The notes below the pieces were generated by a model. That model saw only the letters and a list, made by a program, of their open reading frames with translations. It was not told the origin of the DNA and did no database searches. The position numbers and the translations under genes are program-made. From an uncultured Bacteroidota bacterium (GTDB taxonomy: Bacteria > Bacteroidota > Bacteroidia > 2-12-FULL-35-15): a stretch of DNA of 37,618 bases. Positions 1-37,618 of the stretch are shown in pieces. The DNA is taken from contig CAIYIS010000042.1 in the NCBI GenBank assembly GCA_903926385.1, positions 1 to 37,618 of the forward strand, given 5' to 3'. Every line of letters starts with the position of its first letter. The stretch's first letter is position 1.

Positions 1-654
1 GAGAATTTAGAACAAAACGATTTAAAACTAGAAGAAATACTAGCAGACACAGGATACAGCGGAGGAGAAGAATTTGAATACCTTGAAAAAGAAAACATCA
101 CAGGCTATATACCCAATCACGGGCAATACAAACCATCTCGCGAAGGATTTATATACAATGAAGAAAAAGACCAATACGAATGTCAGCAAGGCAACAAAGC
201 CATATTACATTATAAAGGAACCAACAGAGATGCCTTAGGTTATAACCGAAAAAGTTATCGAAGCACCGTAAAAGATTGTAAAGATTGCCCATTACTACAG
301 CAATGTGCACCCGGTAAAGGTAAGTACAAAAAAATGGAACACAGCATTTACAGAAAACAATACGATATAATGCATCAACGCTTGCAAAGCAAGTATGCAA
401 AGCGAATGAAAAAACTCCGAAGCAGCACCGTAGAGCCTGTTTTAGGAACACTCATAAATTTTACCGGAATGCGCAGAATATGGACAAGAGGAATAAAGAA
501 TGCAAACAAATTTATGATAGGAGCCGCAATAGCTTACAATCTGAAGAAATACATGAAGTTTAAAGCACGAAAAGTAAACATACAGGTAGCAGAACTACCC
601 ATCCTACAAAAAGGACTCAACAAATTCCATCAAACTTATTTTTTCGCTTTATAG
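1..654 (+). CDS. IS1182-like DDE transposase, C-terminal part (5' end outside window)
   Basis: Frame 1 is open from the first base to the stop at 652-654, giving 217 codons of a transposase that catalyses cut-and-paste movement of its own insertion sequence. Seen directly: an ADTGYSGGE motif in which Asp16 (window numbering) fits the second catalytic Asp of DDE enzymes, a cysteine cluster CKDCPLLQQC before residue 105, and a VEPVLGTL motif whose Glu145 fits the catalytic Glu. It is followed by the usual basic RRIWTRG and AYNLKKY tail. This layout is that of the DDE_Tnp_1_6/IS1182-type group. The start codon and first catalytic Asp are upstream of the window. The visible part has no frameshift or internal stop, so the element may be intact. 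The family name is from motif memory; the transposase call itself is secure. Confidence 0.85.
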   Translation, partial: ENLEQNDLKLEEILADTGYSGGEEFEYLEKENITGYIPNHGQYKPSREGFIYNEEKDQYECQQGNKAILHYKGTNRDALGYNRKSYRSTVKDCKDCPLLQQCAPGKGKYKKMEHSIYRKQYDIMHQRLQSKYAKRMKKLRSSTVEPVLGTLINFTGMRRIWTRGIKNANKFMIGAAIAYNLKKYMKFKARKVNIQVAELPILQKGLNKFHQTYFFAL

Positions 655-775
655 CGATGGCAATTTAGCAGACTACTTTCCATCCCAAAAATCCCATCCT
701 CTCTTAAAACGCATCTATTGAGGTCGATTTTTCTGGTTTCTGCTTTATTTTTGTTTTAAAAGGGGGTTGTGCAAC
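1..775 (+). mobile_element. Right-hand part of an IS1182-like insertion sequence
   Basis: This stretch holds the 3' part of a DDE transposase gene followed by about 120 bases of non-coding DNA that ends in a G-rich GGGGGTTGTGCAAC word at 762-775. A terminal inverted repeat of this style is usual for such elements, but the left end lies outside the window, so neither the exact right end nor a target duplication can be confirmed. The next gene starts its coding region (on the other strand) only a few dozen bases further on. Confidence 0.6.
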
Positions 776-811
776 GGCTACTAATGTTATCAGTAGTTGT
801 TTGTCTTTCTG

Positions 812-2179
812 TTAGTGGTTTACAATTAGTTTTTGTGCTGTTGTTCCTTGCTTTGTCGTAACGTAAACTATGTAAACACCGTTGTTGTCAAGTTGTAAAT
901 TTGTTGTCTTTTGTGTTGCTTGTGTTTTTAGTATTTGTTGTCCAAGTATGTCTGTAACGCTAATTATAGCGTTGTCAGTTTGTAGTGCAATTATAAACTG
1001 TCCACTTGTTGGATTTGGAAATATTGAAGGTGTCAATTCTTCAACTGTTTCAATTGTAGTTGTAACAATCATTTGACAATTTCCAATTACTTGTGATGGA
1101 ACATGAGAATCTGTGCCGAAACCGCTGCCATTTCCAAGCGCAAAAGAGCCACCAAAACCTGCTGTCCATAAAGTGCCATCATTTTTAAGCACAAGAGGGT
1201 TTTTTAGTCCTGCCGCTATTTTTGAAACGTTTGTAAAATTAGTAAGAACAGGAGAAGTGCTGGAGTTTTGAAAGGTTCCATTAGCAAACTGTCCGTAATA
1301 ATTAGAACCCCATGTTCTTACAGTTCCATCGTTTTTGAGGGCTAAACTCTGATTGAAACAAGCAATGGCAACAGTCCCAGTAAGGGAATTTATTTGAGTA
1401 GGAACATTCAGGCTAGTAATATTTCCCTGTCCAGTATTAGTATAAATTCCCCAAGCCCACACCGAACCATCACTTTTTAAAGCCATACTATAACTAAAGC
1501 CTCCTGCAATAGAAACCACACCGGTTAAAGAACTTACCGGAACAGGAATATAACTATTATTATTTGTTCCATCTCCTAATTGTCCTTCAACGTCCCTTCC
1601 CCACGACCATATTGTACTGTCATTTTTTAATGCCAAACAATGTAAATCTCCTGCTGAAATAGCAATTATACCTGTAAGAGAAGGAACCTGAACGGGAACA
1701 CTACTATTATTATTAGTTCCGTCTCCGAGTTGCCCGCCAGCGCAATATCCCCAAACCCATACTGTACCATCACTTTTAAGTGCCATACTAAATTTATTTC
1801 TGGCAGATATAGCAACAATACCTGACAGTGATGTTACTTGGATAGGTACATTACTATCGTTAGTAGTTCCATCACCAAGTTCTCCATACTGGTTAAAACC
1901 CCACGACCAAACTGTACTATCATTTTTTAATGCAAGCGCATGTAGGTTACCTGCTGTAACTGCTATTACTCCCGTTAATGAATTAACCTGAACAGGAGTA
2001 GAACTTGGTACTACACCACCATTTCCGAGAGCACCAAATTGACCACTGCCCCATGCTTGTAAGGTGTTGTCTGCGCAAATGGCGTATTCATTGTAATCGC
2101 CAACTGCTATAATTTGTGCATTACTTTTTATAGTTAAAAACAGTAAAGCAATTAAACCTAAAGTGTAATTTTTTTTCAT
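812..2179 (-). CDS. Secreted RCC1-repeat protein with type IX secretion C-terminal sorting domain
   Basis: The 455-residue product begins with a signal peptide (MKKNYTLGLIALLFLTIKSN, then AQ) for Sec export. Residues of about 40-370 form some seven RCC1-type repeats, recognised by recurring WGxNxxGxLGDGT, VPxQVxSLTGxxAIxAG and ALKxDGTVWxWG segments. Seven such repeats would close a beta-propeller. The last 75 residues hold a type A T9SS sorting tail: SIFPNPTSGQF, then TDILGQ, and an ending of TAQKLIVNH. Such tails direct passage through the outer membrane and are then removed. The passenger therefore acts at the cell surface or outside; RCC1 propellers generally bind other proteins, and no enzymatic motif is seen. 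It stands alone, convergent with the upstream transposase. The start is supported by the signal peptide directly behind the ATG. Confidence 0.9.
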   Translation of the reverse strand: MKKNYTLGLIALLFLTIKSNAQIIAVGDYNEYAICADNTLQAWGSGQFGALGNGGVVPSSTPVQVNSLTGVIAVTAGNLHALALKNDSTVWSWGFNQYGELGDGTTNDSNVPIQVTSLSGIVAISARNKFSMALKSDGTVWVWGYCAGGQLGDGTNNNSSVPVQVPSLTGIIAISAGDLHCLALKNDSTIWSWGRDVEGQLGDGTNNNSYIPVPVSSLTGVVSIAGGFSYSMALKSDGSVWAWGIYTNTGQGNITSLNVPTQINSLTGTVAIACFNQSLALKNDGTVRTWGSNYYGQFANGTFQNSSTSPVLTNFTNVSKIAAGLKNPLVLKNDGTLWTAGFGGSFALGNGSGFGTDSHVPSQVIGNCQMIVTTTIETVEELTPSIFPNPTSGQFIIALQTDNAIISVTDILGQQILKTQATQKTTNLQLDNNGVYIVYVTTKQGTTAQKLIVNH

Positions 2180-2293
2180 TTTATTGTTGAGTGATGCCTC
2201 CGCAATTTAATTAATTATTTATTTTCTATTTGTGTTCTCTTGCTTACTCTGTTCGGTTTTCAGCTACCCCGTTCGTTACGCGCGCTCCTACAA

Positions 2294-2434
2294 TTGCTGA
2301 TAACGTTTTTGGGCTTGGCGAAGGTGGGGTTTAGAAAGTACTAAAGTTCAAATTTAGTACAAAAGTTTATAGAAACTACAAATGTTCAGCCTAGCACTAA
2401 AGCCCCACTTTTGCCAAACCCATGTTAGCGGCAG
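2294..2434. repeat. Long imperfect inverted repeat downstream of the GIY-YIG gene (site A)
   Basis: The arm at 2294-2334 (starting TTGCTGATAACG and ending GGTGGGGTTTAG) pairs imperfectly with the arm at 2397-2434 (starting CTAAAGCCCCAC and ending TGTTAGCGGCA). Shared segments include TTGGC, GTGGGG and TAAC/GTTA at the outer ends. A second hairpin is nested inside: GTACTAAA at 2338-2345 against TTTAGTAC at 2353-2360. The structure lies between the 5' end of the RCC1 gene and the 3' end of the GIY-YIG gene. It may serve as a terminator, a recombination site, or the boundary of a mobile unit; the sequence alone does not decide. Confidence 0.65.
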
Positions 2435-2449
2435 GTGTTTTGTCTGTCC

Positions 2450-3088
2450 TCACGATAATAATTGTTTTAAGTTGTCAAACTCTTGCTCGGTCAAAGCGTC
2501 ATTGTATAACTCGTTTACTTGCCAAAGTCCGCTTGCTTTTATCTTGTCTTTTGTCGAATGGTTACCTAACCATTTTTTTGAAGGTTTTAGTTCGTTTGAT
2601 TTTGCAAGTGTCGAAACAATTTTGCTTTCCCAAAAAAGTCTTTGTTCTTTAGTGTCAACTTGGAAAACACAAAAAGAAAGATTGTTTTGTATGTAGTCGC
2701 TAATCCTTTTTTCTGTCTTTTTTTCAAAGTCAAGGTCAAGTAGTTTTAAATTCTTTTCCTTTTCTGCTTTTGAAGTTATATCAAGTTCCCATAAAGTCAG
2801 ATATGGACTTTGGTCTTTATTCAATATGCAACGTCCAATATTTTTTCTAAAAATGCTTCTGTTCTTATTTTCCTTTACAAAGTGTTGGTTAAGTCGAGAA
2901 CGAAGTTGCTTCTCGCCTGTATGAGTTCCTACTCTAACAATTCTGTTTGTGTCGTTAAATGTTTCTCCGTTTTCAAATATTATGTAAATGCCATTTTTCG
3001 GAATTTCATTTTCTTTTTGTTTGAAAGGAAACGTAAAACGTGTCTGTTCATTAAATAATTTATGAAGTCTAACAGTTAGTGATATCAT
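2450..3088 (-). CDS. GIY-YIG-like nuclease-family protein (function unknown)
   Basis: The 212-residue product has a GIY-YIG-like core. NGIYIIFEN around residues 32-40 carries the GIY triad (G33-I34-Y35), RIVRVGTHTG around 49-58 stands in for the YIG strand, and LRSRLNQHF (62-70) supplies the conserved Arg helix. RSIFRKNIG follows, and WESKIVSTL nearer the C terminus holds a candidate metal-binding Glu. GIY-YIG domains cut or nick DNA. This branch, with a VRVGTH strand and a RGSIFR-like segment, is a widely spread but uncharacterised group as far as I recall. Its ATG overlaps the stop of the upstream DUF6884-like gene in an ATGA (3085-3088), so the two are almost surely translated together. 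The C-terminal third looks family-specific and I recognise nothing in it. A defence or mobile-element role is inference. Confidence 0.7.
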   Translation of the reverse strand: MISLTVRLHKLFNEQTRFTFPFKQKENEIPKNGIYIIFENGETFNDTNRIVRVGTHTGEKQLRSRLNQHFVKENKNRSIFRKNIGRCILNKDQSPYLTLWELDITSKAEKEKNLKLLDLDFEKKTEKRISDYIQNNLSFCVFQVDTKEQRLFWESKIVSTLAKSNELKPSKKWLGNHSTKDKIKASGLWQVNELYNDALTEQEFDNLKQLLS

Positions 3089-3552
3089 TTTAGTTTATTG
3101 ATTAAAAATTGAACCCTTTCACCTTGTCTAAGTTTCTTTCCGTTTAAAACAAATGGTTTTTCGATGTTTTTTAATTTGTCCTGAATAGGTTTTATATAAT
3201 CTTCCCCTGCTAAAATGATAAATTTATCATTATCAATGTCGGCAACCTTCCTTAAATCAGCAACAACTTTTTCGCCCCATTTTTTTGTTTCATCTTTTGT
3301 CAATACTGTCAGATGAGGCTTTTTTAATAGTTCTTTTGGTGTAATATATTTTAATGTAACATCATAAGGTTCTATTTCTTTGTCAAGTTCAAGTAAATAA
3401 TGTAAAGCCGATAGAATATAAATTTTGTCAGGTTTTAATTTCAGTCCATATGCCAAACTTTTTGTAAAAAGTGACCCTCTATACAAGTCTTTTGCTTTTG
3501 CTTTTGTGTCACCTTTTGAAGCAACACAAGATATTAACACTATTCGTTTCAT
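3085..3552 (-). CDS. DUF6884-like protein (function unknown)
   Basis: The 155-residue cytoplasmic protein (no signal peptide or membrane segment) opens with KRIVLISCVASKG. It continues with AKDLYRGSLFTKSLAYG, then ILSALHYLLELDKEIEPYDVTL, and FIILAGEDYI later on. This order (short beta strand ending in SC, a K-rich loop, DLYxGxLFxKxxAYA, an SAxYGLL-like stretch, then PYDxTL) is the pattern I associate with DUF6884, a family found in phages and accessory islands. No biochemical activity is known to me. The conserved Cys/Ser loop suggests a nucleotide or small-molecule site, which is inference. It is the first gene of the coupled pair, with a four-base overlap with the GIY-YIG gene. An inverted copy of the TTAGCGGCA word lies just upstream at 3573-3587. 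Confidence 0.6.
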   Translation of the reverse strand: MKRIVLISCVASKGDTKAKAKDLYRGSLFTKSLAYGLKLKPDKIYILSALHYLLELDKEIEPYDVTLKYITPKELLKKPHLTVLTKDETKKWGEKVVADLRKVADIDNDKFIILAGEDYIKPIQDKLKNIEKPFVLNGKKLRQGERVQFLINKLK

Positions 3553-3572
3553 TGTCGTGATGTCGTTTGTTA

Positions 3573-3661
3573 CACTTGCCGCTAACAGTTATTATGCGCT
3601 ACTCCAAATCCATTTATAGCGCAATGCATACCTAATTTGGCAGGATTTGCGCTATAACTTG
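3573..3661. repeat. Composite hairpin region upstream of the DUF6884-like gene (site B)
   Basis: TTATAGCGCAA at 3614-3624 is a perfect inverted repeat of TTGCGCTATAA at 3647-3657. An alternative, larger fold pairs GTTAT, GCGC and AAATCC on the left (from about 3588) with GGATTT, GCGC and ATAAC on the right (to 3658), leaving unpaired bulge bases. Bulged inverted repeats of this kind are typical of folded recombination substrates, but the outer boxes do not match integron attC consensus well. It also covers the likely promoter region of the minus-strand pair. Confidence 0.5.
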
Positions 3662-3807
3662 TTTTGTTCAGTAGCGTATATTTATAATAATTTGTCAAGT
3701 GGCGATTGTATTTTGCTTAAATGTTTTTTGCCTTTGCAGGTGTTTTTCAACTGCCCCCCCCATTTCAAAATCTTTTACAAATATACACTATTATTATATA
3801 CCCAAAA

Positions 3808-3843
3808 AACAATCCCACCCATTTCTGAGCGGGATTGTTGTTT
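3808..3843. terminator. Hairpin, possible terminator or boundary element
   Basis: AACAATCCC at 3808-3816 pairs perfectly with GGGATTGTT at 3831-3839 around a 14-base loop, followed by a T-rich GTTTTAATT tail. No gene ends directly before it on the plus strand. On the minus strand it is followed by a run of T, so it could end transcription coming from the 4236-4859 gene and the 21-bp array. Confidence 0.4.
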
Positions 3844-3891
3844 TAATTCTAACCATTTTTTATTGCTGTTAGCAAACCGAGTACTTCATTT

Positions 3892-4185
3892 GTTAAAGGA
3901 AGTACTTCATTTGTTAAAGGAAGTACTTCCCTTGTTAAAGGAAGTACTTCATCTGTTAAAGGAAGCACTTCTCTTGTTAAAGGAAGTACTTCTCTTGTTA
4001 AAGGAAGTACTTCTCTTGTTAAAGGAAGTACTTCTCTTGTTAAAGGAAGTACTTCTCCTGTTAAAGGAAGTACTTCATTTGTTAAAGGAAGTACTTCATT
4101 TGTTAAAGGAAGTACTTCCCTTGTTAAAGGAAGTACTTCATTTGTTAAAGGAAGTACTTCCCTTGTTAAAGGAAGTACTTCTCTT
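3892..4185. repeat. Tandem array, 14 copies of a 21-bp unit with an internal palindrome
   Basis: Fourteen head-to-tail units of exactly 21 bp run without interruption, with a partial copy at 3879-3891. Each unit is GTTAAAGGAAGTACTTC plus four variable bases (ATTT, CCTT, ATCT, TCTT, TCCT). The unit contains the 10-bp palindrome GAAGTACTTC, broken in one copy (GAAGCACTTC). Because 21 is a multiple of three, the array keeps a reading frame open that would give a Leu-Leu-Lys-Glu heptad protein; with no credible start or body, I do not call it a gene. The array lies between site B and the gene at 4236-4859. Confidence 0.95.
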
Positions 4186-4201
4186 GATAAATGGATGAGA
4201 T

Positions 4202-4230
4202 TAATTTATTATTGTATGGATAATAAATTA
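4202..4230. terminator. AT-only hairpin at the 3' end of the unknown gene at 4236-4859
   Basis: TAATTTATTAT (4202-4212) and ATAATAAATTA (4220-4230) form an 11-bp perfect stem with a 7-base loop. It starts six bases beyond the stop codon of the minus-strand gene, so it is well placed as its transcript end. The stem has no G or C and there is no T-run tail, which makes it a weak intrinsic terminator at best; it may instead protect the RNA 3' end. Confidence 0.45.
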
Positions 4231-4235
4231 GTTAA

Positions 4236-4859
4236 CTACTTGTGGATAGCGAATTTTTTCCAGTCAGTCCAGTCGGAATAGAGGTTTTTTGGTAAAATCT
4301 GACGGTTGCGAAGCCAGAAAAACTTGTTTAAATCCAGCCCTTCAATTACTTTTTCGCCTGTTCGGCTGGGGTCAACATCTTTATAGGTTGCTCCCATGTC
4401 ATAGCTGATTTGAATTTGATGAGGGCCTGCACCAAGCATACGGTAAAGCACCGAGCCGGGCAATGGGCCGTCCAAAATTTCGTCTTGCCTAGGGCCATGA
4501 GCCGTATGCGATTTTAACTCCATTTCAAAACTTTCGGCAATGGCTGTTGCGGTGGTTTCGCTGGTGGTGGCGTTTACCAGTTTTTGACAATCGAGGCGGT
4601 AGCTCTCTATGTCGGCCTCCATTTTGTTTACTGCCGCATCGCGGTTATTAGTCGTAATCGTGGGCGGGATAGTTTTTGTGCCCGCTTCGGCATCAGATGC
4701 CGCCTGAATGTCGGTGTTAAAATTTGCCACTGTGGGGCTGGGTGTGCCGTAATACGTATTGCCCGTTACTCCATTTTTAATAGCTATGGCTTTTACAATT
4801 TTGTCGGCCACTGCATCCGGCATGTTTACTACTACTTCAAATTTAGGTGTTGTACTCAT
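4236..4859 (-). CDS. Unknown protein with helical N-terminal half and fibronectin III-like C-terminal end
   Basis: I do not recognise a named family. The 207-residue product has no signal peptide. Residues 1-30 (PKFEVVVNMPDAVADKIVKA) resemble a short strand-helix. The middle (about 45-115) is Ala/Thr/Asp-rich and probably helical. From about residue 130 the pattern GSVLYRMLGAGPHQIQISYD, then EGLDLNKFFWLRNRQI and DWTDWKKFAI resembles the end of a fibronectin III-like fold. Proteins of about this size and build occur as single genes in Bacteroidota, in my memory, without assigned function. It sits alone between two repeat arrays and reads away from the response regulator. A 12-bp word (TGTATGGATAAT) lies on both sides of it, at 4213-4224 and 4890-4901. 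Its DNA looks less AT-rich than its flanks. Confidence 0.65.
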   Translation of the reverse strand: MSTTPKFEVVVNMPDAVADKIVKAIAIKNGVTGNTYYGTPSPTVANFNTDIQAASDAEAGTKTIPPTITTNNRDAAVNKMEADIESYRLDCQKLVNATTSETTATAIAESFEMELKSHTAHGPRQDEILDGPLPGSVLYRMLGAGPHQIQISYDMGATYKDVDPSRTGEKVIEGLDLNKFFWLRNRQILPKNLYSDWTDWKKFAIHK

Positions 4860-4973
4860 TTTGTTTTTTTTTTAGATATTATTAATTAATGTATGGATAA
4901 TTGTGTTGAAACAATTGACTAATTATTTCGCCTCAAAATTACCTTGCACTTCATTTCAAAAATCGAGAACTAG

Positions 4974-5120
4974 GTAAAGTTTTTGGTTTACTATGTAAAG
5001 TTTTAGGTTTACAAAACTGGCCTGATGTAAAGTTTTTAGTTTACGTATGTAAAGTTTTAGGTTTACAAAAACAGTCCGATGTAAAGTTTTTAGTTTACAT
5101 ATGTAAACTTTTAGGTTTAC
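4974..5120. repeat. Six phased 18-bp dyads (GTAAA-N8-TTTAC)
   Basis: Copies of GTAAAGTTTTAGGTTTAC or close variants begin at 4974, 4995, 5027, 5049, 5081 and 5103. Every copy is a dyad with GTAAA and TTTAC ends; the last is perfect over six bases (GTAAAC/GTTTAC). The start-to-start steps are 21, 32, 22, 32 and 22 bp, close to 2, 3, 2, 3 and 2 helical turns, and copies two apart are 54 bp apart. The array fills the divergent intergenic region between the unknown gene (start 4859) and the response regulator (start 5235). A cooperative DNA-binding site is a reasonable inference. Confidence 0.85.
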
Positions 5121-5165
5121 ATAACTCAAGTTTAGCACTTATCAATCAATTTTTTTGCGAAATAA

Positions 5166-5197
5166 TTTGTAATAAAAGATTTTTAAATTTACATTTG
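5166..5197 (+). promoter_or_regulatory. Bacteroidota-type promoter of the response regulator gene
   Basis: TTTG at 5166-5169 and TACATTTG at 5190-5197 are separated by 20 bp, matching the TTTG / TAnnTTTG arrangement known for the primary sigma factor of Bacteroidota. The start codon follows 37 bp later, and the dyad array ends 45 bp upstream of the -33 element. Confidence 0.6.
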
Positions 5198-5234
5198 TCA
5201 CTCCATTTCAAATAGTTTAAAAAAATAAGTTGCC

Positions 5235-5933
5235 ATGGAAACAAAAATAAAGCTCGCCATTATAGATGATTTCAAATGTATTCAGGAAGCAATAACCAAA
5301 TTGTTTCTCCAACAAGCCGAAATGACTGTGGTTACTCAAGCCGAATCGGGCATTGATTTTTTTAGAGAGCAAGAGTTTCAGGCCCACGACATGGTTATTA
5401 TCGACATGGCAACCTCTGCACATGCGCATGACGACACGCTGAGAGCATTGCAGGAGTTTTTTCCCGAAATAAAAGTTATTGTATTTACTGCCGAAACCAA
5501 TCCGGAGGCTCTTCTGATGCTTATGCACAAAGGTGCACACGGCATTATCAGCAAAACAAATGACTCCGGTCAAATTATGTGTACCATCAACGAAGTGATG
5601 CAACAAGGCAGCAGTTACCCACATGCAGTTTCCAAACATCTGTTCAGCCGCCATTTTAACCCCAATCGTACCGAAGATGTGCATACTCTCCTTGCTGAGT
5701 TAGATAAAAAGGACATCGACATTTTGCTTCATTTGGCACAAGGACACAAGCTAGCCTACATCGAAAACCGAGTGGTCATCACCAGACAAGGCTTATACAA
5801 TAGGAGAACGTATATGTGCCAGCTTTTTCATCTCAACGATATCGACCTTTTACCCGCCTTTGCCAAAAAACACATCACCATCATTCAATCCCTAGCCGAT
5901 GCTTTTACTAAAAGCGAAGAGAGGGGAGAGTGA
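5235..5933 (+). CDS. Orphan response regulator, NarL/LuxR-like
   Basis: The 232-residue protein has an N-terminal receiver domain with the expected residues in order: acidic pair Asp11-Asp12 after IKLAII, phospho-acceptor Asp57 in MVIIDM, Thr85 in VIVFTAE and Lys107 in GIISK. A linker follows at about 120-150. A C-terminal helical region (ELDKKDIDILLHLAQGHK, then RVVITRQGLYNRRTYM) resembles a LuxR-type helix-turn-helix in which consensus residues are poorly kept. It should receive phosphate from a sensor kinase and act on DNA, but no kinase gene lies in this window. The gene stands alone behind its own promoter and the six-dyad array, which makes self-regulation or control of the divergent gene conceivable. 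The DNA-binding part could be divergent or altered in specificity; the receiver call is secure. Confidence 0.85.
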   Translation: METKIKLAIIDDFKCIQEAITKLFLQQAEMTVVTQAESGIDFFREQEFQAHDMVIIDMATSAHAHDDTLRALQEFFPEIKVIVFTAETNPEALLMLMHKGAHGIISKTNDSGQIMCTINEVMQQGSSYPHAVSKHLFSRHFNPNRTEDVHTLLAELDKKDIDILLHLAQGHKLAYIENRVVITRQGLYNRRTYMCQLFHLNDIDLLPAFAKKHITIIQSLADAFTKSEERGE

Positions 5934-6109
5934 TTATTAATTATTGATTATTGTTTATTGACTATTGTTTATTGACTATTGCAAAATTGTCCAATTGAAT
6001 AATTGCCCAATTGTCAAATTGGAGAATTGTCCAATTGAATAATTTCCTCCCTTCATTCGTAAATTCCTACCTGTTCGTATTTCGTAAATACATCATCGAA
6101 CTTATTTTC
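5934..6109. repeat. Self-similar AT-rich intergenic words
   Basis: The region between the response regulator and the DUF3109 gene contains two copies of TTATTGACTATTG and two exact copies of AATTGTCCAATTGAATAATT (5985-6004 and 6025-6044, 40 bp apart). CAATTG-type palindromic words abound. Patchwork words of this kind are common between Bacteroidota genes, and I see no gene or clear regulatory site in it apart from the promoter at its end. Confidence 0.6.
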
Positions 6110-6118
6110 TACTTTTGC
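6110..6118 (+). promoter_or_regulatory. -7 element in front of the DUF3109 gene
   Basis: TACTTTTGC matches the Bacteroidota -7 pattern TAnnTTTGC and lies 20 bp before the start codon at 6138. No clear TTTG -33 element is seen at the expected distance. Confidence 0.5.
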
Positions 6119-6137
6119 CGGCCAAACACTAAAGAAA

Positions 6138-6701
6138 ATGATTGCAATAGACAATACCATAATTTCGGAACATCTGCTGGAGAAAAAATTTGTATGCGAT
6201 ATTAATGCTTGCAAAGGCGAATGCTGTGTGCAGGGCGACTCGGGCGCTCCTCTGGAATTTGAAGAAATTGCAATAATGGAAGATATACTGGATGAAGTAG
6301 CTCCTTATTTGCCCAAAGATGGTTTGAAATCCATTAAAAAACAAGGGGTTTTTGTGATAGACGATGACGGAGATTACACCACACCCCTGGTTAAAGGCAA
6401 ACATTGTGCGTTTACTTATTTTGAAGACGGAATTGCCAAATGTGCTATCGAAAAGGCTTATTATGATGGAAAAGTAACATTCAAAAAACCGATTTCCTGC
6501 CATTTGTATCCGGTGCGAATAACCAAGTATAAAGACTACGAAGCGGTAAATTACCACAAGTGGGAAGTATGTAAACCTGCCTGCGATTGCGGAGCAAAGC
6601 TGGATGTGCCGGTTTATAAATTTTTGCGCGAACCTTTAATTCGCAAATATGGCGAAGATTGGTATAAAAAACTCGAACTTGCCGATAAGATGAAAAAGTA
6701 G
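6138..6701 (+). CDS. DUF3109 family cysteine-rich protein
   Basis: The 187-residue product matches the DUF3109 family, a conserved Bacteroidota protein of unknown role related to CxxxxCC (YkgJ-like) metal-binding proteins. Cysteine motifs seen in order are CDINACKGECC near residues 20-30, a lone Cys in KGKHCAFTYF and another in AKCAIEK, ISCHLYPVRI around 120, and CKPACDCG near 150. The set suggests coordination of iron-sulfur or zinc. Length and motif order look full-size and intact. There is no signal peptide, so it should be cytoplasmic. It has its own promoter and sits 74 bp upstream of gltX on the same strand, possibly partly co-transcribed. The function is not known to me and context offers no firm hint. 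Confidence 0.85.
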   Translation: MIAIDNTIISEHLLEKKFVCDINACKGECCVQGDSGAPLEFEEIAIMEDILDEVAPYLPKDGLKSIKKQGVFVIDDDGDYTTPLVKGKHCAFTYFEDGIAKCAIEKAYYDGKVTFKKPISCHLYPVRITKYKDYEAVNYHKWEVCKPACDCGAKLDVPVYKFLREPLIRKYGEDWYKKLELADKMKK

Positions 6702-6748
6702 CGTTTGCGAAACGGTTACTTGGGCTGAGCAACTTGAAACAATTCCAT

Positions 6749-6757
6749 TATCTTTGC
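6749..6757 (+). promoter_or_regulatory. -7 element in front of gltX
   Basis: TATCTTTGC is a full match to TAnnTTTGC and lies 18 bp before the gltX start codon. The leader would be very short. Confidence 0.55.
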
Positions 6758-6775
6758 GCCCCTATTCAATAAAAA

Positions 6776-8323
6776 ATGGAAAACAGAAGAGTACGATTAC
6801 GATTTGCACCCAGCCCCACCGGAGGGCTTCACATGGGTGGTGTGCGCACAGCATTATTCAGTTATTTATTTGCCAAAAAACACAATGGCGATTTTATACT
6901 CCGTATAGAAGATACCGACCAAACCCGCTATGTTAACGGGGCCGAAGAATACATCATAGCTGCATTGAAATGGTGCGGCATAGAACCCAACGAAGGGGTT
7001 GGTTTTGGTGATGGCAAATTTTCGCCTTATCGCCAAAGCGAGCGTAAAGAACTTGGCATTTATGCTAAATATGCTCAACAGCTCATCGACAGCGGACATG
7101 CTTATTATGCTTTCGACACAGCCGAAGAACTGGATGCCATGCGCAAACGATTGGAAGCTGCTAAAGTGGCTGCTCCGCAATACAATTCGGTAAGCCGACA
7201 GAACATGCGCAATTCGTTAACCCTTTCGGAAGACGAAGTAAAAAAACTAATGGATGCCGGAACTCCTTATGTGGTGCGACTTAAAGTACCGCGCAACGAA
7301 GAAATTCGCTTTCACGATATCATTCGTGGATGGGTAGTGGTTAATTCCACTCAGGTGGATGATAAAGTTTTGTTGAAAAGCGATGGAATGCCAACTTACC
7401 ATTTGGCGCATATTGTTGATGATATTGAAATGGAAGTGTCGCATACGGTAAGAGGCGAAGAATGGTTGCCATCGGCTCCTTCTCATATTCTTATTTACAG
7501 ATACCTTGGCAAAGAAGAGGTGATGCCCAAGTTGGCTCACTTGCCGCTGATACTTAAACCCGATGGAAATGGTAAACTATCGAAACGTGATAAATCGGGT
7601 ATCCCTATGTTTCCCCTCAATTGGTTTGACGAACGCACTAACGAAAGTTATACAGGCTACCGCGAGTCGGGATTTTTCCCTGAAGCATTTATCAATATGC
7701 TGGGCATGTTGGGCTGGAATCCGGGTACACCACAGGAAATATTTTCGTTGGACGAATTGGTGGAGGCATTTACCTTTGAACGGGTAAATAAATCGGGAGC
7801 TAAATTCGATCCGGAGAAAACAAAATGGTTCAATCAGCAATACCTGCGTAAGAAATCGGATACCGAACTGGCAGAATTGTTTATGCCAATCTTAAAAGAA
7901 AAACTGGAAGAATCTCAAGTCTCAAATCTCAAATCTCCAGTCTATATTGAGGGTGTTTGTAGATTGGTTAAAGAGAAATCACATTTTGTAAATGAGTTTT
8001 GGGAATCGGGTAAATACTTTTTTATTGCGCCAACCTCTTATGATGAAAAAGTGATTTCGAAAAAATGGAATGAGAATTCGAAAACTATTTTCCAGCATAT
8101 GATGAATGAGTTCAATGGCCTGACCACCTGGGATGCTACAACTGTGCACACTGCCATAACCAATACCGAAGCGGCAACAAGCGCAAAGGTAGATTTGCAA
8201 TTGCTCAGAGTACTTACCTCGGGTGCAGCCGGAGGTCCTGCCATACACGATATGTTGGTGCTGATAGGCAAGGAAGAAATAGTGAAACGAATAGCTACCG
8301 CCATCGAACAACTAAATAAATAA
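6776..8323 (+). CDS. gltX: Glutamyl-tRNA synthetase
   Basis: This class I synthetase charges tRNA-Glu with glutamate in the cytoplasm. Seen directly: the HIGH-type motif PSPTGGLHMGG (residues 12-22), the family segment LRIEDTDQTR, and the KMSKS-type motif KLSKRD at about residues 267-272. The 515-residue length is normal for the family in Bacteroidota, and the ATG lies directly behind a good promoter. The C-terminal anticodon-binding part is present. One oddity is an insert-like stretch, EESQVSNLKSP (about residues 378-388), encoded by repetitive DNA at 7911-7943 (tandem AATCTC/AAGTCTC words) like that seen between genes in this phylum. It keeps the frame. folB follows after five bases, so the two are very likely co-transcribed. 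If this organism makes tRNA-Gln by the indirect route, GltX and the GatA in this window would work in succession. Confidence 0.97.
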   Translation: MENRRVRLRFAPSPTGGLHMGGVRTALFSYLFAKKHNGDFILRIEDTDQTRYVNGAEEYIIAALKWCGIEPNEGVGFGDGKFSPYRQSERKELGIYAKYAQQLIDSGHAYYAFDTAEELDAMRKRLEAAKVAAPQYNSVSRQNMRNSLTLSEDEVKKLMDAGTPYVVRLKVPRNEEIRFHDIIRGWVVVNSTQVDDKVLLKSDGMPTYHLAHIVDDIEMEVSHTVRGEEWLPSAPSHILIYRYLGKEEVMPKLAHLPLILKPDGNGKLSKRDKSGIPMFPLNWFDERTNESYTGYRESGFFPEAFINMLGMLGWNPGTPQEIFSLDELVEAFTFERVNKSGAKFDPEKTKWFNQQYLRKKSDTELAELFMPILKEKLEESQVSNLKSPVYIEGVCRLVKEKSHFVNEFWESGKYFFIAPTSYDEKVISKKWNENSKTIFQHMMNEFNGLTTWDATTVHTAITNTEAATSAKVDLQLLRVLTSGAAGGPAIHDMLVLIGKEEIVKRIATAIEQLNK

Positions 8324-8328
8324 CCACG

Positions 8329-8679
8329 ATGCACAAAGTACTAGTAGAAGGAATAAAAGTGTATGCCTATCATGGCTGCATGGAAGAAGAAGCCCGACTG
8401 GGAGGAAATTATGTGGTGGATGTAACCATAGAAACCGATTTTACGGAAGCTGCCATCACCGATGATTTAACCAAAACAGTGGATTATGTGGCTGTATGCA
8501 ATATAGTAAAAGAAGAAATGGCTATCCGCTCTAAGTTGATAGAACAAGTTGGGAAACGTATTGTAGACCGAATAAAGCGAGAAATAAACGGAATACTAAA
8601 AGTAAAAGTAAGAGTAAACAAACTCAACCCTCCTATTAACGGGGTGGTGAGCGTAGTGAGTATAGAAATAGAAGAATAA
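8329..8679 (+). CDS. folB: Dihydroneopterin aldolase
   Basis: The 116-residue enzyme belongs to the folate pathway and splits 7,8-dihydroneopterin into 6-hydroxymethyl-dihydropterin and glycolaldehyde. The family hallmarks are present: VEGIKVYAYHGCMEEE at residues 7-22 with the usual YAYHG segment and following Glu, then YVVDVTIETDF, a TVDYVAVCNIV stretch in the middle, LIEQVGKRIVDRI with its conserved Glu, and the VRVNKLNPPINGVV strand near the end. Length is typical for the small homo-oligomeric enzyme. It starts five bases after gltX, which implies one transcript. The tRNA-Cys gene begins 47 bases downstream behind its own promoter. No other folate genes are in the window. Confidence 0.93.
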   Translation: MHKVLVEGIKVYAYHGCMEEEARLGGNYVVDVTIETDFTEAAITDDLTKTVDYVAVCNIVKEEMAIRSKLIEQVGKRIVDRIKREINGILKVKVRVNKLNPPINGVVSVVSIEIEE

Positions 8680-8701
8680 GTTTCAGATTCAAAATTATTT
8701 T

Positions 8702-8710
8702 TACCTTTGC
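8702..8710 (+). promoter_or_regulatory. -7 element of the tRNA-Cys gene
   Basis: TACCTTTGC matches TAnnTTTGC and ends 16 bp before the mature tRNA 5' end at 8727, a fitting distance for a short-leader tRNA transcript. Confidence 0.55.
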
Positions 8711-8726
8711 GACCTAAAATTAAAAA

Positions 8727-8797
8727 GGTCCTGTGGCCGAGTGGCTAGGCTGAGCTCTGCAAAAGCTCCTACTGCGGTTCGAATCCGCACGGGACCT
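8727..8797 (+). tRNA. tRNA-Cys (anticodon GCA)
   Basis: A complete cloverleaf folds here. The acceptor stem pairs GGTCCTG with CGGGACC (one G-T-type pair), followed by discriminator T as expected for tRNA-Cys. The D stem is GCC/GGC, the anticodon stem GAGCT/AGCTC encloses loop CTGCAAA with anticodon GCA, and the T stem TGCGG/CCGCA carries the TTCGAAT loop. The 3' CCA is not encoded (TCA follows). It lies between folB and a strong terminator and seems to be a single-gene unit. Confidence 0.97.
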
Positions 8798-8800
8798 CAA

Positions 8801-8829
8801 AAAGGTGACCATCTGGTCACCTTTTTTTT
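8801..8829 (+). terminator. Intrinsic terminator after tRNA-Cys
   Basis: GGTGACC at 8804-8810 pairs with GGTCACC at 8815-8821 around an ATCT loop. An A-run precedes it and eight T follow it, so it can act in both directions. It cleanly ends the gltX-folB/tRNA region. Confidence 0.9.
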
Positions 8830-8978
8830 ATGGGTTAAATCGCCTTAATTCATACCATAACCGAAAGCGAAAGGAAAATTATTATTAGAAAAGAGAAGGT
8901 TTAACAACACTGTTTCTCATTTTATCCTCTTTCTTTAAGTATCTATCTCAATTACCAAGCAGGGTATCATATTATCTA

Positions 8979-8987
8979 TAATTTCGC
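8979..8987 (+). promoter_or_regulatory. Possible -7 element of the serine hydrolase gene
   Basis: TAATTTCGC resembles TAnnTTTGC with one change and lies 16 bp before the GTG start at 9004. No clear -33 element is visible. The rest of 8830-9003 shows no gene. Confidence 0.35.
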
Positions 8988-9003
8988 GCAAAATTCATAC
9001 TAA

Positions 9004-10029
9004 GTGTCATCGTCCAAAAGGGTTTTTATTGCAGTAATCGTATCCTGTTTGTTAAGCAGCGGTATTACTTATCTGTATTGCAAAAAAACCTCCAAACAAT
9101 CAGCAGGTAATTCATTATACGAATCAGAATCGGTTAAAGGGGCAGTATCGAACGACTACAGTGTTTACCGAATGAATAGTTATGAATACATCCGTCCGGT
9201 AATAGCCATAGAAAAGAAAGAGGAAGCCGACAGCTTACTTGGCCTAAAAAGCAAAATCGTAAATTATATTAAAGAAAAGAAAAAAGCAGGAACTCTCATT
9301 TCCGCTTCGGTTTATCTCCGTGTTTTTCATAAAGGAGAGTGGATAAGTGTGAATGATACGGAAACCTATTACCCGGGTTCATTGATAAAAGTTGCCGGCC
9401 TCCTTACTTATTTAAGAATGGAAGAACTTCATCCAGGCACACTGGACAAACGCCTTTCGTTCGAATCGCAAAAAGAAATAATTCCCAACCAGACTTATAA
9501 TTCCAAGCAACTGGAATTTGGCAAATCATACACTGTTCGCGAACTGCTGAAATATATGATTGCTTATTCCGATAATAATGCCACCTATTTGCTGAATAAA
9601 AATGTGGACATGAATTTGTTTTTGAAATTGTACTCAGACCTTAATCTCACTCCGCTCGACCTAAAACACAAAGATGTTAAGATGAATATTCGAGATTACT
9701 CCACGTTCTTTAAAGTGATTTACAATTCAACTTATTTGAGTCTCGACCATTCTGAGTTTGCTGCCGAACTTCTTTCCCAATGCGATTTTAAAGAAGGAAT
9801 GTTAAAGGGACTTCCGAAAGGAACCAAGATAGCTCATAAATTTGGTGAAATGGGAGACCCTACTTCCCGACAGTTGCACGAAGCCGGAATTATTTATCTT
9901 AAAAACACACAGTATTTACTAACTGTAATGACAAAAGGGTATGATATTACCAAAATGCCCGGTGTGATAAGCGATATAACTCAGATGACTTATGATGATT
10001 TGAGTAAAAACACCTCCATTGTCGAATAA
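9004..10029 (+). CDS. Membrane-anchored serine hydrolase (class A beta-lactamase / PBP fold)
   Basis: The 341-residue product starts at GTG. An N-terminal membrane anchor (RVFIAVIVSCLLSSGITYLY) is followed by a hydrolase domain facing the periplasm. The three active-site motifs of the penicillin-recognising fold are visible: SLIK with nucleophile Ser126 and Lys129, SDN at 189-191 (YSDNN), and KFG at 279-281 in place of the usual KTG. I see no ExxLN motif after SDN, so the deacylating Glu of true class A beta-lactamases seems absent. That speaks for a peptidase, esterase or transpeptidase-like role rather than antibiotic resistance, but the substrate cannot be told from sequence. The gene is monocistronic, between the tRNA terminator and the B12-binding gene. 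The GTG start fits the -7 element just upstream; a later Met exists but would remove the anchor. Confidence 0.85.
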   Translation: MSSSKRVFIAVIVSCLLSSGITYLYCKKTSKQSAGNSLYESESVKGAVSNDYSVYRMNSYEYIRPVIAIEKKEEADSLLGLKSKIVNYIKEKKKAGTLISASVYLRVFHKGEWISVNDTETYYPGSLIKVAGLLTYLRMEELHPGTLDKRLSFESQKEIIPNQTYNSKQLEFGKSYTVRELLKYMIAYSDNNATYLLNKNVDMNLFLKLYSDLNLTPLDLKHKDVKMNIRDYSTFFKVIYNSTYLSLDHSEFAAELLSQCDFKEGMLKGLPKGTKIAHKFGEMGDPTSRQLHEAGIIYLKNTQYLLTVMTKGYDITKMPGVISDITQMTYDDLSKNTSIVE

Positions 10030-10071
10030 GAGTCGACACTAACAATTCCCGAATCATTTTCATCAACTTTT

Positions 10072-10102
10072 AAGTTAGAACTAACTTTTGCTTATCTTCG
10101 CA
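10072..10102 (+). promoter_or_regulatory. Promoter with overlapping dyad for the B12-binding gene
   Basis: AAGTTAG (10072-10078) and CTAACTT (10082-10088) form a perfect 7-bp dyad with an AAA spacer, six bases before TATCTTCGC (10094-10102), a near match to the Bacteroidota -7 element. The dyad covers the area where the polymerase would contact upstream DNA, so it may be an operator. The start codon follows at 10129. Confidence 0.4.
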
Positions 10103-10128
10103 GATGTTTTAAAAACCATATTCTTAAT

Positions 10129-10536
10129 ATGAATCGCCCGATACGAATTTTAATTGCTAAAGTTGGACTTGACGGACACGACAGAGGAGCAAAAGTAATT
10201 GCTACCTTTCTGCGCGATGCCGGAATGGAAGTTATATACACCGGATTACGACAGACCCCCGAAATGGTAGTAAATTCTGCCTTGCAGGAAGATGTGGATG
10301 TAATCGGTATCAGCATCCTCTCGGGTGCTCACAATACTGTTTTCCCGAAAGTGATAAAACTAATGAAGGAAAAACAACTAAACGATGTGCTGCTTACCGG
10401 TGGCGGAATTATTCCTGAGCAAGACATGAAAAAGCTTCAGGACTTAGGTGTCGGAAAATTATTCCCTCCGGGAACCAATACAGGAGAAATTGTTTCCTAC
10501 ATCAAAGAATACGTAGAAAAAAACAGAAATTACTAA
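10129..10536 (+). CDS. Stand-alone cobalamin-binding protein (acyl-CoA mutase small subunit type)
   Basis: The 135-residue protein is a single B12-binding Rossmann domain. KVGLDGHDRGAKV at 11-23 holds the DxHxxG signature (Asp15, His17, Gly20) whose His replaces dimethylbenzimidazole on cobalt. IGISILSGAH and LTGGGIIP follow, and the GTNTGEI segment near the C terminus completes the domain. Known relatives are the C-terminal domain of methylmalonyl-CoA mutase and the small subunits of isobutyryl-CoA and 2-hydroxyisobutyryl-CoA mutases (about 135 residues). The catalytic large subunit is not in this window, so the substrate stays open. The enoyl-CoA hydratase gene follows after 64 bp on the same strand, in line with a shared acyl-CoA pathway. 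Full length, no defects. Confidence 0.9.
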   Translation: MNRPIRILIAKVGLDGHDRGAKVIATFLRDAGMEVIYTGLRQTPEMVVNSALQEDVDVIGISILSGAHNTVFPKVIKLMKEKQLNDVLLTGGGIIPEQDMKKLQDLGVGKLFPPGTNTGEIVSYIKEYVEKNRNY

Positions 10537-10600
10537 ACACCTTTCCCCTGCCCATTTTCCACAAAGGGGCAGAGAAAGGCCACTTATAAATCAAATTTCA

Positions 10601-11386
10601 ATGTCAGCATTTCAAAACATTTTAACAGCAGTAGAAAACGGAGTAGAAACCATTACTATCAATCGTCCGGATAAATTAAACGCATTAAACAAACAAACCA
10701 TTCAGGAGTTGCATCAGGCGTTGGCGGAAGCCGAAACAAATGACCTGGTAAAAATAATTATCATCACAGGTTCTGGACAGAAGGCTTTTGTGGCAGGTGC
10801 CGACATTGCCGAATTTGCCAATTTTAACAGAGAACAAGGTCAGGAATTGAGCGATAGCGGACAGAAACTGCTGTTTGATTTTATTCAAAACTTGAGTAAA
10901 CCTACAATAGCAGCTATAAACGGATTTGCATTAGGAGGAGGATTGGAAGTAGCTGTGTCCTGTCATATTCGTGTGGCTTCCGACAATGCCAAAATGGGTT
11001 TACCCGAAGTTTCGCTTGGTGTTATTCCCGGTTATGGGGGCACACAAAGACTTGCACAACTAGTTGGAAAGGGAAAAGCTTTTGAAATGATAATGACAGC
11101 TGATATGATTTCGGCTGATGATGCACTTACCTGGGGACTCGTAAATCACGTTACTACTCCTGAAAACCTGATGGCAAAATGCAATGAACTAGCCTCAAAA
11201 ATCATCACCCGTTCTCCTTCTGCTTTGGCCAGTGCCATTAGGTCGGTGAATGCAAATTTTGCTGATGGTGTAAACGGATTTGAAACAGAAATTGTAGAAT
11301 TCGGTAAATGTTTTGCTACCGCAGATTTTAAAGAAGGAACAACAGCTTTTCTTGAAAAAAGAAAACCTAGTTTTACTGGAAAATAA
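10601..11386 (+). CDS. Enoyl-CoA hydratase (crotonase family)
   Basis: This cytoplasmic enzyme of 261 residues adds water across the double bond of 2-enoyl-CoA in fatty-acid or amino-acid breakdown. The crotonase signature is complete: a CoA-binding loop GQKAFVAGADIAEF, an oxyanion-hole segment NGFALGGGLEVAV with catalytic Glu116, and LPEVSLGVIPGYGGTQRL with catalytic Glu136. Having both glutamates argues for a real hydratase rather than an isomerase or hydrolase of the same fold. Length is typical. Its neighbour upstream, the B12-binding protein, also handles acyl-CoA, and one transcript is likely though the 64-bp gap holds no obvious terminator or promoter. The exact chain-length preference cannot be read from sequence. 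Confidence 0.93.
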   Translation: MSAFQNILTAVENGVETITINRPDKLNALNKQTIQELHQALAEAETNDLVKIIIITGSGQKAFVAGADIAEFANFNREQGQELSDSGQKLLFDFIQNLSKPTIAAINGFALGGGLEVAVSCHIRVASDNAKMGLPEVSLGVIPGYGGTQRLAQLVGKGKAFEMIMTADMISADDALTWGLVNHVTTPENLMAKCNELASKIITRSPSALASAIRSVNANFADGVNGFETEIVEFGKCFATADFKEGTTAFLEKRKPSFTGK

Positions 11387-11404
11387 ATAATTTGAAAAAG
11401 TTTC

Positions 11405-11493
11405 AATTTGAAAATTTGAAAACGATGTGATACTTTCATTATTTTTTTTGTTCAATTAATTTTCAAATTTTCACGTATTCAAATTTTCAAATT
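11405..11493. repeat. 20-bp inverted repeat between the hydratase and flippase genes
   Basis: The arm at 11405-11424 (AATTTGAAAATTTGAAAACG) and the arm at 11474-11493 are reverse complements at 19 of 20 positions with 49 bp between them. The spacer contains an eight-T run. The structure could act as a terminator for the hydratase transcript or be a decayed small repeat element. Its right arm ends six bases before the presumed TTG start of the flippase. Confidence 0.6.
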
Positions 11494-11499
11494 AACGAA

Positions 11500-12972
11500 T
11501 TGAATCCTCTAAAAAAACTCGCTTCACAAACTGCAATTTACGGCTTACCCACCATAGTGGGCCGACTGCTCAATTATTTACTCACTCCTCTTTATACGTA
11601 TAACTACGCTCCGGGCGAGTTCGGGGTGAACACCACGGCATACGCCTATGTATCTTTTTTACTTGTTTTTCTGACTTACGGAATGGAAACGACTCTATTT
11701 CGTTTTTCTCAAACCGAAACCGACAAAGCTAAAGTATACACCACATCGCTGCTTTCGTTGTTTTTTACATCTGCTTTGTTTATTATTTCTGCCAGCTTCT
11801 TTTCAACCAATATTGCTGATGCCGTAAAGTTTACAGGACACCCTGAATATGTAGTGTGGTTTGCTATCATCATCGGGACGGATGCTTTCACGGCTATTCC
11901 ATTTGCCAAACTTAGAGAACAAGGAAAGGCAAAACGATTTGCAACCATTAAAGCAATAAGCATTGGTGTTAATATTGGCCTGAATTTATTTTTCATCTTA
12001 TTCTGCAAACATGTTTACGACTCTCCTAATTCGATTTTCAAACCGTTTGTGGATTACGTTTACAGCCCTAAAATAGGAATTGGATATATTTTTATTTCTA
12101 ATTTGATGGCAAGTTTAATCACATTAGTACTACTAACCCCTGAAATAGTAAGGGTGAGGTATGTATTCGATTCCAAATTATGGAAATTCATGATGCGTTA
12201 TTCTCTTCCTCTTTTGGTGGCTGGTTTGGCAGGAATGGTAAACGAAACATTAGACCGCATTTTATTATCGCATTTACTGCCAAAAGAAACTGCTATGATT
12301 CAAACCGGAATTTACGGTGCCTGCTACAAGATTTCGATTATTATGACCATTTTTGTGCAAACCTTCCGATTCGCAGCCGAACCTTTTTTCTTTAATCATT
12401 CCAAAGAAAAAGACTCTAAAAAAACCTATGCCGAGGTGATGAATTATTTTGTGATAGTTTGTACCCTCATATTTTTAGGCACAATGATGAACATTGACTG
12501 GATTCAGTATTTCGTAGGAGCGAAATTCAGAGAAGGGCTGGCTGTAGTGCCAATTCTTCTGCTGGCAAATATGTTTCTTGGGATATTTTTTAATCAATCC
12601 ATCTGGTATAAACTTACAGGCCAAACCCATTACGGAGCTTTACTTACCATATTTGGGGCGATAATCACCGTGGTATTGAATATTTACTGGATACCGCGAA
12701 TAGGTTACATGGGAAGCGCCTGGGCCACCTTGATTTGTTATGCCAGCATGATGGTGGCTTCTTACTTTTTAGGTAATAAACATTACAATGTTAATTATGA
12801 TTTAAAACGAGTACTTGGTTACATTGCTTTATCAGTATTTTTGTACTTTATTAGTACCTTTATTCATACCAATTCAAGTGTGATAAATTTAGTGTTGAAC
12901 AATTTTATACTCATCGGCTTTTGTTTGGTAGTATGGAAATTCGAATCAAAAAAATTAATGCCGATTAAATAG
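11500..12972 (+). CDS. Polysaccharide / lipid-linked oligosaccharide flippase (MOP superfamily, Wzx-like)
   Basis: The 490-residue integral membrane protein has about twelve to fourteen hydrophobic helices and the N-terminal pattern [28 protein letters not shown], usual for Wzx/RfbX-type exporters of the MOP superfamily. These move undecaprenyl-linked sugars to the outer face of the inner membrane. The substrate (O-antigen, exopolysaccharide or S-layer glycan) cannot be told. The start is taken as TTG at 11500 because the homologous N terminus begins there and no ATG is near; an annotator should treat it as provisional. It heads an envelope cluster: dut starts two bases after its stop and a sugar nucleotidyltransferase follows, matching a role in glycan assembly. 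No frameshift seen. Confidence 0.9.
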
Positions 12973-12974
12973 AA

Positions 12975-13409
12975 ATGAAAATAAAAATAATTAACAAATC
13001 GAAACACGAACTTCCTTCTTATGCCACAGTGGCGGCTGCAGGAATGGATTTGAGAGCAAATCTGGACGAACCGATTGTATTGAGATCGCTGGAAAGAACA
13101 TTGGTGGCAACCGGACTCTTTATTGAATTGCCAGTAGGTTACGAAGCTCAGGTTCGTCCGCGCAGTGGACTGGCATTTAAAAACGGATTAACAGTTCTAA
13201 ATTCTCCCGGCACTATTGATGCCGATTACAGAGGAGAAATAAAAGTAATTTTAGTAAATCTTTCTCATCAGGATTTCACTATTAATGATGGTGAACGAGT
13301 GGCACAAATGGTAATTGCAAAACACGAGCAAGCCGAATGGATAGAAGTTGAACAACTCGAAGAAAGCGCCAGAGGCGAAGGCGGATTTGGAAGCACCGGT
13401 AAAAAATAA
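12975..13409 (+). CDS. dut: Deoxyuridine 5'-triphosphate nucleotidohydrolase (dUTPase)
   Basis: The 144-residue trimeric dUTPase turns dUTP into dUMP and pyrophosphate, keeping uracil out of DNA and feeding thymidylate synthesis. All five motifs are visible in order: AAGMDLRA (I), RPRSGLAFK (II), [13 protein letters not shown] (III) with the catalytic Asp, RVAQMVI (IV) and the flexible tail [10 protein letters not shown] (V). Length is exactly that of the family. The ATG is two bases after the flippase stop, and the nucleotidyltransferase starts nine bases after its own stop, so the three genes are surely one transcript. A dUTPase in an envelope operon is a conserved Bacteroidota gene order rather than a functional link, as far as I know. 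Confidence 0.97.
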
Positions 13410-13418
13410 ATATACGTT

Positions 13419-14423
13419 ATGAAGATAATTATCCCTATGGCAGGTATGGGCAAGCGAATGCGCCCACACACCTTAACTACACCAAAACCATTAATTCCGA
13501 TTGCCGGAAAACCGATGGTTCAAAGAATTGTTGAAGATATTACAAAAGTATGTGATGAAGAAGTAGACGAAATTGCTTTTGTTATTGGGCGATTTGGCAA
13601 AGAAGCCGAAGAAAACTTAGTGAAAGTGGCAGAAAGTCTGGGTGCGAAAGGAAGCATCTTTTATCAAGACGAACCCCTCGGTACCGCTCACGCTATTATG
13701 TGTGCAAAAGAATGCCTCACCGGAAAGGTGGTGGTAGCCTTTGCCGATACTCTTTTCAGAGCCGATTTCAAACTCGATTCGTCTCAGGAAGGTATTATCT
13801 GGGTTCAAAAAGTAGACGACCCAAAACCGTTTGGTGTGGTGAAACTTGACGCTAATAATGTGATTACCGATTTTGTTGAAAAGCCAACCACATTTGTTTC
13901 TGATTTGGCCATAATTGGCATTTACTATTTCAAGGATGGCGCCTACTTGCGAAGCGAACTTCAATACCTCCTCGACAATGACATTAAAGAGAAAGGTGAA
14001 TACCAACTTACCAATGCCCTCGAAAACATGAAGGCAAAAGGAACAAAATTCAATCCAGGCAAAGTTACCGAATGGCTCGATTGCGGAAATAAAGATGCTA
14101 CTGTTTACACTAATCAGCGCATTCTAGAATTTATTCAAACCAAAGAAACACTCGTGCATCCTTCAGTCAAAAATCAGCAATCAAAAATTATTGCACCTTG
14201 CTTTATCGGAGAGAATGTACAATTGATTAATGCTACCGTTGGGCCTCACGTATCTATTGGTGCTAATTCTGTAATCGAAAATTCAACAGTAAAAAACAGC
14301 ATTATTCAAACCAATAGTAAAATTGCAAATGCTGAATTAAGCAATTCAATGGTGGGTAATTTTGCTGAATTTACAGGCAAATCAGACAATGCAAGCATTG
14401 GTGATTACACCACCATTCGATAA
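13419..14423 (+). CDS. Sugar-1-phosphate nucleotidyltransferase with left-handed beta-helix tail
   Basis: The 334-residue enzyme joins a sugar 1-phosphate to a nucleoside triphosphate to make an activated sugar. The N-terminal Rossmann-type domain has the signature IIPMAGMGKRMRPHTLTTPK with the GxGxRxRP loop and catalytic Lys, then PLGTAHAIMCA and ITDFVEKP. WLDCGNKDAT comes before the tail. The last 80 residues show hexapeptide-like steps (CFIGENVQLINATVGPHVSI) of a left-handed beta-helix. The build is that of the glucose-1-phosphate thymidylyl/uridylyltransferase group, and the exact nucleotide and sugar cannot be fixed by eye. It lies directly behind dut and before a TPR lipoprotein gene; with the flippase it suggests cell-surface glycan synthesis. 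Confidence 0.9.
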   Translation: MKIIIPMAGMGKRMRPHTLTTPKPLIPIAGKPMVQRIVEDITKVCDEEVDEIAFVIGRFGKEAEENLVKVAESLGAKGSIFYQDEPLGTAHAIMCAKECLTGKVVVAFADTLFRADFKLDSSQEGIIWVQKVDDPKPFGVVKLDANNVITDFVEKPTTFVSDLAIIGIYYFKDGAYLRSELQYLLDNDIKEKGEYQLTNALENMKAKGTKFNPGKVTEWLDCGNKDATVYTNQRILEFIQTKETLVHPSVKNQQSKIIAPCFIGENVQLINATVGPHVSIGANSVIENSTVKNSIIQTNSKIANAELSNSMVGNFAEFTGKSDNASIGDYTTIR

Positions 14424-14449
14424 TTTACATATTACTTAACTTTTACTTT

Positions 14450-16216
14450 TTGAAAATTAATCATCCATACATCACCATAAGAAGTGCAGCTTCGCTGATG
14501 GTTTTGTGTATTCTGCTTTTTTCTTCTTCCTGCAAAACGACTCAGTCGGGCGACAAATCGACTTCCGGAAAAAGTGCTTCCGAGATGTCGAATAAAGATA
14601 AAGTGACATTCGACATGCTGTTTTTTGATGCGAATAAAGAAAAAATATTGGGTAACCTGGACAAAGCAGAAGTTGCGTTTCTCGAAGCTTTAAAAATTAG
14701 TCCCAATAATGGTGCTGCACTTTATGAACTTGCTAACATTTACTTTTACAAAAAAGACAAAGTAAAATCTTTGCTTTATAGTAAAAAGGCAGTAGCCATC
14801 GACCCATCTAACGAATGGTTTCAGTTGTTGTATGTCGATTGCTTAAAACAAAACAAACAATCTAAAGAAGTGGCAGAAGTGTATGAAACGTTGATTGAGA
14901 AAAACCCTACCAAGATTGAATATTACTATGAGTTGGCCAATTCATATTTAATGTCCAATAAGATTAATGATGCACTGAAAGCGTATGACAAAATTGAAGC
15001 TCGCTTTGGAGTTACCGAAGAAGCATCCATGCAAAAACTAACCATATTCAATTCCTTAAAAAGTTTTGATAAGTCGGTAGCGGAAGTACAGAAATTAATA
15101 AAAGCATTTCCTAAAGAAGCCAAGTATTATGGTATGCTTGGCGAATTATATCAGTCGAACGGAATGAACGACAAAGCACTTCAGGCCTTCACCGATTTGC
15201 TGAAAATAGATTCAACCAATGCATTTGTGCATTTATCACTGGCCGATTTTTATCGCAATACCAAACAAAACGACAAGGCATTTGAAGAAATTAAAATTGC
15301 TTTCAAAAGTAATGAGCTGGACATAGACCCAAAAATTAAAATCCTTTTATCGTATTACGAAATCACTGAAAAATTTCCGGAGTTAAAACCGGATGCATTT
15401 AAATTATGCGACATTTTGATTGGGGTACATCCCAACGAAGCCAAGGCATTTGCCATGTATGGCGACTTTTTGTTTAGAGACAAAAAACTAAGCGATGCTC
15501 GGGAGAAATACCGTAAAGCCATTTCCATTGACAAAGGTAAATATGCACTTTGGGAAAACCTTTTAATCATCGATTCCGACTTAAACGATGTTCCTTCTTT
15601 GTCGCAAGAAAGTAAAGAAGCAATGGACTTATTTCCAAATCAACCTCTGCCCTATTTATTTTTCGCTGATTCTAATATAAAGTTGAAAAATTACAAAGAA
15701 GCCATTGATGCGCTCAACGAAGGAAAGGAATTTGTAATTGACAACAAAATTCTGACTGCTCAGTTTTATACTTTGATAGGCGATGCACAAAACTCTTTGA
15801 AAAATTTTCCGGCTTCCGATAATGCCTACGACAAAGCATTGGAGCTTGACCCCAACAACATTTCGGTACTGAATAACTATGCTTATTTTCTTTCTCTACG
15901 TAAAACCAATCTCGAAAAGGCAGGTGCTATGTCGAAAAAATGCAACGACCTTGAACCAAACAACAATTCGTATCTCGACACGTACGGATGGATTTTATAT
16001 CAGCAAAGCAAATATGACGATGCTAAAGTTTGGATAGGAAAAGCGCTCGATAATGGAGGAAGAAACAATGGAACATTGCTCGAACATTATGGCGATGTAT
16101 TATTCAAACTTGGCGAAACAGAAAATGCAGTGAAATACTGGATGGATGCAAAGAAAGTTGGAGGCACATCAGATTTTATTGACAAGAAAATTGCCGACAA
16201 AAAACTATATGAATAA
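14450..16216 (+). CDS. TPR-repeat lipoprotein
   Basis: The 588-residue product has a lipoprotein signal: a hydrophobic stretch ending in LLFSSSC with the lipid-carrying Cys28, so it is expected in the outer or inner membrane facing the periplasm. The rest is a solenoid of TPR-like helix pairs, seen in repeated A-x-x-x-L-x-x-x-P patterns such as ALKISPNNGAALYELANIYF, YYYELANSYLMSNKINDAL and ALELDPNNISVLNNYAYFLS. TPR proteins act as assembly platforms, so a partner must exist, and the two genes that follow are candidates. The assumed start is TTG at 14450; an internal ATG further on would still keep part of the signal. Its 3' end overlaps the DUF4292 gene by eight bases. Similar TPR lipoproteins sit in this gene order in other Bacteroidota, by memory. 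Confidence 0.88.
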   Translation: MKINHPYITIRSAASLMVLCILLFSSSCKTTQSGDKSTSGKSASEMSNKDKVTFDMLFFDANKEKILGNLDKAEVAFLEALKISPNNGAALYELANIYFYKKDKVKSLLYSKKAVAIDPSNEWFQLLYVDCLKQNKQSKEVAEVYETLIEKNPTKIEYYYELANSYLMSNKINDALKAYDKIEARFGVTEEASMQKLTIFNSLKSFDKSVAEVQKLIKAFPKEAKYYGMLGELYQSNGMNDKALQAFTDLLKIDSTNAFVHLSLADFYRNTKQNDKAFEEIKIAFKSNELDIDPKIKILLSYYEITEKFPELKPDAFKLCDILIGVHPNEAKAFAMYGDFLFRDKKLSDAREKYRKAISIDKGKYALWENLLIIDSDLNDVPSLSQESKEAMDLFPNQPLPYLFFADSNIKLKNYKEAIDALNEGKEFVIDNKILTAQFYTLIGDAQNSLKNFPASDNAYDKALELDPNNISVLNNYAYFLSLRKTNLEKAGAMSKKCNDLEPNNNSYLDTYGWILYQQSKYDDAKVWIGKALDNGGRNNGTLLEHYGDVLFKLGETENAVKYWMDAKKVGGTSDFIDKKIADKKLYE

Positions 16217-17087
16217 AGTAAGAAGTATGAAAGCAAGCTTTGTAATTGAAAAGAGTTTTCGATTATTTACCCTGGCTTGCCTTTTTGTTTTGTTCTTCTC
16301 TTTTTCTTCATGCAAACATCAGCAGAAACTTGTTTTGAATAATGGTAAATGTCTTTTGAATTACAAAAATGCACGAACCCTAACCACCAATTTAAAAGCA
16401 AACGAATTTCGTTTTGACAGAATGAATGCAAAGATGAATGTGGAATCGTTAATCGACAGTGTTTCCAATTCGTTTACCATAAATTTGAAAATAAAACGAG
16501 ACAGTGTCATTTGGATGTCTATTTCTAAATTCGGAATCGAAGGTGCAAGAGTGCTCATCACAAGAGATACAGTAAAACTGACTATAAGCTTTGGTGATAA
16601 AAAATATTTTATTGGCGATTTTTCTTTCATTAGCAAATTGCTCAATGCCGATTTGGATTTTGAAATTATTCAATCATTGCTTATCGGCAACAGTGTTGCA
16701 TTTTATGACGAAGACAGCAAACTGAAAGCAGGTGTTAACAATTGTCAGTACACATTAGGAACCATCCGCAAACGAAAGTTAAGACGAGTAATGGAGAAAG
16801 GAAAAGAACTAAAAGAATCGGCTCAGAGTATTTATATGACTCCCGAGAATTTTAAGATTTCCAGAATACTGTTTTATGAATTCAATCCCGACCGAAGTCT
16901 GGATGTGAAGTACAGCGAATTTGCTCAGGTGGACAGCACACAACTGCTTCCCATTAAAATGCAACTCTCTTTTATAGCACAAAAAAATATTAATATCGAC
17001 ATCAATTACACAAAAACAACTTTTGATCAGGAACAAACTTTTTCTTTTAAAATTCCGGAAGGATATGAGCGACTTATTTACAAATAA
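16209..17087 (+). CDS. DUF4292 family lipoprotein
   Basis: The ATG at 16209 overlaps the TPR gene end by eight bases and gives 292 residues with a lipoprotein signal (LACLFVLFFSFSSC, Cys35). An upstream in-frame ATG exists at 16146 but would place 21 extra residues before the signal, so it is rejected; 16227 is an alternative start. The body is all-beta in character, with NAKMNVESLIDSVSNSFTIN, SVIWMSISKFGIEGARVLIT and a terminal [12 protein letters not shown]. This matches the DUF4292 family of Bacteroidota. The build recalls LolA/LolB-type half-barrels that carry lipoproteins or lipids, but that link is inference. It is embedded between the TPR lipoprotein and EnvC-like genes with overlaps on both sides, so the three are translated as a group and may act in one envelope complex. 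Confidence 0.87.
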   Translation: MNKVRSMKASFVIEKSFRLFTLACLFVLFFSFSSCKHQQKLVLNNGKCLLNYKNARTLTTNLKANEFRFDRMNAKMNVESLIDSVSNSFTINLKIKRDSVIWMSISKFGIEGARVLITRDTVKLTISFGDKKYFIGDFSFISKLLNADLDFEIIQSLLIGNSVAFYDEDSKLKAGVNNCQYTLGTIRKRKLRRVMEKGKELKESAQSIYMTPENFKISRILFYEFNPDRSLDVKYSEFAQVDSTQLLPIKMQLSFIAQKNINIDINYTKTTFDQEQTFSFKIPEGYERLIYK

Positions 17088-18318
17088 TAAAAACAGATTC
17101 TTTTTATTGCTGTTTCTTTGGGCTTCATTCTTGTTGATTCCTGTGCATGGATATGCTCAGAAAACAAAAAAAGAATTAGAAAACAAAAAGAGACAACTTC
17201 AAAAAGAAATTGAATACACCAATCAATTGCTGGATGAGACAAAAAAGAACAAAAAACTTTCGTTGAACCAACTGGTAACCCTCAACAAAAAAATAAGTGT
17301 AAGAGAGGAACTGATATCAACCATCAACAACGAGATTTACACACTCAACAAACAAATTACAGATGCCAACACTAACATCAAAGGTTTGCAAAACGATTTG
17401 GTAAGACTAAAAACCGAATATGCCAAAATGGTTTATTACGCTTACAAAAACCAGGATGCCTACAGCCGACTGATGTTCATCTTTGCCGCCAAAGATTTTG
17501 AGCAAGCTTATTCCCGATTAAAATATTTTCAGCAATACAGCGAATACCGCCATAAACAAGCCGAAAAAATCACCGAAACCAATAAGCACCTCGTTGAACA
17601 AGTGCAAGATTTAGAACACAAGAAAATAGACAAGCGACTTTTGCTGGGCAATCAGGAAACGGAAAAACAAAGTTTGACAACCGAAAAAGGCGAAAAAGAA
17701 CAAGTGTTTTCTCAACTTCAGGAGCAGGAAAGCAGTTTAAAAAAAGACCTCGACCGTAAGAAAAGAGATGCCGAGAAATTGCAACTTGCCATACAGCGAG
17801 CCATCGAAAAAGAATTGGAAAAAGCACAAAAAGAAGCCGAAACCGAAAACAAACCCAAACCCCTCAAACTGGTGCTTACTCCCGAAGCTCAGGTGTTGTC
17901 GAACTCGTTCGAAAAAAACAAAAACAAACTGCCTTGGCCGGTGGCAAAAGGAATCATCAGCGAACGATTTGGTGTACACCCCCACCCTTCCTTAGCAAAC
18001 GTAGATGTAAATAATAATGGTGTGGATATTTCTACCAGCAAAGGCTCTCTGGCTCGTGCTGTTTTTGATGGAGAAGTAACCGCTGTGGTTAACATGCCCG
18101 GCTCCGGACAATTTATCATTGTTCGTCACGGAGAATACCTCACCATTTATTCTAACCTCAAAGATGTATATGTTAAAGTAAACGAAAAGGTAAAAACCAA
18201 ACAAAACCTTGGCTCCATCATCTCTGACGATGACGACTCTAAAACAATTCTGCATTTCGAAGTATGGAAAGTAAAATCTCGACTCGACCCCGAAGAATGG
18301 TTGTACGAGAATAATTAG
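17065..18318 (+). CDS. EnvC-like murein hydrolase activator with degenerate LytM domain
   Basis: Starting at the ATG at 17065 the product has 417 residues: a signal peptide ([20 protein letters not shown]), a long coiled coil (about 25-260, rich in Lys/Glu/Gln), and a C-terminal LytM/M23 domain. Two of the usual zinc ligands are missing. The HxGxD motif reads NNGVD (Asn317 for His, Asp321 kept), and the HxH motif reads ILH (Ile for the first His). YSNL replaces the usual YAHL. Such inactive LytM proteins (EnvC, NlpD) switch on amidases at the division site instead of cutting peptidoglycan themselves, so the same role is inferred. The start overlaps the DUF4292 gene by 23 bases, and the longer reading from 17023 would hide the signal peptide. 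tatA follows after 47 bases behind its own promoter. Confidence 0.88.
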
Positions 18319-18334
18319 GCTATTATAATTTTTG

Positions 18335-18343
18335 TATCTTTGC
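18335..18343 (+). promoter_or_regulatory. -7 element of tatA
   Basis: TATCTTTGC, a full match to TAnnTTTGC, ends 22 bp before the tatA start at 18366. An independent promoter here would let tatA be transcribed apart from the envelope operon. Confidence 0.6.
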
Positions 18344-18365
18344 ACCTTATAAAAAAAATCAGCAC

Positions 18366-18569
18366 ATGTTAAATTCTGTATTAATTGGATTTTTGGGCTT
18401 AGGTGGCTCCGAAATGGTAATCATTCTTGTTATTGTTTTATTGCTTTTTGGCGGTAAAAAAATTCCTGAATTAATGAAAGGTCTTGGTAAAGGCGTTAAA
18501 GAATTCAAAGACGCTTCTAAAGGCGAAGAGGAAAAAGGCAACAACTTGCCTTCTGACAAAAAAGACTAA
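18366..18569 (+). CDS. tatA: Twin-arginine translocase subunit TatA
   Basis: The 67-residue protein forms the pore of the Tat pathway, which exports folded proteins. It has the standard layout: a short N-terminal helix in the membrane ([21 protein letters not shown]) with the FGxxKIPE hinge, then an amphipathic helix ([16 protein letters not shown]) and a charged, flexible tail. TatA and TatB are hard to tell apart by length alone; the FGGKKIPEL motif and short tail fit TatA. tatC is not in the window. It is followed by a strong terminator, so it is likely a single-gene unit with the promoter noted above. Full length. Confidence 0.95.
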
Positions 18570-18591
18570 CCTTAACTTTTTATAAACCTTT

Positions 18592-18632
18592 AACTCCCCT
18601 GCCTGTGCAGGGGAGTTTGTATTTATTTTTTT
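18592..18632 (+). terminator. Intrinsic terminator after tatA
   Basis: AACTCCCCTGC (18592-18602) pairs perfectly with GCAGGGGAGTT (18607-18617) around a CTGT loop, followed by a T-rich stretch with seven consecutive T. It ends transcription before gatA. Confidence 0.9.
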
Positions 18633-18642
18633 CCCTGACATT

Positions 18643-20070
18643 GTGAAATCGTACCAAGCTCTTTCCGAAGTTCAAGCCGATTTATCTTCCGGCATTATTA
18701 CCTGCACCGACCTTGTTCAGCAATACCTTCTTCGTATTGAAGAAAAAAAACACCTCAACGCTTTTCTCGAAGTGTTTACTCAGTCGGCTATGCAGAAAGC
18801 CAAAGAAGTGGACGAAAAATTAAAAAACGGCACTGCCGGCATTTTGGCCGGAATGGTAATTGGTCTTAAAGACAATATCTGTTATAAAAATCATAAAGTT
18901 TCCGCTTCATCCAAAATTCTCGTTGGTTTCGAGTCGCTTTACAGTGCCACTGTGGTCGAACGACTGCTGGCTCAAGATGCCATCATCATTGGCCGATGCA
19001 ATTGCGATGAATTTGCAATGGGTAGTTCTAACGAAACTTCGGCTTTTGGCAATGTGCTTAATCCCCTCGATACTTCTCGCGTTCCGGGTGGTTCATCAGG
19101 AGGGGCTGCTGCTGCTGTAGCTGCCGATTTATGTTTAGCTTCGCTCGGCACCGACACCGGAGGAAGTATCCGTCAGCCCGCTTCGTTTTGCGGTGTGGTG
19201 GGACTCAAACCTACTTATGGGCGCGTTTCTCGCCATGGTGCTATTGCTTATGCATCTTCTTTCGACCAGATAGGCCCCCTTACCAAAAATGTTTACGACT
19301 CTGCTTTACTATTGCAAGTTATGGCCGGCAAAGACGAGTACGATAGCACAGTGTCGTCCCGTCCCGTTCCTCAGTTTTCTCAATCGCTTACTCCCCCTTC
19401 GGGAAAATTGCGAATTGCTTATCTGAGCGACTGTGTAGATGCCAACGGACTCAATCCCGAAATTAAAGACTATATATATAGTGTAATTGATAAATTAAAA
19501 AAAGAAGGTCACACAGTGGAGCCGGTGGCTTTTCCTTACCTCGATTACCTGGTGCCTACTTATTATGTCCTCACCACAGCCGAAGCCTCGTCTAACCTGG
19601 CTCGTTACGATGGTATAGGGTTTGGCTATCGCAGCCCCAATGCCACCGACCTCGAAAGCACTTACAAAAAATCGCGTACCGAAGGTTTCGGCACCGAAGT
19701 AAAACGCAGAATTATGCTCGGTACCTTTGTGCTCAGTGCCGGATATTACGATGCTTATTACTCCAAAGGCCAACGCGTGCGCAGGTTTTTGCAAAACAAA
19801 ACAAACGATATTTTTAAAAACTACGATTTTATTATTCTGCCCGCCACTCCCGGCACAGCTTTCAAATTTGGTCAGCACAGTGCCGACCCTATTGCCATGT
19901 ATCTCGAAGATATTTTTACCGTTCAGGCCAATATCACCGGCATTCCGGCCATTTCTTTACCTATGGGCTCTCATTCCAATGGTATGCCTTTCGGAGTGCA
20001 GGTATTCGCTCCTCATTTTGCCGAAGACCGCCTTTTTGCCTTTTCGCAATACTTAATGGAAAGGAAATAA
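18643..20070 (+). CDS. gatA: Asp/Glu-tRNA amidotransferase subunit A
   Basis: The 475-residue amidase releases ammonia from glutamine for the conversion of misacylated Glu-tRNA-Gln (and Asp-tRNA-Asn) within GatCAB. The amidase-signature triad is intact: Lys76 in GLKDNICYKN, Ser151 of the GGSSGG turn, and nucleophile Ser175 in TDTGGSIRQPASFCG. The start is GTG at 18643, where the usual N terminus with a SSGIITCTDLVQQYL helix begins. gatB and gatC are elsewhere. The gene lies only ten bases after the T-run of the tatA terminator, so its promoter must be inside or before that hairpin, which is odd; some read-through may be needed. Functionally it connects with gltX in this window, since GltX can supply the mischarged tRNA if a separate glutaminyl-tRNA synthetase is lacking. 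Confidence 0.96.
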   Translation: MKSYQALSEVQADLSSGIITCTDLVQQYLLRIEEKKHLNAFLEVFTQSAMQKAKEVDEKLKNGTAGILAGMVIGLKDNICYKNHKVSASSKILVGFESLYSATVVERLLAQDAIIIGRCNCDEFAMGSSNETSAFGNVLNPLDTSRVPGGSSGGAAAAVAADLCLASLGTDTGGSIRQPASFCGVVGLKPTYGRVSRHGAIAYASSFDQIGPLTKNVYDSALLLQVMAGKDEYDSTVSSRPVPQFSQSLTPPSGKLRIAYLSDCVDANGLNPEIKDYIYSVIDKLKKEGHTVEPVAFPYLDYLVPTYYVLTTAEASSNLARYDGIGFGYRSPNATDLESTYKKSRTEGFGTEVKRRIMLGTFVLSAGYYDAYYSKGQRVRRFLQNKTNDIFKNYDFIILPATPGTAFKFGQHSADPIAMYLEDIFTVQANITGIPAISLPMGSHSNGMPFGVQVFAPHFAEDRLFAFSQYLMERK

Positions 20071-20120
20071 GTTTAAAGTTAGGAAGTGTAAAGTTTCAAG
20101 TTTAAGGTTTCGGGTTGGCT

Positions 20121-20189
20121 TACTATAAAAGTTTACAGTATATGGTTACCTAAAAATCTGCTTATTGCAAAAGTTTGCAGTATATGGTT
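20121..20189. repeat. Two 27-bp direct repeats with dyad symmetry, 42 bp apart
   Basis: Copies at 20121-20147 and 20163-20189 match at 23 of 27 positions. Each holds a dyad of the form TAYTRYAAA-AG-TTTRCAGTA. In the second copy the base changes fall on both arms and keep or improve pairing (TTGCAAA against TTTGCAG). The 42-bp step is four helical turns. They lie 50 bp after gatA and about 200 bp before kup. The rest of 20071-20388 contains AT-rich patchwork words and no gene. Confidence 0.7.
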
Positions 20190-20359
20190 TCTATCCTCCT
20201 AATTATTTTTTATTGGCGATAGCTTCCCGAAACTCTAAACATTAAACTCGAATCTGTGAATCTGTGGCTAACTTTCCACTTCATCAATTTTAAAATTCTA
20301 GAAATCTAAAATTCAAAATTATTTCCCTGTAATTCGTGTCCGTGTGCTTTTATATTTTG

Positions 20360-20368
20360 TAGTTTTGC
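20360..20368 (+). promoter_or_regulatory. -7 element of kup
   Basis: TAGTTTTGC matches TAnnTTTGC and lies 20 bp before the ATG at 20389. It also shows that the longer GTG-started frame from 20344 cannot be translated from this promoter, which fixes the start. Confidence 0.55.
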
Positions 20369-20388
20369 GCACTTTTTTTAAAAACAAA

Positions 20389-22332
20389 ATGTCAAAAGAC
20401 AACCATCTTGTCCACAAACTCTCAGGAGCCGGACTACTCGTTACCTTAGGAATTATATTTGGCGACATTGGTACATCGCCTCTTTATGTGTATAGCGCCA
20501 TTGTGGGCAATAAGCCTATAGATATAGATACGGTAAAAGGTGGTCTGTCGTGTATTTTCTGGACACTTACCCTCCAAACCACACTGAAATATGTGGTACT
20601 AACGCTCAGGGCAGATAACAAAGGTGAGGGTGGTATTTTCTCGTTATATGCATTGGTGCGCAAAGCCCGTATCAAGTGGCTTTTGTTTCCGGCTATCATA
20701 GGGGGCAGTGCTTTGCTGGCCGATGGTATTATTACTCCTCCCATTTCGGTAGCTTCGGCCATCGAGGGTTTGCGCGACCTCAATCCCGATATTCAAACCG
20801 TTCCCATCGTATTAGCCATTTTGGTGGGTATGTTTTTTATTCAGCAGTTTGGAACCAAGTTTATCGGTAAGTTTTTCGGGCCGGTAATGCTGGTTTGGTT
20901 TTTATTACTTGCGGTGTTAGGGGTTATGGAAATTTCTACCAACTTCAGCATCTTTACAGCTCTTAATCCTTATTATGCTTATGTTTTATTGTTCAATCAT
21001 CCGGGCGGATTTTTGGTATTAGGTGCGGTTTTTCTTTGTACCACAGGTGCCGAGGCCCTCTATTCCGACCTTGGGCATTGCGGCAGAGAGAATATTCGCG
21101 TGTCGTGGATGTTTGTAAAAATTACGTTAATCTTAAACTATTTCGGACAAGGAGCATGGCTTATTTCTCATCAAGGCGAACTGTTGGGAAAAACCAATCC
21201 GTTTTATGCCCTTATGCCCGATTGGTTTTTGCCTGTCGGAATTACCATAGCCACCATGGCCACCATTGTAGCCAGTCAGGCATTAATTAGTGGTTCGTTT
21301 ACTTTAATAAATGAGGCTATGCGTTTAAATTTCTGGCCAAAAGTTAAAGTAAAATATCCTTCCGATTTAAAAGGACAATTGTACATACCAAGTGTAAACT
21401 GGCTTTTGCTGGCAGGCTGTATTATTGTTACGCTCAAATTTCAGGAGTCGAGCAATATGCAGGCAGCTTATGGTTTGGCCATAGTGCTCACCATGCTCAT
21501 GACCACCACCCTGCTTACTTATTATATGGTCATCAAGCGATTTAACAAAATCCTAATTGCCCTCATCATGATTACCTATCTCCTTATCGAAGGGGCTTTC
21601 CTTATTGCCAATCTTCATAAGTTTTCGCATGGCGGATGGTTTACATTAATGATTGCAACTTTCCTCATTTCGATTATGCTCGTTTGGTTTTATGCTCGCA
21701 AAATACGTAACCGTTATGTGGAGTTTGTAAAACTGAAAGATTACCTGCCGGTGCTCGAAGATTTGAGTCGCGACTTAACCGTACCTAAATATGCTACTCA
21801 CCTGGTGTATCTAACCAGCGCAAATAACCGCGAAGAAATAGAATCGAAAATTATCTATTCGATTATGCAAAAACAACCCAAACGTGCCGACATTTACTGG
21901 TTTGTTCACGTAGATGTGGTGGATGAGCCTTATCTGATGGAGTATAAAGTAAACGAGTTTATTCACGATGATGTTATTCGCATCGATTTCCGTTTAGGAT
22001 TCCGTGTGGCTCCCCGCATTAATCTTATGTTCCGCAAAGTGGTAGAAGATATGGTTAAAAACAATGAGGTGGATATTACCAGCCGTTACAAATCGCTTCA
22101 TAAAAACAATGTAATTGGCGATTTCCGCTTTATCGTTATCGAAAAATTCATTTCTTACGAAAACGATTTACCAATTTACGAAAAGATGATTCTGGATGTT
22201 TACGACTTCTTCAAACGCATGAGTTTGTCAGAAGAAAAAGCATTCGGTCTCGATACCAGTTCGGTTACCGTTGAAACTGTTCCATTAATTATCGCACCTC
22301 CAAAAGAGTTAAATCTGAAACGAGTGCTCTAA
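20389..22332 (+). CDS. kup: Low-affinity potassium uptake protein (KUP/HAK/KT family)
   Basis: The 647-residue membrane protein imports potassium, probably with protons. The family signature is at the N terminus: SGAGLLVTLGIIFGDIGTSP followed by LYVYSAI. About twelve hydrophobic helices follow, with ADNKGEGGIFSLYALVRKA between the first ones and CTTGAEALYSDLGHCG in the middle. The C-terminal third (from about residue 450) is a soluble cytoplasmic domain. The ATG at 20389 is preferred over a GTG at 20344 because the promoter sits between them. It is a single-gene unit by spacing. The two phased dyads upstream might be its operator, although nothing ties them to potassium. Confidence 0.95.
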   Translation: MSKDNHLVHKLSGAGLLVTLGIIFGDIGTSPLYVYSAIVGNKPIDIDTVKGGLSCIFWTLTLQTTLKYVVLTLRADNKGEGGIFSLYALVRKARIKWLLFPAIIGGSALLADGIITPPISVASAIEGLRDLNPDIQTVPIVLAILVGMFFIQQFGTKFIGKFFGPVMLVWFLLLAVLGVMEISTNFSIFTALNPYYAYVLLFNHPGGFLVLGAVFLCTTGAEALYSDLGHCGRENIRVSWMFVKITLILNYFGQGAWLISHQGELLGKTNPFYALMPDWFLPVGITIATMATIVASQALISGSFTLINEAMRLNFWPKVKVKYPSDLKGQLYIPSVNWLLLAGCIIVTLKFQESSNMQAAYGLAIVLTMLMTTTLLTYYMVIKRFNKILIALIMITYLLIEGAFLIANLHKFSHGGWFTLMIATFLISIMLVWFYARKIRNRYVEFVKLKDYLPVLEDLSRDLTVPKYATHLVYLTSANNREEIESKIIYSIMQKQPKRADIYWFVHVDVVDEPYLMEYKVNEFIHDDVIRIDFRLGFRVAPRINLMFRKVVEDMVKNNEVDITSRYKSLHKNNVIGDFRFIVIEKFISYENDLPIYEKMILDVYDFFKRMSLSEEKAFGLDTSSVTVETVPLIIAPPKELNLKRVL

Positions 22333-22375
22333 AAAACTGCAAAAAATCATATAAAAAAAGTTAAAATAAAAAGGA

Positions 22376-22403
22376 TTGGTATTAATTAAATACCTAAAAT
22401 TGC
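22376..22403 (+). promoter_or_regulatory. Probable promoter of the nuo operon
   Basis: TTG at 22376-22378 and TAAAATTGC at 22395-22403 stand 16 bp apart (19 bp start to start), close to the Bacteroidota TTTG / TAnnTTTG arrangement. The nuoA start follows at 22429. It is the only plausible promoter seen in the gap after kup. Confidence 0.5.
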
Positions 22404-22428
22404 ACCCGGAAATAAAATAAATATTTTT

Positions 22429-22800
22429 ATGCCAGTACAAAACACCCCGTTAGATTTTTTCCCGATTGCATTGATGTTTATAGTTGCTTTAGCTGTGGTT
22501 ATCGCCCTGCTTATCGCCACACACTGGTTGGGACCCAAACGTAAAGCCAAAATTAAAGAAGATACCTTTGAGTGCGGTATCGAAGTTCAGGGAAACGCAC
22601 GTTTCCCGTTTTCAGTAAAATATTTTCTGGTAGCCATTTTATTTGTGCTGTTTGATGTCGAGGTAATCTTTATGTATCCCTGGGCAGTTAATTTCAAACA
22701 ACTCGGATTAACCGGCTTTGTTGAAATGTTAACATTCGTTGCTTTTTTATTAGTAGGCTTTTACTACATAATAAAGAAGGGCGCTTTGAAATGGGAATAA
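22429..22800 (+). CDS. nuoA: NADH-quinone oxidoreductase subunit A
   Basis: NuoA is a small membrane subunit (123 residues) of respiratory complex I, which couples quinone reduction to proton export. It has three hydrophobic helices and the conserved loop KEDTFECGIEVQGNARFPFSVKYF with its Cys, followed by LFVLFDVEVIFMYPWAVNF, where acidic residues sit in the second helix. This loop lies near the quinone tunnel. Full length. It opens a complex I operon that keeps the common A-to-N order. Confidence 0.96.
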   Translation: MPVQNTPLDFFPIALMFIVALAVVIALLIATHWLGPKRKAKIKEDTFECGIEVQGNARFPFSVKYFLVAILFVLFDVEVIFMYPWAVNFKQLGLTGFVEMLTFVAFLLVGFYYIIKKGALKWE

Positions 22801-22868
22801 TCTGATTGTGTTGTCGGCAGTTTGGATATAACCTGTTGCCGCAAACCAATGACTAATGAAAAGTTAAA

Positions 22869-23426
22869 ATGAGTTCAATAGAAAAATCAAAAGTTAATAT
22901 TGTTCAGGCACCTGACGGAATAGAAGGGCCCGGTTTTTTTGTAACCACCATGGATAAAGCCGTTGGGTTAGGCCGCAAAAACTCATTATGGCCTCTGCCT
23001 TTCGCTACTTCTTGTTGCGGAATTGAATTTATGGCCACAGCAGCTTCCACTTACGATTTAGGCCGATTTGGTGCCGAGCGTTTGAGTTTTTCTCCTCGTC
23101 AGGCTGATTTACTAATGGTTATGGGAACTATTTCTAAAAAAATGGCTCCTGTGTTACGTCAGGTATATCAGCAAATGGCCGAACCGAGATGGGTGCTTGC
23201 CATGGGAGCATGCGCATCAAGCGGGGGCATATTTGATACATATAGTGTGCTTCAGGGTATCGACAGAATTATTCCTGTCGATGTGTACATACCGGGTTGT
23301 CCTCCTCGTCCCGAGCAGGTAATTGACGGTATTCTCGAAATTCAAAAAATCGCTTCGAGCGAAACCACCAGACGCAGAAATCAGCCTGAATACAAAGCTT
23401 TGATGGAAAAATACGGAATGGAATAA
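22869..23426 (+). CDS. nuoB: NADH-quinone oxidoreductase subunit B
   Basis: The 185-residue peripheral-arm subunit carries iron-sulfur cluster N2, the last electron carrier before quinone. The four ligands are visible: the adjacent pair Cys49-Cys50 in TSCCGIEFMA, Cys115 in MGACASSGG and Cys144 in IPGCPPRP. Length and motifs are standard. Its stop is two bases before the nuoC start, so the two are translationally linked. The 68-bp gap from nuoA has no gene or hairpin that I can see. Confidence 0.97.
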   Translation: MSSIEKSKVNIVQAPDGIEGPGFFVTTMDKAVGLGRKNSLWPLPFATSCCGIEFMATAASTYDLGRFGAERLSFSPRQADLLMVMGTISKKMAPVLRQVYQQMAEPRWVLAMGACASSGGIFDTYSVLQGIDRIIPVDVYIPGCPPRPEQVIDGILEIQKIASSETTRRRNQPEYKALMEKYGME

Positions 23427-23428
23427 TT

Positions 23429-23938
23429 ATGGACAAAGAAACATTACTCACTACAGTTCAGGACAAACTAAAAGCACAATTCGGAGGTGGATTTATCTCT
23501 TCCGAAATGGTTTCCGATTTCCCTGTGTTTGTTTTAAATCGTGATATTATTTGTGATGCGGTTCGTTTTCTTTATGACGATGCCGATTTGTCATTTCAAT
23601 TTCTGACTACATTAGCCGGTACACATTATCCCGATAACAAAGGGCACGAACTGGGTGTGATGTATCAGTTGCACAGCTTGCGCAATAATTACCGCATCCG
23701 ATTAAAAGTATTTGTAAATATTAACGAACCCAATGTTCCTTCCATCACTCCTGTTTTTTTAGGAGCCAACTGGATGGAGCGTCAGGAATTCGATTTCTTT
23801 GGAATTAATTTCACAGGTCATCCTAATTTAAAACGAATTCTGAATATGGATGAGATGACTTATCATCCCATGCGTAAAGAGTTTCCGCTCGAAGACGGAA
23901 CAAGAGAAGATAAGGATGATAAAATGTTTGGACGATAA
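23429..23938 (+). CDS. nuoC: NADH-quinone oxidoreductase subunit C
   Basis: This peripheral subunit (169 residues) supports NuoB and NuoD near the quinone site and binds no cofactor. The 30-kDa-subunit signature is clear: ERQEFDFFGINFTGHPNLKR (usual ExxxxDxxGxxFxGHPxLxR), followed by MRKEFPLEDGTRE. It is a separate gene and not the NuoCD fusion of enterobacteria; nuoD begins 20 bases downstream. Full length. Confidence 0.95.
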   Translation: MDKETLLTTVQDKLKAQFGGGFISSEMVSDFPVFVLNRDIICDAVRFLYDDADLSFQFLTTLAGTHYPDNKGHELGVMYQLHSLRNNYRIRLKVFVNINEPNVPSITPVFLGANWMERQEFDFFGINFTGHPNLKRILNMDEMTYHPMRKEFPLEDGTREDKDDKMFGR

Positions 23939-23958
23939 AATTTTGATTCATACAATCA

Positions 23959-25176
23959 ATGAGTAAAGATAAAATTATAACAGTTTCAGGAAACGACCAG
24001 GAAAAAGAGTACACCACTCTAAACCTTGGACCAACCCACCCGGCCACTCATGGTATTTTTCAAAATGTTTTGAAAATGGATGGGGAAATCATTATGTCTG
24101 CCGAGTCTACCGTTGGATATATTCACCGTGCATTCGAAAAAATTGCCGAACATAGAAACTACTATCAGATCACCACTCTTACCGACCGTTTAAATTACTG
24201 TTCGTCTCCTATTAATAATATGGGATGGCACATGGCGGTTGAAAAATTATTTAACATCGAAGTTCCGAAACGCGCACAATATTTACGTGTTATCATTATG
24301 GAATTGTCGCGTATTGCCGACCATTTAATTTGTAACAGTGTTATTGGTGTTGATACAGGAGCATTAACCGTTTACTTCTACATCTTCCAGCTTCGCGAAC
24401 GTATTTACGAATTGTTCGAAGAAGTATGCGGAGCCCGATTGACTACCAATATTGGCCGTGTAGGAGGTTTGGAAAGAGATTTTTCTCCTAAAGCATGGGC
24501 TACTCTTGATAAAATATTAGAAGAAGTTCCGAAAGGATTGAAAGAATTCGAAAACCTGTTGGTACGCAATCGTATCTTTATGGATCGTTGTATTGGATGT
24601 GGTCCTATTTCGGCCGAAAAAGCATTGCAATACAGTTTCACAGGCCCGAACCTGCGTGCAGCTGGTGTTGATTATGATGTAAGGGTAATGAATCCGTACT
24701 CATCTTACGAAGAATTTGATTTTATTGTTCCGGTAGGAACCAATGGAGATACTTACGACCGTTTTATGGTTCGTGAAGAGGAAATGTGGCAAAGTTTGAG
24801 CATCATTAAACAAGCCAGAGAAAAAATAAAGAAAGAACCGGAAGGTGTTTTCAATGCCAATGTACCTGATTTTGTTCTTCCTCCTAAAGAAGAAGTTTAC
24901 AATAATATGGAAGCATTGATTTATCACTTCAAAATAGTGATGGGTGAAGCCAATGTGCCAAAAGGAGAAATTTATCACTCGGTGGAAGGCGGAAACGGAG
25001 AACTTGGATTTTACATCATCAGCGATGGTGGTCGTTCGCCATACCGTATGCACATTCGCAGACCATGCTTCATTTATTATCAAGCTTACACCGACATGAT
25101 AAAAGGATGTCTTTTATCAGATGCTATTTTAACCATGAGTAGCATGAATGTCATTGCAGGAGAATTAGACGCTTAG
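23959..25176 (+). CDS. nuoD: NADH-quinone oxidoreductase subunit D
   Basis: The 405-residue 49-kDa-type subunit forms most of the quinone-binding pocket with NuoB and descends from nickel hydrogenases but binds no nickel. Seen: NLGPTHPATHGIFQNVLKMDG at the start with the quinone-pocket His, GYIHRAFEKIAEHRNYYQ, TNIGRVGGLERDFSP, and RSPYRMHIRRPCF near the C terminus. ISDGGRSPYR is the hydrogenase-like segment without the metal-binding Cys pair. Full length. The next gene, 22 bases on, is not a nuo gene, so the operon is interrupted here. Confidence 0.97.
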   Translation: MSKDKIITVSGNDQEKEYTTLNLGPTHPATHGIFQNVLKMDGEIIMSAESTVGYIHRAFEKIAEHRNYYQITTLTDRLNYCSSPINNMGWHMAVEKLFNIEVPKRAQYLRVIIMELSRIADHLICNSVIGVDTGALTVYFYIFQLRERIYELFEEVCGARLTTNIGRVGGLERDFSPKAWATLDKILEEVPKGLKEFENLLVRNRIFMDRCIGCGPISAEKALQYSFTGPNLRAAGVDYDVRVMNPYSSYEEFDFIVPVGTNGDTYDRFMVREEEMWQSLSIIKQAREKIKKEPEGVFNANVPDFVLPPKEEVYNNMEALIYHFKIVMGEANVPKGEIYHSVEGGNGELGFYIISDGGRSPYRMHIRRPCFIYYQAYTDMIKGCLLSDAILTMSSMNVIAGELDA

Positions 25177-25198
25177 GAAATTGAATAAATAGTAAGAA

Positions 25199-26092
25199 AT
25201 GAAAATGAAAAAAAGCCTATTAGTTTTATCAATGATGATTGCAGGGATGTCATTTTCATTTGGACAATTTTCTAGTTGCAAGTTTGCAGAAATAGAAAAA
25301 TTCAAGCAATCAGGAACTGTGGCCGTTGCCATTAGTGACGATGAAGAAACAAATAAAATTGCACAGGAAGTAATGACTTCATACTGGACCGCAAGTAAGG
25401 TAACAGTGATTAAAAAGTCGGAATTAGAGGCGTATTTAAAATCAAATCCTGAAAATTATGTGCTGACCTATTTGGAAAATAATTCATCAAGTATCTTCAC
25501 AATTACGAATACTCAAATGGCTTCAACTAATACATCTGGTGGTAATACCAGAACCAAAACTGTTGCGGACGGATTAATTTTAACAAAGAATTTAAAAAAA
25601 CTTAGAAAACTTAAACCAACGGATGCGATGGTTTATTGTTTTATTGATGATGAATTGGATGCCGCAGATCAAAAAGCAGAGTTTATCCGTCAAGTAGGTT
25701 CAATGAATTCCATACTTACCTTTCCAGGATTAAAAGAGGATAAAATAGGAGGTTGGAAAGTTCCGACTTTAAACCAGAAAGAAATTATTAAGAGTGAACT
25801 TTGGATTGCAGATGTTGATTTGAGTAAAAAAGGAGAAGATCCTGCTAAAATGAAAGCTGCCTATAGTCCATTTAAATATAAAGTAGTGACCAAGGAGGAA
25901 ATTGCTAAAGCAATTATTGAAAAAAAGAAGGGTGTCGTGTATGCGTCACATTGCGAAGATCAATCTGGTTTGTACATGTTCATTATTCATAATACTCAAG
26001 ACAATCGACCATTGTATTTTATGGAAGGAACAGGAGGGTTTTCTCCAAAAACATTTGATTTGATAAAAGCAAATAAAGTACACGGAAACTAA
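25199..26092 (+). CDS. Predicted secreted protein of unknown function inside the nuo operon
   Basis: I do not recognise the family. The 297-residue product starts with a clear signal peptide (MKKSLLVLSMMIAGMSFSFGQ; ATG at 25199, alternative Met two codons later), so it should be periplasmic or exported. No lipobox cysteine, sorting tail or heme/iron motif is seen. The mature part looks like mixed alpha-beta: TVAVAISDDEETNKIAQEVM, then SELEAYLKSNPENYVLTYLE, and a C-terminal MFIIHNTQDNRPLYFMEGTG. This recalls small Bacteroidota exported proteins that read like stress or envelope factors, but that is only an impression. It has the same strand and close spacing (22 and 33 bases) as its neighbours and splits nuoD from nuoE, so it is transcribed with complex I. 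Its codon usage looks more AT-rich than nuoD, hinting at later arrival. Confidence 0.75.
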   Translation: MKMKKSLLVLSMMIAGMSFSFGQFSSCKFAEIEKFKQSGTVAVAISDDEETNKIAQEVMTSYWTASKVTVIKKSELEAYLKSNPENYVLTYLENNSSSIFTITNTQMASTNTSGGNTRTKTVADGLILTKNLKKLRKLKPTDAMVYCFIDDELDAADQKAEFIRQVGSMNSILTFPGLKEDKIGGWKVPTLNQKEIIKSELWIADVDLSKKGEDPAKMKAAYSPFKYKVVTKEEIAKAIIEKKKGVVYASHCEDQSGLYMFIIHNTQDNRPLYFMEGTGGFSPKTFDLIKANKVHGN

Positions 26093-26125
26093 GGTTTATA
26101 GAAAATATAGTTAAGAGATTAATAG

Positions 26126-26665
26126 ATGTCAAAGGAAATAAAATTTAACGAAGAAACGCTTGCTTTGGTTGATAAACTGATCAATCGTTATCCTGCCGGA
26201 AAGCAAAAATCGGCATTGATTCCTGTTTTACATATTGCGCAAGCCGAATTCAATGGTTGGCTTAGTTCTGAAACTATGGACTATGTTGCTTCTTTATTAA
26301 AAATTAAACCAATCGAAGTATACGAAGTGGCTTCGTTTTATTCTATGTTCAACCTGAAACCGGTTGGCAAATGTTTAATCGAGGTTTGTCGCACTTCTTC
26401 TTGCTGGGCTCGTGGTTCAGAGGATGTAGTAAGATATTTAGAGAAAAAATTAGGAATTAAAGAAGGTGAAACCACAAAAGACGGAATGTTTACTATTAAA
26501 ACGGTAGAATGTCTTGGTAGTTGCGGAGGGGCTCCTATGTTGCAGGTGGGCGCTGCCTTTCACGAAAACCTTACACTTGAAAAAGTGGATGCTATAGTTG
26601 AAAATTATAAATCAATTGGCAAGCAAAGAAGTTACACGGATTTAGATTATAAAAACACAATATAA
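26126..26665 (+). CDS. nuoE: NADH-quinone oxidoreductase subunit E
   Basis: The 179-residue thioredoxin-like subunit of the NADH-oxidising module carries [2Fe-2S] cluster N1a. Its four ligands are seen as CRTSSC (a C-x4-C) in the middle and CLGSC (C-x3-C) further on, followed by GGAPMLQVG. The N-terminal helical bundle (AGKQKSALIPVLHIAQAEF) is typical. It pairs with NuoF, whose gene follows after 50 bases. Full length. Confidence 0.96.
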   Translation: MSKEIKFNEETLALVDKLINRYPAGKQKSALIPVLHIAQAEFNGWLSSETMDYVASLLKIKPIEVYEVASFYSMFNLKPVGKCLIEVCRTSSCWARGSEDVVRYLEKKLGIKEGETTKDGMFTIKTVECLGSCGGAPMLQVGAAFHENLTLEKVDAIVENYKSIGKQRSYTDLDYKNTI

Positions 26666-26715
26666 CTGAACCAAACCCTCCTGAAAAGGAAGGCAAGGCC
26701 ACAGAAACGAATAAC

Positions 26716-28059
26716 ATGGGCAAAAAGATTTTACTCGAGCATATTAACGTACCAGGCATCAATACGCTGGAAGTGTACCGTCAGAAAGGCGGATATGCAT
26801 CTGTTGAAAAAGCTTTGAAAACAATGGCTCCTGATGCTATTGTGGAAGAGGTTAAAAAATCCGGATTAAGAGGCCGTGGAGGTGCAGGTTTTCCTACAGG
26901 AATGAAATGGAGTTTCCTTGCAAAACCTGAAGGTGTTGAGCGTTATCTGGTAGTTAATGCTGACGAATCGGAGCCGGGAACTTTCAAAGACCGCTATCTG
27001 ATGGAAAGAATTCCTCATATCTTAATTGAAGGAATGATTACTGCCAGTTTTGCTTTGGGCGCTAAAACATCTTGCATTTACATTCGAGGTGAATATTTTT
27101 ATGTTTCGCGAATACTTGAAGCTGCCATTGCCGAAGCTTATGCTGCAGGTTGGTTAGGAAAAAATATTTTAGGAACCAATTTCTCTCACGACATATTTGT
27201 ACAGGTAGGTGCAGGTGCTTATATCTGCGGTGAAGAAACGGCTTTATTGGAATCGTTGGAAGGAAAACGCGGAAACCCTCGTATCAAACCTCCTTTCCCT
27301 GCAGTTGCCGGTTTGTATGGATGTCCTACTGTGGTAAATAATGTTGAAACAATTGCATCTGTTCCTTACATTGTAATGAATGGGGGAGATGAGTATGCTA
27401 AAATAGGTATTGGAAGAAGTACAGGAACAAAATTAATTTCAGCCTCCGGTCATATTAATAAACCGGGAGTTTATGAAATTGAGATGGGAATAACTGTTGA
27501 AGATTTTATTTATTCGGATGAATATTGCGGGGGGATAATTAATGGAAGAAAACTAAAAGCGGTTGTTGCCGGAGGTTCTTCAGTTCCTATTTTACCTGCC
27601 GATTTAATTTTAAAAACAGAAAAAGGAGAAGCTCGTTTAATGTCATACGAATCGTTAAGCGATGGAGGTTTTGCTTCAGGAACAATGCTTGGTTCGGGAG
27701 GTTTTATGGTGTATGACGAAACTACAAGTATTGTTAAAAACCTTTATACATTCGCTCGTTTTTATCATCACGAAAGTTGCGGACAATGTTCTCCTTGTCG
27801 TGAAGGTACCGGTTGGATGGAAAAAATTCTTCACCGTATAGTTGAAGGACATGGGAAACCTGGCGATGTTGATTTGCTATGGGATATTCAGCGTAAAATA
27901 GAAGGAAATACAATTTGTCCTTTAGGGGATGCTGCAGCATGGCCGGTAGCAAGTGCTATTCGTCATTTCCGCAAAGAATTTGAAGAATATATTAATCATC
28001 CGGAAAGGATAAAAGATGTTAAACATTATTATAGTGTACATCAGTTAGCTTCGGTGTAA
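26716..28059 (+). CDS. nuoF: NADH-quinone oxidoreductase subunit F
   Basis: The 447-residue subunit oxidises NADH with FMN and passes electrons to [4Fe-4S] cluster N3. Seen: [16 protein letters not shown] (nucleotide-binding loop), [13 protein letters not shown] (FMN and NADH contacts), [17 protein letters not shown], and the N3 ligands in [11 protein letters not shown] plus a later Cys in TICPLGDAA. Full length, with a normal start. Together with NuoE and NuoG it makes the electron-input arm. Confidence 0.97.
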
Positions 28060-28083
28060 TTGTAATTTGTAATAAATAGTAAA

Positions 28084-29058
28084 ATGCCAAAAGTAACTAT
28101 AGACGGACAAAGTATTGAAGTGCCAGATGGGACAACCATTTTGCAGGCTGCACGTATGATTGGCGGAGAAAATGTTCCTCCAGCAATGTGCTATCATTCG
28201 AAATTAAAAACGAGTGGAGGATATTGCCGTACCTGTATTGTAAAAGTTTCAAAAGGTTCTGATAAAGATCCTCGGCCAATGCCGAAATTGGTTCCATCGT
28301 GCCGTACAACGGTTATGGATGGCATGGAAGTACAAAATAATACTTCGCCAGAAGTACTCGAAGCTCGCAGAGGAGTTGTTGAATTTTTATTAATCAACCA
28401 CCCGTTGGATTGCCCTGTTTGCGATCAGGCAGGCGAATGTCATCTTCAGGATTTGGGCTACGAAAACGGTGCGGCAAATACACGCTACGATTTCAAAAGA
28501 AGAAAATTTAAACAGATTGATATTGGCCCTTACATAAAGTTACACATGACTCGTTGCATTATGTGTTTCCGTTGTGTAAAAGTAGCCGATCAGATTACTG
28601 ATAATCGAGTTCACGGAATGTTGAACAGAGGTGATGCTTCCGAAATAAGTACCTATATTGAGAATGTAATATCAAATGATTTTTCAGGAAATGTGATTGA
28701 TGTTTGTCCTGTTGGCGCATTAACCGACCGTACATTCAGATTTAAGAGCCGTGTTTGGTTTACCAAACCGATGGATGCACACCGTAACTGCACTAAATGT
28801 TCCGGGAAAGTAACATTGTGGGAAAAAGGAGAGGAAGTTCTGAGAGTTACAACTCGTAAAGATAAATGGGGCGAATCGGAAGAATGGATTTGTAATGAAT
28901 GCAGATTTGAGAAAAAACATATCAATGATTGGGTAGTTGAAGGGCCACGTCATATTGATCCTCACTCTGTGATTTCATTAAATCATTATGAAAATGTTGC
29001 TGCAAAATTGAAATTAGATATTGCCAAACAGCAAAAACAGCTGGCAAGCAAGAAATAA
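28084..29058 (+). CDS. nuoG: NADH-quinone oxidoreductase subunit G, short form without the large molybdopterin-type domain
   Basis: At 324 residues this is far shorter than the 700-900 residues of enterobacterial NuoG. The N-terminal ferredoxin domain is complete: CYHSKLKTSGGYCRTC with a following Cys for N1b, then HPLDCPVCDQAGECHLQD for N5 (His plus three Cys), and CIMCFRC with CPVGAL for N4. After about residue 220 it retains only a small segment with CTKCSG and CNECRF, probably a metal knuckle left of the molybdopterin-type fold, and ends with a Lys/Gln-rich helix. No frameshift or stop follows that would mark a broken gene, and nuoH starts ten bases later, so the short form is genuine. 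Short NuoG proteins are known to me from other Bacteroidota. Confidence 0.92.
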   Translation: MPKVTIDGQSIEVPDGTTILQAARMIGGENVPPAMCYHSKLKTSGGYCRTCIVKVSKGSDKDPRPMPKLVPSCRTTVMDGMEVQNNTSPEVLEARRGVVEFLLINHPLDCPVCDQAGECHLQDLGYENGAANTRYDFKRRKFKQIDIGPYIKLHMTRCIMCFRCVKVADQITDNRVHGMLNRGDASEISTYIENVISNDFSGNVIDVCPVGALTDRTFRFKSRVWFTKPMDAHRNCTKCSGKVTLWEKGEEVLRVTTRKDKWGESEEWICNECRFEKKHINDWVVEGPRHIDPHSVISLNHYENVAAKLKLDIAKQQKQLASKK

Positions 29059-29067
29059 AAAAACAAT

Positions 29068-30114
29068 ATGACTTTAGGATACGTAATATATAAATTGATA
29101 CTGGTGGTAGTGGTTTTTGCCGTAACCCTGCTGATAGCCATGTACAGCACTTATGCTGAACGTAAAGTAGCTGGTTTTTTACAAGACAGACTAGGTCCTA
29201 ACAGAGCGGGCTGGTTTGGAATTCTTCAGCCTGTGGCCGATGCTGTGAAATTATTTATGAAGGAAGAGATGATACCAAGTGTATCGAATCGCACTTTGTT
29301 TATTTTAGCACCGGGATTAAGTTTATTAACGGCATGTATGACCGGAGTGGTTATCCCTTGGGGAACTTCATTAACACTTTTCGGTACATCTTATTCCTTG
29401 CAGGTAACCGATGTAAACATTGGAATACTTTATTTGTTTGGTGTTGTATCTATAGGTGTTTATGGAATTATGATCGGAGGCTGGGCTTCGAATAACAAGT
29501 ATTCATTGCTGGGAGCTTTACGTGCATCTTCTCAAATGATAAGTTACGAAGTGGCCATGGGCCTTTCTATTATCGCTTTGATTATGACAACCGGAACATT
29601 AAGTGTAGGACAAATAGCAGCACAACAACACGGTTGGCATTGGAACATTTTGGTTCAGCCGTTGGGTTGTTTAATTTTTATTATTTGTGCTTTTGCGGAA
29701 ACCAATCGTGCTCCTTTCGACTTACCAGAGTGCGAGCAGGAATTAGTAGGTGGATATCACACTGAATACAGTTCAATGAAAATGGGTTTCTACCTTTTTG
29801 CAGAGTACATCAACATGTTCATCTCATCGGCTGTAATCTCTACATTCTACTTTGGAGGTTACAACATGCCTTTTGTAGGGCGCTTTATTCATGACCCAAA
29901 TCTACTTGCAGTTTGCGGAGTTGTGTTTTTGTTTGCAAAAATATTTTTCGGCATCTTCTTCTTCATGTGGGTTAGATGGACAATACCACGATTCCGCTAC
30001 GACCAGTTGATGAACTTAGGCTGGAAAACATTAATTCCATTGTCCATATTAAACCTTGTATTAACAGGTGCGTGGATGATGCGCCATGAAATTTTAAGTG
30101 TATTTATTAAGTAA
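29068..30114 (+). CDS. nuoH: NADH-quinone oxidoreductase subunit H
   Basis: The 348-residue membrane subunit links the peripheral arm with the proton pumps and forms part of the quinone entrance. About eight hydrophobic helices are present, with YAERKVAGFLQDRLGPNRAG near the N terminus. The acidic loop AFAETNRAPFDLPECEQELV, followed by GGYHTEYSS, is the signature of this subunit. Full length, in order between nuoG and nuoI. Confidence 0.97.
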   Translation: MTLGYVIYKLILVVVVFAVTLLIAMYSTYAERKVAGFLQDRLGPNRAGWFGILQPVADAVKLFMKEEMIPSVSNRTLFILAPGLSLLTACMTGVVIPWGTSLTLFGTSYSLQVTDVNIGILYLFGVVSIGVYGIMIGGWASNNKYSLLGALRASSQMISYEVAMGLSIIALIMTTGTLSVGQIAAQQHGWHWNILVQPLGCLIFIICAFAETNRAPFDLPECEQELVGGYHTEYSSMKMGFYLFAEYINMFISSAVISTFYFGGYNMPFVGRFIHDPNLLAVCGVVFLFAKIFFGIFFFMWVRWTIPRFRYDQLMNLGWKTLIPLSILNLVLTGAWMMRHEILSVFIK

Positions 30115-30122
30115 GAATAAAG

Positions 30123-30698
30123 ATGCAACCATTAACCAATAGATCGAAAGTTGTAGTTAAAAAAGAAATGTCTTTGTATGAAAGGATATATCTGCCTGCC
30201 GTTATTTCGGGTATGATGATTACATTTTCTCACTTTTTCAGAAAGAAACCAACTATTCAGTATCCTGAACAAACACGTGCTTTTAGCGGTGTGTACAGAG
30301 GTCAACATGTGTTAAAACGTGACGACAATGGAGCTGAAAGATGTACAGCATGCGGATTATGTGCAGTAGCTTGTCCGGCAGAAGCGATTACAATGACAGC
30401 AGCAGAGCGCAAACCGGGGGAAGAAAAATTATACAGAGAAGAAAAATATGCTGCAGTTTATGAAATAAACATGTTGCGTTGCATTTTCTGTGGCGATTGC
30501 GAAGATGCGTGTCCTAAGGAAGCCATTTTTCTTACTGACAGAAAAGTTAACAGCGAAGTGAACCGTAAGTCTTTTATTTATGGTAAAAATGTGTTGGTAG
30601 AGGGTATTGAAAAAGAGAAACGAGTAGATGTTTCGTTAAGACAGACTGCGGCAGTGCTGGCTTTCAAGAAACATAAAGAATTTGATCACAACAGTTAA
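30123..30698 (+). CDS. nuoI: NADH-quinone oxidoreductase subunit I
   Basis: The 191-residue ferredoxin-like subunit carries two [4Fe-4S] clusters, N6a and N6b, seen as CTACGLCAVACPAEAI and CIFCGDCEDACPKEAI. The N-terminal stretch (YLPAVISGMMITFSHFFRKK) is an amphipathic/membrane-proximal helix that lies against NuoH. It starts eight bases after nuoH and is full length. The C-terminal tail after the second cluster is Lys-rich and longer than in the shortest homologues. Confidence 0.96.
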   Translation: MQPLTNRSKVVVKKEMSLYERIYLPAVISGMMITFSHFFRKKPTIQYPEQTRAFSGVYRGQHVLKRDDNGAERCTACGLCAVACPAEAITMTAAERKPGEEKLYREEKYAAVYEINMLRCIFCGDCEDACPKEAIFLTDRKVNSEVNRKSFIYGKNVLVEGIEKEKRVDVSLRQTAAVLAFKKHKEFDHNS

Positions 30699-30752
30699 TT
30701 ATTCACAGTTTTCTTCTCTTTAGAAGAGAATAGTGCAGAAATACAAATTAAT

Positions 30753-31253
30753 ATGATTACAACTTATTTATTTTACTTTCTATCATTTCTTGCAATAATG
30801 TTTGCATTAATGGTGGTGTTTTCAAAAAATCCGGTACATAGTGTTTTGTATTTGGTACTGACTTTTTTTATTATTGCAGCACATTACGTGTTACTTAATG
30901 CTCAGTTTTTGGCAGCAGTGCACGTAATTGTTTATGCAGGTGCCATTATGGTTCTCTTTCTCTTTGTGATCATGTTATTAAACCTGAATAAAGAAACTGA
31001 ACCTCACAAAAGCATTTGGTTAAAAGCTTCGGCAGCGGTTGCTTCGGGATTATTGCTGGTTGTTTTGGTTGGGTCAATAAAAGGGGCAGCCACAGTTCAG
31101 TCGGTTAACGCATTTAATCCAAACATTGGTTTGATAGAAAATCTAGGTAAAACATTATTTAAAGATTTCCTACTTCCTTTCGAAGTATCATCTGTATTAT
31201 TATTAGCCGCTATGGTTGGTGCGGTAATGTTAGGTAAGAAAAGTATTAAATAG
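30753..31253 (+). CDS. nuoJ: NADH-quinone oxidoreductase subunit J
   Basis: The 166-residue membrane subunit has five hydrophobic helices. FSKNPVHSVLYLVLTFFIIA and QFLAAVHVIVYAGAIMVLFL FVIMLL (helix 3 with its pi-bulge region) are typical. It supports coupling between the quinone site and the pumps. nuoK follows after six bases. Full length. Confidence 0.95.
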   Translation: MITTYLFYFLSFLAIMFALMVVFSKNPVHSVLYLVLTFFIIAAHYVLLNAQFLAAVHVIVYAGAIMVLFLFVIMLLNLNKETEPHKSIWLKASAAVASGLLLVVLVGSIKGAATVQSVNAFNPNIGLIENLGKTLFKDFLLPFEVSSVLLLAAMVGAVMLGKKSIK

Positions 31254-31259
31254 AAAAAA

Positions 31260-31580
31260 ATGAGCAGCGCTATACAAGTTATTCCAATAGAGTGGTATTT
31301 ATTGCTAAGCACCGTATTGTTCACCATCGGTGTATTAGGAGTGTTATTCAGACGTAATGCAATTATTATTTTCATGTCAATAGAATTGATGCTGAATGCT
31401 GTCAATTTATTATTGGTTGCATTTTCAAGTTTTTTGTCAGACAGTAAAGGGCAAGTTTTTGTGTTCTTTATCATGGCAGTAGCTGCAGCAGAAGTAGCTG
31501 TGGGCTTAGCAATATTAATGATGGTGTATCGTAATACAAAATCATCGGATATTAATGTATTGAATAAGTTAAAGTGGTAA
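31260..31580 (+). CDS. nuoK: NADH-quinone oxidoreductase subunit K
   Basis: The 106-residue membrane subunit is related to MnhC/MrpC. It has three hydrophobic helices with the family pattern [20 protein letters not shown] and [19 protein letters not shown], in which the Glu within SIELMLN is the conserved proton-path residue. A second Glu is kept in [11 protein letters not shown]. Full length, six bases after nuoJ. Confidence 0.96.
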
Positions 31581-31646
31581 CAAACAAATAGGCATTGTGC
31601 CGGGCAGTTTCTCAGGCAAAATAGCATATTGAAAAGTATATAAATT

Positions 31647-33545
31647 ATGATAAAGTTAGTTGGATTAGTGCCTTTGCTTCCTTTAATCGGTTTCGTGATT
31701 ATTGGTCTGTTCGGGAAGTCCTTATCGAAAGGAATAGTAGGAATTATCGGTTGCGGCTCAGTGCTTGCAGCATTTGCTGTATCTTTAGGTATATTCTTAG
31801 AATTAACTGGTCAAGCCGAAAAATCGGTGACCATTGATTTGTTCAGCTGGATTACCGCAGGAAAATTATCCATACCATTTTCATTTTTAATTGACCCATT
31901 ATCTTCTTTATTTCTGTTAATTGTTACGGGTATCGGCTTTTTAATCCATGTTTATTCCACCGGATACATGAGCCATGACGAAGGATTCTCTCGGTTTTTT
32001 GCTTATTTGAATCTCTTTATTTTCTTCATGTTGTTGTTAGTTTTAGGCTCCAATTATTTAATCATGTTTGTGGGTTGGGAAGGTGTAGGTCTTTGTTCTT
32101 ATTTATTAATTGGTTTCTGGTTCAAAAATACGGCTTACAATAATGCTGCAAAAAAAGCATTCATCATGAATCGTATTGGTGACTTAGGATTTTTATTAGG
32201 CATCATTTTAATTTTTGTGACATTTGGAAGTATCGGATACCATGATGTATTTGAACAAGCAAAAAACATGGCATCCGGAAGTCCTGTGTTAACTTCTATA
32301 ACACTTTTATTATTCATCGGTGCAATGGGAAAAAGCGCTCAGATTCCATTGTTCACTTGGTTGCCTGATGCAATGGCCGGCCCAACTCCTGTATCCGCAT
32401 TGATACATGCTGCAACCATGGTAACTGCCGGTATTTATATGATAGCTCGTTCTAATATTTTGTATACGCTTTCTCCGGTTGCTATGGAAACAGTTGCCAT
32501 TGTTGGTGTGTGTACAGCTCTTTTTGCCGCTACCATCGGATTGGCTCAAAATGATATTAAAAAGGTGTTGGCTTATTCTACCGTATCGCAACTTGGTTAT
32601 ATGTTCCTTGCGTTGGGAGTAGGTGCATACACTGGTGCTGTGTTTCATGTGATGACACATGCATTCTTCAAAGCTCTATTATTTCTTGGTGCAGGAAGTG
32701 TAATTCACTCGATGAGCGGTGAACAGGATATTCGCAGAATGGGAGGTCTTAAAAAGCACTTACCTATTACGCATCTAACATTTCTGATAGGTACTCTTGC
32801 CATTGCAGGCTGTCCTCCTTTCTCGGGCTTTTTCTCGAAAGACGAGATTCTGGCAGGAGCATTCGAACATAACAAACTTTTATGGTTCCTTGGTGTGTTG
32901 GGTGCTGCCATGACAACTTTCTACATGTTCCGTTTGTATTTCCTAACGTTTATGAACGATTTCAGAGGAAGTAAAGAACAACTTCACCATTTGCATGAAT
33001 CGCCTAAATCTATGACATTGCCATTGGTAATATTGGCTGTACTTTCAGTAATTGGTGGGTTTGTAGGTATTCCGGAAGCACTTGGCGGGAAACACTTTTT
33101 AGAAGAGTTTTTAAAACCGGTTTTCGAAGATTCATCTTTCCGTATGGTTCATACTTTATCTCACGATACCGAATATATGTTGATGGGAATAGCAGTACTT
33201 GTTATGGCAGGCTCACTATATTACGCTTACACGGTTTATGTAAAGAACAAAACATTGCCTGTTGAAGAAACAGAAGAATTGAAACCATTGCATCAATTGG
33301 TATATAAGAAATATTGGGTGGATGAATTGTACGAAAATGTATTTACCAAACCACTTAATTTCTTATCCGATGCTTTACATAAATTATTCGACAATCAAAT
33401 AATTGACGGATTGGTGAACGGTATTGGACGCTTTATTACATGGCTAAGCGGAATTATTCGTTATGCCCAAACAGGTAATATCGGTTTTTATGTGTTTGTA
33501 ATGGTTATAGGGATAGCATTAATATTATGCACCCGGATATTTTAA
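31647..33545 (+). CDS. nuoL: NADH-quinone oxidoreductase subunit L
   Basis: The 632-residue antiporter-like subunit is the distal proton pump of complex I, with about sixteen membrane helices and a long lateral helix at the C terminus. Seen: FVGWEGVGLCSYLLIGFW with the pump Glu, MGKSAQIPLFTWLPDAMAGP with its Lys and the broken-helix TP, and SALIHAATMVTAGIYMIAR. DIKKVLAYSTVSQLGYMFLA follows. All expected charged residues seem present. Full length. Confidence 0.97.
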   Translation: MIKLVGLVPLLPLIGFVIIGLFGKSLSKGIVGIIGCGSVLAAFAVSLGIFLELTGQAEKSVTIDLFSWITAGKLSIPFSFLIDPLSSLFLLIVTGIGFLIHVYSTGYMSHDEGFSRFFAYLNLFIFFMLLLVLGSNYLIMFVGWEGVGLCSYLLIGFWFKNTAYNNAAKKAFIMNRIGDLGFLLGIILIFVTFGSIGYHDVFEQAKNMASGSPVLTSITLLLFIGAMGKSAQIPLFTWLPDAMAGPTPVSALIHAATMVTAGIYMIARSNILYTLSPVAMETVAIVGVCTALFAATIGLAQNDIKKVLAYSTVSQLGYMFLALGVGAYTGAVFHVMTHAFFKALLFLGAGSVIHSMSGEQDIRRMGGLKKHLPITHLTFLIGTLAIAGCPPFSGFFSKDEILAGAFEHNKLLWFLGVLGAAMTTFYMFRLYFLTFMNDFRGSKEQLHHLHESPKSMTLPLVILAVLSVIGGFVGIPEALGGKHFLEEFLKPVFEDSSFRMVHTLSHDTEYMLMGIAVLVMAGSLYYAYTVYVKNKTLPVEETEELKPLHQLVYKKYWVDELYENVFTKPLNFLSDALHKLFDNQIIDGLVNGIGRFITWLSGIIRYAQTGNIGFYVFVMVIGIALILCTRIF

Positions 33546-33642
33546 GTAACGCTTAGTTGAGTTTCAAAATTTAAGATTCGCAGAATAGCAAGGGTTAGTA
33601 AACAGATTTAGTTAGTAGAATTTAGAATTTTTTCAAGGATAT

Positions 33643-35109
33643 ATGATTACATTATTAATAATATTTTTTCCTTTACTGGCAGCCTTGATGCTGTTATTTG
33701 TAAAAGGTGAGCAGGTAAAGAATATTGCCCTGGGAGCAGCTATAGTTGAATTTGCTTTGTGCCTGGTTGCATTTGTGCAGTATCAGCATGGAAACACCAC
33801 TCAGTTTGAAGTTACGTACAGCTGGATTCAATCGCTTGGAATTAATTTCCATGTTGGCATGGATGGAATATCATTGCTTATGGTGGCACTAACCACTTTC
33901 CTTGTTCCTGTTATCATTCTTGCATCGTTTTCTAATCAATACCGAAATCCGTCTGTATTTTATTCTTTATTACTTGCCATGCAATTTGCCTTGGTTGGTG
34001 TATTTGTTTCGTTAGATGGATTCTTGTTTTATATTTTCTGGGAACTTGCTCTTATTCCAATTTATTTTATCTGCCTTTTGTGGGGAGGAGAAAACAGAGC
34101 TCGTATTACATTTAAGTTTTTTGTTTATACCTTAACCGGAAGTTTATTGATGCTTGGAGGATTAATTTACCTTTATCTTCATACCGAAGGGGCACATTCT
34201 TTTGATATCAATGCACTATACAAAGCAGGTCAAAGTTTACCATTGTCAGGTCAGGGATATGTATTCTGGGCCATGTTTATGGCGTTTGCAATCAAGATGC
34301 CTATTTTTCCTTTCCATACTTGGCAGCCCGACACGTATACAGTAGCCCCTGCACCGGGAACCATGATGCTTTCGGGGATTATGCTGAAGATGGGAACTTA
34401 CGGTGTTATTCGTTGGTTATTGCCTGTTGCTCCGTTAGGAGTTGAACATTGGGCACATTTAGCTATCGGACTATCTGTAATCGGTATTGTTTATGCTTCG
34501 TGTATAGCCATCGTTCAAAAAGATTTCAAACGTTTAATTGCTTATTCTTCTATTGCTCACGTGGGATTAATTTCTGCCGGTATATTGGCTGCCAATGTGC
34601 AAGGTGTTCAGGGAGGTGTAATTCAAATGTTGAGTCACGGGGTGAATGTGGTAGGGTTATTCTTTATAGTAGACTTGCTTCAGAAACGGTATGGAACGAG
34701 AGAAATAGCAGCATTAGGTGGTATCCGTAATCTAAATCCTCAGTTTGCAGTGTTATTCCTTTTTGTTTTGCTGGGCAGTGTGGCATTGCCATTAACAAAC
34801 GGTTTTGTGGGAGAGTTTTTATTGCTAAACGGAGTGTATCAGTATAACGCATGGTGGGCAGCATTTGGAGGGCTTTCGGTAATATTGGGAGCAGTGTATA
34901 TGCTCAGAAGTTACCAAACCATTATGTTGGGCGAAACCAACTCGGTAACCGCCACCTTTACTCCGTTAAACGGAAACGAAAAAACAGTATTAATAATACT
35001 TTGTGCAGCTATTATTGTTTTTGGAGTATATCCAAAACCACTATTAGATATCGCTGAACCATCGGTAGTGAAACTGGTGGAAGGGGTTAGAGTTGCAATG
35101 GGTAAATAG
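33643..35109 (+). CDS. nuoM: NADH-quinone oxidoreductase subunit M
   Basis: The 488-residue antiporter-like proton pump subunit has about fourteen helices. Seen: GMDGISLLMVALTTFLVP, FYIFWELALIPIYFICLLWG with the pump Glu, AIKMPIFPFHTWQPDTYTVA with the conserved Lys, and DFKRLIAYSSIAHVGLI. Full length. The 97-bp gap from nuoL contains no gene and no clear hairpin; nuoN starts 20 bases downstream. Confidence 0.97.
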   Translation: MITLLIIFFPLLAALMLLFVKGEQVKNIALGAAIVEFALCLVAFVQYQHGNTTQFEVTYSWIQSLGINFHVGMDGISLLMVALTTFLVPVIILASFSNQYRNPSVFYSLLLAMQFALVGVFVSLDGFLFYIFWELALIPIYFICLLWGGENRARITFKFFVYTLTGSLLMLGGLIYLYLHTEGAHSFDINALYKAGQSLPLSGQGYVFWAMFMAFAIKMPIFPFHTWQPDTYTVAPAPGTMMLSGIMLKMGTYGVIRWLLPVAPLGVEHWAHLAIGLSVIGIVYASCIAIVQKDFKRLIAYSSIAHVGLISAGILAANVQGVQGGVIQMLSHGVNVVGLFFIVDLLQKRYGTREIAALGGIRNLNPQFAVLFLFVLLGSVALPLTNGFVGEFLLLNGVYQYNAWWAAFGGLSVILGAVYMLRSYQTIMLGETNSVTATFTPLNGNEKTVLIILCAAIIVFGVYPKPLLDIAEPSVVKLVEGVRVAMGK

Positions 35110-35129
35110 AAAAAGATTTTAAAAAATAT

Positions 35130-36497
35130 ATGAAAGCATTAATATTACTTTCTTCTCTGGGTGTACTTTCTTTACTAGCCGAAATTTTCAGCTTTAAAAA
35201 GTTATTGTATCCGTTAGTTTTGTTAGGACTAACCGTAACATTTGTACTAAATATTGGTGAATGGAATACCAATGTGACGTATTTTAAAATGATGACGTTC
35301 GACAATTTTGCTGTGGCGTTTAGCTCGGTAATTATTGTTGTTGCCTTTTTGTGGTTTTTGATGGCCGAAGGGTTCTTTAAAGAAGAAAGCAGTCAGACCG
35401 ATCATTATGCTCTTATTTTGTTTGCTTTGGTGGGTGCTTTACTGATGGTATCGTATACCAATATGACCATGTTGTTTTTGGGTATCGAAATTCTTTCCAT
35501 TCCGATGTATATACTTGCCGGCAGCAAGAAAGATGATTTAAGCAGTAACGAAGCTGCTTTTAAATATTTAATCATGGGGGCATTTGCCACCGGTTTCCTT
35601 TTGTTTGGTATTACGCTGATTTATGGTTCTACCGGTTCGTTCGATTTGACAGAAATACAAAATGCAGTATCGGTGCCGGGTAAAGTACCGGGAATATTTT
35701 ACACCGGTGTGTTGCTGATGTTGGTAGGTATGGCCTTTAAAGTTTCGGCTGCTCCGTTTCATTTCTGGGCTCCGGATGTTTATCAGGGTGCGCCTACAAT
35801 GATGACTGCTTTTATGGCAACGATTGTAAAAACTGCCGCAATGGCTGCTTTTCTTCGTTTGTTTGATACTACTTTTGTAAGAGTATCCGGCACGTGGACA
35901 GAAGTTCTGTGGGTAATGGCTGCACTTACCTTATTGGTAGGAAATATTACGGCTGTGTTTCAAACCAGCACCAAACGTATGTTGGCCTATTCATCGGTAG
36001 CACATGCGGGCTATATGTTACTTGCTCTTATTTCGGCTAATGTGTATTCCAGCCCAGGTATTTTGTTTTATACGTTGGCTTATTCTATTGGTTCGATTGC
36101 TACCTTCTGCATAGTGTCGGTGGTGGTGAATGCAAGAGGAGATGATGGGATACATTCGTTTAACGGGTTGGCTAAAACCAATCCGCTATTGGCAGGGATT
36201 ATGACCATCGCTTTGTTATCGTTGGCAGGTATTCCTCCTACAGCCGGTTTCTTTGCGAAATACTATATTTTTACTTCGGCATTTATGGCAGGTAATGTAG
36301 GGTTGGTGCTGATAGCTATTGTGGCATCGCTTATTGGGGTGTATTATTATTTTAGAATTATTATAGCCATGTACTTTAAAGAAGGTAAACACGAAGAAGT
36401 GGATGTAGATATGAATCATAAAATTTTACTTATTGTTATAGCATTTGCTATTGTTGCTCTTGGTATTTTCCCGGATGTGGTGGTAAGACTGCTATAA
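35130..36497 (+). CDS. nuoN: NADH-quinone oxidoreductase subunit N
   Basis: The 455-residue antiporter-like proton pump subunit has about fourteen helices. MTMLFLGIEILSIPMYILAG holds the pump Glu, KVSAAPFHFWAPDVYQGAPT the conserved Lys, and STKRMLAYSSVAHAGYMLLA the second Lys region. Full length. It is the last gene of the operon; a strong terminator follows 29 bases after the stop. Confidence 0.97.
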   Translation: MKALILLSSLGVLSLLAEIFSFKKLLYPLVLLGLTVTFVLNIGEWNTNVTYFKMMTFDNFAVAFSSVIIVVAFLWFLMAEGFFKEESSQTDHYALILFALVGALLMVSYTNMTMLFLGIEILSIPMYILAGSKKDDLSSNEAAFKYLIMGAFATGFLLFGITLIYGSTGSFDLTEIQNAVSVPGKVPGIFYTGVLLMLVGMAFKVSAAPFHFWAPDVYQGAPTMMTAFMATIVKTAAMAAFLRLFDTTFVRVSGTWTEVLWVMAALTLLVGNITAVFQTSTKRMLAYSSVAHAGYMLLALISANVYSSPGILFYTLAYSIGSIATFCIVSVVVNARGDDGIHSFNGLAKTNPLLAGIMTIALLSLAGIPPTAGFFAKYYIFTSAFMAGNVGLVLIAIVASLIGVYYYFRIIIAMYFKEGKHEEVDVDMNHKILLIVIAFAIVALGIFPDVVVRLL

Positions 36498-36526
36498 TAT
36501 GTTTTGTGTTGAATTGAGTTGTGAAG

Positions 36527-36557
36527 CTCCCTGCATTGATTGCAGGGAGTTTTTTTT
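36527..36557 (+). terminator. Intrinsic terminator of the nuo operon
   Basis: CTCCCTGCA (36527-36535) pairs perfectly with TGCAGGGAG (36541-36549) around a TTGAT loop and is followed by nine T. It ends the operon 29 bases after nuoN. Confidence 0.95.
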
Positions 36558-36635
36558 TGGGGTTAGTTCGTTTTCGCTCGATAATGAAATTATCGTTTTG
36601 ACTCAATATGAGGAAGAAAAGACTTCAAAATAAAT

Positions 36636-36822
36636 CGAGGAGGATGCAAATCTTGGAAAGGCGAACGGTAATCCAAGAAAGGAGGACGGTAATCCAAGAA
36701 AGGGAGACGATAATCCTAGAAAGGCGAACGGTAATCCAAGAAAGGCGAACGGTAATCCAAGAAAGGAAGACGGTAATCCAAGAAAGGCGAACGGTAATAT
36801 AAGATTTGTATCCTCCCCAAAA
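36636..36822. repeat. Composite repeat element 1: seven 21-bp units capped by inverted repeats
   Basis: Seven units of exactly 21 bp run from 36656 to 36802, with core AAAGGCGAACGGTAATCC and a second type containing GGAAGACGG. They are enclosed by GGAGGATGCAAATCTT (36639-36654) and AAGATTTGTATCCTCC (36801-36816), which are reverse complements at 15 of 16 positions. On either strand the caps would pair and hold the array as a loop. The open frames in it come from the multiple-of-three period and are not credible genes. Confidence 0.9.
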
Positions 36823-36878
36823 GTTCAAATTCCCACTACATTCGTTTTGGCATACCTAAGAAAGGTTCGAAAATTCGA

Positions 36879-37086
36879 CCGAGGAGGAGGCAAAACCGGG
36901 TAAGGCGAACGGTAAACCGGGTAAGGAAGACGGAAAACCCGGTAAGGAAGACGGTAAACCAGGTAAGGCGAACGGTAAACCAGGTAAGGAAGACGGAAAA
37001 CCAGGTAAGGCGAACGGTAAACCGGGTAAGGAAGACGGAAAACCCGGTAAGGCGAACGGTAAACCCAGTTTCACATCCTCCCCGAA
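36879..37086. repeat. Composite repeat element 2: eight 21-bp units capped by inverted repeats
   Basis: Eight units of 21 bp run from 36900 to 37067, alternating between a GTAAGGCGAACGG type and a GTAAGGAAGACGG type in the order A-B-B-A-B-A-B-A. Units 1-2 and 6-7 are identical 42-bp dimers. The caps GAGGAGGAGGCAAAACCGGG (36881-36900) and CCCAGTTTCACATCCTCC (37064-37081) are imperfect reverse complements. Both the caps and the units are recognisably related to element 1 (shared CGAGGAGGA, GCAAA, ATCCTCCCC and AAGGCGAACGG), so the two are diverged copies. Confidence 0.88.
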
Positions 37087-37212
37087 ATATCTCCTTAAGC
37101 TAAAACAAATTGGAAAGATTTGACTTACTTTATTAAAGGTATTACCCCCCGATGTAGGCGCGAAGCTGAAGCGTTGGAATGTGCGATTGAGCTTCGTGAC
37201 ATGTCTAATTTT

Positions 37213-37232
37213 GTAAGTTTAACTTACATTTG
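37213..37232 (+). promoter_or_regulatory. Promoter with overlapping 15-bp palindrome for the IS200-like gene
   Basis: GTAAGTTTAACTTAC (37213-37227) is a perfect palindrome whose last bases overlap TACATTTG (37225-37232), a full match to the Bacteroidota -7 pattern. The start codon follows 20 bp later. A bound protein would block this promoter, so repression is a plausible inference. Confidence 0.55.
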
Positions 37233-37252
37233 TACATCAATAATTATCAAAC

Positions 37253-37618
37253 ATGTCAGAGAAATATAAAACACATGCCGATGGCTTGTACTTTGTAAGT
37301 TTTAGCGTGGCGGGTTGGATAGATGTTTTTACTCGAAGAATTTATCAGGAACTTTTAGTGGAAAGTATTACTTATTGTCAACAGCACAAAAATCTTAAAA
37401 TGTATTGTTATTGCATTATGCCGAGCCACATTCATTTTATAACTTATTCCGAAAATGGTGAACTATCGCACACGTTAAGATTTAAAAGCTTATACGGCCC
37501 AACAAATTCTAAAAGCAATTGAAGAAAATCCACAGGAAAGCCGCAAAGAATGGATGCTTCATCAGTTTGAATATTATGGCAGCATTAGTCCTCAAAAACA
37601 GAAATATCAATTTTGGAA
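37253..37618 (+). pseudogene. REP-associated / IS200-like tyrosine transposase, frameshifted and cut by the window end
   Basis: The product begins SEKYKTHADGLYFVSFSVAG and continues to YCYCIMPSHIHF, the His-x-His metal site of Y1 (HUH) transposases; these single-stranded DNA enzymes nick with a tyrosine that would lie beyond the window. The frame opened at 37253 stops at 37520-37522. From about 37482 the expected continuation is in the +1 frame (DLKAYTAQQILKAIEENPQE, then RKEWMLHQF) and stays open to the last base. The simplest cause is loss of a GA pair from an AGAGA-like run near 37482; a one-base gain would do the same. The shift direction does not match the usual -1 slippage of IS elements. 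It lies just behind the two capped arrays, in keeping with RAYT genes living next to palindromic repeats. Confidence 0.75.

What the first reader, a model, noticed from the sequence alone, without database searches (positions are those of the whole stretch)
2423..3587. Coupled DUF6884-like / GIY-YIG pair in an inverted-repeat cassette: candidate new system
Seen: two minus-strand genes joined by an ATGA overlap, enclosed by near-perfect 15-bp inverted words (2423-2437 and 3573-3587), within accessory DNA next to an IS. Known: GIY-YIG domains are nucleases; DUF6884 is uncharacterised and occurs in phage and island settings. Inference: a nuclease plus a possible nucleotide-handling partner, co-translated and packaged as a unit, fits the pattern of small two-gene defence or mobile-element-control systems.
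Basis: partly seen in the sequence, partly recalled or inferred. Interest (0 to 1): 0.72.

Follow-up and report, generated by a model that had tools for sequence, protein, structure and literature searches.

The report
Nuclease pair in an integron-like cassette
Two overlapping bacterial genes, a likely DNA-cutting enzyme and a partner that probably recognises unusual bases, travel together as one mobile gene cassette of an integron-like type that appears widespread in Bacteroidota and also sits beside antibiotic-resistance genes.

Summary
In detail: two minus-strand genes (DUF6884, 3085-3552; GIY-YIG, 2450-3088) share an ATGA overlap between inverted arms 2423-2438 and 3572-3587 (15 of 16). 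The pair is already catalogued: both proteins hit PADLOC's candidate system PDC-M57. In 71 named loci the partner is adjacent in 51 and fused in 6. The arms are cassette ends: beside the left arm is a ~148-nt hairpin built like an integron attC site. A Moraxellaceae cassette, alone between unrelated genes, matches the window's first 8.5 kb only over 2413-3587. A profile of the hairpin finds sites in 127 of 296 Bacteroidota genomes, in one-way arrays; of 27 integrase hits on contigs with a listed site, 21 lie within 15 kb, all upstream. Covariation supports the stem. Array genes include restriction enzymes, Shedu and Thoeris-like proteins; sites of this family flank tet(X) and blaOXA. Two features of classical integrons are not met (R-box consensus, IntI cut-off), so I call it integron-like. 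Likely function, inferred and untested: DUF6884 reads an unusual or damaged base in foreign DNA and the nuclease cuts. The main novelty is the cassette system, not the pair.

The parts
3085..3552 (-). DUF6884 gene (PADLOC PDC-M57A), first gene of the pair
   Evidence: PF21818 119 bits; PDLC04712 2e-50, DpdC models down to 7.2e-7; AlphaFold model pLDDT 97 like YaaA 5caj
2450..3088 (-). GIY-YIG nuclease gene (PADLOC PDC-M57B), overlaps the first by ATGA
   Evidence: PF20815 23.0 bits against 22.4; PDLC04713 4.7e-99; invariant G33, Y35, G54, R81, E154 in 34 aligned sequences
3572..3587 (-). upstream arm: start of the cassette in gene sense (TGTTAGCGGCAAGTGT, R'-like box and leader)
2423..2438 (-). 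downstream arm: ACACCTGCCGCTAACA (R''-like box)
2290..2438 (-). attC-like structured site between the two cassettes
   Evidence: hairpin, plus strand z -4.9, minus strand z -2.3; model R1 138.1 bits, a training row of that model
812..2179 (-). RCC1-repeat protein with a secretion tail, second cassette
   Evidence: PF25390, PF00415, PF18962
786..800 (-). downstream arm of the second cassette; no structured site was found beyond it
   Evidence: sequence; no further site in the window
2290..2304 (-). upstream arm of the second cassette, doubling as R'-like box of the site
3588..4096 (.). flank upstream of the cassette (its right part is a tandem repeat); a copy in the same genome (contig C7) abuts a different gene
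   Evidence: 77.7% over 548 columns, window 3576-4096, so similarity starts within 12 bases of the cassette boundary
1..654 (+). IS transposase cut by the contig end
   Evidence: PF13751

Best explanation
The region is a mobile gene cassette of an integron-like system, carrying a two-gene nuclease module (PADLOC candidate PDC-M57). Shown by sequence: fixed cassette ends, a structured recombination-site-like hairpin of nearly constant length, the same cassette in Moraxellaceae, and same-direction arrays elsewhere in Bacteroidota, several with a tyrosine recombinase at the head. Inferred: the recombinase acts on the folded site, so the cassette enters and leaves as a unit; the copy here is stranded, since no such integrase was found in this genome. 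Inferred for the proteins: DUF6884 flips or processes an unusual or damaged base, and its translationally coupled (in some species fused) GIY-YIG partner cuts the DNA there, a modification- or lesion-dependent restriction of foreign DNA. My rough odds: integron-like cassette 0.9; the two proteins act together 0.85; used against phages or other mobile DNA 0.55; base-dependent cutting 0.35. The confidence given is for the cassette-plus-nuclease-module reading; the rivals concern partly different levels and need not exclude it.
For: Cassette: arms that vary between cassettes but pair within each, in three cassettes of this genome (RCC1 read); hairpin; Moraxellaceae DNA match of 77.8% over window 2413-3587 only, of 1-8500 compared; profile sites in 32 of 36 genus genomes (E 0.01) and 127 of 296 phylum genomes (E 0.001, at most 10 candidates scored a genome); in 17 of 18 fetched array stretches with sites, the 69 sites entered run one way within each stretch, 66 of 69 are 142-151 nt, 53 of 60 main genes read in the same sense; corrected stem 83.4% paired, 118 double changes against 54.6 in shuffles, 0 of 500 as high; integrase at array heads and co-occurring, 73 of 98 integrase genomes hold sites against 54 of 198 others. 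Copy of the flank with another gene. Pair. Fold. Literature: DUF6884 as YaaA relative, YfjM among interactors of DNA lesions (PMC11701544); dpdC given as an example of DUF6884 (PMC11888242, one passage).
Against: No integrase relative at E 1e-36 or better in this genome (6 of 8 candidates scored). 25 of 98 integrase genomes show no site and 54 genomes with sites show no such integrase. Classical R-box consensus met by 1 of 59 and 3 of 64; integrases below the IntI cut-off. Of the 71 M57 loci the 52 searched (L089-L140) give the site in only 2, so the pair is usually not cassette-borne. The model finds no site at the C83 cassette (L018). Weak defence-island signal. 12 of 71 loci lack the partner, 2 of them at contig edges. 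GIY-YIG assignment by Pfam is marginal. Minus-strand fold of the site is weak. Model R1 was built with the 3' partners one column off.
Confidence: 0.7

Rival explanations
1. The pair is a DNA-repair module of the host: DUF6884 finds abasic or ribonucleotide lesions and the GIY-YIG enzyme incises, as UvrC does, with no role against phages.
For: YfjM, a DUF6884 protein, was reported among interactors of abasic and RNA-base lesions (PMC11701544); YaaA-like fold; the GIY-YIG domain of the fused relative aligns with UvrC (1yd6, Z 5.7, 83 of 88 residues, tied with unrelated rows).
Against: Patchy: GIY-YIG relative in 2 of 36 genus genomes and, by BLAST, in 7 of 296 phylum genomes, of which I take 4 as true; carried on a mobile cassette; 84-86% protein identity across phyla.
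Confidence: 0.3
2. The inverted words are terminal repeats of a small transposon (a MITE with cargo) moved by a DDE transposase, and the hairpin is incidental.
For: Inverted ends around a compact unit and an IS 1.8 kb away.
Against: No target-site duplication is visible outside the arms (by eye); arms vary between cassettes but pair within each; a site of nearly constant length with covarying stem; arrays with a tyrosine recombinase at the head.
Confidence: 0.05
3. The pair is part of a modification system akin to dpd: DUF6884 alters a base in host DNA and the nuclease cuts unmodified DNA.
For: DUF6884 is similar to DpdC models (7.2e-7), and dpdC is given as an example of DUF6884 (PMC11888242).
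Against: The cassette holds only two genes, with no further open frame of note for a base-inserting enzyme; DpdC's role in 7-deazaguanine chemistry is recalled, not tested.
Confidence: 0.12
4. The flanking hairpins are regulatory RNA elements or terminators, not recombination sites.
For: A DUF805b RNA match lies in the second cassette's leader, 36.5 bits against 35.6.
Against: The site includes both cassette ends; similarity between two copies of the flank stops at the GTT box, give or take 12 bases; published transformation of aph(3')-IVb inserted the gene with a 27-bp 5' and 140-bp 3' untranslated stretch without flanking homology (PMC13148043).
Confidence: 0.07

Closest known systems
PADLOC candidate system PDC-M57 (PDC-M57A + PDC-M57B)
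   Same: Both proteins hit its models at 2e-50 and 4.7e-99; adjacent, co-directional
   Different: Here it rides an integron-like cassette; most relatives searched do not (site in 2 of 52 loci)
Integron gene cassettes and attC sites, including arrays without an integrase (CALIN)
   Same: One to two genes followed by a structured site; same-direction arrays; tyrosine recombinase at the head of several; varied cargo
   Different: R boxes do not fit RYYYAAC/GTTRRRY; site length nearly fixed near 148 nt; integrases below the IntI cut-off, matching that profile in two separate stretches, as the housekeeping XerD also does
XerA-type tyrosine recombinases, NCBIfam NF040815
   Same: Best family for all five array-type recombinases scanned; one passes its cut-off, 225.5 against 220; NCBI's description already reads 'site-specific tyrosine recombinase/integron integrase'
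   Different: Not specific: the genome's own XerD also passes it, 222.2
Homology-independent insertion of aph(3')-IVb, lnu(H) and blaRATA in Riemerella anatipestifer (PMC13148043)
   Same: Short leader plus ~140-nt attC-like 3' stretch moves with the gene (section 11 read)
   Different: That section names no integrase and no cassette family; I did not compare its sequence directly
YaaA (5caj) and DpdC
   Same: Fold of the DUF6884 protein (Foldseek 5.7e-5; Z 9.2 over 134 residues) and sequence similarity to DpdC models
   Different: Identity to YaaA 21-23% in these alignments; DUF6884 motif CxxxK kept, LSAxxG kept only in part

Membership tests
PDC-M57 | both protein models matched | tested here: met
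PDC-M57 | the two genes adjacent on one strand | tested here: met
PDC-M57 | anti-phage activity | not testable with these tools
   no assay; no paper holds the name
classical integron (IntI/attC) | structured attC-type site at the 3' side of the cassette gene | tested here: met
classical integron (IntI/attC) | R boxes RYYYAAC and GTTRRRY (consensus recalled) | tested here: not met
   3 of 64 and 1 of 59 sites in which the box was found, of 67; the window's R'' box CGCTAAC and R' box GTTATCA do not fit
classical integron (IntI/attC) | same-direction cassette array | tested here: met
   two cassettes here; 17 of 18 fetched array stretches elsewhere
classical integron (IntI/attC) | integrase at the array head | tested here: inconclusive
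   absent in this genome at E 1e-36; present at heads elsewhere in the phylum
classical integron (IntI/attC) | IntI profile TIGR02249 above its cut-off | tested here: not met
   best 210.6 against 265, in two stretches; own genome none over cut-off
classical integron (IntI/attC) | cassette excision and insertion | not testable with these tools
   needs a bench assay
GIY-YIG nuclease | domain match and catalytic residues | tested here: met
   PF20815 just over cut-off, PF01541 below its own; G33, Y35, G54, R81, E154 invariant in 34 sequences; role of these residues by analogy, recalled
GIY-YIG nuclease | fold | tested here: inconclusive
   C-terminal domain of the fused relative against UvrC 1yd6, Z 5.7 over 83 of 88 residues, tied with unrelated rows; the window protein itself was not modelled
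DUF6884 | profile above cut-off | tested here: met
   119 against 30
DUF6884 | CxxxK and LSAxxG motifs (as given in PMC11701544) | tested here: inconclusive
   C9, K13, S48 invariant in 30 sequences; the window reads LSALHYL, so the last G is not kept
transposon with terminal repeats | target-site duplication | tested here: not met
   none visible outside the arms (by eye)
Dpd system | other dpd genes nearby | not tested
   no dpd profile scan of the window was run

The most novel reading that the evidence does not exclude
Bacteroidota carry a distinct, largely unrecognised integron system: ~148-nt structured sites with their own box consensus, an integrase lineage that apparently lacks a middle part of the classical integron-integrase profile, and same-direction arrays that often hold defence genes. 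This system loads single cassettes such as PDC-M57 that cross phyla, and it is the source of the cassette form of tet(X) and some blaOXA genes, the tyrosine recombinase beside tet(X3) on Acinetobacter plasmids being a remnant of its integrase.
Probability: 0.55. Interest if true: 0.88.

Novelty: new variant of a known kind. Interest (0 to 1): 0.7.

Why it matters
If the cassette reading is right, a phylum in which a large survey reported complete integrons only rarely (IntegronFinder 2.0, PMC9024848, passages seen; its CALIN counts by phylum I did not see) has its own version. It would explain how defence genes and some resistance genes move as single genes without visible mobile elements, and give a candidate integrase and site to test. 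For the pair itself, cassette transfer across phyla supports a useful, portable function and makes PDC-M57 worth assaying.

Tried and rejected
Viral contigs: no relative of either protein. Plasmids and phages: DUF6884 relatives present but no GIY-YIG relative. E. coli: none. PDB by sequence: nothing meaningful. Foldseek on the fused relative: no match at or below 0.001. Rfam on seven cassette loci: none at gathering score. A strict leader pattern was found in only 3 of 36 genus genomes. Arm words by pattern are only modestly enriched: 35 matches against 14 for the reversed control in 21 genus genomes. The inverted-partner test on pattern hits was weak in bulk: 13 of 39 inner against 6 of 39 outer (some loci overlap, so rows repeat). 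Many pattern hits lie inside ordinary genes and look like chance.

The covariance model R1 was built with the 3' partners of the stem one column off. Its hits therefore rest mainly on sequence; the pair counts are for the wrong register and those for the right one.

Selections: one search covered 52 of the 71 M57 loci; one search scanned 108 of 126 nearest ORFs; one search entered 69 of the 74 sites (the five weakest left out; all five run the same way as the others of their stretch); one search took the 53 same-sense array genes (7 opposite ones dropped) plus 3 from this genome; one search used only the sites listed, a capped list, and entered 102 of the 130 integrase rows; of the 28 left out, one (a second fragment of the G295 gene) lies on a contig with a listed site and would have joined the near ones. 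The six of 27 hits not near a site are G049, G284 (second), G186, G007 (second), G287 and G294 (second), 27 to 343 kb away. In one search I discount G061, G151 and G170 (Fpg/Nei-like or short, by eye). Counts of genomes are not corrected for relatedness. The array gene survey has no control set.

Full report
What was checked. The second gene is DUF6884 by a wide margin; the first is a GIY-YIG protein just above Pfam's cut-off.

The pair is a recurring unit. PADLOC names the two proteins PDC-M57A and PDC-M57B ('phage defence candidate' is my recollection of the prefix). A scan of named genomes with an alignment of four GIY-YIG relatives (three of them with the partner beside them) gave 71 loci in bacteria and archaea; the scan itself does not look at the partner. 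With my own profile of the DUF6884 family, 51 of 71 have it on the same strand within 60 bases or overlapping (32 with DUF6884 first, 19 with the nuclease first), 6 have both in one open frame (Treponema, Capnocytophaga, a clostridium), 2 more have it within 130 bases (L159, and L151 on the opposite strand), and 12 have none, two of those at a contig edge. One of the 51, L135, is doubtful (weak score and a long overlap). The 71 include the near-identical L089 and L090, and L115, L153 and L156 seem to be the genomes already seen as L015, L016 and L017. The reverse does not hold: DUF6884 occurs without this nuclease, for instance on plasmids and phages (against 68, 69) and, by eye, beside a restriction-modification pair (L020).

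The inverted words are cassette ends. The gene to the left, an RCC1-repeat protein, has its own pair of arms, and between the two units lies a hairpin whose two outer boxes are the end of one cassette and the start of the next. It folds well as DNA on the plus strand (z -4.9) and less so on the minus, gene-sense strand (z -2.3); integron attC sites are also used as the bottom strand, according to an abstract seen in the listing (PMC2727003). Contig C83 of this genome holds another unit of this design, with a 265-aa gene, though the site model described below does not ring there, and contig C75 a third, with a 246-aa gene between two sites of 21 and 52 bits. In these four cassettes the gene reads away from the leader box.

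The strongest single piece of evidence is outside the phylum. L090 (Moraxellaceae bacterium REDSEA-S32_B1) and L089 (an uncultured Acinetobacter) encode the GIY-YIG protein at 86% identity over the matched stretch, and of the window's first 8.5 kb their DNA matches only 2413-3587 (77.8%): from the cassette's leader box to 10 bases past the other arm. There the unit sits alone, with its own hairpin of about 150 nt, between a short gene and a convergent gene that looks like an M16 peptidase (names by eye). In the window's own genome, the flank on the leader side (3576-4096, its right part a tandem repeat) has a copy on contig C7 at 77.7%, but a different gene follows it, and the similarity ends within 12 bases of the cassette boundary.

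The hairpin is one of a large family. The L090 hairpin hits plasmids of Myroides, Flavobacterium and Riemerella (6 records); the window's hairpin hits 48 plasmid records, 46 of Acinetobacter, but weakly in the rows listed (E 3e-3, 72 bases at 76.7%). Of five stretches opened, three have the site beside resistance genes: tet(X) in Empedobacter, tet(X3) in A. indicus and blaOXA in Riemerella; the Myroides and Flavobacterium stretches do not. Eight sites, 144-151 nt between the ends I chose, gave an alignment with 8 of 15 predicted pairs supported by changes on both sides. A covariance model built from it found sites in 32 of 36 genomes of the genus at E 0.01 and 127 of 296 of the phylum at E 0.001, with at most 10 candidates scored per genome. 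I later saw that the brackets I gave the model were one column off on the 3' side. Counting the correct pairs on 67 sites, in an alignment that was fitted to the wrong register, gives 83.4% of cells paired against 74.5% in shuffles, 118 double changes against 54.6, and a covariation score of 0.256 against 0.127, with 0 of 500 shuffles reaching any of these three; the number of further pair types is less striking (36 against 30.7, 4 of 500). Sliding the partner by one column in either direction drops the paired cells to 56% or 44%. Eight of the 67 rows are training rows.

The sites form arrays with an integrase. I fetched 18 stretches chosen because they held strong sites. In the 17 with sites, the 69 sites entered run one way within each stretch, 66 are 142-151 nt long, and 53 of 60 main genes between them read in the sense of the sites (several stretches are neighbours on one contig). 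Tyrosine recombinases stand at three array heads. Searching 296 genomes with one of them gave 98 genomes at E 1e-36 or better. Of 27 entered hits on a contig with a listed site, 21 lie within 15 kb of one and all 21 are upstream of it, 19 on the same strand; the other six are 27 to 343 kb away. Genomes with the integrase hold sites in 73 of 98 cases, those without in 54 of 198 (relatedness not corrected). Against NCBIfam the best match is a XerA-type family that NCBI itself describes as 'site-specific tyrosine recombinase/integron integrase', passed by one of them and also by the genome's own XerD; the classical integron integrase profile stays below its cut-off in all, in two stretches with a gap. 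The three array integrases match the recombinase beside tet(X3) on an A. indicus plasmid at 5e-62 to 1.5e-71.

What the arrays carry. Of 56 cassette proteins scanned (53 from arrays, 3 from this genome), matches include restriction endonucleases of AccI and Eco47II type, methyltransferases, Shedu SduA, a UvrD helicase matching DRT-associated and Gabija models, PDC-M34A and B, a SIR2 protein of an Argonaute system, two Thoeris-like TIR proteins, a MutH-like protein, glyoxalases and beta-lactamase-fold proteins (the 25 commonest families of 134 and 51 were shown). I did not run a control set, so this is a description and not an enrichment test. It makes a defence role for the cassette in the window plausible.

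How the proteins may work. The window's DUF6884 protein is predicted with high confidence (pLDDT 97) and its only Foldseek match at or below 0.001 is YaaA (5.7e-5); the second aligner gives YaaA Z 9.2 over 134 residues and AF0587 Z 7.9. Invariant residues include C9, K13, Y24, S48, Y63 and W92 (30 sequences). In a fused Treponema relative (pLDDT 94, pTM 0.72) the first domain again matches YaaA (Z 10.2, 126 residues) and the second a UvrC GIY-YIG domain (Z 5.7, 83 of 88 residues, tied with unrelated rows). The Pfam paper describes DUF6884 as a YaaA relative with a probably DNA-binding cleft, cites YfjM among interactors of DNA lesions and shows a predicted flipped base (section 14 read); another paper gives dpdC as an example of DUF6884 (one passage). 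From this I infer base recognition by DUF6884 and cutting by its coupled nuclease. No step of that has been shown here.

Literature. A 2026 study of aph(3')-IVb in Riemerella anatipestifer (section 11 and passages read) reports insertion without homology, with a 27-bp 5' and 140-bp 3' stretch that folds like attC, and likens it to lnu(H) and blaRATA. It suggests a site-specific mechanism; that section names no integrase. [quoted passage not shown] the archaeal integron paper (one passage) lists Bacteroidota among phyla with integrons at varying prevalence. Five searches for a described Bacteroidota integron class listed no title on it; I opened three of the listed papers, so an account inside another cannot be excluded, and the library lacks most subscription papers and nearly all preprints. 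Defence-rich Vibrio integrons are recalled, not read.

Verdict. The unexpected part is the carrier. It works like an integron cassette, but two features of classical integrons were tested and not met, so it is filed as integron-like and as a new variant of a known kind.

Noticed in passing
L162, L163, L164 (Riemerella, Empedobacter, A. indicus plasmids): attC-like sites of the same family beside blaOXA, tet(X) and tet(X3); the recombinase next to tet(X3) is close to the array integrases.
   Followed up: partly
G000:C83:136-1092 (L018): Single-gene cassette (265 aa, DUF2971-like by eye) with the same kind of ends; the site model does not ring there.
   Followed up: partly
G000:C75 (L243:53-1148): Cassette with a PLD-like 246-aa gene between two sites, followed by a fragment of a type I restriction subunit and an IS (names by eye).
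   Followed up: partly
window 3880-4190: Tandem repeat of about 21 bp (by eye); related stretches in own contigs C7, C57, C62 and C79.
   Followed up: no
window 2241-2273, minus: Rfam DUF805b RNA match just above the gathering score, in the leader of the RCC1 cassette.
   Followed up: no
window 4975-5115: Repeated ATGTAAAGTTTTTAGTTTAC-like words upstream of the response-regulator gene (by eye).
   Followed up: no
L228:9048-9884: A gene that reads like a reverse transcriptase lies between the integrase and the first site of the G057 array (by eye).
   Followed up: no
L285 (G479:C147): GIY-YIG relative (41%) in the same genus with a DUF2130-like neighbour (by eye) in place of DUF6884 and only a partial, weak site match.
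   Followed up: partly
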